Positions 1-64,000 are shown, counted from the stretch's first letter. The stretch is 64,000 nucleotides of DNA from Bacteroidota bacterium (GCA_022709695.1 JAKLII010000002.1:216955-280954); one strand, 5' to 3'. Notes: generated by a model not told the origin, from the sequence alone. Program-made: numbers and translations.

Positions 1-2178
1 AAAATTGCCATCCCACCCTTCGTCCAGGCTTTGGGTACAGAAAACCTGCTGTCCCCAGCGGGTAAACACACACAGGGTGTAGTCATCCACATACTGTCCG
101 TACGCTTTGAAATGGTCGTTGGCGCCATCGCCATCCGGGGTAAAGGCATTGGGAACAAAGAGTTTCAGGCTGCAATCCTCTGTAGCCACATACATACTGT
201 CGGTATCGGTACCGCACAGGTTGCTCACCGATACATGATACCAGCCGCTGTCGGTAACCAGAAATACGGCTCCGGTCGATCCATCCTGCCACAGGTAGGA
301 GGAAAATCCCGATCCTGCATTCAGCTCCATCGGGTGACCGATGCAGATCGTGGTATCGTTCAGCTCCCAGCCAATATGTGGCGGATCAATAAAGGTGATC
401 TGAATATCATCAGTTGACATGCAGTTGAATTCATTCACCGCGGTTACGGCAAAGTATCCGGAACTGGTAATAACCCGGATGGAGTCCGGTGAGCCGTCAT
501 TCCAGAAAAGGGAGTCGGGCATGGGGTCGGGAATCAGCAGGGCTGAATCACCGGCACATAATTCCAGATCGGGGCCCAGGGTGACCACCGGCACAGGCAG
601 TGCCAGGATGGTGATGGAATCGCTTCCGGATCCGCACGCACTTGTTACGGTAAGGGAGTATTGTCCGGGCGGGGAAATGGTGATCGACTGGGTGGTCTGC
701 CCCGTATTCCACTGGTAGAAAAGCTGAATGGTGGGACAATACACCGAGCTCAGCATCCCGTATAGGTTGAATGTGTTGTTGCTGCAGATGGCGGTGTCCT
801 CCCCCAGGTACACTCCGGGTTCACTCTGCACGCACACAGTGGCCTTCAGTTCAAACTCCTGCCCGCACATATAATAGACCAGCCTTACCGGATGCACGCC
901 GGTTTTCATGAAGAGATGCCGGGCAGGAACCGTGGTGCAGGTATCGAAAGTACCGGCAACAGAATCACCGAAGTAGAAAATGAAGGAGTCAGCTTTCAGC
1001 AGGAAACCAGGATTGTACTCCACGGTATCTCCGAGGCATTTGGTAAAACTTACGATGGCATTAAGCTGAAGCTCTGGAATATAGGGTGGAAGCCCTGCCT
1101 CGCAAAGTCTTCCGGCCAGGTAGAGTCCGTTCTGCACATAATTGCAGTTGACCCCAACGGAGCCGGGTGCCCCGATGTAACCAAGGTAGGGATCCAGATC
1201 GCGCGTAATATAGATCCGGCTGTCGGGTGCCATCTGCAGGGCGCCGGTGAGCCGTCCGGTTGAGGCGATCAGCGTCTGTGAGCCCGCAATATTGGGTGCA
1301 GTGAGGTTAAACTGCCATATTTCTCCGGTAAGGCACGACACATACATCATGGTTTGGTCAGTTGAGAACTCAATGCCGTAGGGCTGGTACAAACCGGTAA
1401 GTGACATGTAAAAGCCGGGTTTCCCGGTAAGATTGTCGAAATAATACAGATCCACACGGTCACTCCCTGTAACGGCCAGGGCCAGCAGATCCTCCTTGGG
1501 GGAGGGCTTCATGTATCCCACCCCATTTTCGGTGATGCCTGAATATACCGGGCCGGTAAGGGTATCCACCGGCGACCATGCCATGCCGGTATCGGCAATG
1601 TGCCAGGCCATAAAACGGTTGCTGCCCCACTCATGGGCCAGCAGCCAGTAGCTCTGGCGGTCGCAGTGGCGGATGATGGCCATCTTCTCGGTAACAGGAG
1701 TTGCCAGCAGAAGGTTCTTCTGGCCGGCCGCAACACCCCCGTTGGTACCCAGGTCTTTATCGATTACCGAATACCGAAGCCCTTTGGATCCACCGTCGGC
1801 ATCAGTAGTGAACAAATAGGTATAACGGGTACTCTTTGGCCAGGGAGCAAAAATGGCCGACATGGTAGAGTTGGCACTCCCCATCAGCTGGTCACCATTG
1901 TTCAGCATTTGGTGGTTATATCCCCATACTTTTTCGCCGTTGGAATAATATTGCAAAACACCTGAACCGTTGTCGCTGATAGAGGCTACCCCCTCGGGTG
2001 ATGCCATTGCGGATCCGGTTATTGCCCCGGCATTAAACCCGGCAAATCCTACCCCTGCATAGTTGCCAAAGGTCCAGTTCTCGTTGTAACGGTTTGGCTG
2101 GGCCATAAGGCATACCGACAACAGCACACTGAATATCAGCAGAATAATCCTGAGGTATGTATTGCAAAATCGCATCAT
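1..2178 (-). CDS. Large secreted protein with type B T9SS sorting domain (C-terminus cut by window edge)
   Basis: An open frame of 726 codons runs from an ATG pair at 2178/2175 leftward through position 1 without a stop. It has a signal peptide (residues ~8-27, ending near LMAQ). A beta-propeller-like region (~30-400) is written in the style of proteins annotated as gliding-motility-associated C-terminal domain proteins. PKD/Ig-like modules follow, each with a 'LGPD..LCAGDS' phrase. From residue 675 the motif VPNAFTPDGDGANDHF and then TRWGQQVF..GWDG mark a CHU_C (T9SS type B) domain, of which only the last ~20-30 residues should lie outside the window. This domain directs export through the outer membrane by T9SS; the substrate or role of the rest is unknown. 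The gene is divergent from the Crp-like regulator. Confidence 0.85.
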   Translation of the reverse strand, partial: MMRFCNTYLRIILLIFSVLLSVCLMAQPNRYNENWTFGNYAGVGFAGFNAGAITGSAMASPEGVASISDNGSGVLQYYSNGEKVWGYNHQMLNNGDQLMGSANSTMSAIFAPWPKSTRYTYLFTTDADGGSKGLRYSVIDKDLGTNGGVAAGQKNLLLATPVTEKMAIIRHCDRQSYWLLAHEWGSNRFMAWHIADTGMAWSPVDTLTGPVYSGITENGVGYMKPSPKEDLLALAVTGSDRVDLYYFDNLTGKPGFYMSLTGLYQPYGIEFSTDQTMMYVSCLTGEIWQFNLTAPNIAGSQTLIASTGRLTGALQMAPDSRIYITRDLDPYLGYIGAPGSVGVNCNYVQNGLYLAGRLCEAGLPPYIPELQLNAIVSFTKCLGDTVEYNPGFLLKADSFIFYFGDSVAGTFDTCTTVPARHLFMKTGVHPVRLVYYMCGQEFELKATVCVQSEPGVYLGEDTAICSNNTFNLYGMLSSVYCPTIQLFYQWNTGQTTQSITISPPGQYSLTVTSACGSGSDSITILALPVPVVTLGPDLELCAGDSALLIPDPMPDSLFWNDGSPDSIRVITSSGYFAVTAVNEFNCMSTDDIQITFIDPPHIGWELNDTTICIGHPMELNAGSGFSSYLWQDGSTGAVFLVTDSGWYHVSVSNLCGTDTDSMYVATEDCSLKLFVPNAFTPDGDGANDHFKAYGQYVDDYTLCVFTRWGQQVFCTQSLDEGWDGNF

Positions 2179-2220
2179 CCGTAATTCCAGACAAACAAAC
2201 AGGCCCAAAAGGTGCCTGAG

Positions 2221-2285
2221 GTTTGATAAATAAGTGTTTGATAAGCACTTGCCTGTGTAAAAATAGTCTATATTTATCGGATAAA
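2221..2285. promoter_or_regulatory. Divergent intergenic region with direct and inverted repeats
   Basis: Between the T9SS gene and the Crp/Fnr gene there are two direct copies of GTTTGATAA (2221-2229, 2236-2244, 15-bp period). There is also a 13-bp palindrome, TTTATC-G-GATAAA (2273-2285), ending 25 bp before the regulator's ATG. These could be operators for the Crp-like protein. The palindrome is AT-rich enough to arise by chance. Confidence 0.3.
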
Positions 2286-2310
2286 CCTATATTCTTTCAA
2301 TTATTTTTAA

Positions 2311-2991
2311 ATGCCTTATTCTGATATACTTACACGTTGCCCCATCTTCAGGGGGCTGCCTTCACACCGGATCAGGGAGCTGCTGGCATCCGTTACCTCA
2401 CGGGTAAGACGATACAGCAAGGGTGAGATGATTGCGCAGGCAGGTGAAGAGTGCCGCTACCTGATGATCGTGGTAGAGGGTTCGGTGAAAGGGGAAATGA
2501 CCGATGCTTCAGGCAGGGTGATAAAAATTGAAGATGTGGAAACCCCGAGGCCCATTGGCTTCTCGTTCATTTTCGGACAGCAGAATTTCCTTCCGGTGAA
2601 TGTGACCGCCAACGAGGAAACGGCCGTTATGTTCATCCCAAAGCCGGATCTGATCAGTATGCTGCAGTCCGACAAACAGGTACTGCAAAATGTGCTGGAT
2701 GTAATCTCGTCGCGGGGGCAGTTCCTGTCGCAGAAGATCAGAACGCTGTCGCTAAAAAGCCTGCGCGACCGTATAGCCCAGATGCTGCTGGAGCTCAGCA
2801 GGGAGCAGGGAAATACCGTAACCCTCCCCTCTTCCCAGAGCGAACTGGCCGATTATTTCGGCGTAGCCCGCCCCTCCCTGGCACGTACCCTGGGCGAAAT
2901 GGCCGATGAGGGGCTGATTGTGGTGAACCGCCGCATCATCACCATCCCCGATATCCGTAAACTTGCTGCTGTGCTGAGCGATAGAAGTTGA
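2311..2991 (+). CDS. Crp/Fnr family transcriptional regulator
   Basis: 226 residues, the normal length for the family. An N-terminal cyclic-nucleotide-binding-type beta-roll (~10-120, with GEMIAQAGEECRYLMIVVEGSVKGE) is followed by the dimer helix. A C-terminal winged helix (~150-215) has SQSELADYFGVARPSLARTLGEMADEGLI, the Crp-type recognition helix. There is no N-terminal cysteine cluster of the Fnr type, so iron-sulfur sensing is unlikely and the effector is unknown. It is monocistronic or reads into the lipoprotein gene, whose promoter overlaps its stop codon. Confidence 0.9.
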   Translation: MPYSDILTRCPIFRGLPSHRIRELLASVTSRVRRYSKGEMIAQAGEECRYLMIVVEGSVKGEMTDASGRVIKIEDVETPRPIGFSFIFGQQNFLPVNVTANEETAVMFIPKPDLISMLQSDKQVLQNVLDVISSRGQFLSQKIRTLSLKSLRDRIAQMLLELSREQGNTVTLPSSQSELADYFGVARPSLARTLGEMADEGLIVVNRRIITIPDIRKLAAVLSDRS

Positions 2992-3009
2992 ATCTGCATA
3001 AATGTACCT

Positions 3010-3017
3010 TAACTTTG
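3010..3017 (+). promoter_or_regulatory. Bacteroidota -7 element (TAACTTTG)
   Basis: TAACTTTG matches the TAnnTTTG consensus 22 bp before the lipoprotein ATG at 3039, with a TTG 20 bp upstream (2987-2989) in -33 position. Confidence 0.6.
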
Positions 3018-3038
3018 TGGGGCTCAAAACGAATTACC

Positions 3039-4151
3039 ATGAAAAAGCTCAATTCATTTTCTGGGTTAGTTCTAAGTGTTGTTCTGATAATTTCCTGCAC
3101 CACCAAAGCCGGAAAACCGGGAGAAGAAGGTGTGAACGACAATGTGCAGAAATTCAAAAAGTTTTCCTACATCGACCAGCAGGGTTCCGGGATTGAGGCT
3201 TTCAGTTTTCTGATGCCCGCCGACTGGAAATTCGAGGGGGGCATGGAATGGATCCTGGACAATCCGGCCATGCCAGCCAATACGGCGTTCAGGGTTTACA
3301 ATCCGAAGGGAAAAGAGGCATTTGAGGTGTTCAGGAACCATTGTTACTTCTGGACTACCAATGCCCAGTTGCTGGGGATGTTTCCTCCCGGTTCCAAATA
3401 CTACGGAAGCGTAGTCAAGCAGCCGGTGAATGCCCGCTCAGCCCTGAAAAACATGATCCTGCAGGAGCATCGGGGCAGCATGAAGAACCTGAATATCACG
3501 AAGGAAGAAGATTTGCCCGAGCTGGCTCAGGCGCTTACGGTGGGGCATGCCGGGGAAGCTACCGGCGCCAAAATGCGGATCACCTACACCGTGGACACCA
3601 CCCGGATGGAGGAGGAGTTTTATGCAGTGGTGGAACAGATCACCTTCCCGATCCAGGGGATGTTTGGGATCACCTACAACACCATCTGGTTTGTGGACTA
3701 TATTTTCTCGTTCCGGGGCGAAGAGGGAAAACTCGAAAGCAACACCAAGCTTTTTGAAACGATGACCACCTCCTTCAGGGTAAATCCCAAATGGCAGGCA
3801 AAATACGACCACCTGATCGAATATATGGCTCAGCAGGAGATCAGGCACATACAGAATGTCGGGGAATTCAGCCGCATGCTCAGCAGGATGAGCGACCAGA
3901 TGAGCACCGAGAGCCTGCAGCAATTCGAAGCACGCAGCAGCGTGTACGACAAGGTGTCGGAGAACTTCAGCGACCACATCCGGGGGGTAGACAAATACTA
4001 CGATCCGTTCGAGGAGCGCCAGATCGACCTCCCCAGCGGCTACGGACATGCGTGGTGCAACAACCTGGGGGAATACATCGTAACTGACAACCCCAATTAC
4101 AACCCCAACGTGGGATCCAACCTCACCTGGAAGCCCATGGAGGCGAAGTAA
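3039..4151 (+). CDS. Conserved lipoprotein of unknown function
   Basis: 370 residues from the ATG at 3039. An upstream ATG at 2988 would place 17 odd residues and the promoter inside the gene, so it is rejected. The signal peptide ends in a lipobox (VLIISC, Cys20), so the protein is predicted to be an outer-membrane or periplasmic lipoprotein. The body is alpha/beta with no repeat and few cysteines. A stretch around residues 55-190 has the shape of a domain measuring a fitted quantity (SFLMPADWKFEGGMEW), seen in uncharacterised Bacteroidota and Firmicutes lipoproteins. No catalytic motif is recognised. It is followed by a 264-bp spacer with no gene. Confidence 0.7.
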   Translation: MKKLNSFSGLVLSVVLIISCTTKAGKPGEEGVNDNVQKFKKFSYIDQQGSGIEAFSFLMPADWKFEGGMEWILDNPAMPANTAFRVYNPKGKEAFEVFRNHCYFWTTNAQLLGMFPPGSKYYGSVVKQPVNARSALKNMILQEHRGSMKNLNITKEEDLPELAQALTVGHAGEATGAKMRITYTVDTTRMEEEFYAVVEQITFPIQGMFGITYNTIWFVDYIFSFRGEEGKLESNTKLFETMTTSFRVNPKWQAKYDHLIEYMAQQEIRHIQNVGEFSRMLSRMSDQMSTESLQQFEARSSVYDKVSENFSDHIRGVDKYYDPFEERQIDLPSGYGHAWCNNLGEYIVTDNPNYNPNVGSNLTWKPMEAK

Positions 4152-4384
4152 TTTGCCGATTTGTGAGTTTGGGTATTGGGAAATTTCAATCCTTCACACG
4201 ATAAATCCTTTTCATTCAAAACCTTTATCTCCAGGCCACTGATGTTGATAAATAAGATGAGGTTGCTTTTGATTTGGCCTTATCTTCTGGTTGCTGAGAT
4301 TTTAGAATTTAATAAGTTAAGATGATCCCTTTTACCGTTAACTTGTTTTCCGGGTATCCTCTAAGGAAAAAATCCTTCAGGTCG

Positions 4385-4392
4385 TATCTTTG
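4385..4392 (+). promoter_or_regulatory. Bacteroidota -7 element (TATCTTTG)
   Basis: Perfect TAnnTTTG match 23 bp upstream of the ATG at 4416. The spacer before it (4152-4384) is AT-rich and holds nothing else I recognise. Confidence 0.6.
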
Positions 4393-4415
4393 ACCAATCA
4401 ACCAAATTTTTAGCT

Positions 4416-5894
4416 ATGAGATCCTATGTATTACTCATGATCCTGTTAACTGCCAACATCCTGTTAACCGGACAGGAAAGAAGTCTTACTCCTCCGTCGG
4501 AAAAAATGCCAGGCACATTGATTTCCGACAAAATGATTCCGTGCGGACTTCATCTCAAAAGGCAGCTACAAAGTTCTTATTCCCCTAAAAAGTTGCTCTT
4601 CACAGGCATGGCAGAGAGGCTTGATAGTATAATTGGTATGACATTGCCTTCCCTGCCGGGCAATAATCATTTAATGTCGAAACAAGTATATCAATACAAT
4701 TTACTGCAGTTAAACACCTCTGAGACTGGTTATCTGTGGAATTCTCTTCTACAGCTGTGGACTCCGAATCAGAAGATTGAATATACCTACTACCAGAATA
4801 ACAGCCAATACCTCTCCTCTTTGATCTCTTCAAGATGGGATTCAATTGGTCAGCAATGGTTAAATGTGTTTGGTTACCAATACGATTACGATTCATCTTA
4901 CCATCTGACGCGGATCACCTACCTGGGTGATTCCATAGTAACCGGTAATTTGAAGCCTTATTCTAAAAGTGAGCTCCTGTACTCAGGTTCCCCATTGAGG
5001 TTAACGGAAATGGTTGTCTATCTCAGGCAAATGTCAGGCATTTGGGATGTGCAACAAAAAACTGAGTATTCATATGATGGAAATTCAAACCGGGTCCTCC
5101 TTGAGAGCACTAAATATTGGATTGACAGCACATCTTCATGGTCGCCGGTATATATCAAAACTGAATACACCTACAATCCCGATTTTAGTCTGAAATCTGA
5201 TTCATCTTTCGCATACAGTCTATGGACCTCACAATTCGTTCCTATGCATGACTATAGCTACACGTATAATGCATTGGGAAAAATGACCGGGAGGGTTTAT
5301 TCAGAGTATGATTATTTATTGAACCAATACCTTCCCAGCAATAAAATGGAAAGGAATTTTAGCATGAATGGCCTGGTTGACTGGCATAATGAATATACTT
5401 ACATGCCTTTAATCCAGCAATGGAGTACAGCCCGTACAACTACCTTTGTACGGGATACTTCTGCAGTGACCTATTCATTGCTGCTACCTTACTGGATTGA
5501 AAGTGACAATGATTTGATTATGAATGTTTATGGATCAAAAAAAGTTCTGGAAACACCAGGCTGGGAATGGGATTCACTTACCTCAACCATGGTGAATAAC
5601 AGCATCGCCAAGTATTACTATTCTTCCCAACTCATTTCCATTGATAACCCAGAAAAGTCTAAGGTAAAGATCTTTCCAAATCCCGTAAAAGATTGGTTGA
5701 TCATAGATATCTCTGAATCAACATACTACACCTTCAGAATCATTGACCTGCAGGGTCGTAAGATTCTGGAGAAACCATTTTCCGGGTCCACAAGCATTGA
5801 CATGACCGGACTTAAAGATGGCATCTATCTGTACCGGATTATTGATGGTAAACATAATACCGTTTATCAGGGAAAGGTGATGGTGTTCAGATAG
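4416..5894 (+). CDS. T9SS type A secreted protein with YD-like repeats
   Basis: 492 residues. The signal peptide (residues 1-~21) is followed by Tyr/Asp/Ser-rich repeats of about 35-45 residues built on 'YTYNxxxxLxSxSxYxxxTSQ' (for example near residues 195-330). They resemble RHS/YD-type or DUF-type beta-strand repeats. The C-terminal ~75 residues (KVKIFPNPVKDWLIID ... GIYLYRIIDGKHNTVYQGKVMVF) form a Por secretion tail for export and attachment by T9SS. Codon use is more AT-rich than its neighbours, which may mean recent arrival. Function is not known; a surface adhesin-like role is a guess. Confidence 0.75.
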   Translation: MRSYVLLMILLTANILLTGQERSLTPPSEKMPGTLISDKMIPCGLHLKRQLQSSYSPKKLLFTGMAERLDSIIGMTLPSLPGNNHLMSKQVYQYNLLQLNTSETGYLWNSLLQLWTPNQKIEYTYYQNNSQYLSSLISSRWDSIGQQWLNVFGYQYDYDSSYHLTRITYLGDSIVTGNLKPYSKSELLYSGSPLRLTEMVVYLRQMSGIWDVQQKTEYSYDGNSNRVLLESTKYWIDSTSSWSPVYIKTEYTYNPDFSLKSDSSFAYSLWTSQFVPMHDYSYTYNALGKMTGRVYSEYDYLLNQYLPSNKMERNFSMNGLVDWHNEYTYMPLIQQWSTARTTTFVRDTSAVTYSLLLPYWIESDNDLIMNVYGSKKVLETPGWEWDSLTSTMVNNSIAKYYYSSQLISIDNPEKSKVKIFPNPVKDWLIIDISESTYYTFRIIDLQGRKILEKPFSGSTSIDMTGLKDGIYLYRIIDGKHNTVYQGKVMVFR

Positions 5895-5964
5895 CATGAC
5901 CTATTTTTTGCCAGAGAGAATTAACCAACCTGGAGCCTGCTCAACACCTGAACACTTGAACACT

Positions 5965-5982
5965 AAAACCTCGCAAGCGAAG
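5965..5982 (-). terminator. Weak hairpin terminator after pstB
   Basis: On the minus strand a CTTCG/CGAGG stem with a 4-nt loop is followed by TTTTAG just past the pstB stop. The stem is short, so efficiency is doubtful. The adjoining TTCAAGTGTTCAG text is a dispersed spacer repeat. Confidence 0.35.
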
Positions 5983-5986
5983 CCCT

Positions 5987-6739
5987 CTAATTCCCGTCCA
6001 CCAGATAATCCCTGAGTTGTGGCGACTGAGGGTTGGTAAACAGCTGATCGGGCGGACCCTGTTCGATGATACGTCCATCGCTCATAAACACTACATGATC
6101 TGCCAGCCGCTTCGCCTGCCTGAGGATATGCGTTACCAGAATAATGGTGTACTGCTGTTTCAGTTGCCGAAAGAGGTTTTCGATGATCTTGCTGGAGGTA
6201 GGGTCCAGGGCCGAGGTGGGCTCGTCGGCCAGGATGATGGAAGGCTGAACCGCCAGTCCGCGGGCCAGACAAAGGCGCTGCTGCTGCCCGATGGAGAGGC
6301 TGGTAGCCGGAGCCCCCAGGCGATGACGAACCTCGTCCCAGAGACCTACCTGCCGGAGATGCTCTTCCACCTTATGGGTAATCTGTCGCTTGTCCCGTTC
6401 CCCTTTGAGTTTCAATCCGTAGGCAATATTATGGGCGATCGACATCGGCAGGGGCCACGGGCGTTGCGACAACAACCCCATTTTCTGCCTAACCCCGGGC
6501 ACATACACTCCATCAGCATAAATATCCTCTCCGTCGATCAGGATCCTGCCGCTCACCTTCAGCCCTTTGTCGAGGTCGTTCAACCGGTTCATACATCGCA
6601 GCAGGGTGGTTTTGCCGCACCCCGAAGGGCCCAGCAGCACCGTGATCCGGTTTACCGGGATCTCGAGATTAATATCGGTGAGGATGGGCTGTGAACCTGC
6701 CTGCACCTGCAGGTTGCTGATGGCGATGGTGGATTGCAT
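5987..6739 (-). CDS. pstB: Phosphate ABC transporter ATP-binding protein PstB
   Basis: 250 residues, standard PstB length. Walker A GPSGCGKTT is at 37-45. The signature LSIGQQQR at 148-155 has Ile where most ABC proteins have Gly. Walker B IILADEP at 168-174 is followed by the D-loop SALDP. The CMNRLNDL segment after Walker A is characteristic of PstB. It hydrolyses ATP to drive high-affinity phosphate import through PstC-PstA. It is the last gene of the porin-pstSCAB operon, 14 bp after pstA. No phoU follows, unlike in many pst operons. Confidence 0.95.
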   Translation of the reverse strand: MQSTIAISNLQVQAGSQPILTDINLEIPVNRITVLLGPSGCGKTTLLRCMNRLNDLDKGLKVSGRILIDGEDIYADGVYVPGVRQKMGLLSQRPWPLPMSIAHNIAYGLKLKGERDKRQITHKVEEHLRQVGLWDEVRHRLGAPATSLSIGQQQRLCLARGLAVQPSIILADEPTSALDPTSSKIIENLFRQLKQQYTIILVTHILRQAKRLADHVVFMSDGRIIEQGPPDQLFTNPQSPQLRDYLVDGN

Positions 6740-6753
6740 GGGGATGAGGTATC

Positions 6754-7593
6754 TTACTTGAATTTATGGCCGATGGCCCTTGATATAATACTGATGATCA
6801 GGATAATAACGGTGAGGATGATGGCAGAAGCGAAAGCACGGTCCCTCACTTCAGGGATAGGGGAGCCGAGCTGGAAGAAAATGGCCAGCGGCAGGGTGGC
6901 GGCAGGTTCATCGAGGTTCACCGGGATGCGGTCGGTATAGCCGGCGGTAAAGAGCACGGAAGCGGCATCACCGATGCCACGCCCGAAGGAGAGCAGCACC
7001 GCGGTGATGAACCCCGGCATCCCCTGCCGGAAAATCACACGGAAGGCGGTCTGGGTGTTGGTGGACCCCAGCGCAAAAGCTGCTTCGGGGAGGCCGCGGG
7101 GGATGGTGGAGAGCACTTCATCGAAAGTACGTACCATGATGGGGATGATGAGGAGCGCTACGGTGATGATGCCTGCAAGCAGCGAGGCCTGCATCCCCAT
7201 CAGCAGCATAAGGGTAAAACCGAAAGCGCCGTACACGATGGATGGGATCCCCCACAGGGCATCGAGGAGGTAGCGGATGAAATTACGGGTGCGGGTAAAA
7301 CGGATCAGATGCACATTGATGAACAAGGCAGCAGGGAACCCTGCCAGGATGGCAAGCAGGGTGGCGCCACCGGCAATGTACAGCGATCCCACAATGGCGT
7401 TGAGCACACCCCCTTCGCCACCGTAATAGAATCCCCCTTTCGGAAGCCTGAGGATCATATCGGGGGTAAGGGCATTGAAACCGCGGTAAAAAATCACCCC
7501 GATGATCAGCAGCAAAATGGCCATCAGCGACCAGGCAGCGGCCCCTGTCAAATACCTGAAGAATCTCTCTTCCAGCAGTTTCCTCTTTTTCAT
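6754..7593 (-). CDS. pstA: Phosphate ABC transporter permease PstA
   Basis: 279 residues with six predicted membrane segments. An inner-membrane BPD_transp_1 domain carries the cytoplasmic coupling loop LPEAAFALGSTNTQTAFRVIFRQGMPG, which docks on PstB. It starts inside the last codons of pstC (4-bp ATGA overlap), which implies translational coupling and 1:1 stoichiometry with PstC. Confidence 0.94.
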   Translation of the reverse strand: MKKRKLLEERFFRYLTGAAAWSLMAILLLIIGVIFYRGFNALTPDMILRLPKGGFYYGGEGGVLNAIVGSLYIAGGATLLAILAGFPAALFINVHLIRFTRTRNFIRYLLDALWGIPSIVYGAFGFTLMLLMGMQASLLAGIITVALLIIPIMVRTFDEVLSTIPRGLPEAAFALGSTNTQTAFRVIFRQGMPGFITAVLLSFGRGIGDAASVLFTAGYTDRIPVNLDEPAATLPLAIFFQLGSPIPEVRDRAFASAIILTVIILIISIISRAIGHKFK

Positions 7594-8477
7594 CGCAGCT
7601 GCGTTCTGTAGATGATAAACCTGAAAACCAGGTTGATGACCAGGATGATGACCAGCAGCAGCAGGGCTGCAAACATAAGGGCAGCATCGTACATGGGAAT
7701 GGAGAGCATTTCGCCGTAGTTGTTGGCGATAAGTGCGGGCAGGGGATAACCCGGCTGGAGCGGGTTCAGGGAGAAACCGATGCTGTTTCCCACCACCATC
7801 ATTACGGCGATGGTTTCGCCAAAGGCTTTGGCGATGCTGAGGCCGAAAGCCGAGAAGATTCCCGGAAGGCTCTTGCGGATTACTATATGTTTAACGGTTT
7901 CCCAATGTGTAGCCCCCACCGACAAAGCCGCCTCTTTCAGTCCGGCAGGGACCGTCCGAAACACCTCAATCAGCATATTGAGCATGTAGGGAATGCACAT
8001 CACAGCCAGCACCACCCCACCGGCAAGGATGGAATACCCGGTGGTCTGAACGCCAAACCAATCTTCAGCTAGAAATGAGATGAGGGGAACCACCACCAGA
8101 ATCCCCCATACACCATAAATAACAGAAGGAAGGCCAGCCAGGATATCGATGACAGGATGAAGGATTTTCACCAGCCTTGCCCGGGCAAACTGGGTAAGGT
8201 AGAGCGCGGCAAGCAGGCATACGGGAGAGGCGAACAGAAAGGCGAACAGGGTAACATAGAGGGAACCGGCGATGAAGGGACGGAAGCCGAATACCCCCCG
8301 GGTGGGAGCCCAGGCCGATCCTGCGATGAGCTCCCACAATGAGGAAGAACTCAACAGCGGGGAAGCCTTGTAAAAAAGTCCGGCGGCAATTACCAACGGC
8401 ATGCACAGGATGGCAATCAGCATAATCACCATCAGCCGGGATGCGATCCGATCGGTGTAAATAGATCGTAAACGCAT
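7590..8477 (-). CDS. pstC: Phosphate ABC transporter permease PstC
   Basis: 295 residues, six membrane segments. The coupling motif LKEAALSVGATHWETVKHIVIRKSLPG is close to the PstA one, as expected for the paralogous permease pair. The periplasmic loop after the first helix (SSLWELIAGSAWAPTRGVFGF) is typical of PstC. It lies five bases downstream of pstS. Confidence 0.94.
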   Translation of the reverse strand: MRLRSIYTDRIASRLMVIMLIAILCMPLVIAAGLFYKASPLLSSSSLWELIAGSAWAPTRGVFGFRPFIAGSLYVTLFAFLFASPVCLLAALYLTQFARARLVKILHPVIDILAGLPSVIYGVWGILVVVPLISFLAEDWFGVQTTGYSILAGGVVLAVMCIPYMLNMLIEVFRTVPAGLKEAALSVGATHWETVKHIVIRKSLPGIFSAFGLSIAKAFGETIAVMMVVGNSIGFSLNPLQPGYPLPALIANNYGEMLSIPMYDAALMFAALLLLVIILVINLVFRFIIYRTQLR

Positions 8478-8482
8478 GATCC

Positions 8483-9415
8483 TCAGAGCTTATTCAGGTA
8501 TTCCTGCACTTTATCCTGAGAGATAGGCACATAGCCTGCAGCGGGTATCATCTTCCGTCCTTCGGTCAGGGTCCAGCGGATGAAATCGATCACGGCCTGC
8601 TTTTGTGGCTTTCCGTTGGCCACGAAATAGAGTTCCCGCGCCGGCGGCGATGGGTACTTCCCATCAGCAATGGCCTTCAGCAACTGCTCAAAGTGTCCGT
8701 AGAACTGCTCGTCGGGATCCACCACCCCGTTGCTGTTGATATCGATGGGAATAATTTCAAGTCCTTCACGCCGGGTGCCGGTTTTGATGTCATAGGCAAA
8801 GGCCGTGTTGTTGAACCCGATGGCTGAGGGGTCTTTTACCACCGCATCGGCCAGACCGGGGTCGCCGAAGATGCCGATCCCCTTCAGGTCCTCCTGTCTG
8901 GCGCCCAGGTATTTGGCCCAGGTTTCGGCAGCACCGCAGGCATCTGAGCGGGTGTATACAGCCATGGCTCCCCGCGTGGTAATTCCCGGCAGATCGCCCC
9001 AATCCTTCAGCGAGCCCTGCACAAAGGCCGCCGCAAATTCCTCTGCTTTCATCCCGCGCCTGAGCAGCAACGGGGTAGCAGGGTTCTTCGCATTCATTAC
9101 CGGGACCACTGCATCGATGGTTAATCCGGCATACCAGGTGCCTTTCGCCAGCTCCTCTTCCGTCAACTCCCTCGAAAACATCCCCAGGTCCACGGCTCCC
9201 GACAAAGCATCGGCCAGTCCTTTGCCGGCACCGCCCCCCGAAATGTTGAACCTGATCTCAGGATGCTCCTTGTTGTATTCCTCAGCCCATTGTACTACCA
9301 GAGGATACAGGGCAAAGGCGCCCGAAATAGTGATGGTTTGTTCTTTCTGCTTCCCCGACGAACAGGCAGTAAGCATAACGACAACCGCCAGCAAAAAACC
9401 GATGTTGGATTTCAT
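8483..9415 (-). CDS. pstS: Phosphate-binding lipoprotein PstS
   Basis: 310 residues. The signal peptide has lipobox MLTAC (Cys18), so it is tethered to the inner membrane rather than free in the periplasm. The SBP fold opens with ITISGAFALYPLVVQWAEEYNKEHP and the phosphate-contact loop SGGGAGKGLADALSGAVDLGMFSREL (~60-85). A further conserved ligand loop is SDACGAAETWAKYLG (~165-180). It delivers phosphate to PstC-PstA. The position between porin and pstC fits a complete outer-to-inner membrane route. Confidence 0.93.
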   Translation of the reverse strand: MKSNIGFLLAVVVMLTACSSGKQKEQTITISGAFALYPLVVQWAEEYNKEHPEIRFNISGGGAGKGLADALSGAVDLGMFSRELTEEELAKGTWYAGLTIDAVVPVMNAKNPATPLLLRRGMKAEEFAAAFVQGSLKDWGDLPGITTRGAMAVYTRSDACGAAETWAKYLGARQEDLKGIGIFGDPGLADAVVKDPSAIGFNNTAFAYDIKTGTRREGLEIIPIDINSNGVVDPDEQFYGHFEQLLKAIADGKYPSPPARELYFVANGKPQKQAVIDFIRWTLTEGRKMIPAAGYVPISQDKVQEYLNKL

Positions 9416-9426
9416 TGTATTGGGTA

Positions 9427-10695
9427 TTAATCAGTGATAAAACGGGGTGTGATAGTTACCATCAGATACACGTAATGGGCTGTTTTAGCAGTGGGTACCT
9501 TCTGGAGTTCTTTCAGACTTTCTGTGGGAAGAAACAGCATATACCCCAGCTCCCACAGTGCCCGGTCGCGCTGCCGGTAGCTGAGTATCAGATCGTTTTC
9601 GTATCCCAGGGCAGGTTTCCCGGGTGTTAACGTATTGGTGGCCGCCAGGCTGAACCAGTGTCCTGTGTTTTTCAGGGTCACATTTCTTCCGGTGATGTAC
9701 TGGATTGCCCCATACAGGTCGATCAATCCCCCCTGGGCCGTGTGAGCCGGCATTGCGGAAAAATAATCCATGAAACCGAAAAACTTGTGCTTCGAACGGT
9801 AGATGTCATCGAACAGGTGATCGGTACCATTTGCACCCGGAATTGCCGAATTACCGGATAGAAATCCAAAACCGGCCGAAGGGGTTAACCTGCCAAAAAC
9901 CCTTCTGGCCTCAGCATCTGCCATCCAGGCGTTTACCTTATTCCCCGCTTTGTTTAATCCGTATTGGTAATACAGATTGGCGCTGGCAGAAAAAGCCCGG
10001 AAACGGTAGTCGCTGTAAAATCCTGTAGTTTGCCTGAAACGGATCAGGTTGGTGCTGTCGCCGGCAGTAATACCGGAAGCAATATGGAGCAGAGACAGGT
10101 TGAATCCTTGGTTGAACGAACGGTTCAGCCAGATGAAATTCAACGATTTAAGCCGGTCGGAAATAAAGTAGTGGTTGGTGCCGGTCTCTTTCTGGGTATT
10201 CCAGCCTCCGGCAAGATGGAGGTTCCATTTTCCCGCCTTTACCCTGAGCAGGGCCACATCGGCAGCCATTCCGTTCTGGTTCCAGTTGCGGTTCGAGAGG
10301 ATCGACTGGTTATCGTACACCAGCTCCTGCCGGCCGATGATAACCGAAGCCATCGGCAGCACTTTCACCTCCGCAAACGCCTCGTGCATGTCCAGCGAGG
10401 CAACATCGCCAAATACCCCCGAAGTGTTGGCATTCTGTTCATCGCCCCAGATCCGCACATCCTGCGGAACCAGCTTCACCCTGAGCCAGTCCGACTGGTA
10501 GCTGAATGCAAGCCGGGTACGCTGCGAGATCAGAAATGCGGGCACCGACCCATCGGGTACAAGCTTCTGGTAGCCGTTCCTGAACTCAAAACGGGGCCTT
10601 AACTGCCCCTCCAGGGTAAACTGTGCTGACAGATCAACAGTCAGTAAAGCAATGATTATCAGCATGCTGCTTCTGAAAAGATGAAGATGTTTCAT
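9427..10695 (-). CDS. Outer-membrane porin of the alginate-export/phosphate-porin type
   Basis: 422 residues with signal peptide (cleavage near LSAQF) followed by alternating amphipathic strands ending in an aromatic-rich C-terminus. The N-terminal FTLEGQLRPRFEFRNGYQKL and the repeated strand/turn pattern match proteins annotated as alginate export family porins. As the first gene of the pst operon (12 bp before pstS) it probably lets phosphate or phosphate esters cross the outer membrane, in the way OprP does in Pseudomonas. That role is inferred from context and not from a recognised phosphate-binding lysine ladder. Confidence 0.75.
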   Translation of the reverse strand: MKHLHLFRSSMLIIIALLTVDLSAQFTLEGQLRPRFEFRNGYQKLVPDGSVPAFLISQRTRLAFSYQSDWLRVKLVPQDVRIWGDEQNANTSGVFGDVASLDMHEAFAEVKVLPMASVIIGRQELVYDNQSILSNRNWNQNGMAADVALLRVKAGKWNLHLAGGWNTQKETGTNHYFISDRLKSLNFIWLNRSFNQGFNLSLLHIASGITAGDSTNLIRFRQTTGFYSDYRFRAFSASANLYYQYGLNKAGNKVNAWMADAEARRVFGRLTPSAGFGFLSGNSAIPGANGTDHLFDDIYRSKHKFFGFMDYFSAMPAHTAQGGLIDLYGAIQYITGRNVTLKNTGHWFSLAATNTLTPGKPALGYENDLILSYRQRDRALWELGYMLFLPTESLKELQKVPTAKTAHYVYLMVTITPRFITD

Positions 10696-10714
10696 GGCAA
10701 TGGATTTACAGGGT

Positions 10715-10749
10715 CAAATTTATAGATTTATTCTATAGATTTACTATAG
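10715..10749 (-). promoter_or_regulatory. Promoter of porin-pst operon with CTATAG iterons
   Basis: The -7 element TAAATTTG (minus strand, 10722-10715) lies 20 bp before the porin ATG and has no -33 TTTG. Instead CTATAG occurs at 10733-10738 and 10744-10749 (11-bp spacing), with a related TTATAG at 10720-10725. Direct repeats placed over the -35 region with one-turn spacing are how PhoB-type activators bind, so this is a candidate Pho box. Confidence 0.5.
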
Positions 10750-10816
10750 TAATGAAAAAATTTCTTTAACCAAATAATCTATACTTTTAAGGTCGCGATT
10801 CATCATTAAGGTTATC

Positions 10817-12313
10817 ATGAAAAAGACACTTACCATCATCCTCTTATTTGTTTTCACAATTTGTCAGGCACAGGTAAAACAGGATCTCCGGGTTGAGTTA
10901 CCGGCTGATGATCCGGACGGCACCTTTCAGGCAATTTCCTTCGGGAAAGAGGGATTGATTTCGTTCAGGGGGGAAAAAACATCAAAAAAAAGTACCCGAT
11001 GGATTTTTACCAGGATGGACGTCAACCAGAAACAGGTAGATTCCACGGCATTCGAAATGCCCAGAATGCTCAGGTTCAGGGAATACAGGGTACTTCAGGA
11101 GCGGGTAGCTTTTTTATTTGTCTGTGAATCAAGGAGGGCTTTTCAGATTGTGATGCTGAATTTCAACACGATGCAAACTGAAAAGATCAATGGGAATCTT
11201 GCGGCAAAAGCTTTTGTGGAAGATATGTGCCTTATTGGAGACTATGTATTTCTTGAACAGATGACAAAGCGCACCCCGATTCTGATCATAGTAAACCTGC
11301 AGAGTAAAATTTCCAGGAAGTTACCGTTGAAGGTTCAAGGAGCCTCCAGAGTATGGACCATGGGGCTGGAGACTGTAGGGGATGGCAATGAGGCCTTGAT
11401 CTATCTCGGATGCAGGATGAAATCGAAAAATGCAACCATTCAGGTTCAGCACTGGAGCAAAGAGGGGCAGATGACCAGGAAGTACTTCATTTCTGATAAT
11501 GACATAAATAATATCACCTCACTGACGGGATCTCTTGTTTCCGGTGACCGGATGATTTTCTGCGGAACCTATTCAGGAAAGAGTTCTTCGAAAGGTGCCG
11601 GCTACTTTGTAGCTTCCTTTACAGATGGGGAGAGGGATTTTATACGGTATTACAATTTTCTTGATCTGGAAAATTTCACCAACTATCTGACGGAGAGAAA
11701 GCAGAAAAAGCTGGACAGGAAAAAAAAGAGAAAGGAGGCACACGGGAACACCATGGAGCTCAATTTATGGTTTGTTCCGCATCAGGTTATTGAGCTGAAT
11801 CATCAGTTTTACTTTATCTGTGAGTTTTATTTCCCCACTTACCGGACGGTAACGACCACAACTTATATCAACGGACGACCTTCCACAACAACTCATACCT
11901 ATTTTGATGGGTACCAGTACACCCATGCATCTCTGATATGTTTCGATCGGGATGGGAACAAGTTGTGGGACAACACTTTCGAGCTGTTTCCTGCGTACAA
12001 GCCCTTCTCTGTCATCCGTTTTGTGGCAGCAAATGTCCAACCCGAAGGAAAAGTGGACCTGATGTATTCATCCATGAACCGTCTCTTCTCAAGATCTTTT
12101 GACAGCCAGGGTAAAATCGTTAAAAGCACAAATGTTGAGGGCATTGACACCGGAGGGGAAGATGAGAAAACCAAAAGAACGATTTCATCTATTGAATACT
12201 GGTACGACAACCATTTTCTGGCCTACGGAATGCAGCGAATCAAAAACCGTGAGAAGGCTGACAAACCTAAAAAACGGGATGTCTTCTTCATCAATAAGGT
12301 CAGTACGGAATAA
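10817..12313 (+). CDS. Secreted protein of unknown family, paralogue A
   Basis: 498 residues with signal peptide ending at CQAQ. There is no T9SS tail, so it is periplasmic or anchored to another partner. Clear homologue of the 488-residue protein at 14645-16111. Both share the start VKQ(D/S)LR, a central IFCGTY(S/T) segment, (Y/F)NFLDL(E/K)NF, the stretch GY(Q/R)YTHAS(L/I)(I/L)CFD..GN.LWDNTFE, and the ending FFINKVS. The lysine-rich linker (~285-310) is longer here. No known catalytic motif. A -7-like TACTTTTA (10782-10789) precedes it. Confidence 0.75.
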   Translation: MKKTLTIILLFVFTICQAQVKQDLRVELPADDPDGTFQAISFGKEGLISFRGEKTSKKSTRWIFTRMDVNQKQVDSTAFEMPRMLRFREYRVLQERVAFLFVCESRRAFQIVMLNFNTMQTEKINGNLAAKAFVEDMCLIGDYVFLEQMTKRTPILIIVNLQSKISRKLPLKVQGASRVWTMGLETVGDGNEALIYLGCRMKSKNATIQVQHWSKEGQMTRKYFISDNDINNITSLTGSLVSGDRMIFCGTYSGKSSSKGAGYFVASFTDGERDFIRYYNFLDLENFTNYLTERKQKKLDRKKKRKEAHGNTMELNLWFVPHQVIELNHQFYFICEFYFPTYRTVTTTTYINGRPSTTTHTYFDGYQYTHASLICFDRDGNKLWDNTFELFPAYKPFSVIRFVAANVQPEGKVDLMYSSMNRLFSRSFDSQGKIVKSTNVEGIDTGGEDEKTKRTISSIEYWYDNHFLAYGMQRIKNREKADKPKKRDVFFINKVSTE

Positions 12314-12329
12314 TGGTCGGGCGAAGGTA

Positions 12330-14480
12330 TCATTGTTTGATCATTCTCAGGTAAAAATTAGCACGCTGATCTGACCCATGAAGGATGTATATGCCTGAGG
12401 GCAGATGCCCCAAAGAGAAGCGTTGGTTAGATTTGTTCATGGTTAAATTAAAGATGGCTCTGCCGGTGATATCGGTGATGGAGAAGGTCAGGTCAGCTTC
12501 AGCTTTCCCTGGAAAATCAATGGTAAGATGATCGTGAAACGGATTGGGATAAACGGTGATACCCGGGAAGGGGTCTGGTTCATAAACGGCGCTGCAATCG
12601 ATAAATTCTACAATTATGGTATCCGTTGCCTGGCACCCGAAGCTGTTTGAAACCTTCACCCATACCTTCTGGATTCCTGTTCCGGTTCCGGTGGTATCAA
12701 GTGAGATGTTTTGGGTGGATGCACCGGTGGACCACAGGTAGCCGGCCTGGCCGGCTCCGGCATCGATTGAAACCACATCGCCTGCACACGCTATGGAGTC
12801 TGGTCCCAGTGAGACCACCGGAACCGGATGAATGGTTATCATCAGGCTGTCGGTACCCTTGCAACCGGTACCGGGATGGGTATACTGGTAATAAATGTAA
12901 CTGTTGCCGATTCCGGCGAGGCCGGGATTAAAGAGGCCGGAGGAGTTGATGCCATTCCCTGAGAAAGTGCCACCTGCAGGATTCGCGGCAGCCTGAACCG
13001 GCGTGGCATCTGAGCAGTATGCCATGCCAAGCCCCGATATCTGGGGTTGCGGATTGGGGTGTATGGTTAACGTACATGTTGAAAGGGCAGCGGTATACCC
13101 GGGAGAAAGGGCCTTGAGGGTAAGCACCACGCTCCCGGCTGTCTGGTCGGCCACCGAAGGGTAATACACCGGATTGAGGAGAGTAGTATCACTGAAGGTA
13201 CCACTGCCGTTGGTATACCATCTCAACGAAGTATAGTTTGCTGCCGTGGCACTGACCAGGGCAAAGGTATCACCGGCACATCCTGCAACTCCGTTGCCGG
13301 CAAAGGCAGTGGGTGGAACCATAGGCGCCACATTGCCTGCAGAATCGGTTTTCACGAGATAAAAATCGGAAATTCCCGGAGCATAGTAATAGCCAATGGC
13401 CGCGAACCCACCATCATAGGTTGAAATCGCCTTGAATCCGTTGTGTTCATCAGGCCCTCCGTGGTACTTTGTCCAGATCAGGTTTCCCAGGGTATCTACC
13501 CTGATCAGTTTAACATCGGTATTTCCGGCATTGATCCCTGACCCACACAGCAGGTATCCGCCGGCACACCGGGCAATGGAGGCATCCTTTTGCCAAAGTT
13601 GCCCCACTGAATAGTAACCAGGCAGCATTTTGGTCCAGAGCGTATCCAGGTTGTCGTTCACCCGCAGCATCCACACATTGTACGATCCATAGTTTCCATA
13701 AAGCCCAAGCACCATATAGCCTCCGCCATGGGCAGGGGTGATGGAAATTCCTCCATCGGCATATTGCCCGCTGCTGTGAAAGGTTTTCGAGGTAAGCACC
13801 GTACCTGCCGGGTTGTACTTCTGCAGTAAAACCTGGAAATCTCCGGCCAGGGTGCTGCCCGAGCAGATGTAGTTTCCCAGGGAGTCCTGAAGCGACTCAT
13901 ACGCGTAGGAATTCCCGGATGAGCCCATGTATTTGGTCCAGACCGCATCGCCATAAGCATCGGTTTTTATTACAGTACCTTTGGCCCAGCCCCCCTGATT
14001 GGTGTAACCCATGAGCAGGAAACCCCCAACGGCTGCAGGCATGGCATGGTACATCATATCGTTTTCATAGGCTGTGCCGGAATTTTTGGTCCAGATAACG
14101 TTACCAAACTTATCCGTTCTGACATAATACCAGTTTGAATAGGTAGGAGCACCGGCGCCAAAGCTGTAAGTAGTGCCGGCGATGATAAACCCGCTGTCGG
14201 GGCAAACCTCGATGGAAGCAGCCAGCTCATTGGCGGTTCCGCCAAAATTTTTCGACCACAGTGTATCGCCGTACTTGTCGGTTCTAACCACATACAGATC
14301 ATTCAGGCCGTTGGTGTAAGTGTTTGAGGTTCCAAGGATGGCATAGCCGCTGTCGGCGGTCTGTGTAATCCAGTCCCCGTATTCAGCATTGCTTCCGCCG
14401 TATGTTCGCGTGAAGGTTTGGGCCAGAGATGAAACGGCCATCAGCAGGACCAGAAAGGTGAATGTTGATTTGATATGCAT
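12330..14480 (-). CDS. T9SS type A secreted protein with propeller-like repeats
   Basis: 716 residues. After the signal peptide, about seven repeats of ~50 residues (FGGTANELAASIEVCPDSGFIIAGTT..., residues ~25-385) have the 'D.GF...G........D..LVRTD..G...W.K' form of delta-60/SBBP-like propeller repeats. Two PKD/Ig-like modules with LGPDSIACAGD follow. The last ~75 residues (ITVYPNPFHDHLTIDFPG ... GIYILHG) form a type A sorting tail. Probably a cell-surface protein; ligand unknown. It runs convergent with paralogue A (16 bp between stops) and lies between the two paralogues. Confidence 0.8.
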   Translation of the reverse strand: MHIKSTFTFLVLLMAVSSLAQTFTRTYGGSNAEYGDWITQTADSGYAILGTSNTYTNGLNDLYVVRTDKYGDTLWSKNFGGTANELAASIEVCPDSGFIIAGTTYSFGAGAPTYSNWYYVRTDKFGNVIWTKNSGTAYENDMMYHAMPAAVGGFLLMGYTNQGGWAKGTVIKTDAYGDAVWTKYMGSSGNSYAYESLQDSLGNYICSGSTLAGDFQVLLQKYNPAGTVLTSKTFHSSGQYADGGISITPAHGGGYMVLGLYGNYGSYNVWMLRVNDNLDTLWTKMLPGYYSVGQLWQKDASIARCAGGYLLCGSGINAGNTDVKLIRVDTLGNLIWTKYHGGPDEHNGFKAISTYDGGFAAIGYYYAPGISDFYLVKTDSAGNVAPMVPPTAFAGNGVAGCAGDTFALVSATAANYTSLRWYTNGSGTFSDTTLLNPVYYPSVADQTAGSVVLTLKALSPGYTAALSTCTLTIHPNPQPQISGLGMAYCSDATPVQAAANPAGGTFSGNGINSSGLFNPGLAGIGNSYIYYQYTHPGTGCKGTDSLMITIHPVPVVSLGPDSIACAGDVVSIDAGAGQAGYLWSTGASTQNISLDTTGTGTGIQKVWVKVSNSFGCQATDTIIVEFIDCSAVYEPDPFPGITVYPNPFHDHLTIDFPGKAEADLTFSITDITGRAIFNLTMNKSNQRFSLGHLPSGIYILHGSDQRANFYLRMIKQ

Positions 14481-14498
14481 TCAGAAAAATTTGGAGGC

Positions 14499-14506
14499 CA
14501 AAAATA
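14499..14506 (-). promoter_or_regulatory. Bacteroidota -7 element (TATTTTTG)
   Basis: TATTTTTG on the minus strand, 18 bp upstream of the ATG at 14480. Confidence 0.5.
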
Positions 14507-14644
14507 AGGCATTTAGGCATACACCCCGGGAGCTTATGGGTTCATGCCCCTATATACGGACAGGGTTCTAAAAAAAATAATATGGTATGAATTGCATTTA
14601 TTTTTATATTTATCACCCGAATTTCAATTAAACAAATCACTACG

Positions 14645-16111
14645 ATGAAAAAAATGATTGGTGTTTTGCTGGTGCTTACCGCACTGGTTTGTCAGGGGCA
14701 GGTAAAGCAGAGTCTCAGGATCGAATATTCAACCGATGACAAGGCATCGGCATTTATTGTGGTCCCAATGGAAGAAAATGGCCTTATAGCTGTGACCCTT
14801 GAGGATATCGAAAAAAGAAAAACCAGATGGGAATTTCATAATGTCAACACCTTACTGAAAGAAACCGGAATTACAACCCTGGATCTACCGGAGCGGGAGG
14901 TAATGATGGATGCAATCTATACCGGAGAACATGTGCTGTTTCTGTTTACTGATCAGTTTAATGGTTTCCTGAGACTGGTTCTGTTGAATATCAGCACAAT
15001 GGAGTATGAAATGGTAACCTGCAATAAGGTTCCCACCAGGTATCTGTATGGAAATATCTGTATGGCAGGCAAAACGGCATACGTCGCACTTCACCTTAAA
15101 TCAAAGGTTTATCTGATCACAGGTGATTTTGAACAAATGCAAGCAAAGATCAATATCATCAAAGTACCTGATATCAAGAAAATTACGTATGAAGGATTAG
15201 AAGAAAGCAATGACCGGAAATCGGTATACCTTTTTCTGGGCTGCAAACTGAAATCGAAAGAATTCACCACCCAGGTGCAACTATGGAACGAAAGCGGAGA
15301 AAAGGCGGATTCATACTTTCTTCCAAAAATGAAGGGGTATAAGTACACTGCCATTACCTGTTCAAAGATATCTGACGACCAGATCGTATTCTGCGGTACC
15401 TATACCAAAGGCGTTGGCACCACCAATACTGCCATGGGTGCCTTTATAACCGGATATAAAGAAGGGGAATCAGAGTATTTCTCCAGTTTCAATTTTCTTG
15501 ATCTGAAAAATTTTGACAGGTTTTTATCGAATAACATAGGCCTTCAAGCTACCAAGTCCATAGCAAAATCGATGGGGTTAAAAACTGCAGTTGTGTTTTA
15601 TGCGGTTACCCATCCGGTAATTTTGGCCAACGATCAATTGTACCTGGTAACTGAATTCTTCGTGCCGGAATACATCACCCACACGGATGGCAAAGGAAAT
15701 TCAACCAGAGTCTTTGTAGGGTACCGGTACACCCACGCTTCAATATTATGTTTCGACAAAGAAGGGAATATGCTATGGGACAATACTTTTGAGATGGCAC
15801 CAAAGCATTTACCAAAATTTATTGTGAAGATGGTGGCTGTGAATGTAAACGAAGCCGGGGAAATCGTAATGCTGTATTCCTCCCGTGACAAGATTCATTC
15901 AAAAGTATTCAATGATAAAGGAAGAGTGATCGCTGACAAGGAATCTTCAAAGATTGAAGCTTTTGAAAGCGGGGACAAAACCAAGCGTACTGAATCTGTT
16001 ATTGAGTATTGGTACGGTGATAGTTTTCTGGTGCACGGAGAACAGAAAGTGAAAAGCCAGGGATCCAAGAAACGTAAAGTATTCTTCATCAACAAGGTAA
16101 GTATGGATTAA
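14645..16111 (+). CDS. Secreted protein of unknown family, paralogue B
   Basis: 488 residues, signal peptide ending near CQGQ. It is homologous over its whole length to the protein at 10817-12313, including the GYRYTHASILCFD and VFFINKVSMD blocks. The pair arose by duplication, but divergence is large enough that it is not recent. Its last 23 bases overlap the end of the convergent methyltransferase gene. Confidence 0.75.
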   Translation: MKKMIGVLLVLTALVCQGQVKQSLRIEYSTDDKASAFIVVPMEENGLIAVTLEDIEKRKTRWEFHNVNTLLKETGITTLDLPEREVMMDAIYTGEHVLFLFTDQFNGFLRLVLLNISTMEYEMVTCNKVPTRYLYGNICMAGKTAYVALHLKSKVYLITGDFEQMQAKINIIKVPDIKKITYEGLEESNDRKSVYLFLGCKLKSKEFTTQVQLWNESGEKADSYFLPKMKGYKYTAITCSKISDDQIVFCGTYTKGVGTTNTAMGAFITGYKEGESEYFSSFNFLDLKNFDRFLSNNIGLQATKSIAKSMGLKTAVVFYAVTHPVILANDQLYLVTEFFVPEYITHTDGKGNSTRVFVGYRYTHASILCFDKEGNMLWDNTFEMAPKHLPKFIVKMVAVNVNEAGEIVMLYSSRDKIHSKVFNDKGRVIADKESSKIEAFESGDKTKRTESVIEYWYGDSFLVHGEQKVKSQGSKKRKVFFINKVSMD

Positions 16112-16697
16112 ACCTGCCCAGATACCTTACCACCTCCGCCTCGCCCTGATGCAGCGGGCCTTCGTTGAGGATTAGGCGGGTCTGGCAATTCTCGAGGGGT
16201 TGGATATTCCGAAGCTCTGTCTGCAGGATTTCGGGGGTAAGCAGCATGGTTGGGTCTTTGGGACCCCCGGAGGTTAAGGAAATTTGCAGAGGATTGAACC
16301 CCTCCAGTACTACCAGTCCTCCGGGAAGCAGAAAATGATGCAATCTGCCGAAAAAATCCCTCCGGAGGTCAGGGGGCAAGTGCAGATAAATTATGGCTGC
16401 CAGATCGTACCCCGCACCGGTACCCTCAAACTGGGCCACATCCTGCATCTGATATTCTATGTTAACTCCTTGATTTTTTGCCAGCTGCAGCGCTTTCTCT
16501 TTTCCTACAATACTCAGGTCGAAGGCGTCCACCTGCCAGCCCAGAGTGGCGGCATATACTGCATCGCGCCCCTCCCCTGCCCCGGGCACCAGCAGCCGGC
16601 CAGGTTTCAGGGTGTCGATTATTGATTTGAAATACACATTGGGCGCAGTGCCAAAGGCGTAGTCCTCCTGATTATACCGTTCGTTCCAAATGGTCAT
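16089..16697 (-). CDS. Class I SAM-dependent methyltransferase (TehB/UbiE-like)
   Basis: 202 residues from the ATG at 16697 (MTIWNERYNQEDYAFG, the usual start of this family). An in-frame ATG at 16724 would add nine residues. Motif I is LLVPGAGEGRDAVYAATLGWQVDAFD, with VPGAGEGRD replacing the usual DLGCGxG. The acidic end of strand 2 is FDLS and the post-II segment is YDLAAIIYLHLP. The cytosolic protein transfers methyl from SAM to an unknown small molecule; relatives act on tellurite or thiols. Confidence 0.8.
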   Translation of the reverse strand: MTIWNERYNQEDYAFGTAPNVYFKSIIDTLKPGRLLVPGAGEGRDAVYAATLGWQVDAFDLSIVGKEKALQLAKNQGVNIEYQMQDVAQFEGTGAGYDLAAIIYLHLPPDLRRDFFGRLHHFLLPGGLVVLEGFNPLQISLTSGGPKDPTMLLTPEILQTELRNIQPLENCQTRLILNEGPLHQGEAEVVRYLGRFNPYLPC

Positions 16698-16724
16698 ATA
16701 TGGTATATTGATGTTAGGCTGCAA

Positions 16725-17036
16725 GATACAAAAAGCAATTTACTCTTCCTTTAAAACATTCCAGTATTGAACCCACTCCGAAAAGAAATGCCCGCTGATC
16801 CCGCTGATCATCGCAGAAAGGGATATACTGAAATACAACGACTTACAATCTGCGTTCATCTGCGAAATCTGCGGGAAAATAATAAAAGTGGTTTTCGGAG
16901 GGGGCTCAGTATTGAAAGTCCGGCAATTAAAAATTCACCGGCATGTTTCATTTGGATAAAAATGTCTTATCTTCGCTACCCATATTTGCATTAATTCGTG
17001 TACTGGCTTGCTTCTGTTTACATAATTTCAATCACC
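16725..17036. repeat. Intergenic spacer with decayed CTGCG-type dispersed repeat
   Basis: Positions ~16785-16885 carry 'CCGCTGATCATCGCAGAAAG' and 'TCTGCGTTCATCTGCGAAA', the same family of CTGCGxxTxT phrases that recurs at 30226-30262. No gene is visible in this spacer. Confidence 0.5.
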
Positions 17037-18167
17037 ATGGTAACCCGTTTTATAGAGAGCGAAATTTTACATCAACTGAAACCATCCTTTGTGGTTGGTC
17101 TGTTTGGTGCCAGAAGGACTGGAAAGACCGTACTGATGAATGCCATCAGAATGAAATTATCAGATAAAAAAACACTTCTGATACAGGGTGATAATCTGGA
17201 TGTAATGGAAATATTGTCATCCCGCAGACTTTCCCTGCTTGAAAGACTCGTGCAGGGTTACGATTACCTGTTTATTGACGAAGCCCAGATGATTCCGCAT
17301 ATCGGGCAGAGCCTTAAGCTGATGGTTGATCATATACCGAACCTTTCCATCTTCATTACCGGTTCTTCCTCACTGGATTTGCTTAACCGGACCGGTGAGC
17401 CACTGACAGGGAGGAGCCACTTCCTTCATTTATTTCCTTTTTCCCAGTCTGAAATTTCTGAAGATTTTCTGAATTTCAGGATAAATCTTGAATCCAGACT
17501 GATCTACGGAAGTTATCCTCAGGTATTTACTTCAAAATCTGACAGGGAAAAGGCAGAAATTCTGACCTCCATTAAAAACGGGTACCTTTTAAAAGACATT
17601 TTAGCACTTGACAATCAAAAAGATACAGTGTTTATCAACAAGCTGTTACGGTTGGTAGCATTTCAGATTGGTAACGATATTTCCTATTCTGAACTGGCTT
17701 CAAATTTACAGGTGAATGCAAAGACCGTTCAGAGATATCTGGATATCCTTGAGAAAACCTATATCCTTTTTTCACTTCCGGGATTCAGCAGGAATTTAAG
17801 AAAAGAGTACTCAAAAACACCCAGATACTTCTTTTGGGATAACGGGATTCGTAATAGTCTGATTTCAAATTTCAGCAACCTGGCATTGAGGGATGATGCG
17901 GGAAAATTATGGGAGAATTATGCCATTTCAGAATTTTTGAAATACAGCATATACCGGAAAGAAAGCGCAGGGTTCTACTTCTGGCGAACGTATGATCAGC
18001 AGGAAATAGATCTTGTGCTTGAACGGGATGGTAATCTCCTTGCCTGTGAATTCAAGTGGAAATCAGATAAAAAGGCTAAACCGCCTGCAATTTTCATGAA
18101 TAATTATCAGAACTCAACCTTCATCACAGTAAATCCTGAAAATATTCTAGATTATATTACTCCATAA
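17037..18167 (+). CDS. AAA-type ATPase with C-terminal DUF4143
   Basis: 376 residues from the ATG at 17037, chosen because family members start a few residues before the first strand (MVTRFIESEILHQL). An ATG at 16998 adds 13 atypical residues. Walker A is GARRTGKT (24-31) and Walker B YLFIDEAQ. After the ATPase core comes a helix-turn-helix-like segment (SYSELASNLQVNAKTVQRYLDILEKT) and DUF4143. DUF4143 ends in EIDLVLERDGNLLACEFKW, a PD-(D/E)XK-like signature. The role of this widespread, often patchily distributed family is not established. The gene is AT-rich relative to its neighbours and sits beside a dispersed repeat, suggesting horizontal transfer. Confidence 0.85.
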   Translation: MVTRFIESEILHQLKPSFVVGLFGARRTGKTVLMNAIRMKLSDKKTLLIQGDNLDVMEILSSRRLSLLERLVQGYDYLFIDEAQMIPHIGQSLKLMVDHIPNLSIFITGSSSLDLLNRTGEPLTGRSHFLHLFPFSQSEISEDFLNFRINLESRLIYGSYPQVFTSKSDREKAEILTSIKNGYLLKDILALDNQKDTVFINKLLRLVAFQIGNDISYSELASNLQVNAKTVQRYLDILEKTYILFSLPGFSRNLRKEYSKTPRYFFWDNGIRNSLISNFSNLALRDDAGKLWENYAISEFLKYSIYRKESAGFYFWRTYDQQEIDLVLERDGNLLACEFKWKSDKKAKPPAIFMNNYQNSTFITVNPENILDYITP

Positions 18168-18204
18168 TATCTTGATTATCATTTTCTTAGAGAGCCTGCC
18201 GCTT

Positions 18205-20064
18205 TTATCGGATGATAATTTTCCCCTTACTTTCCGGTGCTCCAGGGGTTGACAACCTGAACAGGTATAGCCCGGGGCTGAGTCCTTGCAGGGGAATCAC
18301 CTCTTCTGAACCCGTCAGATTTTCCCTGGTCAGAACCTTTGAGCCGTTGCTGTTGAACAATGAGAGTGCATAATTATGATTCTGCGGATTGGTGAATCTG
18401 ATGCTGAAATGATCCGTTGCGGGATTGGGGAATATTTCGACCAGCCCCGGAACTGAAGATTTCTCATTCACATCCATCATCACATTTACCCTGAATTTTA
18501 TGCTGAAACTGATCGGATCGTACATGTCGTTGGGGATGTCCACTTCCAGGTGCAGGATGGTTTTCCCTTCGAAATGTTCAACGGCAGAAATCAGCAGATC
18601 GTAGGTGCCTGAAGTGCTGAGCACTGAAAGGGAGGTGACAGTATTGCACCAGGTTGGCAGGGTCACCGGCAGGTAAATGCGGGTATTGCCATGGTGAAAC
18701 TTATCCCACACCGGAAAATAGGCGGTATTGGCATCGGGCTTGTTGAAACTTAGGGTGATATCAAGGGCATTGGGGCCGATGGAATCGATAACACTTTTTG
18801 CGATTTTCAGCGAATCGGAGCTGTTGTATTTAAAGGGGTTGTATGCAGGGCATCCGAAATAGATGCGATTTGCCTTTCCGCCGAGCATGGAGCTGGCGCC
18901 CGAATACTGGGAGGGGTTGAAGGTGCCTGAGGGGAGCACATCGGAGCCTGAGGTGGAACCCCACTCAGAGAAGAGTTTCAGGTTGGGCCGGTTGCCCAGG
19001 AAACCCATTACCACACCATCCACCGTGCGCTTGTGAATGTCTCCCAGCGGCTCGTTGAAAAGGAAGGCGTTGTACACCTCCTCGCCCTGGTCGTTGGCGT
19101 TGTTGGCTCCGCAGGGGGCAAAATACCCGGTAATGCCTGTTTTCAGGATCGACAGAGCAAAGCTGAAGGTATCGCTCATGGTATAAAACCGGATAAACCC
19201 CTGGGTGTTGCCAAAGGTTGCGGCGATATCGCCCTCCACCAGCACATATTTGGGCACGCCGGCATGACATGCTCCGTTGAAGGCTACCGCAGGATACAGG
19301 TTGAGGGATCCGATGATCTGGCTGGTAAGCCCGGGCCTGGCGTATGCAGGGTTCTCGATTTTGGTACTGTCATATATCCAAACCGGTGGATTGGGGTTCA
19401 TATTGCCGCCGTCGAAGAGCCATAGCATATGGGGATCGCCGTTGTGCCCGATGTCGAGCAGCTTTTTGTTGAGCATGTGCCCTGTGTTTGCCAGAAAAAA
19501 GTTTACACCGGTGGCCGAGTCGGAGGTTTCGAGGTAGATCTGGCTGTACGCCTGGGGATTCAGGTATTTCATGTAGTCGCCGGGATACGGATAGACCATA
19601 TTGAGGCTTGAGGCCGCATACCCTCCCACATTCAAAGGAAAGTGCTGGATGTAACTGTTCTCCGCCTGAATGATTTTGTTCACGAAGTTCAGGGCATCCT
19701 GCCCGGTGGCGCCGGTGATAAACCCGTATGAGAAGTCGCTGAAGGGGTCATCATCCACGTTGGTGCTCATCATCAGGAACTTGCGGATGAAGTTGATGTA
19801 AATCTCCCCGGGTCGCATCACCAGGGCCACGTAGCGGGGATTCAGGCTCTTCATCACCGGTAGCAGCGAATCGACCAGAATGGGATTAAAGGTGAGGAGC
19901 TGACCGTTGCGGTGGTTCTTCAGGGTAACCGCTGCCTGATGGTAAAGGCTTGCAGTGTCGGTAATGGTGGTAAGTACCAGATAACCTGATTGTCCATTTG
20001 CCTGATGAAAGGCACATAAAAAGATCAGCAGTAGGCTTGCAGCAAGTACTTTTACAGGCTTCAT
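18205..20064 (-). CDS. T9SS-exported protein with possible C25/clan CD peptidase fold
   Basis: 619 residues from the ATG at 20064 (MKPVKVLAASLLL signal peptide). An ATG at 20112 would add 16 residues and spoil the signal. The mature N-terminus (GYLVLTTITDTASLYHQAAVTLKNHRNG) resembles the opening of gingipain-type domains. Two candidate catalytic segments are in clan CD order: IGHNGDP (His207) and VAFNGACHAG (Cys266). The C-terminal ~75 residues (VEIFPNPATDHFSIRFTNPQ ... GLYLFRLS) are a type A sorting tail, as in gingipains. A cysteine peptidase is therefore plausible but needs a profile search. The His is followed by Asn-Gly rather than directly by Gly, which weakens the match. Confidence 0.7.
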   Translation of the reverse strand: MKPVKVLAASLLLIFLCAFHQANGQSGYLVLTTITDTASLYHQAAVTLKNHRNGQLLTFNPILVDSLLPVMKSLNPRYVALVMRPGEIYINFIRKFLMMSTNVDDDPFSDFSYGFITGATGQDALNFVNKIIQAENSYIQHFPLNVGGYAASSLNMVYPYPGDYMKYLNPQAYSQIYLETSDSATGVNFFLANTGHMLNKKLLDIGHNGDPHMLWLFDGGNMNPNPPVWIYDSTKIENPAYARPGLTSQIIGSLNLYPAVAFNGACHAGVPKYVLVEGDIAATFGNTQGFIRFYTMSDTFSFALSILKTGITGYFAPCGANNANDQGEEVYNAFLFNEPLGDIHKRTVDGVVMGFLGNRPNLKLFSEWGSTSGSDVLPSGTFNPSQYSGASSMLGGKANRIYFGCPAYNPFKYNSSDSLKIAKSVIDSIGPNALDITLSFNKPDANTAYFPVWDKFHHGNTRIYLPVTLPTWCNTVTSLSVLSTSGTYDLLISAVEHFEGKTILHLEVDIPNDMYDPISFSIKFRVNVMMDVNEKSSVPGLVEIFPNPATDHFSIRFTNPQNHNYALSLFNSNGSKVLTRENLTGSEEVIPLQGLSPGLYLFRLSTPGAPESKGKIIIR

Positions 20065-20146
20065 CGGCAAAATTTTTCTCAAAGATAGGGTGAAAAGGTG
20101 AAAATTTCCCACTCTTTTAATCTTTGACCTGACGATGGGTTTTGCT

Positions 20147-20184
20147 AAAAAAAAAGCTCCGGCACCCTGTTAAGGATGCCGGAG
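20147..20184 (-). terminator. Rho-independent terminator
   Basis: The perfect 8-bp stem CTCCGGCA/TGCCGGAG (20157-20164, 20177-20184) is followed on the minus strand by a run of nine T. It ends the transcript of the T9SS gene at 20218-21039 before the peptidase-like gene. Confidence 0.85.
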
Positions 20185-20217
20185 TGATCTTCGCCGTAAA
20201 GGCGTGCATCCAACGGA

Positions 20218-21039
20218 TTACTTCACAAAGATTTTCTGTGAATAGTTTCCGTCGGCAGCGTTAATGGTTACCAGATAGAGTCCTGCATCGAGGCCTTCGA
20301 GCGGAAGTTCCATCTTCAGGTCGCTGATGGTGGTTTTCCTTACTGCCTGGCCAAGCATGTTGGTAAGTACCACTTCACCTTCGGTGAGTTGTTCAAACTG
20401 TACATGGAGTACATCACCTGCGGTGAATACTTTGGCGGATAAGGCTGTGGCATCATCCAGGCCCACAATTTGGGTTCCTGCCAGGATCTGCTGTTCAGCT
20501 ACGGTATTGAATGCATAATCCTTGTAGGTGCATGAAACACCGGTTGTGCTGCAGGTGATGGAGAAACGGATCCAGCCGTAATGCAGGTTGGTACCAACCA
20601 AAAATCTTACACCCAGGTATTTGTCGGTGGCATTGAGCCAGTTGCCATAGGAACCACCTGCGGTGTACACCCATGCCATGGTCATATAACCACCGTTCAT
20701 CGTGCCGTTCCATACTGTAGTGGACGGGCCCACCGGTTGGTTCAAATCCATGGCAAACGGATAGAAGAAGTTCCCTGAAAGTGAACCGAGCACTTCATTA
20801 CCGGTGGCTGGTTGTACCCTGACAGCATTCCTGTTGGCGGCATCTGCACCAATCCAGATGGTAAAGTCGTTTACTGCATCGGCGTTCAGGTCGATATCAA
20901 GCTGATGATCTGCTGTGTAGGTTTCATCAGGATTGATATCCACATAGGTAATCTGTGCATTGGCAGTGCCGTTAACAGCCATAACACCTGCGGCAAGCGC
21001 TGAATAAGCAGCCAGTTTTTGGGTAGTTTTCTTGTTCAT
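20218..21039 (-). CDS. Small secreted T9SS protein
   Basis: 273 residues. Signal peptide MNKKTTQKLAAYSALAAGVMAVNGTANAQ, then a beta-rich domain beginning ITYVDINPDETYTADH. This family is common in Bacteroidota as an abundant secreted protein of unknown role, with N-terminal 'KKKL..YSALAA....A..A.AQI.Y.DI.PD'. A shortened type A sorting tail fills the last ~70 residues (GEVVLTNMLGQAVRKT ... GLYLVTINAADGNYSQKIFVK). It has its own strong terminator, which fits a highly expressed monocistronic gene. Confidence 0.75.
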   Translation of the reverse strand: MNKKTTQKLAAYSALAAGVMAVNGTANAQITYVDINPDETYTADHQLDIDLNADAVNDFTIWIGADAANRNAVRVQPATGNEVLGSLSGNFFYPFAMDLNQPVGPSTTVWNGTMNGGYMTMAWVYTAGGSYGNWLNATDKYLGVRFLVGTNLHYGWIRFSITCSTTGVSCTYKDYAFNTVAEQQILAGTQIVGLDDATALSAKVFTAGDVLHVQFEQLTEGEVVLTNMLGQAVRKTTISDLKMELPLEGLDAGLYLVTINAADGNYSQKIFVK

Positions 21040-21116
21040 AGGCTTATCATTTTAGGTTTATAGAATTGTTACCATTGAAGTTTCAAAGAAAGGAAAAAAT
21101 ATCACAAATGTCAACC

Positions 21117-23663
21117 CTATTGGTTTTTATTTCTGTACAGCGAAGGGTCAACAACTTTAACCATTTCTTCTTCAAGCATATAGCGTTTTAAAAAAGTTGA
21201 TATTTTTTTGGCTTCCGACGATGGATCCGCCACAATATCCGCATAGTTCACGGTGATCAGATCTACGAGAGGCTCCTTTTCTGCCCATACCCTTACCTTT
21301 TGGATCTCCTTTTCAAAAGCCTGCACTACTGCCAGCGGATATACATCCGGGTTTTTGCCGATCATTTTCTGCTGGGATCGTATCACCTCTTTCATATCGC
21401 GCTGCATGAAGATGATTTTGTATTTCTGGTCCCGGGGCAGGAACTGAAGCAGATGGGCAATCACCTTGATCACTTTCCCTTTGGCTTCCGAAACCCAGGC
21501 ATTCTCGCGTGCCAGGGATTTCACCTTCTCATACTCATAGTACCCTCTGGGGTTATTGATATCGGGCTGGCGCACCTCATCCGTAAAGATCTCAAGGCCA
21601 CCTGCTTCGAGCATCTGCATCATCAGTGAAGTCCCCGATCGCGGAAGGCCCGATACGATAATGATATCATCCGGCTTTGATTTGTCAATGATCTCTTCCT
21701 GCATACGTGCTTTTTCAGGTTCATTCAGGTGATCATGGTACAACCGCACCAGCCAGGAACGGGCTTTCATATTGCCGGGTGCCATGGATACACACACCTC
21801 AAAAGCCTGGGCAGCTTCTTTGTATTGCTGCAGGTGATAGAGTGCTTCCCCGAGATGGTAGTGGGCCGGTGGGTAAAAGTAGGTAATTCCCAGGGCATCC
21901 AGGGCTGCATCCGCTGCCTCTTCATACAGATGCATCCTGAGGAGGCAAATCGATTTTCCATGCAGTGCGATGGCGTTCTGCGGGTCGATGGTGAGGGCTT
22001 TTTCGAAGGCATCGAGGCCCAGAGGGTACTGTTCGGTGCGGATATACACCTTTCCGATTTCACAATGCAGCACGGGAAGGTGGGGATTGCTTTTTTCTGC
22101 CTTCTGCATCAGGGCCAGTGCCCTTTCCGTGTCTTCCTCGTAAAAGCAAATGGTACCTTCCAGCAGATCAAGGACCGGGAAGTTCCCTTCCGGATCATCG
22201 GCTCTGATCTTATCCATGATGCTGCGGGCCTGCTCAATACGCCCGAGCTCCAGGCAATATCGCATCAGGTCCATGCTGAACCTGAGCTCATCCGGTTCCG
22301 TCTCGACGAGTTTTTCAGCGATGGCGGCTGCACCACTGTAATCGCGCCTGCTGGCCAGCACCCTCGAGAGGTTGTATTCGGCTTCCATGGTGGTTTTTTC
22401 CATGGCTTTTTTACGGTCTGGTCCGGGATCTTCGATATACCCCAGTTCAATCAGCTGTTGAAGCGCTTCGGCAGAAGCAAACGTATCTTCAATGGCGTCG
22501 GCATCATGCATCCCTGAATCCCCTTCCACCTGCTCCCATGAAGGGATATATTCCGGTTGAGCCTCATGCTCAAAAATGTTCAGCAGCGGTTTGCCGTCCA
22601 TGTCCTGCCCGATAGGTAAGCCGAACATGGTAAGAATGGTCGGTGTGATATCGAGCAGGGTTGCCCCGTACACCCGCTCATCCTTTTTGATGCCCGGGCC
22701 CGATATGCAGAGCATTCCCAGCGGATTATGCTCCAGGGCGGGAGCAGCCGGAAGTTCAGGAAGGTAGGGAAGCCTCAGATGATCGGAATGAAATCCGTGA
22801 TCAGACAGAATCATGTAAATCGTGTCTTCACCACACAGATCCATCATCCTTTCCAGCATCATATCCTGAAAGATATAGGCTCCTTCCACCACCTGGTTGA
22901 AAAGTCTGAACTTCCGCTCATCAATATGCTCCTGCCTGGGAGGATGGTATTTCATGAATCCGTGGCAGAAATGGTCGATCATATCGAAATACACTGCCAT
23001 AAAATCCCATTCGGTATGCTCCATCACCTGGGTGGCAACTGCCTGTACCGTGGCCGCTTCGGACACAAATTTGGCAATGGCACCCAGCTCATTCTCCTTC
23101 TCCTGATCCACCTCGGCCCCATTGGGAACAAAAGGGAGCAAATGTGCAAAGGTAAGTTCCTCGGGATACACCTTAAGGTCGATCAGGTTTTTGATTTGCT
23201 GCGGCGGATGCACTGAACGCTTCGGAAGCTCAAGCCCTTCATCAGGTTTTCTGGTAGCTTTGGCGAAGAAGTTGGAGACATATACGCCCTGTATCGGTTC
23301 TGCCGGGTGGCTTGGCCACCAGGAGATTACGTTGGAACGGTACCCGTTCTGGTTGAGTATATTCCAGATCGCCTTGACCTTGCGTGAGGTCACATTGATG
23401 GGCCTGACGCCCATGCTCTTTGTATCGGGTTCGGCAAAACCGAGGATCCCATGCTTGTCAGCGCGCATCCCGGTGGCAATGCTGGTCCACAACATCGGAG
23501 AAAGGGGGGGGTCCAGGGTGGCGATGTTGCCCATCACACCATTGTTTACAAGCCTGGCCAGTGCCGGCAGCTTTCCGGCATCCAGCAGCGGATTGATCAC
23601 CTTCCAGTCGGCGGCATCCCAACCGATCAGCAGTACTTTGGTCTTTTTCTTCTGCGCTGCCAT
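21117..23663 (-). CDS. Alkaline-phosphatase superfamily / TPR / sulfotransferase fusion
   Basis: 848 residues, no signal peptide. Residues ~8-400 are a type I phosphodiesterase/nucleotide pyrophosphatase domain: metal ligand Asp16 in VLLIGWDAADW, nucleophile region PPLSPMLWTSIATG, then YFDMIDHFCHG and MILSDHGFHSDH as metal ligands. Residues ~430-650 hold at least five TPR units. Residues ~665-848 form a P-loop sulfotransferase domain with IIIVSGLPRSGTS (SGLPRSGTS 671-679) as the PAPS 5'-phosphosulfate loop. One polypeptide thus carries a hydrolase for phospho- or sulfo-esters and a possible sulfate-transfer domain. Substrate unknown. It overlaps the preceding 60-residue gene by one base (TAATG), so the two are translationally coupled. 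Confidence 0.85.
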   Translation of the reverse strand: MAAQKKKTKVLLIGWDAADWKVINPLLDAGKLPALARLVNNGVMGNIATLDPPLSPMLWTSIATGMRADKHGILGFAEPDTKSMGVRPINVTSRKVKAIWNILNQNGYRSNVISWWPSHPAEPIQGVYVSNFFAKATRKPDEGLELPKRSVHPPQQIKNLIDLKVYPEELTFAHLLPFVPNGAEVDQEKENELGAIAKFVSEAATVQAVATQVMEHTEWDFMAVYFDMIDHFCHGFMKYHPPRQEHIDERKFRLFNQVVEGAYIFQDMMLERMMDLCGEDTIYMILSDHGFHSDHLRLPYLPELPAAPALEHNPLGMLCISGPGIKKDERVYGATLLDITPTILTMFGLPIGQDMDGKPLLNIFEHEAQPEYIPSWEQVEGDSGMHDADAIEDTFASAEALQQLIELGYIEDPGPDRKKAMEKTTMEAEYNLSRVLASRRDYSGAAAIAEKLVETEPDELRFSMDLMRYCLELGRIEQARSIMDKIRADDPEGNFPVLDLLEGTICFYEEDTERALALMQKAEKSNPHLPVLHCEIGKVYIRTEQYPLGLDAFEKALTIDPQNAIALHGKSICLLRMHLYEEAADAALDALGITYFYPPAHYHLGEALYHLQQYKEAAQAFEVCVSMAPGNMKARSWLVRLYHDHLNEPEKARMQEEIIDKSKPDDIIIVSGLPRSGTSLMMQMLEAGGLEIFTDEVRQPDINNPRGYYEYEKVKSLARENAWVSEAKGKVIKVIAHLLQFLPRDQKYKIIFMQRDMKEVIRSQQKMIGKNPDVYPLAVVQAFEKEIQKVRVWAEKEPLVDLITVNYADIVADPSSEAKKISTFLKRYMLEEEMVKVVDPSLYRNKNQ

Positions 23664-23845
23664 TATTCCCCCTTGTTCTTAGTCCCTTTTGCAGCTTTTC
23701 CGCTCTGTGGTTCAGCCTGTCCAGCGGCAGCCTTTACTTCCCGCCAGGCCCTCAGCCCGGCAGCACCCAGAGCGAGAATCCCCAGTGCACCCTCTTTGGG
23801 TATCTGTACCGGCCTGGGGGGTGCCGGTTTATCGGTTTTTGTCAT
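23663..23845 (-). CDS. Small hydrophobic protein coupled to the AP/TPR/sulfotransferase gene
   Basis: 60 residues from the ATG at 23845 (MTKTDKPAPPRPVQIPKEGALGILALGAAGLRAWREV). A proline-rich head and one Ala/Leu/Gly helix (~19-33) are followed by a charged Lys/Gln tail. A longer reading from 23905 would start inside the -7 element at 23903-23910 and is rejected. It ends in a TAATG overlap with the start of the 848-residue gene, so it belongs to that operon. No family is recognised. The helix could be a short membrane anchor or a docking peptide for the partner. Confidence 0.65.
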   Translation of the reverse strand: MTKTDKPAPPRPVQIPKEGALGILALGAAGLRAWREVKAAAGQAEPQSGKAAKGTKNKGE

Positions 23846-23902
23846 GTCAGTATCTTTAAAGAAGGGGGAACACTGATTTTCCCACCTGGATTTCAAAGGG
23901 GG

Positions 23903-23910
23903 CAAATATA
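23903..23910 (-). promoter_or_regulatory. Bacteroidota -7 element (TATATTTG)
   Basis: Minus-strand TATATTTG about 57 bp upstream of the 60-residue gene; it decides the start choice there. Confidence 0.5.
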
Positions 23911-24005
23911 CTGAAAAAGGGGCGAACCGGCGCAGGTTCGCAACCCTGAACCGGTTTCACCGTTTACCGGTATCGGGTAAGAAGTGTTGTGCCGAAAAAA
24001 TACCC

Positions 24006-24013
24006 TACCTTTG
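24006..24013 (+). promoter_or_regulatory. Bacteroidota -7 element (TACCTTTG) at a near-leaderless start
   Basis: TACCTTTG lies only five bases before the ATG at 24019, with a TTG about 20 bp upstream. Transcription should start at or next to the start codon. Confidence 0.6.
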
Positions 24014-24018
24014 GTAAG

Positions 24019-24792
24019 ATGAAGATTGCACTGATCAGTGATATTCACGAAGACTACAACAACCTCATCAGGGTGGCAAGGCTGATTGAGAAGCACCATT
24101 GCCATGAGGTCCTCTGCCTGGGCGACATTGTGGGGTTCAGTGTACCGTGGTACACCTATTACGACTCCCGCAATGCCAGTCTGTGCGTACGGTGGGTGAA
24201 GGAGAACTGCAGGTTTGCCATTGCGGGAAACCACGACCTGTATGCCGTAAGGAGGATTCCGGCTGCCCCGGTACGCGGATTCGTCTATCCTGAAAACTGG
24301 TACCTGCTCCCGTTCAGTGAAAGGAGCAGTATGGCCGCAGGGGATCTTTGGCTGTATGAGGACAATGAGCTCTCTGCACTGCTCGATGATGATACCCGCG
24401 ATTATCTGCTTTCCCTTCCGGAGGAGATCACTGCCACTTATGATGGGATCCGTTGTCTGTTCACCCATTTCATTCAACCCGACATCACAGGATCAGCCAC
24501 GCGCTTCCTCCTGACATTCAACGACCTGCTGCCCCATTTTCGTTTTATGCAACTTAAAGAATGTACGCTGGGTTTTTCCGGGCACATGCACTGCGATGGC
24601 TTGTTGAAGACCTATCACCACCACGATCTCATGTCCAAAGGGTTCAACCGGAAGGTCAAACTGGCCTCCCCTGACTGGATCGGGCTCCCTTCGGTTACCG
24701 GCGCCAAAAACACTGCCGGATTCATGATATGGGATACAGCCCAGCAGTCTGTGGAAGCTATATCATTGCGGAAGATTTCCCTGAAAATCTAA
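24019..24792 (+). CDS. Calcineurin-like metallophosphoesterase
   Basis: 257 residues from the ATG at 24019. An upstream ATG at 23989 lies before the promoter and is rejected. All family metal-ligand motifs are present in order: ALISDIHED (DxH), CLGDIVGF (GD), IAGNHDLYA (GNHD), LFTHF (H) and FSGHMH (GHxH). This predicts a two-metal phosphoesterase of the YfcE/DUF-type group acting in the cytosol on an unknown phosphoester. Confidence 0.88.
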   Translation: MKIALISDIHEDYNNLIRVARLIEKHHCHEVLCLGDIVGFSVPWYTYYDSRNASLCVRWVKENCRFAIAGNHDLYAVRRIPAAPVRGFVYPENWYLLPFSERSSMAAGDLWLYEDNELSALLDDDTRDYLLSLPEEITATYDGIRCLFTHFIQPDITGSATRFLLTFNDLLPHFRFMQLKECTLGFSGHMHCDGLLKTYHHHDLMSKGFNRKVKLASPDWIGLPSVTGAKNTAGFMIWDTAQQSVEAISLRKISLKI

Positions 24793-24856
24793 CAAACAGG
24801 CACTATGACACACAATCTCAAACGCACACGCAGAAGCTTCCTGTACAATATTAAAA

Positions 24857-25335
24857 CTGCGCAAGGATGGACTCGAAAACTGGTACCACCTGGTGCAGAA
24901 AGACGGGGTGTTCGTGCTGGAGGAGATGCTCTCCATCACCACCACTGCCAGCGGGGATAAGAGGTAAAAGTTCGTGCAGGAAAGATATCGGCCTTTGTGG
25001 TAGGATTGATAGCCATTGCCCTTGGGATCCTTTTCAAAGGGATGAACGTCTCCTTCCTGGTAGGACTCGCCTTTGCCGTGGCAGCATCGGCCAACCTGCC
25101 GGCCATCATTATGGTACTTTTCTGGAAGAAAACCACTGCTAAAGGTGTGGCCGCATCCATTATCGTGGGGATCTCATCCTCCATTATCCTCATTCTCTTC
25201 TCCCCTACCATGTATGATCTGTATGGCATGGCAAAAACCGCAGCACCCATCCCACTTGATAACCCTGGAATCATTTCCATCCCCCTCTCATTCCTGACCC
25301 TGGTCGTGGTGTCGCTGCTTTCCAAAAAAACATAA
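24857..25335 (+). pseudogene. Remnant of a cation/acetate symporter gene (actP-like)
   Basis: From ~24961 to the stop at 25335 the frame reads EVKVRAGKISAFVVGLIAIALGILFKGMNVSFLVGLAFAVAASANLPAII..., the C-terminal third of an ActP-type sodium:solute symporter (about three membrane segments). The usual 400 or so upstream residues are absent. A short piece in another frame (24857-24964, LRKDGLENWYHLVQKDGVFV) ends in a stop and may be a second scrap of the same gene. Large internal deletion plus frameshift: not functional. It is followed by a perfect terminator, which survives from the intact gene. Confidence 0.8.
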
Positions 25336-25377
25336 GGAACCAGCGCAGGGCTAAGGATTTACTGGTTTACACTTAAA

Positions 25378-25417
25378 CCCCGGAGCAAAGGTCATCCAGC
25401 CGCTCCGGGGTATTTTT
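25378..25417 (+). terminator. Rho-independent terminator of the symporter remnant
   Basis: The perfect 9-bp stem CCCCGGAGC/GCTCCGGGG (25378-25386, 25402-25410) is followed by TATTTTT. Confidence 0.85.
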
Positions 25418-25466
25418 ACAGTTTTCTCCTTTTTTTTCGTCTCAGTCAACTATACCTGAAAAAAGG

Positions 25467-26522
25467 ATGAAATATCTGTTTTTGCCGGCCCTGGTCTTTC
25501 ATATCCTGATGGTTCAGGCAGTGAAAGGGCAAACTTCCCTTCCGTCGCCTGGGGAGCGTGGCATCCACGGACTGCGGTTTATGTTTTACAATGTTGAAAA
25601 TCTGTTCGATCCGTTTGACGATACCCTGAAATACGATGAAGATTTCACTTTCGAAGGAACAAAACACTGGAGCTGGCGCCGGATGCAGCACAAATGCGGC
25701 AACCTGGCCCGGGTAATCATTGCAGCAGGGGGCTGGGAAGGGGTTGAGATGGCAGGTATGTGTGAAGTGGAAAATCCCCTGGCGGTGCGGCAACTGATCC
25801 GCCACCCCCTGCTGCAACCTTACGGGTACCGCTATGTGATGACCACCTCGGAAGACCGTCGTGGTATAGACCTCGTGTTCCTTTACCGCCCCGAAAAAGT
25901 GGAGGTTCTTCACTATCGCGGTATCCCGGTGCGGGACCCGGTAGATACTGCCTGGCGGACCCGTGATATCCTTTACGTTCAAGTGCTTACCCTGTTTTCC
26001 GACACCCTCCATATCTTCCTCAACCACTGGCCCTCCCGCCGCGGTGGTGAAGAGGCCTCGGCGCCCAAAAGGGCACTGGCAGCAGGTACCCTCCGCACTT
26101 TCACAGATTCTCTGCTCTCAATGAATCCCGAAGCCCTGATCCTCATCAGCGGAGACTTCAACGATGAACCGTCAGATGTATCGGTACAACAAATTCTGGG
26201 TGCCCTGCCCCCGGAACAGGCAAACCCCGGGAGCCTTGTGAACCTGATGTGGCATATGCACAGGATGGGTATCGGCAGCCATACCTACAAAGAGACTACA
26301 GGCATCAGCCATCACCTCATCGATCAGATTATCGTTTCGGAAACCATGCTGCACATCGGCGCTCCGGTATCCGTAGGTCAGGCTACCATTGTACGCTTCC
26401 CGTTTCTGCTGAAAGAGGATGCAGGAGGGAACGAGGTGCTGCACCGGACCTACGCCGGTCCGCAGTACCTGGGTGGCTTCAGCGACCACCTGCCGGTAAC
26501 GGCTGACCTCAGACTGCGGTAA
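25467..26522 (+). CDS. Secreted endonuclease/exonuclease/phosphatase (EEP) family protein
   Basis: 351 residues with a signal peptide (cleaved near VKGQ). The EEP fold is marked by [17 protein letters not shown] (Asn/Glu metal ligands), [23 protein letters not shown] (catalytic DxN) and the closing [13 protein letters not shown] (SDH). Members cleave phosphodiesters in nucleic acids, phosphoinositides or sphingomyelin. The periplasmic or extracellular location suggests scavenging. It overlaps the convergent tyrS gene by 14 bp. Confidence 0.88.
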
Positions 26523-27798
26523 CCAGGAAATAATTCTTCTTCCCCTTCTGCACCAGCAGATACTTATCGTTCAGCAGGTTGGCAGCAGTTACCTGATACC
26601 CTTCGTTTACTTTGGATTTGTTCAGCCACAGGGCGTTCTCCTTCAGGGTGCGGCGGGCCTCCCCTTTGGAGGCAAAAATCGTGGTGGCTTCCGCCAGCAA
26701 TGCCACAATTTCAATCCCGTCCATCAGAAGGCTCCTCTCAATAGTAAACCGTGGAACACCCTCAAAAACAGAGAGAAATGTCTCTTCATCGAGCTGCTGC
26801 AGTGTTTCCGTGGTTCCTTTGCCGAACAGGATCTCTGAAGCCGCAATGGCTTTGCCAAGTGCCTCTTCGCCATGTACCAGGATGGTGAGCTCTGATGCCA
26901 GACGTTTCTGCAGGATCCGTTCATGCGGTGCTTCACTGTGCTGTTCCTCCAGCGCCTCAATCGCTTCGCTGGTGAGCATCGTGAAAATGCGGAGGTATTT
27001 TCCGGCATCGGCGTCCGATACGTTAAGCCAGAACTGGTAGAACTTGTATGGCGAGGTACGGTCCGGATCGAGCCATACGTTCCCCTCTTCGGTTTTTCCG
27101 AATTTTCCCCCGTCGCTTTTGGTGATGAGCGGACAGGTGAGGGCAAAGGCCTCTCCCCCTTCCATACGCCGGATCAGTTCGGTGCCGGTGACGATGTTGC
27201 CCCACTGGTCGCTGCCTCCCATCTGCAACCTGCATCCTTTGTTCCTGTAAAGCCAGAGAAAATCGTACCCCTGCAGAAGCTGATAGGAGAACTCGGTGAA
27301 GCTCAGTCCCGTCTCCAGTCGTTTTTTCACACTGTCCTTGGACATCATGTAGTTTACGGTGATGTGCTTCCCCACGTCGCGCAGGAAGCCCAGAAAAGAG
27401 AACTCTCTGGTCCAGTCGTAGTTGTTTACGATCTCCGCTCCGTTAGGTAGTGATGGATCGAAATCGAGGAAACGGGTGAGCTGCCGGTGCAGGCATGCCT
27501 GGTTGTGCCTCAGGGTTGCTTCGTCGAGCAGGTTTCGCTCCTCCGACTTCCCTGAAGGGTCGCCTACCATGCCGGTGGCGCCGCCGATTACCAGGATCGG
27601 TTTGTGCCCTGCCACCTGCAGGTGCCTGAGCATCATCACGCTCACCAGATGCCCGATGTGCAGTGAATCTGCCGTAGGGTCAATGCCTACATAAGCCGTT
27701 GTCATCTCCTTTTGCAACTGCTCCTCCGTCCCCGGCATGATGTCGTGGATCATCCCCCGCCACCGCAACTCTTCTACAAAATTTTCCATAGTCCGCAT
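26509..27798 (-). CDS. tyrS: Tyrosyl-tRNA synthetase
   Basis: 429 residues. Class I synthetase with the HIGH motif at 47-50 (LHIGHLVSV) and a KFGKT form of KMSKS in [17 protein letters not shown]. The tyrosine-binding segment is [32 protein letters not shown]-terminal S4 RNA-binding domain spans ~360-429. The start may be the ATG at 27798 or at 27789; the -7 element TATTTTTG (27813-27820, minus) allows either. It charges tRNA-Tyr. Confidence 0.95.
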
Positions 27799-27812
27799 CT
27801 TAATAAAGGATG

Positions 27813-27820
27813 CAAAAATA
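27813..27820 (-). promoter_or_regulatory. Bacteroidota -7 element (TATTTTTG) for tyrS
   Basis: Minus-strand TATTTTTG 14 bp upstream of the first tyrS ATG, so tyrS is transcribed independently of the upstream GntR operon. Confidence 0.5.
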
Positions 27821-27855
27821 CAAGCTTTTAGCGGATTATTGCGCCCCGAAGCGCC

Positions 27856-27954
27856 TCAGGCAATCATCACCCGCAGGGCAATCATCACTGCGATGGAAAA
27901 CAATACGGCAACAATCAGGGTTGCCATCAGGATTTTATTGCTGGTCTTTTTCAT
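27856..27954 (-). CDS. 32-residue single-helix membrane microprotein or truncated gene start
   Basis: The ATG at 27954 overlaps the end of the GntR gene by 20 bp and opens a 32-codon frame: MKKTSNKILMATLIVAVLFSI..., one hydrophobic helix, then TGA. The opening looks like the N-terminal anchor of larger Bacteroidota proteins often found after YtrA-type regulators (head GIN/DUF2807-like). It is either a genuine microprotein of the ABC operon or the stump of such a gene. No remnant of the rest is visible before tyrS. Confidence 0.45.
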   Translation of the reverse strand: MKKTSNKILMATLIVAVLFSIAVMIALRVMIA

Positions 27955-28330
27955 GATGTTCTTGGATTTGGGTTGATTTCCACTGATGAAAGTGTGTAGT
28001 GAGTTCCTGAATTTCCATACCCAGCATCTCCATGGTGCTGAAAACTTCAGGCAGGTCGTCAGAAAGGAACTGGGCTTTCACGATCTCCTTCACTTTAACA
28101 GGAGCTTCTTCTGTTACATAAAAGCCTATACCACGCTGATTGACAATGATGTTTTTATCCTGCATCAGGGTGTAGGTGCGCATCACTGTGTTGGGGTTCA
28201 CCTCCAGGTCGATGGCGAGCTGCCGCACCGAAGGCACCTTCTCCCCTGGCTTCCACTTTCCCAGCAGAATGTTGCCGAAGAAATAGTCGGCTATCTGCAT
28301 GTAGATAGATTTGTGCTTGCTGAATTCCAT
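27935..28330 (-). CDS. GntR-family transcriptional regulator, YtrA type
   Basis: 131 residues, the short YtrA subfamily: an N-terminal winged helix (YMQIADYFFGNILLGKWKPGEKVPSVRQLAIDLEVNPNTVMRTYTLMQDKNII) with only a small C-terminal dimerisation helix and no effector domain. It is the third gene of an operon whose promoter carries a 9-bp inverted repeat, so it probably represses its own operon. It starts one base after the permease stop. Confidence 0.9.
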   Translation of the reverse strand: MEFSKHKSIYMQIADYFFGNILLGKWKPGEKVPSVRQLAIDLEVNPNTVMRTYTLMQDKNIIVNQRGIGFYVTEEAPVKVKEIVKAQFLSDDLPEVFSTMEMLGMEIQELTTHFHQWKSTQIQEHHEKDQQ

Positions 28331-28331
28331 C

Positions 28332-29114
28332 TTACGCCTCCCTCTCCTTTAGTTTGAAAAAGGCTGCCACATAGAAAATTACCGGGATTACATACGCAAA
28401 GGAGTATTTTATAAGCTGAGGAAGAACTTCCCTGAAAAAATAAGCGAGATTCTGCTGGTCTGCTTCAATCAGTTTCATCTGCTGGTCCATTCCCGTAAAA
28501 TTTCCGAAAAGGATCAGCATCATCATCAGGTTCAGGAAGGTAAATCCACTCTGGAGGATAAAACCGGTAAGCAGGGTTTTGGGGATTGCATTTTTCCTGA
28601 AAGCTGCTGCTCCCAGAAAAAAGATTGAATGCACCAGGAAATACGGCATATAGGCTTCATAAACCGGTGATCTGCCGATACAGATTTCAAACGGATTGAA
28701 GGCGGTGAACGGGAACTGCATTACGCCTGACCATAATCCATTGATCATCAGGGCAAATGCCATGTAGGACACCATAGATACAATGGCCCAGACGATACCA
28801 GTAAACAGCCAGGGGATCAGGTATTTTTCGAAGGTGGATGCCGGTAGACTCAGGTAGGCTATAGATTTGTCAGGCCTGTTGAGGATTCTGAAGGCACTGC
28901 CGCCCATCAGAGCTGCGCCGCCGTAAAGCAATATAAAATAGAAAATGGTATGCATGCGGTTAAGCAGCATGGGCACATTGTTGGCTACAAAAAAGGAAGT
29001 AATAAACACAAAACCGAAGAAACCCAGGAGCGTCAGGAAAAACGATTTCCGGTTCAGGTGCAGGTTGAGCTTCAGCAGGTCAAAACTTCTGCGGATATCA
29101 AATGTCTGGTTCAT
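28332..29114 (-). CDS. ABC transporter permease subunit
   Basis: 260 residues with six predicted membrane helices and no large soluble domain, in the ABC-2/YtrC-like style. Partner of the ATPase encoded just upstream (4-bp ATGA overlap). Such YtrA-linked exporters in other bacteria respond to cell-wall antibiotics; the substrate here is unknown. Confidence 0.8.
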   Translation of the reverse strand: MNQTFDIRRSFDLLKLNLHLNRKSFFLTLLGFFGFVFITSFFVANNVPMLLNRMHTIFYFILLYGGAALMGGSAFRILNRPDKSIAYLSLPASTFEKYLIPWLFTGIVWAIVSMVSYMAFALMINGLWSGVMQFPFTAFNPFEICIGRSPVYEAYMPYFLVHSIFFLGAAAFRKNAIPKTLLTGFILQSGFTFLNLMMMLILFGNFTGMDQQMKLIEADQQNLAYFFREVLPQLIKYSFAYVIPVIFYVAAFFKLKEREA

Positions 29115-29959
29115 GATTGTACAGTTTTTAGGTGTTCGTTGATTCCTCTGGTATTGGACAAAACGGCATTGAAAAGCAGCTCGAAATCGACCTGCGATGC
29201 CTCTCCGGAGGTGTTACGGGTAACCACGCGTGAACCACCGAACATCTCTTCGCTGTACAGTAGCCCTGCGGGAGCGGATTCATCGCGGCCGGTCTGGTGA
29301 AATGACAACCCTTCGGCGATCACATCCACGGGCTGCCGGAAGATGATTTTCCCCTGTTCGATGATGATCACCGGGTCGATGAGGTTTTCAAGATCACGCA
29401 CCTGGTGGGTGGAAATCATGATGGAACGGTTCTCGTCGATCATCGAAGCCACCACCTTGCGGAATTTGCTTTTGGATGGGATGTCGAGGCCATTGGTGGG
29501 TTCATCCATCAGGATCAGGGAGCAGTTGGTGGCCAGCCCAAAGGCGATCACGAACTTCTTCTTCTGGCCGTACGACATGTGTTTCAGCCGGTCTGAAGGA
29601 TCTACCTCAAACTCACGCATCATCTCCTGCATCTGAGCGGGGTTGAACCGATCGTAAAAAGCGCTGTACAGTTTGATGTATTCCGACGTGGTGAAATCGG
29701 GCAGATAGATCTCCTCCGGCAGGAAGAAGATCTCTTTGAGGGTGTCGGGCAAACGTTTGCCCAGGGGGGTTCCGTAAAGGTCCACGCTCCCTTTCTGGGC
29801 GTAGAGCAGTCCGGTCATCACTTTCAGCAGGGTCGATTTCCCGGCGCCGTTCTTCCCCAGCAGGCCATAGATGCTCCCTTTTCCCAGGCTGAGTTCGAGG
29901 CTATCGAAGAGCTTCCTCCCCTTGCGGTAGCTGAAATCGAGGTTTTTAATCTGTAACAT
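29111..29959 (-). CDS. ABC transporter ATP-binding protein
   Basis: 282 residues. Walker A GKNGAGKST (~35-43), signature MSYGQKKKFVIAFGLA, Walker B CSLILMDEPTNGLDIPSK. The extra ~70 residues at the C-terminus, ending LKTVQS, are a small regulatory tail. First gene of the GntR-controlled operon. The signature reads SYGQ rather than SGGQ, usual in this subgroup. Confidence 0.9.
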   Translation of the reverse strand: MLQIKNLDFSYRKGRKLFDSLELSLGKGSIYGLLGKNGAGKSTLLKVMTGLLYAQKGSVDLYGTPLGKRLPDTLKEIFFLPEEIYLPDFTTSEYIKLYSAFYDRFNPAQMQEMMREFEVDPSDRLKHMSYGQKKKFVIAFGLATNCSLILMDEPTNGLDIPSKSKFRKVVASMIDENRSIMISTHQVRDLENLIDPVIIIEQGKIIFRQPVDVIAEGLSFHQTGRDESAPAGLLYSEEMFGGSRVVTRNTSGEASQVDFELLFNAVLSNTRGINEHLKTVQS

Positions 29960-29972
29960 GTTTAAGTGTTTT

Positions 29973-30005
29973 AGTGTATTACTTTATTAATACACTGCAA
30001 AGATA
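29973..30005 (-). promoter_or_regulatory. GntR operator overlapping the start site of the ABC operon
   Basis: The perfect 9-bp inverted repeat AGTGTATTA/TAATACACT with a 6-bp spacer (29973-29996) lies directly downstream of the -7 element TATCTTTG (minus, 30005-29998), covering the predicted transcription start. This geometry is that of a repressor, and YtrA-type GntR proteins bind such GTGTAxTA palindromes. Confidence 0.75.
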
Positions 30006-30402
30006 ATACAGTTATTTTGAACTGTGCAAGTTTTTGTAAAAAAATTTTTCAAATGAAGAATAGAACGCGGATGACGCTGATTATTAATGATCTTACGGAT
30101 TTCTTTTCTTTTTCACGCCAAGGTTTTATCCTTGCTTTTTCTCTCTCTGCGCATCTCAAAAACCTCAATGGAACTCAGTGTAGTCATCAAAACAAAGAAG
30201 CCTGGAAAGGAAAATTCTCTTCTGCGGATTTCTGCGGAATTTCTGCGGATTTCCGCGGGAAATAAAAGATCCGCATTATACGAATTTGATTGTATTTGAA
30301 TTATGTGATATATTTACCACACCGAAGGAAAAAGAACCATAAAAATTAAATCTCAGCACCGATCTGACCTTTAAATTCTGATCTATCAACCACTTAGCCA
30401 TT
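30006..30402. repeat. Intergenic spacer with decayed dispersed repeats
   Basis: Positions ~30060-30105 (GAACGCGGATGACGCTGAT..) and 30120-30180 (CACGCCAAGG, TCTCTGCGCATCTC) are typical decayed spacer phrases. At 30226-30262 there are three tandem CTGCGGATTT-like units. The short frames here are not genes. Confidence 0.5.
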
Positions 30403-32895
30403 GTGAAGTTCCGCAACTACCTATCGTGCATTTTTGCATCACCCGGGATGGGTCCTGTGGTGCTGATGCTGGTGGTGATGGTTGGGTTCTGGCAGGTGGC
30501 CCTGGGAATCTCTGCCCTCAAATTCGACCTGATCGACGTGGTGTTCCCCTTCCGGTATCACTTTTCGGAGTGCATCCAGGCTGACATTTTCCCCTTCTGG
30601 AACCCTTACCTGCAAACCGGAACCCCCTTCTTCGCCGACCTCCAGGTGCCGTTCTACTACCCCGAGCTGCTGTGGGTGAGCCTGGCAGGCGGCTATTCGG
30701 TGTACACGATGCACCTGCTGTTTGTGGGGTACGTGGCGATGGCGGCCCTGGGGATGTACCGGCTGGCATTTTATTTCAACCGGCACCGCATTGCCTCACT
30801 GGTGGCCGGAGTGGCTTACGCCCTCAGCGGATACATCACCGGACACGGGCAGCATTTTTTCCTGCTGGTGGGAGCTGCATGGATCCCCTGGGTGATCCTG
30901 TATTACATCCGGATGTGCCGCGAACCAAACCCGCTGCTCATCCTGAAAACCGGGGTGTTCGTCTTCCTCCTCGTTACCGGAGCCTACCAGGCGCTGTCGG
31001 TGGTAATGGCGTACCTGCTGGCAGGACTGTTCCTGCTGTTTCTGGGGCAGTCGCTGAGGCACCCTTCGGGCCTCCCGTGGCGCACCCTCCTGATCAGGAA
31101 CCTGCTGTTGCTCTTGCTGATAGCTGCCCTCTGCTCCCCCCTCATCGCTTCGGTGCTCGAAATCCGGGGTCAGGTAGCGAGGCTTGGCGAAGGGGTAAGT
31201 CTGGAAAAGACCCTGCAGTACGTGCAGTCTCCGGTTTTTCTGTCAACGTTTGTGGTGCCGGCGCACTTTCTTTCACAACCGAAATTCCTGGGCAACATCG
31301 ACATCTCGATGATCAACCATTCCATAGGCATCATCACGCTGCTGTTTCTGATTCCTGCCCTGGTGCGCAGGCGCTCAACCCTTGAATATGTAATCCTAGC
31401 CTTTGGCCTGATCATTTTTGCCTCGTCCTTCAGTATACCCCTGAGAACATTGATGTACCGCTATTTGCCGATGATGAACCTGTTCCTCTACCCCGCCTTC
31501 ACCCGGGTGTTCGGACTCCTGGCGCTGATTCTGGTGGCTTCGGGAGGGATGGCCCGGTTCGACCTCCTGAAGGGGCCCCGGATGCGCTGGGTATTCGTTC
31601 TGGCAGGGGCGGAATTGGTCGGCGCCGCCTGGTTCCAGATGCATGCAACGGTAACCGACCGGGAGCACAACCCCTTCAGGATGCAGAACGATCTGTCGTT
31701 GTACCCCGAAGGGTTCCCGGTTCCGTACGACGTTCCGATTGCCTTCAACGATGACCAGCATGCTTTCTTCACCCCATTCTGGCGCAACACAGGGGTGTTC
31801 ACCAAAAGAGTGTCTGTCAGTGCTTTCTCCTCTTTTCAGCTGAACAGTTACAGCAAATTCGATGATCAGCACCCCCGTCTGAAGCAGGCGGTGCTGCAAA
31901 ACCGTCTTTTCTATTTCTCCGACTCCCTGGTGCCCGAAAGTCGCTTCTCCGACAGCCTGATCCGTCCGGCGGATACCAGGTTGCTGGTGGTATCGGACGA
32001 AGATTACGCAGCCCTGAAACGTCAGAGGATGCAGTGCGATACAGCAGACCGGGTCACCCTGCGCCACTTTTCGCCCAACCGGGTGGAGGCATCCACCCAT
32101 ACCGCCGGACCGCAGTACCTGGCGATGCTGCAGACCCGTTTTGCCGGCTGGAGATGCTACCTGGACGGTAAGGAAGTGCCTTCGTTCACCTCCAACTTCA
32201 ATTTCAGAACCATCGTGCTTCCCGCCGGGGAGCACACCGTTACCTGGGAGTACCGGAACAACCTGATTTTGATTCTTTACATCTTCTCGAACTTGCTTTT
32301 TGTGGGGATTCTGCTGTTTCTGTTCTGGTCCGGATGGAAAACGAAGGCTCCCAATACCCTTTTGCGACTGGGTGTGCCCGTTGCGATGGTGGTTTTGCCG
32401 GCGATCCTCCTGGCGAGGGTGCTGGTGGCTGAGCCTGGTGCAGAGACCATCCATGACTGGAATCATCAGCAATGGCCCTCGTTAACAGAAAACTCCAAAT
32501 CAAAGGGCTGTAATTCTCAACTATTTGATATTGAATACCATATTGACACCCTGAATATCAGTCCGGAGGATGAATTTATCCCGCTGGCCACCCTACGCCC
32601 TAAAGCTGACAAAACAATGAGCGGCACCCTGGCAGTAAGATTTCAGATGTGGACCGATTCCATCACCACGGCCCTGGTGGTTTCCGACATCCAGCCTGTG
32701 GAAGGGAACCCTATAGCCTGGCATGCTGACAAAACGGAGCGGCAGATTGAGCACCCAAACCGCTGGAATGAAGTAATTTACACCAGAAACTTTTACGGAA
32801 TAAAACCCGGAGGGAAAGTGAGGGTATATCTGTGGAATACCGGAAAGGGGAAGTTCAGGGTGAGGAATGTAAGAGTTATGAGTTATGCATTATGA
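30403..32895 (+). CDS. YfhO family membrane protein
   Basis: 830 residues from a GTG at 30403 (no ATG fits the conserved start). About 12 membrane helices in the first ~430 residues carry the family features FRYHFSECIQADIFPFWNPYLQTGTPF and GVAYALSGYITGHGQH. An extracytoplasmic domain follows (~430-600), with the YfhO-like ending RFAGWRCYLDGKEVPSFTSNFNFRTIVLPAGEHTVTWEYRN. Then come one or two more helices and a ~160-residue extracellular tail. YfhO proteins are GT-C-like and have been linked to glycosylation of cell-surface polymers; the specific product is unknown. Confidence 0.85.
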   Translation: MKFRNYLSCIFASPGMGPVVLMLVVMVGFWQVALGISALKFDLIDVVFPFRYHFSECIQADIFPFWNPYLQTGTPFFADLQVPFYYPELLWVSLAGGYSVYTMHLLFVGYVAMAALGMYRLAFYFNRHRIASLVAGVAYALSGYITGHGQHFFLLVGAAWIPWVILYYIRMCREPNPLLILKTGVFVFLLVTGAYQALSVVMAYLLAGLFLLFLGQSLRHPSGLPWRTLLIRNLLLLLLIAALCSPLIASVLEIRGQVARLGEGVSLEKTLQYVQSPVFLSTFVVPAHFLSQPKFLGNIDISMINHSIGIITLLFLIPALVRRRSTLEYVILAFGLIIFASSFSIPLRTLMYRYLPMMNLFLYPAFTRVFGLLALILVASGGMARFDLLKGPRMRWVFVLAGAELVGAAWFQMHATVTDREHNPFRMQNDLSLYPEGFPVPYDVPIAFNDDQHAFFTPFWRNTGVFTKRVSVSAFSSFQLNSYSKFDDQHPRLKQAVLQNRLFYFSDSLVPESRFSDSLIRPADTRLLVVSDEDYAALKRQRMQCDTADRVTLRHFSPNRVEASTHTAGPQYLAMLQTRFAGWRCYLDGKEVPSFTSNFNFRTIVLPAGEHTVTWEYRNNLILILYIFSNLLFVGILLFLFWSGWKTKAPNTLLRLGVPVAMVVLPAILLARVLVAEPGAETIHDWNHQQWPSLTENSKSKGCNSQLFDIEYHIDTLNISPEDEFIPLATLRPKADKTMSGTLAVRFQMWTDSITTALVVSDIQPVEGNPIAWHADKTERQIEHPNRWNEVIYTRNFYGIKPGGKVRVYLWNTGKGKFRVRNVRVMSYAL

Positions 32896-32916
32896 GTGAT
32901 ATAATTGAGAATATAT

Positions 32917-32945
32917 TTTGCAGTAAGGAAAAAGTTGTATCTTTG
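32917..32945 (+). promoter_or_regulatory. Full Bacteroidota promoter of the initiator tRNA
   Basis: -33 TTTG (32917-32920), 17-bp spacer, -7 TATCTTTG (32938-32945), tRNA starting 12 bp further on. This is the best complete promoter in the window. Confidence 0.8.
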
Positions 32946-32957
32946 CACCCACAATAC

Positions 32958-33032
<75 letters not shown>

Positions 33033-33094
33033 AAAACAGAGCGAGTGTGAGTCCTGAGAATACCGGGAAATGCATTCGCTCTCGTTCTGTTTTT
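33033..33094 (+). terminator. Long imperfect hairpin terminator after tRNA-fMet
   Basis: AAACAGA-GCGAG pairs with CTCG-T-TCTGTTTTT, with an inner GAGCGAGTG/CATTCGCTC stem as an alternative. It ends in a T run at 33090-33094. Confidence 0.6.
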
Positions 33095-33131
33095 CCCTCA
33101 ATACTCACACTGTTCCTCACACATAAAATTA

Positions 33132-33233
33132 GGCGCAATTTTCCCCGGATACGATGCGGGGTTATTGTTGTTCAACCCACTTCGTGGGTTATCTGAGCAG
33201 ATCACCCATCCTATTCTGCCGAAGAACTCTGAA
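33132..33233. repeat. ~100-bp structured direct repeat, copy 1
   Basis: It begins GGCGCAA and contains two hairpins, CCCCG...CGGGG and CCCAC-TTC-GTGGG, then GATCACCC. It is roughly 70% alike to copy 2 at 34616-34714 in the same orientation, on the other side of the TPR gene. Confidence 0.65.
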
Positions 33234-33309
33234 ATGTTGTACTCCATGAAAAGGGACCTGAGAATAGCATGAGAAACAGGGCTATATGATCGAATATCAG
33301 GCGAATAAT

Positions 33310-34527
33310 TTATTTGCAAAATTCCCTTTTAGCTGCAGCAGCTTCTTGATCCCCTAACTCGGCGGCTTTGGAGAAATCTAAACATCCGCTATCCTTTTGG
33401 CCTAATTTTAATTTACAAAGCCCTCGGTTATAAAAAGCATCAGGATCATCAGGCTTAAGTTCTATTGCCTTGGTAAAGTCAGCAATAGCTCCTGTGTAGT
33501 CTTGAAGATCAGTTTTAGAAGCTCCTCTGTTATAATGAGCAAATGGATAATCAGGCTTAAGTTCTATTGCCTTGGTATAGTCAGCAATTGCTCCTCTGTA
33601 GTCTTGAAGATCAGCTTTAGAAACTCCTCTGTAATAAAAAGCATCAGAATTAACAGGCTTAAGTTCTATTGCCTTGGAATAGTCAGCAATTGCCCCAATG
33701 TTGTCTTGAATTGCAGCTTTAGAATACCCTCTGTTAAAAAAAATATCAGGATTATCAGGATTATATTCTATTGCCTTGGTAAAGTCAGCAATTGCTCCTC
33801 TGTGGTCCTGAAGTGCAGCTTTTGAATATCCTCTGTTATAAAAAGCAAATGGATAATCAGGCTTAAGTTCTATTGCCCTGGTGTAATCCGCAATTGCTCC
33901 CTGGTTGTCTTGAAGGGCAGCTTTAGAATTTCCTCTTTTAAAAAAAGTATCGGGATAATCAGGCTTGAGTTCTATTGCTTTTGTATAGTCAGCAATTGCT
34001 CCTCTGTGGTCTTGAAGTGCAGCTTTAGAATATCCTCTGTTATTAAAAGCAACTGGATTATCAGGCTTAAGTTCTATTGCCTTAGTATAGTCAGCAATAG
34101 CTCCTCTGTGGTCTTGAAGTGCAGCTTTTGAATATCCTCTTTTTAAAAAAGCATCAGAAATATCAGGCTTAAGTTCTATTGCTTTATTATAGTCAGCAAT
34201 TGCTCCACTGTAGTCTTGAAGTGCAGCTTTCGAATGACCTCTGTTATAAAAAGCAAAAGCATAATCAGGCTTAAGTTCTATTGCCTTGGTAAAGTCTGCA
34301 ATTGCTCCTCTGTAATCTTGAAGTGCGGCTTTAGCATATCCTCTGCCATAATAAGGGACAGGATTATCAGGCTTAAGTTCTATTGCCTTGGTATAGTCAG
34401 TAATTGCTCCTCTGTAGTCTTGAAGATTAACTTTAGCAACGCCTTTGTTATAATACTCTTCTGCTGTTTGTCCAATGGAACTTGAGAAAAGGATAAATGT
34501 CAGGAGTGTGGTTATGAGAATTCTCAT
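33310..34527 (-). CDS. Secreted TPR-array protein
   Basis: 405 residues. Signal peptide (ending SSIGQ), then eleven 34-residue TPR units on the consensus PxAFYNRGYSKAALQDxRGAIADYTKAIELKPDx; the last is degenerate. The units are so alike that the DNA itself is a 102-bp tandem array (33420-34480), a sign of recent expansion or gene conversion. TPRs mediate protein-protein contacts, here in the periplasm or outside. AT-rich compared with neighbours. Confidence 0.85.
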   Translation of the reverse strand: MRILITTLLTFILFSSSIGQTAEEYYNKGVAKVNLQDYRGAITDYTKAIELKPDNPVPYYGRGYAKAALQDYRGAIADFTKAIELKPDYAFAFYNRGHSKAALQDYSGAIADYNKAIELKPDISDAFLKRGYSKAALQDHRGAIADYTKAIELKPDNPVAFNNRGYSKAALQDHRGAIADYTKAIELKPDYPDTFFKRGNSKAALQDNQGAIADYTRAIELKPDYPFAFYNRGYSKAALQDHRGAIADFTKAIEYNPDNPDIFFNRGYSKAAIQDNIGAIADYSKAIELKPVNSDAFYYRGVSKADLQDYRGAIADYTKAIELKPDYPFAHYNRGASKTDLQDYTGAIADFTKAIELKPDDPDAFYNRGLCKLKLGQKDSGCLDFSKAAELGDQEAAAAKREFCK

Positions 34528-34559
34528 GATTATGCCAAATGTGTTTTGTTAAACGACAA

Positions 34560-34567
34560 CAAATATA
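34560..34567 (-). promoter_or_regulatory. Bacteroidota -7 element (TATATTTG)
   Basis: Minus-strand TATATTTG 32 bp upstream of the TPR gene's ATG at 34527. Confidence 0.45.
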
Positions 34568-34615
34568 ACTCAATTTCAAAGGGATGTAACGTTCGCAGGA
34601 TTTAGTGATTTTCAG

Positions 34616-34714
34616 GGCGCAAATCACCCCGGATGCGAATCGGGGCTACAAATATTCATCCCACTGCGTGGGTTTTCTGAAATGATCACCCGGGTTATTT
34701 GGTGAAGATCTGAA
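34616..34714. repeat. ~100-bp structured direct repeat, copy 2
   Basis: Second copy of the element at 33132-33233. Both stems are kept despite base changes (CCCCG...CGGGG; CCCAC-TGC-GTGGG). The remaining spacer 34715-34892 shows nothing else. Confidence 0.65.
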
Positions 34715-34892
34715 CTACAATAAATGAACCTTCTTTCAGAATCACTGCCTTTCCCCAAAATCACCCCCCCCGATGCCGCATGAGGAGGGGAAATTATGGA
34801 GCCAGGACCTCTTCAGGTTGAATATGCCGGTCACATTAATCATCTGATTCGCTGTTTAATATTGATAACCTGAATCTTAAATCCCAGGATCG

Positions 34893-35257
34893 TTAATGTT
34901 TTATGACTACCTTTTTCAATGTAACACCATACTCGCCTGTAACCTTCAGCAGATAGATGCCATTGGGGAAGCAGGACACATCCAAACAGCCGGTCCTCTG
35001 TTCTGCTATGGAACCTTCCAGCACCTTCTGACCGTTGATGTTCAGTAGTTCAATGCTTGCATCCAATGGCTTTTCAAAGGTGATGTCAAGGATGTCGCTG
35101 GATGGTTTCCCACACTGCTGTAATCGCTGGCATTACCGGTAAAGCCCCACCATCCGACCAGACCGTTTGTGGGTACATAGGAGGGAAGTTGTGCGGTTGC
35201 CGTTATTGACAGACACGTGCAGGAAACGGCGAATAAAAGAAGGTGCATCTTTTTCAT
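34893..35257 (-). pseudogene. LamG-type T9SS protein reduced to its two ends
   Basis: From the ATG at 35257 a signal peptide and the start of a concanavalin/LamG-type protein (LPSYVPTNGLVGWWGFTGNASDYSSVGN) run to about 35110. There the frame changes to SSDILDITFEKPLDASIELLNINGQKV ... GIYLLKVTGEYGVTLKKVVIK, a type A sorting tail ending at 34893. The whole middle, normally several hundred residues, is missing and the frames do not agree. A single internal deletion explains it. Confidence 0.8.
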
Positions 35258-35314
35258 AACAAAGCAGTTTGGATTGGATTTGTCATACAGTTGGAAAGGA
35301 AACAAAACAAAATA

Positions 35315-35362
35315 TCAAGGTACGATACCGGAAAGGGATTATCAATCGCATAAAGTAGGAAG
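35315..35362 (-). promoter_or_regulatory. Response-regulator box, copy 3 (R3), with degenerate -7
   Basis: TTATCAATCGCATA and AAGTAGGA (35339-35360) match R1 and R2 with a one-base gap. The minus-strand box TACCTTGA (35322-35315) sits 16 bp away. This is the old promoter of the LamG pseudogene. Confidence 0.5.
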
Positions 35363-35383
35363 GCCGGAGGGCTCTCAACCCCT

Positions 35384-35400
35384 AACCCCCGAAGGGGGTT
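35384..35400. other. Short perfect hairpin downstream of the FISUMP gene
   Basis: AACCCCC-GAA-GGGGGTT, 7-bp stem with a 3-nt loop, about 55 bp past the FISUMP stop. No T run follows on either strand, so a terminator role is uncertain. Confidence 0.4.
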
Positions 35401-35455
35401 GTGTATGTCGCCGGGCAGCACCTCCATGATCATCAATTGCCAACCTCCAATAACG

Positions 35456-36715
35456 TTAATCCTTCAGGCAACGGACGGAAAAACCTGATTTCTTGGCTCT
35501 TTTTTCCAGATCTATCTGAACACCATCATGAAATAATGCAATCACCCAAGCGTCGATGTTATCGTAGATCGTAGAGGTCCGCCAGCGTCCCTGGTTGCCA
35601 AAATCATTGAATGACGCACCGGCGCAATAAAGTCCTCCCCCGGGCAAGGCTGAAAACCCGCTGGAGTTGGTGGCCCCCGTGTTAGGGCTATTCCAGAGGC
35701 TGGTCGATTTCATTTCCCCTCCGGCCACAAGTTCTCCACCAAGCTGATTGTATAGAACCGTCCATTCGGCATCCGATGGAACGTGCCAGCCAACCGGGCA
35801 TAAATAGCCTGTGTCAACCGCATACCAGTTGTACAATGCTCCATAGGTTGCCGAATAGGAGATGGAATCATTATTATAATAGCAACGTGCACTTGAAGTC
35901 AGGTTGACAAAGGTCGCAATGTCCGTGATGTTGGGAATGACCCACCCGTTGCTGTGCCTGGTGGTATTCAGATTCTCCGCCATCCAGGTCTGTGCGCCAA
36001 TAGTCACCACGGGGTAGTGGTTACCGTCGCCATCGGTGCAGCCGATGAAGTTGAAATCCAAAGTCTGGCTCTGGGTGGGCACAAGCGTTACAACCCTGGA
36101 GTAATTGCCCGAGATTCCTTTGAGGAGCAGCCGCTCCCCGGCGTTGTACTGCATCTGGATGGTGCCAAAAAGTTTTGCATGGGGGGAATTAATGCTGCCA
36201 ATTTGACCCTGGCGGAAATAGGGTTGATCCGTGCTGGTACTCAGGGAAATTAGTCTGTCCGTAGACTGTTTGCACGATGTTTTCACCCGGACGGTATAAA
36301 GCCCCTGTTGAAGCCCGCCTGCACTGAATGTCTGGATTCCCTGCTGCATGTAGGCCTCTTCCCTGATCACAAGTTGCCCGGCCAGGTTCGTGATGTCTAT
36401 GGAAACCCTGCCTGCCTGTGGATTTTCAAATGCAATCAGGCATTCACCTGCCACAGGGTTTGGGTAAATCTTTAATCCTCTCTCCTCACTACTTCCACTT
36501 ATCTCCACAACCCCTATGGAAGTCACAAGTTCCAGAATATCCGCCCCGTTCAGGGTCAGTGTTGTTCCCTGGGTAAGGTTTTGTACTTTAACGGTCGATA
36601 CGACAGAGCTTAATCCAGAGCCTGTGAAGGTGATCTGGTAGGGTTGGGCAATCAGCAAGGATGGGTCATTAAAAAAACCTATCAGCAATGATGAAATTAC
36701 CATTAGTTTTTTCAT
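35456..36715 (-). CDS. FISUMP-domain secreted protein with an internal sorting-tail-like domain
   Basis: 419 residues. Signal peptide, then at ~80-160 a domain reading ERGLKIYPNPVAGECLIAFENPQAGRVSIDITNLAGQL ... QGLYTVRVKT, which is the type A sorting fold but lies internally. The C-terminal half (~230-419) is a Fibrobacter succinogenes major paralogous domain: DGNHYPVVTIGAQTWMAENL, ALYNWYAV, CPVGWHVPSDAEWTVL, GFSALPGGG, FSVRCLKD. Function unknown; surface-associated. It lies directly downstream (35 bp) of the response regulator gene and may be co-transcribed with it. Confidence 0.85.
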   Translation of the reverse strand: MKKLMVISSLLIGFFNDPSLLIAQPYQITFTGSGLSSVVSTVKVQNLTQGTTLTLNGADILELVTSIGVVEISGSSEERGLKIYPNPVAGECLIAFENPQAGRVSIDITNLAGQLVIREEAYMQQGIQTFSAGGLQQGLYTVRVKTSCKQSTDRLISLSTSTDQPYFRQGQIGSINSPHAKLFGTIQMQYNAGERLLLKGISGNYSRVVTLVPTQSQTLDFNFIGCTDGDGNHYPVVTIGAQTWMAENLNTTRHSNGWVIPNITDIATFVNLTSSARCYYNNDSISYSATYGALYNWYAVDTGYLCPVGWHVPSDAEWTVLYNQLGGELVAGGEMKSTSLWNSPNTGATNSSGFSALPGGGLYCAGASFNDFGNQGRWRTSTIYDNIDAWVIALFHDGVQIDLEKRAKKSGFSVRCLKD

Positions 36716-36750
36716 ACGATCACAGATATTAAATTTCTATTTTGGGAACA

Positions 36751-37380
36751 TTATATATTCCTTCGAAAAGCTCTATTGATGGCATCAGTACGCGAATGAA
36801 CATGTAACTTTTCATAAATATTCCTCACATAGGTTCTCACTGTCTCGAGACCAATGTGCATCATTTCAGCAATTTCTTTGTACTGGTATCCTCTGGCCAA
36901 TTGCTGTAAAAGTTCCATCTCACGTGTGGTCAGCCCTTCCAGCCCTTCAGGTATCTGGTTGGCCTGGTGGAAGTTCTGGATCACATACCGGGCGATCTGG
37001 GCCGACATCGGGGAACCGCCAGCAACTATTTCCCTGATAGCCTGAATTACCTTATCGGGGGTTGAGTTTTTCAGAATGTAGCCGGTAGCGCCGGCACAAA
37101 GTGCCGCAAAGGTGCGCTCCTGGTCCTCGTGCACACTAAAGATGAGGAACTGCACTTCAGGTTTTAACGGCTTCAGCTTCGAGACGCAAGCGATGCCGCT
37201 GATTCCGGGCAGGCTGATGTCCATCAGCACTACATCCACCTCCAGATCCTGGTATACCTCCATCAGGTCCTCCGCCTGTTTATAAGACCCGACCACCAGG
37301 ATGCCGTCTGCCTCCGAGAGAAAGTACTCCATCGAATAGCGCACATCCGCATCATCCTCCACAATGGCAATCCTGATCAT
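36751..37380 (-). CDS. NarL/LuxR-type response regulator
   Basis: 209 residues. Receiver domain with acidic pocket EDD (8-10), phosphoacceptor Asp54 (VDVVLMDISLPG) and conserved Lys near 104. LuxR-type HTH (~147-205): LTTREMELLQQLARGYQYKEIAEMMHIGLETVRTYVRNIYEKLHVHSRTDA. Cognate kinase is the TPR-histidine kinase upstream in the same direction. The gene is preceded by a motif copy (R1), suggesting autoregulation. Confidence 0.93.
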   Translation of the reverse strand: MIRIAIVEDDADVRYSMEYFLSEADGILVVGSYKQAEDLMEVYQDLEVDVVLMDISLPGISGIACVSKLKPLKPEVQFLIFSVHEDQERTFAALCAGATGYILKNSTPDKVIQAIREIVAGGSPMSAQIARYVIQNFHQANQIPEGLEGLTTREMELLQQLARGYQYKEIAEMMHIGLETVRTYVRNIYEKLHVHSRTDAINRAFRRNI

Positions 37381-37390
37381 GATTTTTTTG

Positions 37391-37439
37391 TAAATTTAAG
37401 GTGCCATACAGCGGTTGTCAATCACATATAAGTAGATAT
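37391..37439 (-). promoter_or_regulatory. Response-regulator box, copy 1 (R1), with -7-like element
   Basis: TTGTCAATCACATA then TAAGTAGATAT (plus-strand reading 37415-37439) lies upstream of the regulator gene. The minus-strand box TAAATTTA (37398-37391) is 16 bp closer to the gene. The last base deviates from TAnnTTTG, as expected for an activator-dependent promoter. Confidence 0.6.
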
Positions 37440-37440
37440 C

Positions 37441-39900
37441 TCATACCCCTGCTACCGGGCCCTGCAACAGGATGTGGGTGCCGGGAACCTCCTGCGGAAC
37501 AATGCTGAAGGTACCTCCCACACTCTCCATACGCTGCCGCATGTTCTTCAGGCCATTCCGGTGATTGTTTTCAGATGCCTTGCCTATGCCAATACCGTTG
37601 TCGGCAATGAGAATCCGGTACAACGGTCCATCGACCCTGAAATCTACCTGCACGGAATCTCCTTTGGCATGCTTCACCACATTGTGCAGTGCCTCCTTGA
37701 TCACGGCGAAAAGGGTTCGTTTGACATCCGGATTGAAGCGCATACCGTTCCGTTTCTCGGGGAAGGTTACGTTTACCTTGTAGCCCGTTGGTTCAAAATA
37801 CTCCATGATGTAGGTCCGCAGATAAGCGTAAAATCCCTCCAGGTTGTCGCGGTCGGGGTCGATGGCCCAGATGATCTCCCCAATTCGCTCCACTGCTGCC
37901 CGGGACGACTCCGCAATCCTGTCAATCACCCCGCCAACAGAGGCATATTCGGCCTGTGCCACCTTCCTGCCGGCCATCTCGCACAACCAAACGATCCTGG
38001 TGAGGCCACTGCTGATTTCATCGTGCATATCCTGCGATATACGCCTGCGGATCGCCTCCTTCTCCTTCTGCTTCTCCGTTTCGATGAGCTGGGCCTGTGT
38101 TTGCTGAAGCTTACCCAGGGTTGTGGAGAGCTCCTCATTGCTCCCTTTCAGCAAAGCATTTACCTGATTGATCTCATTATTCAGCGCCTGCAAACGACGG
38201 TTGAACTTCCGCTGCTTCCTGATATTCCGGAAAAGGTATAACAGGAATATCAGGCTTGCCAGGATCAGTCCATACGAAATATTCCGCTGCAGTGACCTGA
38301 TCCTGATTTTCTGGCCAGCCAGCTCATGCTCCCTTCCAAGCAAAGCAAGCTGCCTCTCTTTCGCCTTATTTTCCAGGTCCACCACCTGGAGGTCCGCCAT
38401 CTTCTGCAGGTAGGCCAGGTGGCTCATCTCCTGCTCCTTGCGGCTCAGATCCAGCTCCTTTGATTGCAGCAGGCGTGCCTGTTCACTGGTCTTAAGCAGC
38501 AACAACTTTTGCTGCAACATTTCTGTTGACACCCGGGCATTCAGGTCACTCACCTCCTTTCCATGGCGCAGTTCCCTCTCTCTGGCCTCAAACTCATACT
38601 GCATCTCCCTGCGCTGGATCTCCTTCAGCTTCTGGTTGTTGTTCAGGGAATCCCGGATGAGGATGTGCGCCTGGTAATAGTACAGGGCGGAATCAAACCG
38701 CCCCATGCTTTCATGCACCTGTGAAAGTCTTTTTAAAGCTAGTCTTTGCTTGTCGAGGTTTTTCAGGGTATCAGCCATGGCAAGCGCCTGGTGCAGGAAC
38801 GGAAGGGCTTTATCAAACTGTCGCATCCAATAATAGGTCTCCCCGATAAGGTAAAGAACAAAGTTGTGGGAAAACCAATTTTTTGTCATCAAAGTCAACT
38901 CCAAATCGCTGTAAAGAAATTTCAGGGCTAATTCATGCTGACTGGTAGCTCCGGATTCATAACCCCGAAAAGTACCATCCCTTCTAAGCATCTCATAATC
39001 CGCATCACAAAGGTTGCTCAGTCTGTTTGCCAGGTTCATCCGGGAAAAACTGAGAATCCCGTAATTTGAATCTGCCAGTCCGATTTCATAGGCATCCAGT
39101 AAGTAGTTGAAACATATTGATTTGTCAGAATGGTTTAGGTAAGAAATACCGATATTCAAGTTCACCTGGGCCATTCCCATTCTATTGCCCAGATCCTTGT
39201 AACAGATGAGCGATTTTTCATAATATTCACGTGCTTTGTCAACCTCATTCAGATAGTTGAATACATTGCCAATATTCATGTAACAATTGGCAGCTTTATT
39301 TTTGTCCTTTGCCTCCTCAAAGAAAGCAAGGGCTTTCAGGTGATAGTTCAGCGCTTCCTGATAATCACCCATTATGCAGTAGATTACCCCAAGATTATCC
39401 TGATTGGCGGCTACTCTATCTTTTAATCCAATGGATTTATTGATCGCTTCGGCATTCAGAAGCAGTGGAAGGGCTTTGGCACCTTTGCCCGAGTTAATCA
39501 GGACATTGCTATAATTATGAATTAATCTTGCAATCTCGATGCTGTCGTTGATTTCCTTTGCCAGCTTTATGGCTTCCTCATATGCGAGTTCGGATTTCGG
39601 GATATTGTCCATGGATGACCAGGCCTGTCCCATCAGATTGTATGCCTCGATCATTGACTTCTTAACCCTGAATTTTTCCGCAAGGGATTGTGCCTCTCCG
39701 CAATACGAAATGGCTGCATTAGGATTTTTTTTAACGATGGCGCCAGCTAGCTCCAGCAGCAATCTGCAACGCGTCGTATCTCTTTCCTGATGTGCCTGAA
39801 GTTCTCTGGTCAGAGTGGTTTCCCGGGAATCCTGCGCCAATGCGGGGTATTGACAGGTCAACAGGATCAATAATCCCAGAAAGAGGAAATATTTTTTCAT
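37441..39900 (-). CDS. TPR-containing sensor histidine kinase (HisKA_3 type)
   Basis: 819 residues from the ATG at 39900 (MKKYFLFLGLLILL signal/anchor). A longer reading to 40041 lacks a signal and crosses the promoter, so it is rejected. N-terminal periplasmic TPR array (~60-430), a coiled coil (~450-560), a single membrane helix (YGLILASLIFLLYLF), then a cytoplasmic coiled coil. HisKA_3 dimerisation helix has phosphoacceptor His626 (RRRISQDMHDEISSGL); HATPase_c has KEALHNVVKHA (N box) and ADNGIGIG (G1). It senses an unknown extracytoplasmic signal and should phosphorylate Asp54 of the NarL-type regulator 60 bp downstream. Confidence 0.92.
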   Translation of the reverse strand: MKKYFLFLGLLILLTCQYPALAQDSRETTLTRELQAHQERDTTRCRLLLELAGAIVKKNPNAAISYCGEAQSLAEKFRVKKSMIEAYNLMGQAWSSMDNIPKSELAYEEAIKLAKEINDSIEIARLIHNYSNVLINSGKGAKALPLLLNAEAINKSIGLKDRVAANQDNLGVIYCIMGDYQEALNYHLKALAFFEEAKDKNKAANCYMNIGNVFNYLNEVDKAREYYEKSLICYKDLGNRMGMAQVNLNIGISYLNHSDKSICFNYLLDAYEIGLADSNYGILSFSRMNLANRLSNLCDADYEMLRRDGTFRGYESGATSQHELALKFLYSDLELTLMTKNWFSHNFVLYLIGETYYWMRQFDKALPFLHQALAMADTLKNLDKQRLALKRLSQVHESMGRFDSALYYYQAHILIRDSLNNNQKLKEIQRREMQYEFEARERELRHGKEVSDLNARVSTEMLQQKLLLLKTSEQARLLQSKELDLSRKEQEMSHLAYLQKMADLQVVDLENKAKERQLALLGREHELAGQKIRIRSLQRNISYGLILASLIFLLYLFRNIRKQRKFNRRLQALNNEINQVNALLKGSNEELSTTLGKLQQTQAQLIETEKQKEKEAIRRRISQDMHDEISSGLTRIVWLCEMAGRKVAQAEYASVGGVIDRIAESSRAAVERIGEIIWAIDPDRDNLEGFYAYLRTYIMEYFEPTGYKVNVTFPEKRNGMRFNPDVKRTLFAVIKEALHNVVKHAKGDSVQVDFRVDGPLYRILIADNGIGIGKASENNHRNGLKNMRQRMESVGGTFSIVPQEVPGTHILLQGPVAGV

Positions 39901-39938
39901 CTGTACGGGATTGATCAGAAAAATATATTGAGAAGATT

Positions 39939-39946
39939 CAAAGATA
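39939..39946 (-). promoter_or_regulatory. Bacteroidota -7 element (TATCTTTG) of the kinase gene
   Basis: Perfect match on the minus strand, 38 bp upstream of the ATG at 39900. The kinase is thus not under the box found before the regulator. Confidence 0.55.
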
Positions 39947-39975
39947 CGAACAGAATATGCCTTTTCTGCAATGGA

Positions 39976-40022
39976 TATTAAAAACTTTGAGGCCGGGCAA
40001 AAGTTACCGGGCCTCAAAGTTT
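39976..40022 (-). terminator. Strong terminator of the 791-residue T9SS gene
   Basis: The perfect 13-bp stem AAACTTTGAGGCC/GGCCTCAAAGTTT (39982-39994, 40010-40022) is followed on the minus strand by a T-rich run (TTTTTAATA). Confidence 0.85.
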
Positions 40023-40058
40023 CAATCTGATACAGGCACATTGAAAGGAGCCACAGAT

Positions 40059-42434
40059 TTATTTGGTAATGCTGACTTTTTCCACCGAACGGCCATCCCC
40101 GCAGCGAACTTCTACAAGATACATTCCTGCAGGTATGTCACTTACATCCATCAGGACACCATTGGCCCCGGGAGACACCAGATCATCCAGGCATCTGACG
40201 AGTCTGCCCATCATATCATACAGGCTTACCTTTACCACTCCTTGTTCCGTGGCATCAAAATCTACATTAAGCTCATAAGATGCCGGGTTGGGGTAAATCA
40301 TAAGATCTTCGAGTTCAAGGGTAGAGGAGGCGGATTTTGAGCAAGCGTATATGTTGACCAGAAGGTTATAGCATTTGTTGGGATCAAACGTGCCGTTGAG
40401 TGCCGAAACCTTGATATAGTAGGTGCCTGCTGCTGCCTTCGTATAATCAAAGCTGTAGGATACTCCGTATTGCTGGATAGGTGCCAGCAGGGTTCCCGTA
40501 GATTTATACAACTGAACCCGGAATGCGGGCAGATAATTGGTGAGTTCCACATGGATGCATTTCAGGGTATTGGTATTGTTGAACTTGTACCAGTCAACAT
40601 CCCCAAAGCTTCCAAGGCGCTCGGTAACGGGTGTGTTGGTACTGATCAGCTTGGCATTCGCCAGCGTCTCATTGGCTTCATAGAGGTCCATGCATGTTGC
40701 CGTCACAACATCCCTGATGGTTGACCAATTTCCGGGCGTACCACTACAGACACTCTGCACCTGATACTCATACCTTGCTCCGGAGACCAGGCTATTGATC
40801 GTAACAGGGCTGGTCACTCCGGAAGAAGTCGTCCATGTTGGATTGCCCACCAGGCGGTACTGCAGGTTGTACGCACCGGCTCCGGCAACGCTCTGCCACC
40901 CTATTTTAAGATTATCGGTTTTAATATCGTAGGCATTCACTGCCAACGGTGGGAGGCAACCCACTGCGGACATGTTTCTGTATCTGACGACGGCATAGGC
41001 GTCCCCTTCCGAAATCAGGCAATAATTTCCGGTACCCGGATCATAATCGCCCATATTAGATTCACATACGGCGAGCAAAATCAGGTTTTCTGCCGGATCC
41101 ATGCACACTTCCATGAATCCAACTCCCCAGCTTCCACTGGTCTTTTTGGCCCACTGAAAATTGCCCGAAGCATTGAGTTTGAGCAGAAAGGTCTCAAATG
41201 TTCCCTCGGTAGTTGGAGCTTCGAGATAGTAGGTTGCGCTGCTGGGATCGAAATCTGCCTTGCCATTCAAGGTACCCACGATATAGATATTTCCGGCAGC
41301 ATCCCTTGTCATGGCTCTCGAACTCACTGAGGTTCCGGAGACCAGTATGATTTCGCGGGTATATACCACGGCACCGTTGGATGAGTTGAGCTTTTGTAAC
41401 CTTGCAAGGGGCTTCGGTTTTGTAAGGTATTGGTTGATGTTCTTCAATGTAAACACTGAGCCTGCACCATCGGGGATGATGGCATAGGTGTTTTCTTCAC
41501 CTATGCTCCCTCCCGAGACTTTAGCCCAGACAAGGTTCCCGTCATAGACCCGGATCTCGTAGGCGTCTCCCAGGGAGTTTGTATTTGTACCGGTAACGGG
41601 GTAATAGCCCACTCCGGGATCGAGGTCGCATACGGCTCCGGGAATCGATCCGCCTGCATAGATATCCCAATGGCCATTCGCATCGGTGTAGCCGGAAATG
41701 CAGATGACATTCATACCCTTAATACCGCCCATACAACCAGCCCAAACGAAGTCGCCGGCCGGAGTGAGCCTTAAAAGGAATGCATCGCTGGCGTAAGTGG
41801 AGGGTGCAGTGGCAAGCGTTGAGGTAAGATTGTAGACAGCGCTCCCGGGATCCATGTCGACCGTTCCCGTAAATTGTCCCCCAACGCAGATGTAGCCTGC
41901 ATTGTCCACAAATACCCTTTCAAGATCGTCAAGTCCGGTACCACCGAATTGCTTCACCCATTGAATGACTCCATAGGGGTCGATTTTCATCAGGAAACCG
42001 TCTTTGTTCCCTGCTGAGGTAAGCTGGATGCCTCCAAACTGACAGGAAGTGTTAAAATAACCTACCACATAGATGTTTCCTGAGGCATCGGTGCTGATGC
42101 TGCTCGACTGCTGCGAGGCACCGCTCAGACCGCAATGCAAGCCCCACAGGTAGTTGCCATCGTTGTTGAGCTTTATAACAAGGAAGTCTCGATCTTGCAG
42201 GCCCGAGGTCGAAACCATTTGCACCCCGCTGCCCGGATCAAGGTCCATGTTGCCGGAGAAATCACCGGTGAAGATGATATTCCCGGCGGCATCCATGACC
42301 ATGCCTTGCTGGCTCCAGGTGTTGCTGCCGGTTAAGCCAAAGTTACGTGCCCAGTCGAATTCGTGCGAAGTCTGGGCAAACATGGATCCTGACACCAGGA
42401 GCCCGATGAGAAACGTGCAAAGGTACTTTTTCAT
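40059..42434 (-). CDS. T9SS type A protein with SBBP repeats, Fn3 and PPC domains
   Basis: 791 residues. Signal peptide, then SBBP-type repeats (~25-480: GNIIFTGDFSGNMDLDPGSGVQMV, GNIYVVGYFNTSC, ...). A fibronectin III module (~500-590, LKIGWQSVAGAGAYNLQYR) follows, then a pre-peptidase C-terminal-like domain (~600-700, LGSFGDVDWYKFNNT) and a type A sorting tail (LMIYPNPASYELNVDFDATEQG ... GMYLVEVRCGDGRSVEKVSITK). Large surface protein of unknown ligand. It carries motif copy R2 in its promoter region, so it is the likely main target of the neighbouring two-component system. Confidence 0.85.
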   Translation of the reverse strand: MKKYLCTFLIGLLVSGSMFAQTSHEFDWARNFGLTGSNTWSQQGMVMDAAGNIIFTGDFSGNMDLDPGSGVQMVSTSGLQDRDFLVIKLNNDGNYLWGLHCGLSGASQQSSSISTDASGNIYVVGYFNTSCQFGGIQLTSAGNKDGFLMKIDPYGVIQWVKQFGGTGLDDLERVFVDNAGYICVGGQFTGTVDMDPGSAVYNLTSTLATAPSTYASDAFLLRLTPAGDFVWAGCMGGIKGMNVICISGYTDANGHWDIYAGGSIPGAVCDLDPGVGYYPVTGTNTNSLGDAYEIRVYDGNLVWAKVSGGSIGEENTYAIIPDGAGSVFTLKNINQYLTKPKPLARLQKLNSSNGAVVYTREIILVSGTSVSSRAMTRDAAGNIYIVGTLNGKADFDPSSATYYLEAPTTEGTFETFLLKLNASGNFQWAKKTSGSWGVGFMEVCMDPAENLILLAVCESNMGDYDPGTGNYCLISEGDAYAVVRYRNMSAVGCLPPLAVNAYDIKTDNLKIGWQSVAGAGAYNLQYRLVGNPTWTTSSGVTSPVTINSLVSGARYEYQVQSVCSGTPGNWSTIRDVVTATCMDLYEANETLANAKLISTNTPVTERLGSFGDVDWYKFNNTNTLKCIHVELTNYLPAFRVQLYKSTGTLLAPIQQYGVSYSFDYTKAAAGTYYIKVSALNGTFDPNKCYNLLVNIYACSKSASSTLELEDLMIYPNPASYELNVDFDATEQGVVKVSLYDMMGRLVRCLDDLVSPGANGVLMDVSDIPAGMYLVEVRCGDGRSVEKVSITK

Positions 42435-42544
42435 GATTGACAGATTTTAATGCAACATCAGATTCCAATCGATTCTAAGACTGATAATCAATAATTTGAT
42501 GTGGCAATTGAGACCTGAAGCAAGATACAGCCTTAAAACTGTTC

Positions 42545-42593
42545 TAAAAGTACATTGCCAGAAAGGGCTTGTCAATCACATAAAAGTAGATAT
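42545..42593 (-). promoter_or_regulatory. Response-regulator box, copy 2 (R2), with -7-like element
   Basis: TTGTCAATCACATA then AAAGTAGATAT (plus-strand reading 42569-42593), 24 of 25 bases identical to R1. The minus-strand box TACTTTTA (42552-42545) is again 16 bp away, giving the T9SS gene a ~105-nt leader. Confidence 0.6.
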
Positions 42594-42613
42594 TTTTCAG
42601 TCATACATTATCT

Positions 42614-42621
42614 TACCTTTG
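42614..42621 (+). promoter_or_regulatory. Bacteroidota -7 element (TACCTTTG) of era
   Basis: Perfect match, 19 bp before the era ATG. Confidence 0.6.
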
Positions 42622-42640
42622 CCCAAAATCACCCTCCGCT

Positions 42641-43522
42641 ATGCCGCACAAAGCAGGATTTGTCAATATCATCGGAAAACCCAACGTAGGGAAATCGACC
42701 CTTATGAATGCCCTGGTGGGCGAAAAACTCTCCATCATCACCTCGAAGGCACAAACCACCCGGCACCGGATTATGGGCATCGTGAACGGCGATGATTTTC
42801 AGATTGTATATTCTGACACCCCCGGTATCATTGAAAAACCGGGCTACAAGCTGCAGGAGTCGATGATGAAGTTTGTGGAGACGGCACTGGTGGATGCCGA
42901 CATTTTTCTGTTCCTCACCGAACCCGGCGACCGGAATTACACGGATGAATTCATCGGCCGGATTACCTCCGGCAACATCCCTTTGCTGGTGCTCATCAAC
43001 AAAGTGGATCTGGCCGGTCAGGAAGCGGTGATGGAGGCCATCGGATACTGGCAGCAGCGGCTCCCGCAGGCCCGGGTGATGCCGGTATCAGCACTCCATA
43101 AGGCGGGAGTGGAAGGGGTGTTTGAAGCAATCCTGGGGATGCTGCCCGAATCGCCGCCCTTTTACGATAAAGATGAGCTCACCGACCGGTCGATGCGCTT
43201 TTTTGTAGCCGAAATTATCCGCGCCCAGATCCTGGTGCAGTTCAAGAAGGAGATCCCATACTCGGTTGAAGTGGTGGTGGAGCGTTACCTGGAGGAGGAA
43301 GATCCCTTGCAGATCGAGGCGGTGGTATATGTGGAGCGCGAGTCGCAGAAAGCAATTCTGATCGGCCATCAGGGAGCGGCCATCAAGCGGTTGGGGACCA
43401 CTGCCCGCAAGGAGATCGAAGCATTTGTCGGGCGGCATATCTACCTGGACCTCAGAATCAAAGTAAGCAAGGAGTGGCGGGAAGACCCGCGTCAGCTCAA
43501 ACGGTTTGGCTACGAGCAGTAA
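42641..43522 (+). CDS. era: GTPase Era
   Basis: 293 residues, normal length. G1 GKPNVGKS (12-19), G2 TT (39-40), G3 DTPG (59-62), G4 NKVD (120-123). A C-terminal KH domain (~200-290) has IGHQGAAIKRLG as the GxxG loop. It binds the 3' end of 16S rRNA and acts in 30S assembly. der follows 70 bp on with its own promoter. Confidence 0.96.
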   Translation: MPHKAGFVNIIGKPNVGKSTLMNALVGEKLSIITSKAQTTRHRIMGIVNGDDFQIVYSDTPGIIEKPGYKLQESMMKFVETALVDADIFLFLTEPGDRNYTDEFIGRITSGNIPLLVLINKVDLAGQEAVMEAIGYWQQRLPQARVMPVSALHKAGVEGVFEAILGMLPESPPFYDKDELTDRSMRFFVAEIIRAQILVQFKKEIPYSVEVVVERYLEEEDPLQIEAVVYVERESQKAILIGHQGAAIKRLGTTARKEIEAFVGRHIYLDLRIKVSKEWREDPRQLKRFGYEQ

Positions 43523-43565
43523 CCCAATGCCGGGGTAGCTCAAGGCACTTCTGGCAAAGAATCCC

Positions 43566-43573
43566 TATCTTTG
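43566..43573 (+). promoter_or_regulatory. Bacteroidota -7 element (TATCTTTG) of der
   Basis: Perfect match 18 bp before the der ATG at 43592. A TTG at 43571 lies inside it and so cannot be the start. Confidence 0.6.
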
Positions 43574-43591
43574 CCGCAAAATCCTGTTTAT

Positions 43592-44896
43592 ATGCCGAAT
43601 ATGCTGGCCATCGTTGGCCGTCCCAATGTGGGAAAATCGACCCTGTTTAACCGCCTTATCGGCAACCGGCAGGCCATTGTACATGAATCGAGCGGAGTAA
43701 CCCGCGACCGCCACTACGGCCAGTCGGAATGGAACGGCATCACCTTCAGTGTGATCGATACCGGAGGATATGTGGTGGGGTCCGAAGATGTGTTCGAAGA
43801 GGAGATCCGGAAACAGGCAGCGCTGGCCATCGAAGAGGCCGATGTGATTCTGTTTGTTGTGGATGGGCGTGAAGGGATTACCGGCATGGATCAGGATGTA
43901 GCCGGCATTCTCCGGAAATCGAAAAAACCGGTGTTTCTGGCGGCCAACAAAATCGACAATCCGGGAAGCTACCTGCAGACCACGGAGTTCTACCGTTTTG
44001 GTCTGGGTGAGGTATGGCCTGTATCGGCCGTCAACGGCCAGGGTACCGGCGATCTGCTGGACGAGCTGGTGAAGCATTTTACCCCTGAAGCCCCGGTGAT
44101 CGATGACGACCTCCCCCGTTTTGCCGTGGTGGGGCGCCCCAATGTGGGGAAATCTTCGTTCATCAACGCCCTCATCGGCACCGACCGCAACATCGTAACC
44201 CCGGTAGCCGGCACCACCCGCGATACCATCGACACCCGGTACAACAGTTTCGGCTTCGATTTCTACCTGGTGGATACGGCAGGACTTCGCCGCAAGGCTA
44301 AAGTGAAGGAAGATATAGAGTTCTACTCAGTGATGCGTTCCATCAGGGCCATTGAAACCGCCGATGTGTGTTTGCTGATGGTGGATGCCCAGCAGGGATT
44401 TGAAGCACAGGACATCAATATCTTCCATCTTGCAGAAAAGAACAACAAGGGCATCGTGATCCTTGTGAACAAATGGGACCTGATCGAAAAAGGGAGCAAC
44501 ACCCACCTGGCCTTCGAACGGCAGATCAGGGAGAGAACCGCACCCTTCACCGACATCCCGGTTCTGTTTACCTCGGTCATCAACAAACAGAGGATCCATA
44601 AAGCCCTGGAGACAGCTTCGAAAGTGTTCCAACAGCGTAAGCTGAAAATCAGCACAGCTCAGTTGAACAAGGATGTGCTCCCCATCATCGAGAAAAACCC
44701 TCCCCCGGCCTGGAAAGGGAAATATGTGAAGGTGAAATATATCACCCAGTTGCCCCTGGCCTACCCTGCCTTTGCCGTCTTCTGCAACTTTCCAAAATAT
44801 GTAAAAGATCCCTACAAGCGGTTTCTGGAGAACCGGATCAGGGAGCTGTACGATTTTACCGGGGTTCCGGTGCAGGTCTATTTCCGCGAGAAGTAA
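43592..44896 (+). CDS. der: GTPase Der (EngA)
   Basis: 434 residues from the ATG at 43592 ([16 protein letters not shown]). Two tandem G domains: G1 motifs GRPNVGKS at 9-16 and again near 175 ([12 protein letters not shown]), G3 DTGG and DTAG, G4 NKID and NKWD. A C-terminal KH-like domain ends PVQVYFREK. Needed for 50S ribosome assembly. Two bases separate it from the S4 protein gene, so the two form an operon. Confidence 0.96.
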
Positions 44897-44897
44897 G

Positions 44898-45281
44898 ATG
44901 ACCGGTGAAGTAAGGATCGACAAGTTTTTATGGTGTGTGCGGCTGTGCAAAACCCGGAGCATGGCAACAGAACTATGCCGTAAGGGGAAGGTTCGTTTTG
45001 CCGGAGAGCCTGTAAAGCCATCCCGCGAGGTGAAACCCGGCGACACCTTCACCCTTCACGATCAGGGAATTGTACGCACTTTCAAGGTATTGGCAATACT
45101 GCAGACCCGTGTGGGGGCCAAACTGGTAGCAGGCTTTATCGAAGACCTCACTCCGCAGTCGGAATACGACAAGCAGAAACTTCTCCACACCGGAGGATTT
45201 GAAGTGCGGCTGAGGGGAACCGGCAGACCGACCAAGCGGGAGCGACGGGTCATAGACCGGATGAAGGATCCGGAGGAGTAA
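44898..45281 (+). CDS. hslR: S4-domain RNA-binding protein (Hsp15-like)
   Basis: 127 residues. The S4 domain is at the start (RIDKFLWCVRLCKTRSMATELCRKGKVRFAGEPVKPSREVKPGDTF). The C-terminal basic tail (GTGRPTKRERRVIDRMKD) is typical of Hsp15-like proteins. In E. coli Hsp15 rescues stalled 50S subunits carrying peptidyl-tRNA. Its location after der supports a ribosome-related role. It overlaps the convergent reductase gene by 32 bp. Confidence 0.85.
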   Translation: MTGEVRIDKFLWCVRLCKTRSMATELCRKGKVRFAGEPVKPSREVKPGDTFTLHDQGIVRTFKVLAILQTRVGAKLVAGFIEDLTPQSEYDKQKLLHTGGFEVRLRGTGRPTKRERRVIDRMKDPEE

Positions 45282-46296
45282 CCGGTTTTTTCAGATCATT
45301 GAGGTAATGGCGGCAGGTCCATTCGATGGTGTCCTGCATAGGTCTGAAAGTGAAGCCAATAGCATCTTTAATCTTTTGGGAAGAATACAAATCCCTTTTA
45401 TTGGCAGTACGGGCTGTTTCGCGGGTGATCAGCGGATTTTTGCCGGTGATCCGGCAACGCAGCCATTCGGCGCGCCACACCAGTTCTGCGAGCATTTTAC
45501 CTGCCCTGTACCGGGGAGCAGGCACCCCCAGCGCACCGCATACCATTCCGAAAAACTTGCTGAACTCCATATTCTCTCCGGCCAGGATGAACCGCTCACC
45601 CGAAACCGGACCCTCCATCAACTGGACCAGGGCATCTGCCACATCGCGAACATCCACCCATGCATTCACCCCGGTAGTGTAAAAGTTGAGTCCTTTGTAG
45701 CACTTGTCGATCAGCGCGGTGGAGCTCTCACCCCACTGTCCGGGCCCAACCACCATGGCCGGGTTCACAATCACCACCTGCAACCCTTCGGCTTCACCGC
45801 GCCAGGCTTCCCGCTCCGACTCATATTTACTGATGGCATATCCAGTAAGACTCCGGCTGTATTTCCATTCCGTCTCTTCGGTCAGTAACTGCTCTTTTGT
45901 TTCCTTCCCGATGGCAGAGGTGGAGCTTACCTGTGCCAGTTTTTCAACTCCGTGCTCCAGGCAGGCATTCACCAGGTTGGCCGTAGCTTCGATGTTATTC
46001 CTTATCAGCCAGTCCCGCTCCGACGGGTTAAAGGAGACCACTGCTCCGCAGTTGTACACCTGTTTTACGCCGGCCATGGAAGCATCGAGGGAACCGGGAT
46101 CGAGCAGGTCTCCCTGTACTACCGAAATCTTGTCTGATAACTCAGCGAAAGAGGCGCTGTAATACCCGAATACCCTTTCAACGACCCTGAGGCGGGCAGG
46201 ATCGCGAACCAGGATCCGCACGGGATGACCGGCGGAGACCAGCCTGTACAACAGATGGGAACCCACCAGCCCTGTGGCACCGGTAATCAGAATCAT
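45250..46296 (-). CDS. NAD(P)-dependent epimerase/reductase (extended SDR)
   Basis: 348 residues from the ATG at 46296 (MILITGATGLVGSHLLYRL). A reading from 46437 adds 47 residues ahead of the promoter and is rejected. The nucleotide-binding GATGLVG, active-site Ser in VSSTSAIG and the YAISKYESE (YxxxK) motif are present. It is closest to dihydroflavonol-4-reductase-like proteins. Substrate unknown. Confidence 0.88.
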   Translation of the reverse strand: MILITGATGLVGSHLLYRLVSAGHPVRILVRDPARLRVVERVFGYYSASFAELSDKISVVQGDLLDPGSLDASMAGVKQVYNCGAVVSFNPSERDWLIRNNIEATANLVNACLEHGVEKLAQVSSTSAIGKETKEQLLTEETEWKYSRSLTGYAISKYESEREAWRGEAEGLQVVIVNPAMVVGPGQWGESSTALIDKCYKGLNFYTTGVNAWVDVRDVADALVQLMEGPVSGERFILAGENMEFSKFFGMVCGALGVPAPRYRAGKMLAELVWRAEWLRCRITGKNPLITRETARTANKRDLYSSQKIKDAIGFTFRPMQDTIEWTCRHYLNDLKKPVTPPDPSSGL

Positions 46297-46319
46297 TGCA
46301 ATGCAGGTTATTGGATGGT

Positions 46320-46327
46320 CAAAGGTA
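46320..46327 (-). promoter_or_regulatory. Bacteroidota -7 element (TACCTTTG)
   Basis: Minus-strand TACCTTTG 23 bp upstream of the reductase ATG at 46296; it excludes the longer start. Confidence 0.55.
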
Positions 46328-46448
46328 AAAGGAATCCGGGGAACTCCGACCGCGGACCGTGAAATTTTCCAAACCCTGAAGGACCGGCGCACGGAATTCC
46401 CGCAACAGAATTTTCCGTAATTTCGCCGACCTATCATAGATCATCGAT

Positions 46449-47360
46449 ATGTCAATAGAAGTCAGCGGAATCAGCAAACTTTACGGGGAGCAGCGGGCAC
46501 TGGACCAGGTGTCACTGAAGCTCGGCAAAGGGGAAATCACCGGCCTGCTGGGGCCCAACGGTGCAGGGAAATCGACCCTGATGAAGATCATCACCTGCTT
46601 TATCCCCTCCAATGAGGGAGAGGTTCGTGTATGTGGTTTCAGCGCTGCGGATGACCCCGACGAGGTGCGCCTTCGTGTAGGCTATCTGCCCGAGCACAAC
46701 CCTCTGTATCCGGATATGTATGTACATGAATTTCTGCTGTTTGTAGCAGGTTTGCACAAACTGCCCGGTGACAGGAAGAAACGGGTGGCAGAGATGATTG
46801 AGCTTACCGGCCTTACCCCTGAGCAGCACAAGAAGATCGGGATGCTGAGCAAAGGCTTCCGGCAACGGGTGGGACTGGCCCAGGCGATGATCCACGACCC
46901 CGAGGTGCTGATCCTGGATGAGCCCACTTCAGGACTGGATCCCAACCAGCTGGTGGAGATCCGTAACCTCATCAAGACCCTTGGGAAAGAGAAAACCGTA
47001 CTTTTTTCCACCCACATCATGCAGGAGGTGGAAGCCCTCTGCAGCCGGGTGATCATCATTGACAAAGGTAAAATTGTGGCCGACAGGCCTATCGGAGAGC
47101 TCTCGGCGATCACTTCCGGGACCGAGTTATTGCTGGTGGAATTTGACAAGCCTGCCAGTGAAAAACAGCTCAGGGCGCTCCCGGGGGTGAAAGGTGTGCA
47201 GCACATCAAAGGCAACACCTGGCACCTGGAAACCAACCCCGATGTGGATGTAAGATCTGCTGTATTCCAGATGGCGGTAAGCGCACAGATGAAGGTTCTC
47301 ACCATCACCCGCACTGAGCGGAAGCTCGAGGAGGTGTTTCAGCTGCTCACGAAGCGGTAG
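46449..47360 (+). CDS. gldA: Gliding-motility-type ABC transporter ATPase GldA
   Basis: 303 residues. Walker A GPNGAGKS (35-42), signature LSKGFRQRVGLAQA (from 133), Walker B VLILDEP (153-159). Residues ~220-303 form the C-terminal DUF4162-like tail ending TRTERKLEEVFQLLTKR. High similarity in style to GldA of gliding Bacteroidota, which works with GldF and GldG. Those partners are not adjacent here, and many non-gliding relatives keep a GldA homologue, so motility is not implied. Confidence 0.85.
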   Translation: MSIEVSGISKLYGEQRALDQVSLKLGKGEITGLLGPNGAGKSTLMKIITCFIPSNEGEVRVCGFSAADDPDEVRLRVGYLPEHNPLYPDMYVHEFLLFVAGLHKLPGDRKKRVAEMIELTGLTPEQHKKIGMLSKGFRQRVGLAQAMIHDPEVLILDEPTSGLDPNQLVEIRNLIKTLGKEKTVLFSTHIMQEVEALCSRVIIIDKGKIVADRPIGELSAITSGTELLLVEFDKPASEKQLRALPGVKGVQHIKGNTWHLETNPDVDVRSAVFQMAVSAQMKVLTITRTERKLEEVFQLLTKR

Positions 47361-47568
47361 GGCGCTCACTTCGTTCGCGCGTTCAAAAGGTTCAAATGTT
47401 CAAGCGTTCAAGGATCAAGGATCAAAGAAATGTTCCTTGTTCCAGGAGAAGAATGCTGTTGGCTTTTGGCTGTTGGCTTTTGGCTTTATGATTATTGCAA
47501 AAACACTATGGCCAATAGCCAAAAACTTCAAGCCAACAGCTAAAGGCCAACTGCAAACAGCAATTCCT

Positions 47569-47711
47569 AACCTTATCTGCAATTAACCTTAGTAGCCAAT
47601 GGGTTTCTGGTCGCATCATTAACCTTATTACCTTATTCATCACCATAAGGTAATAAGGTCAGAATTTCTCGCGGTGGCATCATTCTACTAAGGTTAATGG
47701 GAAATAAGGTT
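47569..47711. repeat. Three-tier nested palindrome built on AACCTTA
   Basis: Outer arms AACCTTAT/ATAAGGTT (47569-47576, 47704-47711), middle arms ATTAACCTTAGTAG/CTACTAAGGTTAAT (47582-47595, 47685-47698), inner arms ACCTTATTACCTTAT/ATAAGGTAATAAGGT (47622-47636, 47645-47659) with an 8-nt loop. All arms match perfectly. Confidence 0.8.
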
Positions 47712-47918
47712 TGGAATGGCTGGTTTTCGGGGAGAATGTTTCGCCCCTCCGGGGCTCAATGGACATGTGCCTGGTATTTTCCCGGGACTTCGCCCCTGGG
47801 TTGGTTCTTTTGCGCCACCGGCGCTGGCAAAAAGCCAACTACATTTTATTAATGGGTTCGCTGTATGCCCAAATAACTAAACTTTCTCAACCTCCTCAAC
47901 TTCCTAAACATTTTTTTG

Positions 47919-47926
47919 TACTTTTG
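47919..47926 (+). promoter_or_regulatory. Bacteroidota -7 element (TACTTTTG) of metK
   Basis: A TAnnTTTG match that places the transcription start at about 47930, the first base of the riboswitch. Confidence 0.6.
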
Positions 47927-47929
47927 CCC

Positions 47930-47983
47930 CCGGTGGAAAGATTTGATTTGATTGCAACCACTGGAAAAAATGCTAAAGCAATT
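47930..47983 (+). promoter_or_regulatory. SAM-II-like riboswitch upstream of metK
   Basis: P1 is CCGGTGG/CCACTGG (47930-47936 with 47958-47964, one G-U). The loop carries GATTTGATTTGATTGCAA. The pseudoknot P2 forms between ATTGC (47951-47955) and GCAAT (47978-47982), flanking the conserved GCTAAAGCAA text. This is the H-type pseudoknot architecture of SAM-II, a class known from alphaproteobacteria and Bacteroidota upstream of methionine and SAM genes. No terminator follows; a small AACAAT/ATTGTT hairpin (48036-48057) abuts the ATG, so control may be translational. Confidence 0.75.
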
Positions 47984-48057
47984 CGCTTTTCCTTCCTGTA
48001 CCACAATCACCACTTCTTCCTCCGTAATAATGTTAAACAATTAATATACTTATTGTT

Positions 48058-49359
48058 ATGGCTTATCTGTTTACATCAGAATCGGTATCGGAGGGGCACC
48101 CCGATAAAGTGGCAGACCAGATTTCGGATGCGTTGCTGGATGAATTCCTGCGGCAGGATCCAGACTCGAAGGTAGCCTGTGAAACACTGGTTACCACCGG
48201 CCTGGTGGTGTGTGCCGGAGAAGTGAAAACCAATGGATATGTGAATGTGGATGAGGTGGTACGGAAAACCATCCAGCGGATTGGCTACACAAAAGCCGAA
48301 TACCGCTTCGATTCCAACTCATGCGGCATCGTTTCCTCCATCCACGAACAATCGCAGGACATCAACCAGGGGGTTGTGCGCGCCAGTGCCGAAGAGCAGG
48401 GAGCCGGCGACCAGGGGATGATGTTTGGCTATGCAAGCCGCGAGATGCAGAACCTGATGCCCATGCCGGTGGAGATCGCCCACATGCTGGTTCAGGAACT
48501 TGCAGCCATCCGCAAGGAGGGCAGGGAGATGACTTACCTGCGTCCCGACTCCAAATCGCAGGTTACCGTAGCTTTCGACGACGACGGAAAACCTCTGCAC
48601 GTGGAAACCATTGTGGTATCGACCCAGCACGACGATTTTGATAACGAGGCCACGATGCATGAAGTGATTACCCGTGATGTGAGAAACATCCTGATCCCCA
48701 GGGTAAAATCCCTGCTTCCGAAATATATCCAGCAGATCATCGGCAACGACTTCAACCTCTTTGTGAATCCTACCGGTAAGTTTGTAATCGGCGGGCCTCA
48801 CGGGGATTCAGGACTCACCGGACGCAAAATCATCGTGGACACCTACGGCGGTCGCGGTGCGCATGGTGGTGGCGCCTTCTCGGGCAAAGACTCCTCGAAA
48901 GTGGATCGTTCAGCTGCCTATGCCGCCCGTCACATTGCCAAAAACATGGTGGCAGCCGGCGTGGCCGATGAGATGCTCGTGCAGGTGGCGTATGCCATTG
49001 GCATCGCAGAACCGGTAGGGGTGTATGTGAACACCAACCATACAGCCAAAGTAACCGATGCACAGGGAAAGATGCTTTCTGATGGCGACATCGCACTGAA
49101 AATCAAAAGGATATTTGACCTGAGACCCTATGCCATCGTAAAATCGCTTGGGCTGAAGAATCCGATTTTCCTTGAAACTGCTGCCTACGGTCATTTCGGA
49201 CGTGATTACTATCAGAAGGAAATTGAAGTGGCCTACCAGGATGAAAACACAGTGGTAAAGACCATCGATGGCAAACCACGGTATTTCAAGATGGCCGATT
49301 TCTTTGCGTGGGAAAAACTCGACCGCGTGGAGGATATCAAAGCTGAATTCGGGCTGTAA
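48058..49359 (+). CDS. metK: S-adenosylmethionine synthetase
   Basis: 433 residues. Starts [25 protein letters not shown]. Signature hexapeptide GAGDQG (~119-124, [15 protein letters not shown]) and the P-loop-like GGGAFSGKD (~273-281) are present. It makes SAM from methionine and ATP in the cytosol. The gene is slightly longer than the E. coli one (384 residues), with inserted residues in the central domain, usual in Bacteroidota. Likely feedback-controlled by the riboswitch. Confidence 0.97.
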
Positions 49360-49360
49360 A

Positions 49361-49786
49361 TCAGTATTCCCGGGTATTTACAAGGGCACCTGCTTCGTCC
49401 CAGAACGACCAGGTGCCTTTGCGTATTCCGTTATCGAAGCTCCCTTCGTAGTACTTTTGCCCATTGGGGTGGTACACGGTTTGCTTCCCGTGCATCTGTC
49501 CATCCTTATACCCCACCACCGACCATACACCACCTTCAGGGAAGTAACTGCTCCAGCGGCCGTCTTTCTGCCCGTCGCGGTAGTACCCTTCTATCCGTTT
49601 GATCCCGTTTTCATAGAATTCCTCCATCTTGTACAGCTCTTTCTTTCCGTCCTTTTCTTTATAATATTCCACCATACGTGTGGCGCCGTTGGGCCAGGTC
49701 TGCTTGATTTCGCTTGAATAACTTCCGCCACAGGAGGGCAGCAGCATTGATCCGATAAACAGCAGAGTAAGGAGTTTGGAGTGCAT
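49361..49786 (-). CDS. MORN-repeat lipoprotein
   Basis: 141 residues. Lipobox MLLPSC (Cys19). Then about four MORN_2-type units: YYKEKDGKKELYKMEEFYENGIKRIEGYYRDGQKDGRWSSYFPEGG, GYKDGQMHGKQTVYHPNGQKYYEGSFDNGIRKGTWSFWDEAG. It probably sits in the outer or inner membrane facing the periplasm. Function unknown; similar proteins are annotated as YwqK-like. Stop codons of metK and this gene are one base apart (convergent). Confidence 0.8.
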   Translation of the reverse strand: MHSKLLTLLFIGSMLLPSCGGSYSSEIKQTWPNGATRMVEYYKEKDGKKELYKMEEFYENGIKRIEGYYRDGQKDGRWSSYFPEGGVWSVVGYKDGQMHGKQTVYHPNGQKYYEGSFDNGIRKGTWSFWDEAGALVNTREY

Positions 49787-49793
49787 GGAATTC

Positions 49794-49831
49794 AGTTAGG
49801 AGTTAGGAGTTAGGAGTTAGAAGTTTGGAGG
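49794..49831. repeat. AGTTAGG heptamer tandem repeat
   Basis: Five units of 7 bp from 49794 to 49828: three perfect AGTTAGG, then AGTTAGA and AGTTTGG. It lies in the 45-bp gap between the OmpH-like and MORN genes. Confidence 0.8.
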
Positions 49832-50659
49832 TTACTTCTTTTTTAGGTCTTTTCTGTTCGGATAGATCGCCAGATACTCCTGGTTCATCAGGTCGATGAC
49901 CTGTTGGGTGATGTCGAGTCCTTTATCGGCAAAAAAGATGTTGGTGAGGCCCTGCTGATATCCCACCACCATATCGAATCCGATGGCTTCCTTATGACGT
50001 TCCAGGAAATTCCACAGACTGTCGAAGTATATGATATTGAGCTTGAGCTGCAGGTCGTTGATACGCTTGGTATAGTTCTCCTCCGTTTCAGCAATCTGGT
50101 CCCCTTCCACCTCAAGTTTTTCCTTGATCTGCAGTGCAGCGCTTTCCTTCAGCAATCCCGACTGCACATCCCGGTAATAATTGGAGACTTTCTTCTCATA
50201 CCCCTTCTTTTTCTCCATCAGGTCATTCTCCATCGACCGGAAACGGCGCTCGATGCTATCGAGGAAGTAGATGGTCATCAGGTAGTTGCCTTGCACCGAA
50301 TCGGCCCTTACATAGGCGATACGGGTACCGGTAACCGGTTCTCCGGAACTTTTCACCATAGGCTGGGGAGTATGCCCGGCCTCGCGGGGTTTGAAACCAT
50401 GGACTGCCAGGATGAACACCACACCGGCCAGTGCAAGGAGGCTCAACAAAAGCGGAAGCCTTGATGCTCCGGATGGTTTCGGGGCGGTTCCGGAAGGCGG
50501 GGCGACAGGGGGAATACCACTGCCTCCGTCAAAAGATTCGGTTTCCGGAATCTCTTCGTCCACCACAGGTTCAGCATTCTCAAAGGGATTGATGGTCTGG
50601 GGTTCAATTTCCGGTAATTTGTCAGAATCAACCGTATTCAGATTATACTCACTGGACAT
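49832..50659 (-). CDS. OmpH/Skp-like protein with N-terminal membrane anchor
   Basis: 275 residues. An acidic, proline-rich cytoplasmic head (1-~72), one membrane helix (LPLLLSLLALAGVVFILAVHGF, ~74-95), then a Skp/OmpH-like coiled-coil domain beginning IAYVRADSVQGNYLMTIYF. It lacks a cleavable signal, so it is an inner-membrane protein with its chaperone-like tentacles in the periplasm. It could help outer-membrane proteins cross the periplasm; the long cytoplasmic head is unusual for Skp. Confidence 0.75.
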   Translation of the reverse strand: MSSEYNLNTVDSDKLPEIEPQTINPFENAEPVVDEEIPETESFDGGSGIPPVAPPSGTAPKPSGASRLPLLLSLLALAGVVFILAVHGFKPREAGHTPQPMVKSSGEPVTGTRIAYVRADSVQGNYLMTIYFLDSIERRFRSMENDLMEKKKGYEKKVSNYYRDVQSGLLKESAALQIKEKLEVEGDQIAETEENYTKRINDLQLKLNIIYFDSLWNFLERHKEAIGFDMVVGYQQGLTNIFFADKGLDITQQVIDLMNQEYLAIYPNRKDLKKK

Positions 50660-50746
50660 AATGCAGATGTATAGGTTAATAGAGGAATTCAGGAACCCAA
50701 AGCGGGTTTACGGGTACAAAGATGGGAAAAAGGAGGATACTGTGCA

Positions 50747-52966
50747 TCAGTTGCCCAGATCTGAGAGGAATTTAATGCGGACGAGCCTCACCTCTTCTTC
50801 TGAATATTCATCCTCGCCAAGAATCCGGAGGGCATCCTGCCATGAGTCGGTTTCTGCCTCCTCCTTGAAGTAATCGTAGATATCCTCCTGGTGGTACGGA
50901 TCCACAAATTCGTCGATGTAATAAGATATGTCGATCTTGGTGCCACTGGCAACGATATGCTCAATGGCGGTAAGGACTTCATCAAATTCGATATTCTTGG
51001 CCACTGCAATATCTTCGAGAGAATGTTTCTTATCGATGCTGCGGATGATATCCACCTTCAGCCCCGATTTGTTGATCACCGATTTCACCACCATGTCATT
51101 GGGCCGGATGATCTCATTCTCCTCTACATAGTTTCGGATCAGATTGATGAATGGTTTGCCATATTTCTGGGCTTTCCCTTCGCCAACCCCGGTAATGTTT
51201 TTCAGTTCTTCGTGGGTGATAGGATACTGAATGGCCATATCTTCCAGGGAAGTATCCTGAAAGATCACAAACGGAGGCAGCGATTCCTTCTTGGAGATCT
51301 GTTTCCGCAGGTCCTTGAGCATGGCAAACAGGGTGGTGTCGGCGGAACTTCCCCCCTTCTGGTCGCCGGTCTGGAAATACTCCTCCTCTTCTCCTTCCGT
51401 ATTTCCGTAATCGTGGTCTTTGGCCAGCATCACCGAATAAGGATTTTTCATAAAATCCTTGCCCTTCTCGGTAATCTTCAGGATCCCGTAATTCTCGATA
51501 TCCTTCACCAGCAGGTGCTCTACCAGGGCCTGCCGGATCACGGCATTCCAGAAGTAGGTGTCTTCGAAGCTGCCCGAACCCAGTATATCAAGTTCATCAT
51601 ACCGATGGGCGGTAATGATGGAATCAACCTCACCGGTAAGAAGTTTGGCAATCTGTTTGGCTTTGAGGAGCTGTTTGGTTTCCAGAACGGCATCGAGCAC
51701 CAGCAGGATATGCTCGCTGGCTTCAGATTTGGGTTTGGGATGGAGGCAGTTATCGCACGACTGGCAGTTGTCCTGATGGTATTCTTCACCAAAATAGTTG
51801 AGAAGCTGTATCCTGCGGCAGTGGGCCGACTCGGCATAGGAGATGGTTTCGAGCAGCAGCTGGTTGGCAATTTCGAGTTCCGAAACGCTTTTTGCCTGCA
51901 TGATCTTCTCCATCTTGAGCATATCATCATAGGTATAGAAAGCGATACAGTTCCCTTCGGCTCCGTCACGCCCGGCACGGCCGGTCTCCTGGTAGTAGGC
52001 TTCGAGGCTTTTGGGCATGTCGTGATGGATCACATACCGCACATCAGGCTTGTCGATGCCCATTCCGAAAGCGATCGTGGCCACAATCACATCAATCTCT
52101 TCCATCAGGAACATGTCCTGGTTACGCACCCTTACGGCGGAATCGAGCCCTGCATGATACGGCAGTGCCTTTATCCCGTTTACCTGCATGGTTTCCGCCA
52201 GCTCCTCCACCTTTTTCCGGCTCAGGCAGTAAATGATCCCGGACTTCCCGGACTGGGATTTCACATATTTGATGATGTCCTTTGTAACATTCTTGGTCTT
52301 GGGGCGGATTTCGTAATAGAGGTTGGGGCGATTGAAGGAAGTCTTAAAAACCGTGGCATCCAGCATATTCAGGTTCTTCTGGATGTCCTGCTGCACTTTT
52401 GGGGTAGCCGTTGCGGTAAGGGCGATCACAGGGCGTTTGCCAACTGCTTCAATGATGGTCCGGATCCTGCGGTATTCAGGCCTGAAGTCATGTCCCCACT
52501 CAGAGATACAGTGTGCTTCGTCAATCGCGTAAAAAGAGATATCGATGGTTTTTAGAAAATCCACATTCTCCTCTTTGGTAAGCGACTCAGGTGCCACGTA
52601 CAGTAATTTGGTATGGCCTGATGAGAGGTCTGCTTTCACCCGGGTAATTTCAGCCTTGGTAAGGGAGGAATTGAGTACGTGGGCGATACCCTGTTCGGCA
52701 CCAAAATTCCTGATGGCATCCACCTGGTTCTTCATGAGTGCAATCAGGGGAGATATAATAATGGCGGTACCGGGATAGAGAAATGCAGGCAACTGGTAGC
52801 ACATCGACTTGCCGCCTCCGGTGGGCATGATGACAAATGTATCACGCCCGTCCAGCAGGTTCTTGATCACCGCCTCCTGGTTCCCCTTGAACTGATCAAA
52901 TCCGAAGATCTTCTTCAACAGTTCGTGTAGCGTATATTCTACCGTCACATCCATTCCAACTGCCAT
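50747..52966 (-). CDS. recQ: ATP-dependent DNA helicase RecQ
   Basis: 739 residues. Walker A MPTGGGKS (47-54), DEAH box AIDEAHCISEWGHDFRPEY, motif VI QETGRAGRDGAEGNCIAFY. The zinc-binding segment (HCRRIQLLNYFGEEYHQDNCQSCDNC) is followed by the RQC winged helix. An HRDC domain (~525-600) precedes a ~120-residue C-terminal helical extension (DIIRSIDKKHSLEDIAVAKNIEFDEVL) seen in Bacteroidota RecQ. Unwinds 3'-5' in recombination and repair. Confidence 0.96.
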   Translation of the reverse strand: MAVGMDVTVEYTLHELLKKIFGFDQFKGNQEAVIKNLLDGRDTFVIMPTGGGKSMCYQLPAFLYPGTAIIISPLIALMKNQVDAIRNFGAEQGIAHVLNSSLTKAEITRVKADLSSGHTKLLYVAPESLTKEENVDFLKTIDISFYAIDEAHCISEWGHDFRPEYRRIRTIIEAVGKRPVIALTATATPKVQQDIQKNLNMLDATVFKTSFNRPNLYYEIRPKTKNVTKDIIKYVKSQSGKSGIIYCLSRKKVEELAETMQVNGIKALPYHAGLDSAVRVRNQDMFLMEEIDVIVATIAFGMGIDKPDVRYVIHHDMPKSLEAYYQETGRAGRDGAEGNCIAFYTYDDMLKMEKIMQAKSVSELEIANQLLLETISYAESAHCRRIQLLNYFGEEYHQDNCQSCDNCLHPKPKSEASEHILLVLDAVLETKQLLKAKQIAKLLTGEVDSIITAHRYDELDILGSGSFEDTYFWNAVIRQALVEHLLVKDIENYGILKITEKGKDFMKNPYSVMLAKDHDYGNTEGEEEEYFQTGDQKGGSSADTTLFAMLKDLRKQISKKESLPPFVIFQDTSLEDMAIQYPITHEELKNITGVGEGKAQKYGKPFINLIRNYVEENEIIRPNDMVVKSVINKSGLKVDIIRSIDKKHSLEDIAVAKNIEFDEVLTAIEHIVASGTKIDISYYIDEFVDPYHQEDIYDYFKEEAETDSWQDALRILGEDEYSEEEVRLVRIKFLSDLGN

Positions 52967-53104
52967 TTTACGTTCACTTCTGATGACTCTTTTGTGTAAA
53001 GTTAACCATAAAAACAGAAAAACAACTCCTCACCTCAAAAAAATTTTCTATTTTGTTAAAAAGAGTTAAAACGGTTTAGGGATGCTCCCCTTTGAAAAAG
53101 GGTG

Positions 53105-53112
53105 CAAAAGTA
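53105..53112 (-). promoter_or_regulatory. Possible recQ -7 element (TACTTTTG)
   Basis: Minus-strand match ~140 bp before the recQ ATG. A CCCTTT/AAAGGG hairpin lies in the leader. The rest of 52967-53186 shows no gene. Confidence 0.4.
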
Positions 53113-53186
53113 ATGGTTTTTTGTTTTCCAAACAGTAAAGGAATGAAAAACAGGATTGTATTTACACCAACAATTTCCGGAGGAGG

Positions 53187-54704
53187 CTAAAGCTTCAGGC
53201 TCAGTACTTCGGTGATTCTTTCAGCAGGAATTCTTTCCTGAAGCATGGAATCCCTGTCGCGGAGGGTAACTGTGTTATCGGTAAGGGTCTGGTGGTCGAC
53301 CGTAATGCAATAGGGTGTGCCGATGGCATCCTGCCTGCGGTAGCGCCGGCCGATGGCATCTTTCTCATCGTACTGACACAGATACCGGTATTTGACTACG
53401 TCCATGATTTCGCGGGCCTTTTCGGGCAATCCGTCCTTTTTCACGAGGGGCAGCACCGCCAGTTTCACCGGGGCGATTCTGGCAGGGATTTTTAGCACGG
53501 TACGCTCGCTCCCGTCTTCCAGGATCTCTTCGCAATAGGCATTGGAAAGGATGGCCAGAAACATCCGGTCGAGGCCAATCGACGTCTCAATCACATACGG
53601 GATATAGCTTTCGTTGAGTTCCGGGTCGAAGTACTGCATCTTGCGGCCTGAATACTGCTGGTGTGCCCCCAGGTCGAAATCGGTACGGCTGTGGATCCCC
53701 TCCAGCTCCTTGAAACCAAACGGGAATTCAAATTCGATGTCTGCAGCGGCATTGGCATAATGGGCCAGCTTTTCATGGTCGTGAAAACGGTATTTGTCAG
53801 GGCTGATCCCCAGCGACAAATGCCACTTCATCCTTTCTGCTTTCCAGTATTGGTACCATTCGAGTTCGGTTCCCGGTTTCACGAAAAACTGCATCTCCAT
53901 CTGCTCAAACTCGCGCATCCTGAAGATAAACTGCCGGGCCACGATCTCATTCCGGAAAGCCTTACCAACCTGGGCTATGCCGAAAGGAACCTTCATCCTG
54001 CTGCTTTTCAGCACATTGAGAAAATTTACAAAGATTCCCTGAGCTGTTTCCGGGCGAAGATAGATGGTGCCGCCATCCTCACCGGCCACCGATCCCATTT
54101 TGGTGGAGAACATCAGGTTGAACTGCCGCACATCGGTCCAGTTGCGGGAACCCGACACAGGGCAAACGATCTCCAGCTCCTCAATCAATGCTTTCACACC
54201 TGCCAGGTCACCATCGGTGAGCATTGAATTCATCCTGTGGCTGATATCCTCCATCTGCTTCCGGTACTCCACCACCCTGGGGTTGGTTTCCAGGAACATC
54301 TTCTTGTCGAACTGCTCACCGAACCGTTTTTCGGCCTTCTGTACCTCCTTGTCGATCTTCGCCTCAATTTTGGCGATATGGTCCTCGATCAGTACATCGG
54401 CACGATACCGTTTCTTGCTGTCTTTATTGTCGATGAGCGGATCATTGAACGCATCCACATGGCCCGAGGCCTTCCAGATGGTGGGATGCATAAAAATGGC
54501 GCTGTCGATCCCGACAATGTTCTCATTGTGCCGCACCATCGCATGCCACCAGTATTCCCTGATGTTGTTTTTCAGCTCCACGCCGTATGGGCCGTAATCG
54601 TACACGGCACTCATGCCATCGTAGATTTCACTGGACGGAAAAACGTAGCCGTATTCTTTGGCGTGGGCTGTTACTTTCTTGAAAAAATCTTCTGCGTTCA
54701 TCAT
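53187..54704 (-). CDS. glyS: Glycyl-tRNA synthetase (dimeric, eukaryote-like type)
   Basis: 505 residues. Class II synthetase: starts AEDFFKKVTAHAKEYGYVFPSSEIYDGMSAVYDYGPYGVELKNNI; motif 2 region FRNEIVARQFIFRMREFEQMEMQFFV; motif 3 near SIGLDRMFLAI; a C-terminal anticodon-binding domain (~400-505). The single-chain alpha2 type, as usual in Bacteroidota. The ATG at 54704 lies within about one base of the expected transcription start, so the mRNA is probably leaderless. Confidence 0.95.
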   Translation of the reverse strand: MMNAEDFFKKVTAHAKEYGYVFPSSEIYDGMSAVYDYGPYGVELKNNIREYWWHAMVRHNENIVGIDSAIFMHPTIWKASGHVDAFNDPLIDNKDSKKRYRADVLIEDHIAKIEAKIDKEVQKAEKRFGEQFDKKMFLETNPRVVEYRKQMEDISHRMNSMLTDGDLAGVKALIEELEIVCPVSGSRNWTDVRQFNLMFSTKMGSVAGEDGGTIYLRPETAQGIFVNFLNVLKSSRMKVPFGIAQVGKAFRNEIVARQFIFRMREFEQMEMQFFVKPGTELEWYQYWKAERMKWHLSLGISPDKYRFHDHEKLAHYANAAADIEFEFPFGFKELEGIHSRTDFDLGAHQQYSGRKMQYFDPELNESYIPYVIETSIGLDRMFLAILSNAYCEEILEDGSERTVLKIPARIAPVKLAVLPLVKKDGLPEKAREIMDVVKYRYLCQYDEKDAIGRRYRRQDAIGTPYCITVDHQTLTDNTVTLRDRDSMLQERIPAERITEVLSLKL

Positions 54705-54709
54705 GGCGG

Positions 54710-54717
54710 CAAAAGTA
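54710..54717 (-). promoter_or_regulatory. glyS -7 element (TACTTTTG)
   Basis: Five bases upstream of the glyS ATG on the minus strand, back to back with TACCTTTG at 54745-54752 for the opposite gene. Confidence 0.65.
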
Positions 54718-54744
54718 ATCAGAGTTTCGGAGATGAGAAACCCC

Positions 54745-54752
54745 TACCTTTG
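54745..54752 (+). promoter_or_regulatory. -7 element (TACCTTTG) of the DUF3109 gene
   Basis: Five bases before the GTG at 54758; it implies a leaderless transcript. Confidence 0.65.
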
Positions 54753-54757
54753 TCACC

Positions 54758-55300
54758 GTGAAAGTGATTGGAAACACCCTGGTTCCGGATGAATTGTACA
54801 CTGCCTGCTTTGCCTGCGACCTGAGCCAGTGCAAAGGGGCATGCTGCGTGGAAGGGGATGCCGGCGCACCCCTTGCGGAGGAGGAGATCAGCCTGCTCGA
54901 GGACTACATTGACCGGATTATCCCTTTTATGGAGGAGGAGGGAAGAAAGGTAGTTGAACACCATGGCGTTTTCGACTGGGACATGGAAGGGCAATATGTT
55001 ACGCCTCTGGTTCACGACCGGGAGTGCGCCTTTGCCATTTTCAGGGATGGCATTGCCCTGTGTGCCATCGAAAAGGCATTTGAAGCCGGCGTGGTGCCAC
55101 TGCAGAAACCCGGGTCGTGCCATCTGTACCCCCTCAGAATCAAACCCATGGAAAACGGGATGACCCGTATCTATTACCATCAGTGGCATATCTGCGAGCC
55201 GGCCAGAAAGAATGGCCTCCGTAACCACATTAAGCTGATCGACTTTCTGAGGGGGCCGATCGCAAAGCATTTCGGGAATGAATTAACAGAGAAAGGCTGA
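54758..55300 (+). CDS. DUF3109 family protein (cysteine-rich, YkgJ-like)
   Basis: 180 residues from a GTG at 54758. The N-terminal cluster CFACDLSQCKGACC has five cysteines. Later come HDRECAFAI, GIALCAIEKA, KPGSCHLYPLR and WHICEPA. This spacing is that of DUF3109, related to YkgJ-type proteins thought to bind zinc or an iron-sulfur cluster. Biochemical role not established. Confidence 0.85.
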   Translation: MKVIGNTLVPDELYTACFACDLSQCKGACCVEGDAGAPLAEEEISLLEDYIDRIIPFMEEEGRKVVEHHGVFDWDMEGQYVTPLVHDRECAFAIFRDGIALCAIEKAFEAGVVPLQKPGSCHLYPLRIKPMENGMTRIYYHQWHICEPARKNGLRNHIKLIDFLRGPIAKHFGNELTEKG

Positions 55301-55339
55301 GAATGCCCTGTGAGTCCTGTAACGCATTGCCACAAGCTT

Positions 55340-55347
55340 TATCTTTG
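55340..55347 (+). promoter_or_regulatory. Bacteroidota -7 element (TATCTTTG)
   Basis: Perfect match 17 bp before the ATG of the peptidase gene at 55365. Confidence 0.6.
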
Positions 55348-55364
55348 CCCGAAACATACATGAC

Positions 55365-57485
55365 ATGACCTTTAACCGGATCTTTCAGCTCGTGCCATTG
55401 TGCTGCATGGCTGCAGGCATCCTTGCCGGGTGCCGGCCTCAAAACCAAACCATGATGAAACCTCCTGCTGCCCAGAAAATCCCTCATGAAATTACCACCC
55501 ATGGTCACACCCGTACCGACCCCTGGTACTGGCTGAATGAACGTGAAAACCCGGAGGTAATAAAATACCTGGAGGCTGAAAACGCCTATACCGAAGCGAT
55601 GATGCAGCCGGTTCAGAAACTGCGGGAAGAGATTTTTCGTGAAATCACAGGCCGCATCAAGAAAGATGATGAAACGGTTCCCTATCTGAAAAACGGGTAT
55701 TACTACCAGACCCGATACCGGGGTGATTCAGAATATCCCCTCTACTACAGATGGGCTAACCGGGCCGAAAGGAAAGAGGAGCTTTTATTCGACCTGAATG
55801 AAATGGCCAAAGGACACCGCTATTTCGATGATGCCTATTTTCAGGTGAGCCCTGACGGCCGCATTGGTGCCATCGGCATCGATACGGTTAGCCGGCGGAA
55901 TTATACCATTCATTTTAAAAACCTGAAAACCGGACAGTTTCTGCCTGATCTGCTGCCGATGACCACCGGCAGCGTAGCCTGGGCTTCCGACAACCGCACG
56001 GTCTATTACACGGTACGCGACCCGCAAACCCTGCGTTCGGTAAAAATCATGAAGCATGTGTTGGGTAATGACGTGCAAAAGGATGAGATGGTGTTTGAGG
56101 AGAAAGATGAGACCTTTTCGGTTTCGGTGGAAAACAGCCGTGATGAGAAGTACATCCTGATCCACAGTGGCAGCACCCTCACCACCGAGGTGTGGATTCT
56201 GGACAGCAGCCGCCCCGAAAACCGGTTCAGGGTGGTGGAGCCCAGAAAGAGGGGGCACGAGTATTTTGTGGAGGCCGGCAACGGAAAACTGTACATCAGA
56301 ACCAATCACAATGCCCTGAATTTCAGAATTATGGTAACAGACCTTGATCGTCCGGGCATGAAACAGTGGCAGGAGCTGCTGCCCCATTCGCCGGAAGTGC
56401 TTGTGGAAGGGATCGAACTGTTCAACGGTCATCTGGTTGCAGAAGAGAGGTTCCATGGGCTGAACCGCTTCAGGGTGATTGATCTCAAAAAGAACACTTC
56501 GGCATTTATTCAGATGGAGGAGGAAGCCTATGTGCTGGATGGCTCGGTGAATGGCATGATGGATGCCCCTGGATTCAGGTTTGTGTACTCATCACTCACC
56601 ACTCCCCGATCGGTGATAGAATACCGTTTCGACAGCGGGCAGAGGGTAGTGCTGAAAGAGACGGAAATCCCGGGGGGATTTGACAAATCGAACTATGAAA
56701 CCCATCGGATATTCGCCATGGCAAAAGATGGGACTAAGATCCCGGTTTCGCTGGTCCATCGCAAAGGGCTGAAGCGCGACGGCAGCCATCCGGCTTTGGT
56801 GTATGCCTACGGATCCTACGGATACAGCAACGACCCCTGGTTCAGAAGTTCGGTGATCTCACTGCTCGACAGAGGGTTTGTGTACGCCATTGCCCATGTA
56901 AGAGGGGGTGAAGAGATGGGACGTGCCTGGTATGAAGAGGGTAAACTGCTGAAAAAGATGAACACCTTCACCGACTTCATCGCCTGTTCAGAATTTCTGG
57001 TTTCGGAAAAATATACCGCTACCGACCGGATGTTTGCCATGGGGGGCAGTGCGGGCGGCCTGCTGATGGGAGTAATCAGCAACCTGCGGCCCGACCTTTA
57101 CAAGGGGATTATTGCGGCAGTTCCCTTTGTGGATGTGGTAACCACCATGCTGGACGAGTCGATACCGCTCACCACCGGAGAGTTCGATGAATGGGGAAAT
57201 CCGAAGGATAAGCGGTACTATGACTATATGCTTTCGTATTCCCCGTACGACAATGTCAGCCGAAAACCCTACTGCCATATGCTCGTTACGGCCGGATTTC
57301 ACGATTCGCAGGTGCAGTACTGGGAACCGGCCAAATGGGTGGCAAAATTGCGCGAAAACAATACCTCCGGCAATCTGATCTTGCTGCAAACCCAGATGGA
57401 TTACGGTCATGGCGGGGCATCGGGCAGGTTTGAACCCTACCGTGAAATAGCCATGGAGTATGCCTTCATGCTGATGGTGCTTTGA
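55365..57485 (+). CDS. S9A prolyl oligopeptidase (protease II-like) lipoprotein
   Basis: 706 residues. The lipobox ILAGC (Cys23) predicts a lipid-anchored enzyme, unlike cytosolic PtrB. N-terminal beta-propeller (~90-430), C-terminal alpha/beta hydrolase with Ser562 (MGGSAGG), Asp647 (GFHDSQV) and His682 (YGHGGAS) as triad. It cleaves short peptides after basic or proline residues. The VKIMKHVLGNDVQKDEMVFEE and DPWYWLNERENPEV segments are family hallmarks. Confidence 0.93.
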   Translation: MTFNRIFQLVPLCCMAAGILAGCRPQNQTMMKPPAAQKIPHEITTHGHTRTDPWYWLNERENPEVIKYLEAENAYTEAMMQPVQKLREEIFREITGRIKKDDETVPYLKNGYYYQTRYRGDSEYPLYYRWANRAERKEELLFDLNEMAKGHRYFDDAYFQVSPDGRIGAIGIDTVSRRNYTIHFKNLKTGQFLPDLLPMTTGSVAWASDNRTVYYTVRDPQTLRSVKIMKHVLGNDVQKDEMVFEEKDETFSVSVENSRDEKYILIHSGSTLTTEVWILDSSRPENRFRVVEPRKRGHEYFVEAGNGKLYIRTNHNALNFRIMVTDLDRPGMKQWQELLPHSPEVLVEGIELFNGHLVAEERFHGLNRFRVIDLKKNTSAFIQMEEEAYVLDGSVNGMMDAPGFRFVYSSLTTPRSVIEYRFDSGQRVVLKETEIPGGFDKSNYETHRIFAMAKDGTKIPVSLVHRKGLKRDGSHPALVYAYGSYGYSNDPWFRSSVISLLDRGFVYAIAHVRGGEEMGRAWYEEGKLLKKMNTFTDFIACSEFLVSEKYTATDRMFAMGGSAGGLLMGVISNLRPDLYKGIIAAVPFVDVVTTMLDESIPLTTGEFDEWGNPKDKRYYDYMLSYSPYDNVSRKPYCHMLVTAGFHDSQVQYWEPAKWVAKLRENNTSGNLILLQTQMDYGHGGASGRFEPYREIAMEYAFMLMVL

Positions 57486-57542
57486 GCCGGATTCTGACCA
57501 TTTTTTTAACATCGGAATACCTGTTGAAAGCAAAAAAACGAT

Positions 57543-57550
57543 TAGTTTTG
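57543..57550 (+). promoter_or_regulatory. Bacteroidota promoter of the LTD-TBDT-PLD set
   Basis: -7 TAGTTTTG with TTG at 57524-57526, 16-bp spacer; the ATG follows at 57580. Confidence 0.55.
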
Positions 57551-57579
57551 TACACGGAAGCAACTAAAAACCAGTCCAG

Positions 57580-58509
57580 ATGAAAAAAACCTTACTCATT
57601 GTAGCTGTGGTATTTGCAGCTATCAGTTCCGTTTCTGCCCAGTGCACCCAGTTGTTCATATCCGAATATATTGAAGGATCAAACAACAACAAAGCAATGG
57701 AGATTTACAATCCGACTGCCAACCCCATCAACCTGACCGGATACCAGCTGGTCAGATATTCCAATGGTGGCACCACTCCGTATGCAGTGGCCCTGTCAGG
57801 GATTGTTCCGGCTTTCGGAACCTTTGTAACCGTGCTTGACAAAACCGACACCACCCTCACCGGGCAGGATACCGCGGTATTCAAAGAGCTTCTTGCCATG
57901 GCTGATACATTGCTGTGTCCCGACTACAATGTAAACCGAATGCACTATTTCAACGGGGATGACGGTGTAACCCTCGAACTGTTGAATGGCACTTACCTCG
58001 ACATCATCGGCAGAATCGGGGAAGATCCCGGTACCGCCTGGACCTGCGACACCGCGGCAGGTTTCACCGATGCACTGGGGGGAAGGTGGATGACCGCCAA
58101 CCACACCCTGATCCGGAAACCCGGAGTGAAAACAGGCATCACAGTGAATCCTCCCTATTTCAACCCTTGTGCTGAATGGGATTCACTACCGGAGAACACC
58201 TTCGACCACCTGCGCTGGCATATCTGCGATTGTGATCCCAGCAGTGTTTATGAGTACAATCCTGCCTATGATGCATTCTTCTACCCTAACCCCGTAACCG
58301 GCGGAACCTTTACCGTTAAAGCCACCCGGATTATCAGAGAGGTGGAACTGCTGAACCTGCAGGGACAAAGCCTGGCACAAATGCGTAATCCGTCACAGAG
58401 GGGCGACATGGTTATCCGTATTGACGAACGGATGAGCAAGGGGATGATCATGGTGCGCATCATCTTTGAAGACCAGCGTTCAATCGTGAAAAGGGTCATA
58501 ATCAGGTAA
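57580..58509 (+). CDS. Lamin-tail-domain (LTD) T9SS protein
   Basis: 309 residues. Signal peptide (to VSAQ), then an LTD: QLFISEYIEGSNNNKAMEIYNPTANPINLTGYQLVRYSNGG ... GDDGVTLELLNGTYLDIIGRIGEDPGTAW, which has the canonical ISEY.EG..NNK..EIYN start. Type A sorting tail at the end (DAFFYPNPVTGGTFTVKATR ... GMIMVRIIFEDQRSIVKRVIIR). LTDs accompany extracellular nucleases and phosphoesterases in bacteria. First of three secreted or outer-membrane genes read in the same direction. Confidence 0.88.
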   Translation: MKKTLLIVAVVFAAISSVSAQCTQLFISEYIEGSNNNKAMEIYNPTANPINLTGYQLVRYSNGGTTPYAVALSGIVPAFGTFVTVLDKTDTTLTGQDTAVFKELLAMADTLLCPDYNVNRMHYFNGDDGVTLELLNGTYLDIIGRIGEDPGTAWTCDTAAGFTDALGGRWMTANHTLIRKPGVKTGITVNPPYFNPCAEWDSLPENTFDHLRWHICDCDPSSVYEYNPAYDAFFYPNPVTGGTFTVKATRIIREVELLNLQGQSLAQMRNPSQRGDMVIRIDERMSKGMIMVRIIFEDQRSIVKRVIIR

Positions 58510-58612
58510 CCCTGCCTGGTGAACCGCTGCATTTTATACGACAAGCGTGTTTCAGGAAACCGGATTTCCGTGCTGCCGGTTTTACCCATATTTTATCAAT
58601 AAGCCAAGAACC

Positions 58613-61417
58613 ATGAAAACCAGGATCCTTTTTGCAATGGTGGCCTGTATGCTAATGGCTGCAAGTGCTGCCGCCCAGCAGTATACCCTTTCGGGTTCAG
58701 TTACCAATGCCATCACCGGTGAGCCCCTGCCTTTTGCCAACATAGTGTATGGTGAAGGAAAAGGGGTCGTAGCAGACGGCAACGGCAATTATGTCATAAG
58801 CCTGACCAAAGGGACCTACACGCTTACCGTAAGTTATGTAGGCACAGAAAAAGTAACCCGGATAATTACCCTCGACCGGAACATGCAATCGGACTTTGTG
58901 CTGAAAAGCATTGTTTTACAGGAGTTTGAGGTAGTGGCAGACTTTGCCAAAATGCGGGAAACCCCAGTGGCCTTCAGCACGATACCGGTTACCAGGATTC
59001 AGGAAGAGCTTGCCTCTCAGGACATTCCGATGATTCTGAACAAAACCCCCGGGGTGTATGCTACCCAGCAGGGCGGAGGAGACGGCGATGCCCGGATCAA
59101 CATCCGCGGGTTTAACCAGCGGAACATAGCTGTGATGATTGACGGGATACCGGTGAACGATATGGAAAACGGCTGGGTGTACTGGTCGAACTGGTTCGGG
59201 CTCGACATGGCAACCCGCTCCATTCAGGTGCAACGCGGACTGGGGGCTTCAAAACTGGCCATCCCCTCGGTCGGGGGCACCATGAATATCCTCACCACCG
59301 GCATTGATGCGCGCCGGAACCTCAGCCTGAAGCAGGAAGTAGGATCCGATAATTTTTTGCGTACCTCCATGGTGTACAATTCGGGAAAGCTGAAAAATGG
59401 CTGGGGCCTCACCGTTGCCGGATCCTACAAGCAGGGAGACGGAGAGGTGGATATGACCTGGACCAAAGGGTATTTTTACTTTTTCAGGATTGATAAAAAT
59501 CTGGGAAAGCATCTGCTGAGCATCACAGGCATGGGCGCACCCCAAAGCCACGGTCAGAGAGCTTATACGATGGCAATGTCGAGACTTGACACATCCTGGG
59601 CATACAAACTCGGCATCGACACCAGCGAGTACAGTCCCGGGCCCGTGAACCTGGGGTTGAAACACAACCCGCACTGGGGCTGGCTCAGAAGAGACAGCAC
59701 CTCTGCCTCAGATGCCTATGAAGCCATCAACGAAAAACTCAATTACTACCACAAGCCACAGTTTTCGATGCGGGATTTCTGGACCATTACCCCCAACCTT
59801 TCCGTTTCCAATATCGTGTACCTTTCGCTGGGTAATGGCGGGGGGACCGGCCTGACTGCCACTCCTCCGGCCATACTTACCGGACCTCAGGCAGGCCTGG
59901 TGAACTTTCAGCAGGTATACGACAACAATGTGGCACAGAACGGCACCCTTACCGCCGGCAAGGGAATTATCATGCGGAGCGCCATCAACAACCATGTGTG
60001 GGCCGGTTTCCTGTCAACGGTTGATTACAGGTTCAATGAAAGGCTGAAAATTTCGGGTGGCCTCGATGGCCGTTATTATGTTGGACAACATTATCAGATT
60101 GCCTATGACATGCTGGGAGCTGATTACTGGATTGATGAAGTGAAGACGAGTGAACTCCGCGACAAGACCAATCCATCGAATAAGCGGTTTTCAGGGGATA
60201 AAATCAGTTACAACAACGATGGAATCGTGCAATGGGGAGGCCTCTTTGCCCAGGCTGAGTATAAACTGGAAAAATGGAACTTCTTTGTCAACCTCTCCGG
60301 TGCTGAAACCGGTTTCCAGCGTAAGGACTACTACCTTAAAAAAGATCTGGTGATCGGAGACACAGTCATACCACAGGCCGTGGGCTACATCCGGAAGTTT
60401 AACCTGGGACAGGGGGGATTCATCTCAGTACCTGATACGTTCTTTTACCAGGACCAGGCATACACCATCAATTCCCCTGAAGCACGCACTGCCACAACAC
60501 CTTACAAATGGATTCCCGGTTATACGTTCAAGGCAGGGGCTAACTACAACATGTCAAAAACTTCCAATGTATTTGCCAATATCGGATACCTGAACAAGGC
60601 CCCCAGATTCAATAATGTGTACGACCGGTACAATAACCTTTATCAGCTGATAGAAAATGAAATTGTGAAAGCTGCAGAGGTGGGGTACAATTATTTCAAC
60701 AACCGGTTTACCCTGAACGTAAATGCCTATTACACCGTATGGTCAAACAAACCTGCAGATTATGCACCCACCGTGGTGATTGATGATGTAACCTACAATG
60801 TGAATATCAATGGTGTGGATGCGCTCCATCAGGGGATTGAGATGGAACTGGGAGTACACCTGCTGCCAGGTCTGATTTCCGAAACCGTACTCTCTCTTGG
60901 CGACTGGCGCTGGACCTCCGCAGACTCGGCAAGGATTGTTGACCAGAACACCGGGGATGTGATAAAAACCGTCCTTTTCGACGCAAAGGGGCTCTATGTG
61001 GGTGATGCGGCACAGCAGCAGTTCAGGCAGGGTTTCCGGTATGAGTGGCGCAAAATGCTATACCTGAGCGGCGGATTAACCTGGTTCGGTAAACATTACT
61101 CCAATTTTGATCCGCTGGACCTGGATCCGGTGACCAATAAATGGGCATTCGATGAAGAAGGCAATCCAAAACAGTCGTGGAGGCTGCCCAACTATTTTCT
61201 TATTGACCTGAATGCAGGTTACAGCTTCCGGTACTACGATATCCGCGGAGACCTGCGGTTCAGCGTACTTAACCTTACGGATGAGATGTATATTTCTGAT
61301 GCTACCAACAACGATGGATATACCGGTCAGACATTCAACACCTTTGATGCAAAATCAGCCGCTGTTTTTATCGGGTCGGGCCGCAAATTCAACATCTCTC
61401 TGCGTTTATCAATCTAA
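58613..61417 (+). CDS. TonB-dependent outer-membrane receptor
   Basis: 934 residues from the ATG at 58613 (MKTRILFAMVACMLMAASAAAQ signal); a start at 58547 would precede this with non-signal residues. A CarboxypepD_reg-like domain (~23-105, YTLSGSVTNAITGEPLPFANIVY) is followed by the plug (~120-240: LNKTPGVYATQQGGGDGDARINIRGFNQRNIAVMIDGIPVNDMENG) and a 22-strand barrel ending FNISLRLSI. It is not of the SusC type (no SusD beside it). Imports an unknown ligand using TonB energy; neighbours suggest a product of extracellular phosphodiester cleavage. Confidence 0.92.
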   Translation: MKTRILFAMVACMLMAASAAAQQYTLSGSVTNAITGEPLPFANIVYGEGKGVVADGNGNYVISLTKGTYTLTVSYVGTEKVTRIITLDRNMQSDFVLKSIVLQEFEVVADFAKMRETPVAFSTIPVTRIQEELASQDIPMILNKTPGVYATQQGGGDGDARINIRGFNQRNIAVMIDGIPVNDMENGWVYWSNWFGLDMATRSIQVQRGLGASKLAIPSVGGTMNILTTGIDARRNLSLKQEVGSDNFLRTSMVYNSGKLKNGWGLTVAGSYKQGDGEVDMTWTKGYFYFFRIDKNLGKHLLSITGMGAPQSHGQRAYTMAMSRLDTSWAYKLGIDTSEYSPGPVNLGLKHNPHWGWLRRDSTSASDAYEAINEKLNYYHKPQFSMRDFWTITPNLSVSNIVYLSLGNGGGTGLTATPPAILTGPQAGLVNFQQVYDNNVAQNGTLTAGKGIIMRSAINNHVWAGFLSTVDYRFNERLKISGGLDGRYYVGQHYQIAYDMLGADYWIDEVKTSELRDKTNPSNKRFSGDKISYNNDGIVQWGGLFAQAEYKLEKWNFFVNLSGAETGFQRKDYYLKKDLVIGDTVIPQAVGYIRKFNLGQGGFISVPDTFFYQDQAYTINSPEARTATTPYKWIPGYTFKAGANYNMSKTSNVFANIGYLNKAPRFNNVYDRYNNLYQLIENEIVKAAEVGYNYFNNRFTLNVNAYYTVWSNKPADYAPTVVIDDVTYNVNINGVDALHQGIEMELGVHLLPGLISETVLSLGDWRWTSADSARIVDQNTGDVIKTVLFDAKGLYVGDAAQQQFRQGFRYEWRKMLYLSGGLTWFGKHYSNFDPLDLDPVTNKWAFDEEGNPKQSWRLPNYFLIDLNAGYSFRYYDIRGDLRFSVLNLTDEMYISDATNNDGYTGQTFNTFDAKSAAVFIGSGRKFNISLRLSI

Positions 61418-61434
61418 ACTGAAATCTTACTGAT

Positions 61435-63648
61435 ATGAAAAATATTCTGTTCTCAACTGCCTTGCTGGTCCTCTCCTTTTACAGCCTGAATGCCCAAAAC
61501 CCTGTGCCCATTGCAGTGGCGCGACAGGCAGCAGTTAACGATACCGTTACCATTGCGGGTGTGGTCCTCAACGGAAGCGAACTGGGTGTTATCCGGTATA
61601 TCCAGGATCCTACCGGTGGGCTGGCCATCTATGATGGCACAAAAACCTACCTCCAGCGTGGCGATTCCGTAAAGCTGACAGGCATCATGGACAACTACAA
61701 CCAATTGCTTGAACTTAGGAATGTATATAATGATACGGTCCTTTCGTCCAATAACCCTTTACCGGCACCTGTGGTGATTACCCCCTCCCAGTTTGGGGAA
61801 ATCCACGAGTCGGTGATGATCAGGATCAATGATGCCATCTTTACTTCAGCTGGCGGAACGTTTGCCGGCAATACCAACTATACCGTTACAGCGCAGGGGC
61901 AGCAGGCCCAGATCAGGATCAACAACGGTAACCCACTGGTAGGAGGGCTGATTCCGACCAGCCAGGTCGATCTCGTTGGCATCGGCTCGCAGTTCAGTTA
62001 TTCCAACCCTGCGGCAGGGTATCAGATGCTTCTAAGGAATGCTCAGGATATCATCTCCAACACCGCAATTGCACTCACATCACCGGTATCGGTTTCCAAC
62101 ATCACCGGTACCGGATTTGATCTTACATGGACCACCAATATCAACGGCAGCACCCAGGTGTTTTACGGAAATTCATCTGCACTCGGATCACACCAGATGA
62201 ATACCGGTACAGGGACCAGCCATACGATAACCCTTGCTGGTCTTTCACCCGGTACCATCACCTGGGTGAAGGCATTTTCGGTAGCAGGAACGGATACGGC
62301 CTTTTCAGGGGTGAATGTATATGCCACACGCTCTCTTTCATCAGGTGATATCAAGGTCTATTTTACCAGCACTGTGGATAACAGTGTCAGTACCGGAGTG
62401 AATGCCATGCAGATGGATGACCTCCTTGACGATACCCTGATAGCTTATATCGACCGGGCTGACAGCACCATCGACCTGGCGATCTATAATTTCGGGGCTC
62501 AGAATATTTCTGCCATCTATGCAGCGCTGAATCAGGCGTATAACCGCGGTGTAAAGGTTCGGGTGGTACATGACGGTACTACCCAGAATCAGGGTATCAA
62601 CAGCCTTTTGCCCGCGATTGGCAAGATTGCCAGTCCTGCCTCCTCGGAATATGGGATCATGCACAACAAGTTCATGATTTTCGATGCCAATCACAGCAAC
62701 CCGTTGAAGCCCATCGTATGGACAGGCTCCATGAACTGGACCGAAACCTGTGTGAATCAATATGCAAATAATGTGGTAATTATTCAGGATCAGAGCCTTG
62801 CAAAGGCATATACCCTTGAATTTGAGGAGATGTTCGGGTCCACCGGAGCCCAGCCTGACTCCGGAAATGCAAAATTCGGCCCCTATAAAACCAACAACAC
62901 CCCGCATGAATTTATCATCGGAGGCAAACGGGTAAAATCGTTCTTCAGCCCAAGCGACGGAGTGAATGGTCAGATTATCAGCCATATTCAGGGTGCCCAG
63001 AACCAGGTATATGTAAGTACGATGCTGATCACCAGATCTGACATAGCCTACGCCCTGAGGGATCAGAAGACTGCCGGAAGAGATGTGAAGGTAATTGTGA
63101 ATGATCAGGGGGAGTGTACCCAGCTGGTGGTGGATGAGTTGAAAGCAGCCCTTGGGGCACAGTTCCGTGAGTTCGGTGAATCCTATATCCTCCACAACAA
63201 ACTGATGATCATCGACCCGGGGTACCCCGGGGCTGATCCCCTGGTCTGGACAGGATCCCACAACTGGAGCAACGCGGCCGACCAGCGTAATGATGAAAAC
63301 ACCCTGGTGATCCATGACGATACCATCGCCAACATCTACCTGCAGGAATTCACACAACGATATGCCCTCGGGGTGCCACTCTCCATTACATCCTCTCATG
63401 CATCTAAAATACAACCTGTTATCTTTCCAAACCCTTCAGATGGTAACTTCAATATCATGCTGCCTTCCGGCCTGTCAACTCCGGCAGACATCATGATGTT
63501 CAGTAGTGACGGGAAACTGGTATACCGCAGGGAGACAGTGCCAGCCGGAAGTACCGTTTCGATTCAGCCGGATCTGAAACCGGGAGTTTACCTGATCAGG
63601 GTACTGGCAGGGAATACTGTAATAAATTCAAAGTTAGTGATCCGATAG
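61435..63648 (+). CDS. Secreted two-HKD phospholipase D-family protein with T9SS tail
   Basis: 737 residues. Signal peptide, an OB-fold-like domain (~25-115, DTVTIAGVVLNGSELGVIRYIQDPTGGLAIYDG), a second beta domain, a fibronectin III-like module (~215-300), then two PLD half-sites. HKD1 is HNKFMIFD (His410, Lys412, Asp417) followed by WTGSMNWT; HKD2 is HNKLMIID (His587, Lys589, Asp594) followed by WTGSHNWS. A type A sorting tail closes it (PVIFPNPSDGNFNIM ... GVYLIRV). The predicted product is an active phosphodiesterase; OB plus PLD favours a nuclease over a phospholipase. Starts 17 bp after the receptor. Confidence 0.9.
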   Translation: MKNILFSTALLVLSFYSLNAQNPVPIAVARQAAVNDTVTIAGVVLNGSELGVIRYIQDPTGGLAIYDGTKTYLQRGDSVKLTGIMDNYNQLLELRNVYNDTVLSSNNPLPAPVVITPSQFGEIHESVMIRINDAIFTSAGGTFAGNTNYTVTAQGQQAQIRINNGNPLVGGLIPTSQVDLVGIGSQFSYSNPAAGYQMLLRNAQDIISNTAIALTSPVSVSNITGTGFDLTWTTNINGSTQVFYGNSSALGSHQMNTGTGTSHTITLAGLSPGTITWVKAFSVAGTDTAFSGVNVYATRSLSSGDIKVYFTSTVDNSVSTGVNAMQMDDLLDDTLIAYIDRADSTIDLAIYNFGAQNISAIYAALNQAYNRGVKVRVVHDGTTQNQGINSLLPAIGKIASPASSEYGIMHNKFMIFDANHSNPLKPIVWTGSMNWTETCVNQYANNVVIIQDQSLAKAYTLEFEEMFGSTGAQPDSGNAKFGPYKTNNTPHEFIIGGKRVKSFFSPSDGVNGQIISHIQGAQNQVYVSTMLITRSDIAYALRDQKTAGRDVKVIVNDQGECTQLVVDELKAALGAQFREFGESYILHNKLMIIDPGYPGADPLVWTGSHNWSNAADQRNDENTLVIHDDTIANIYLQEFTQRYALGVPLSITSSHASKIQPVIFPNPSDGNFNIMLPSGLSTPADIMMFSSDGKLVYRRETVPAGSTVSIQPDLKPGVYLIRVLAGNTVINSKLVIR

Positions 63649-63671
63649 GCAGATTTCCGTTGTACTTTTAC

Positions 63672-63691
63672 CCCCGTAAAAAAACACGGGG
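63672..63691 (+). promoter_or_regulatory. Hairpin abutting the start codon of the sensor gene
   Basis: CCCCGT/ACGGGG (63672-63677, 63686-63691) with an A-rich loop ends exactly where the ATG at 63692 begins. A near-consensus -7, TACTTTTA, lies at 63663-63670, so the hairpin would be the first thing in the mRNA. Confidence 0.4.
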
Positions 63692-64000
63692 ATGAGAAAG
63701 CGTTTAAAAACCAAGATTCTGCTGGGTTTTCTGGTGGTCATCTGCATGCTGGCTGCAGCAGGCGGAATGTCAATCTATGAATTTATCCGGATTTCAGGGC
63801 TGGTGAAATCCCTGATTAAAGACAACTATAATACGATCCAGGCAGGAAAATCGATGCTGGAAGCTCTTGAGCGAAAAGACAGCGGTGTATTATTATTGCT
63901 TCTGGGTGAGTACCAGCAGGGTTCAGAAATCCTGCATCAGTCTGACAGTTCCTTCATCGTTGCATTGCATGTAGCCGAAGGGAATATTACTGAACCAGGG
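63692..64000 (+). CDS. Membrane sensor, probably a histidine kinase (N-terminus only)
   Basis: 103 codons visible. MRKRLKTKILLGFLVVICMLAAAGGMSIYEF is a membrane helix after a basic start. A helical periplasmic segment (IRISGLVKSLIKDNYNTIQAGKSMLEALERKDSGVLLLLLG) follows, typical of four-helix-bundle sensors in KinB-like histidine kinases of Bacteroidota. The kinase core would lie outside the window, so the assignment is tentative. Confidence 0.6.
   Translation, partial: MRKRLKTKILLGFLVVICMLAAAGGMSIYEFIRISGLVKSLIKDNYNTIQAGKSMLEALERKDSGVLLLLLGEYQQGSEILHQSDSSFIVALHVAEGNITEPG

Follow-up and report, generated by a model that had tools for sequence, protein, structure and literature searches.

The 64,000-nucleotide window analyzed here, one strand of a Bacteroidota bacterium (GCA_022709695.1 JAKLII010000002.1:216955-280954), carries a short text that recurs upstream of minus-strand genes for a response regulator and for T9SS proteins, and it thereby raises the question of whether the repeat is the site through which that regulator controls its own gene and its neighbors. 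The first-pass annotation had proposed autoregulation together with NarL-type control of the adjacent surface proteins. The placement and rarity of the site, its tracking of the regulator, and its recurrence in relatives support that proposal: the motif is very probably the operator of the adjacent NarL-family regulator, abutting the -33 element, and would serve both autoregulation and activation of T9SS surface-protein genes. No earlier description of this operator was found in the searchable open-access literature.

Repeated sites and promoter elements in the window

On the minus strand, the one that carries the genes, the motif reads TCTACTTWTATGTGATTG, and the repeated text in its full form is ATATCTACTTWTATGTGATTGACAA. 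The text TTGTCAATCACATAWAAGTAGATAT was located at 37415-37439 and 42569-42593 (0 mismatches with W; the copies agree at 24 of 25 positions), as originally reported, and no copies are expected from 100 dinucleotide-preserving shuffles. The third, decayed copy described near 35339 proved to be real as well. Its minus strand reads CCTACTT-TATGCGATTGATAA, with a 1-bp deletion and several substitutions relative to the full 25-mer; being one base shorter and changed at several positions, it lies beyond 3 mismatches of the 25-mer, and it was recovered at 3 mismatches once the -7 box was included in the pattern. All three copies were checked to lie upstream of minus-strand genes, namely, those of the response regulator, a 791-residue T9SS protein, and a LamG/T9SS pseudogene. 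Together with the -33 TTG, the candidate operator of the regulator promoter occupies 37419..37436 (minus strand; TCTACTTATATGTGATTG), beginning 4 bases past the kinase stop codon, and that of the 791-aa gene occupies 42573..42590 (minus strand; TCTACTTTTATGTGATTG), within the divergent region common to this gene and era (plus strand). The decayed operator before the pseudogene lies at 35343..35359 (minus strand; CCTACTTTATGCGATTG).

Minus-strand -7-like boxes were found at 37391..37398 for the regulator (TAAATTTA) and at 42545..42552 for the 791-aa gene (TACTTTTA), each 20 bp past the TTG, and at 35315..35322 for the decayed copy and pseudogene (TACCTTGA). The claimed distance of exactly 16 bp between the end of the motif and the box held in all three cases, and it equals 20 bp from the TTG inside the motif. 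The motif had been treated as separate from the promoter, but it in fact includes the -33 TTG, for on the gene strand the motif ends in the Bacteroidota -33 TTG, and a TAnnTTTA-type -7 box follows 20 bp later. The consensus for the latter element in this phylum is TAnnTTTG at about -12 to -5 (PMC9723704). Since the TTG stands at the normal 20-bp distance for a -33 element, the motif amounts to a 16-bp block that abuts and partly overlaps -33 and is centered at about -43. The kinase, as first stated, has an ordinary promoter of its own, TTG-N22-TATCTTTG, with a perfect -7 element at 39946-39939.

The presumed binder is a 209-aa response regulator (36751..37380, minus strand) comprising a receiver and a GerE helix-turn-helix (HTH) domain; both Pfam matches exceed their cut-offs (PF00072, 5e-23; PF00196, 1e-16), which places the protein in the NarL/FixJ (LuxR-type) architecture, and its closest PDB relatives are VraR and NarL. 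The kinase (37441..39900, minus strand) combines TPR, HisKA_3, and HATPase_c domains. The likely target at 40059..42434 (minus strand) encodes the 791-aa SBBP/fn3 protein with a Por_Secre_tail domain typical of T9SS cargo (PF18962, 7e-15). A 419-aa Fib_succ_major protein, also with a Por_Secre_tail, is encoded at 35456..36715 (minus strand), 35 bp past the regulator stop; its T9SS sorting domain is internal (residues 83 to 156), and the C-terminal form (PF18962/TIGR04183) is present in the 791-aa protein and in a LamG protein encoded on contig C1. Motif searches found no operator copy belonging to the 419-aa gene itself, so this gene is probably transcribed from the operator promoter of the regulator. 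The pseudogene (34896..35260, minus strand) was delimited by tblastn with its intact paralog on C1 (L024:8721-9698), of which it keeps only residues 2 to 54 and 255 to 325, in different frames, the LamG middle having been deleted.

Sites in the source genome and in relatives

Pattern searches were extended to the 3.39-Mb assembly. Contrary to the initial view that no copy exists beyond the 8-kb cluster, two further good copies were found, at C1:607656 and C19:61192, and the regulon is thus not purely local. The first (TTG-N20-TACCTTTA) precedes the intact 325-aa LamG protein with a T9SS tail, the paralog of the window pseudogene, and the second (TTG-N21-TACATTTA) precedes a regulator paralog that is 71% identical to the window regulator. 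Near-perfect copies (0 to 1 mismatch over 17 bp) number four in the genome, compared to none in the reversed control, and precede the two paralogous regulators, one T9SS gene, and one LamG/T9SS gene; the fifth, decayed copy precedes the dead LamG/T9SS gene. The sites therefore lie before two regulator genes and three genes of T9SS type, the latter being of two kinds and including one dead gene whose site is decaying, and apart from the regulators only T9SS-tailed genes follow them, which answers a check proposed at the outset. When the box and a spacing of 20 were required, only four sites remained at up to 3 mismatches (reversed control, 0); the C19 copy falls outside this pattern because of its spacing of 21 and differing spacer bases. 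Copies scattered without the -7 spacing had been named as evidence against a regulon, and the whole-genome search with box plus spacing yielded none and added no site at spacing 20. If the box is not required, background equals signal at 3 mismatches.

Regulator homologs (E<=1e-35, 32 to 59% identity) occur in 36 other genomes among the 393 of the order that were searched. The exact text TCTACTNNNATGTGATTG-N20-TANNTTT was present in 3 of the 393 (G000, G094, and G335), and these are the only genomes with a regulator at least 51% identical (Fisher, 1e-7); in a same-genus genome, the best regulator match was 28%, and no close regulator was present. The expectation that genomes lacking the regulator would lack the motif is therefore borne out for the exact spelling with its promoter. 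An exact 17-mer in G086 (C81:21369) was set aside because it lacks a correctly spaced -7 box, as were the 2-mismatch matches in G001 (9, versus 1 in the control), none of which has a box at spacing 20. The window-type spelling co-occurs with regulators whose recognition region is ETVRTY(V/L)R.

An alignment query found relatives of the regulator, and a protein query with the single regulator against genome contigs returned none. In the relatives, the kinase lies directly upstream of the regulator in 40 of 50 cases (tblastn), and its TPR part was found by blast in only a few of the loci. For 40 homologous regulators, an unsupervised motif search of the preceding 116 bp returned ACTACTAAAATGTGATTG with a log-likelihood of 146, versus 60 to 63 for three shuffled sets; the upstream length was limited to 116 bp because a 200-bp search locked onto the GNGLxNM coding motif of the kinase, itself a sign that the kinase gene immediately precedes that of the regulator. 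This motif lies mostly in the kinase-regulator gap, directly before a TAnnTTTG box and in the same position relative to -33 and -7. Related regulators in about 30 genomes are preceded, at the corresponding position, by a candidate operator of this type in a species-specific spelling (for instance, ACTACTAAAGTAGTA, TACCCGAAAGGGGTA, ATCCCATATTGATGGGAT, ATCATATATTTATATGAT, or GACCTATTAAGGC). Across species the half-sites covary (137 of 240 pairs complementary, versus 115.5 +/- 5.7 when permuted, with 0 of 10,000 permutations reaching the observed value), and operator spelling is correlated with the HTH domain of the regulator (Mantel r = 0.49; 0.35 after removal of receiver-domain distance, P = 0.0002), both statistics being somewhat inflated because the operators came from a motif search, that of L043 was placed by hand, and the sequences are related. 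Covarying halves are the mark of a site that would be read by a symmetric dimer. When a 7-2-7 arrangement was tried, covariation was centered on the family center and several relatives were near-perfect, and the window site, with 1 of 8 symmetric pairs, is a poor repeat.

The cleanest of the statistics is the test for a second site, which has gene-level controls. Among 37 testable loci, drawn from Bacteroidota and from the same order, 10 carry a second copy in their own spelling, with a -7 box, about 100 bp or less past the regulator stop; in the permuted-site test these loci reached P = 0.003, the floor of the test, and the next value was 0.16. Only 1 of 157 other genes of those loci reached such a value, owing to a tandem repeat (Fisher, 2e-7, or 6e-6 once L124, which is doubtful, and a duplicate from the same genus are left out). 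Four of the 10 loci were fetched independently, including L124, whose second site is followed by no gene and probably arose by chance. Nine of the 10 second copies precede genes with signal-peptide-like starts. T9SS tails occur on the putative targets at L071 and L080, within the 10, and at L077 and L178 in a wider scan; other genes behind second sites encode OmpA, PQQ/beta-propeller, or LamG proteins. In G094, G179, G284, G361, and others, the genome's own spelling recurs just past the regulator gene, 19 to 21 bp before a -7 box and ahead of a gene whose start resembles a signal peptide; a second exact copy in G335 precedes a secreted-protein start, and a third copy in G094 precedes the gene for a 275-aa exported protein. 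Only about one in four testable relatives yielded a second site, and none was found in the verrucomicrobial loci, few of which were testable.

Activation, repression, and other readings

The mechanism that we propose is as follows. A dimer of the regulator would occupy a predicted 16-bp 7-2-7 site, composed of inverted 7-base half-sites 2 bp apart and degenerate in the source genome, whose center would lie some 43 bp ahead of the transcription start. So placed, it would abut and partly overlap the -33 TTG, the promoter being of the housekeeping-sigma type and its -7 box weak, and the bound regulator would most likely recruit RNA polymerase in the manner of NarL at -35-abutting sites. The regulator would then boost expression of itself and of the Fib_succ_major/T9SS gene downstream and would switch on the 791-aa T9SS protein and the distant LamG/T9SS protein. 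We infer that the window regulator itself is the binder, that it activates rather than represses, that its action depends on phosphorylation, and that the TPR kinase is its partner. Because a second, paralogous kinase/regulator pair, encoded on a different contig, uses this site too, cross-talk between the two systems is probable.

The main alternative, unlikely in our judgment, is the reverse arrangement, in which the regulator bound over -33 blocks polymerase, so that autoregulation is negative and the surface genes stay silent until release. In almost all genomes examined, the site overlaps the -33 TTG, a placement that would also fit such occlusion. Against it, E. coli NarL activates yeaR and ogt from 7-2-7 sites immediately upstream of or abutting -35, the ogt site being centered near -44.5 (PMC7419079), and FimR, whose partner is the TPR-containing kinase FimS, is a direct, DNA-binding activator of mfa1 (PMC1974823, PMC11053733). 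By analogy with these promoters, activation from a site abutting -33 would be the most economical reading. The -7 boxes point weakly the same way. TTG and TAnnTT are spaced 20 to 21 bp apart in all five genome copies, and the final G of TAnnTTTG is missing from 5 of 5 boxes, as for promoters needing help. The first-pass annotation had argued from imperfect boxes to activator dependence; the imperfection stands for this genome, but many relatives have a perfect TAnnTTTG box, and the argument is correspondingly weak.

It is improbable that some other factor owns the motif, such as a CRP/FNR-type protein or an alternative sigma factor, with the regulator merely among its targets. A TGTGA half-site does lie inside the motif, and the case for the regulator is a statistical one built from sequence. 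However, both the -33 TTG and the -7 box are typical of housekeeping promoters, a CRP-type TGTGA is lost in relatives (GACCT..AGGC, TACCC..GGGTA, and CATAT..ATATG), and the genome contains only a handful of sites. Moreover, the site precedes regulators of this family, and its spelling shifts with their HTH domain. Still less probable is the view that the copies are functionless promoter DNA duplicated along with genes. Paralogy does link the LamG pseudogene to the C1 LamG gene and the two regulators to each other, and the similar spacers at 42569 and 35339 would allow shared ancestry, in part, of the region's three promoters. Yet the C1, C19, and 37415 copies have preserved the 18-bp site despite spacers that are unlike one another, the downstream genes belong to three unrelated families, and homologous sites persist in other families in another spelling that is matched within each genome. 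A chance repeat has nothing in its favor and is refuted, with 0 copies expected in shuffles and 0 in the genome-wide control.

Comparison with known systems

Returning to the regulator as owner of the site, we see evenly balanced prospects for a wider claim, that kinase, operator-preceded regulator, and operator-preceded exported surface protein form a widespread Bacteroidota module with private, co-evolved operators, perhaps reaching beyond the phylum; the Calditrichota locus L178 also shows this gene arrangement. Because each regulator would have co-evolved with a private operator, several insulated sensor-to-surface-protein switches per genome would be possible, and their wiring, if the claim is true, could be read from sequence alone. 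To our knowledge, few targets have been assigned to the many TPR-kinase/NarL-type systems of Bacteroidota. The regulator's own promoter would betray the operator, and the operator would point to the targets, T9SS-exported surface proteins, which gives a testable rule for predicting, in uncultured genomes, what an uncharacterized family of regulators controls. Half-sites that co-evolve would also offer material on DNA choice by NarL-type HTH domains and on insulated sensor-promoter pairs.

FimS/FimR of Porphyromonas gingivalis resembles the present system in pairing a TPR sensor kinase with a response regulator and in acting at a surface-protein promoter, as is predicted here. The window kinase has the same combination of TPR sensor domain and histidine kinase core, and its TPR part matches NCBIfam HK_Porph_FimS weakly, the kinase scoring 71.9 bits against a family cut-off of 600. 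The targets differ, being T9SS-tailed proteins here and fimbrial genes there; neither a FimR operator sequence nor FimR autoregulation was found in the searchable open-access literature. PorX/PorY-SigP, also of P. gingivalis, is a two-component system that acts on type IX secretion (PMC4800418), but it addresses the secretion machinery via an ECF sigma factor, whereas single cargo genes, predicted direct binding, and housekeeping promoters would characterize the system described here. The E. coli NarL/NarP proteins share with the window regulator the receiver-plus-GerE HTH family, the probable 7-2-7 geometry of sites in relatives, and a presumed site immediately before or abutting a -35-type element; in contrast to them, the present system has a Bacteroidota promoter (-33 TTG and -7 TAnnTTTG), a spelling that changes from genus to genus, and, in the window, a degenerate repeat.

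Operator spellings within one genome

In G094, another genome of the same order, three regulators belonging to the family of the window regulator were present (contigs C7, C14, and C28). The putative operators of two of these three were examined and found to be spelled differently (TCTACT..GTGATTG versus CACACA..TGTGATGG), and each spelling recurred at the neighboring exported gene of its own regulator.

Surroundings of the cluster in the window

The operator at 42569 lies upstream of the gene for the 791-aa T9SS protein, and the divergent era gene has its promoter, TACCTTTG, near 42616 (window 42594-42640). Since only about 25 bp separate this promoter from the operator, the predicted binding of the regulator might also affect era expression. 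Directly downstream of the cluster, a 405-aa protein composed of near-identical TPR repeats is encoded (window 33310-34527).

The paralogous system on contig C19

On contig C19 of the same assembly as the window, the kinase of the paralogous system (L026:1425-3890, minus strand) is split between its TPR part and the kinase core by a single in-frame TGA at codon 422. The gene may have become a pseudogene recently, or the stop codon may be an error in the assembly. Elsewhere on this contig (L026:9480-10460), a tRNA-Asn gene is adjoined by three 49-nt copies similar to the 3' part of the tRNA and by two 300-nt repeats, 97% identical, with an open reading frame that was judged by eye to be GIY-YIG-like. 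Together, these elements look like small units that were inserted at this tRNA gene.

A Calditrichota locus

At a Calditrichota locus (L178:6001-9496), the promoter of a regulator has a AAATAACCCAWWTGRGTAAT-type site in common with a gene that lies 965 bp downstream and encodes a T9SS-tailed protein, with mismatches at 3 of 20 positions. Because this locus lies outside the Bacteroidota, the operator arrangement linking regulator and T9SS gene may be older than that phylum.
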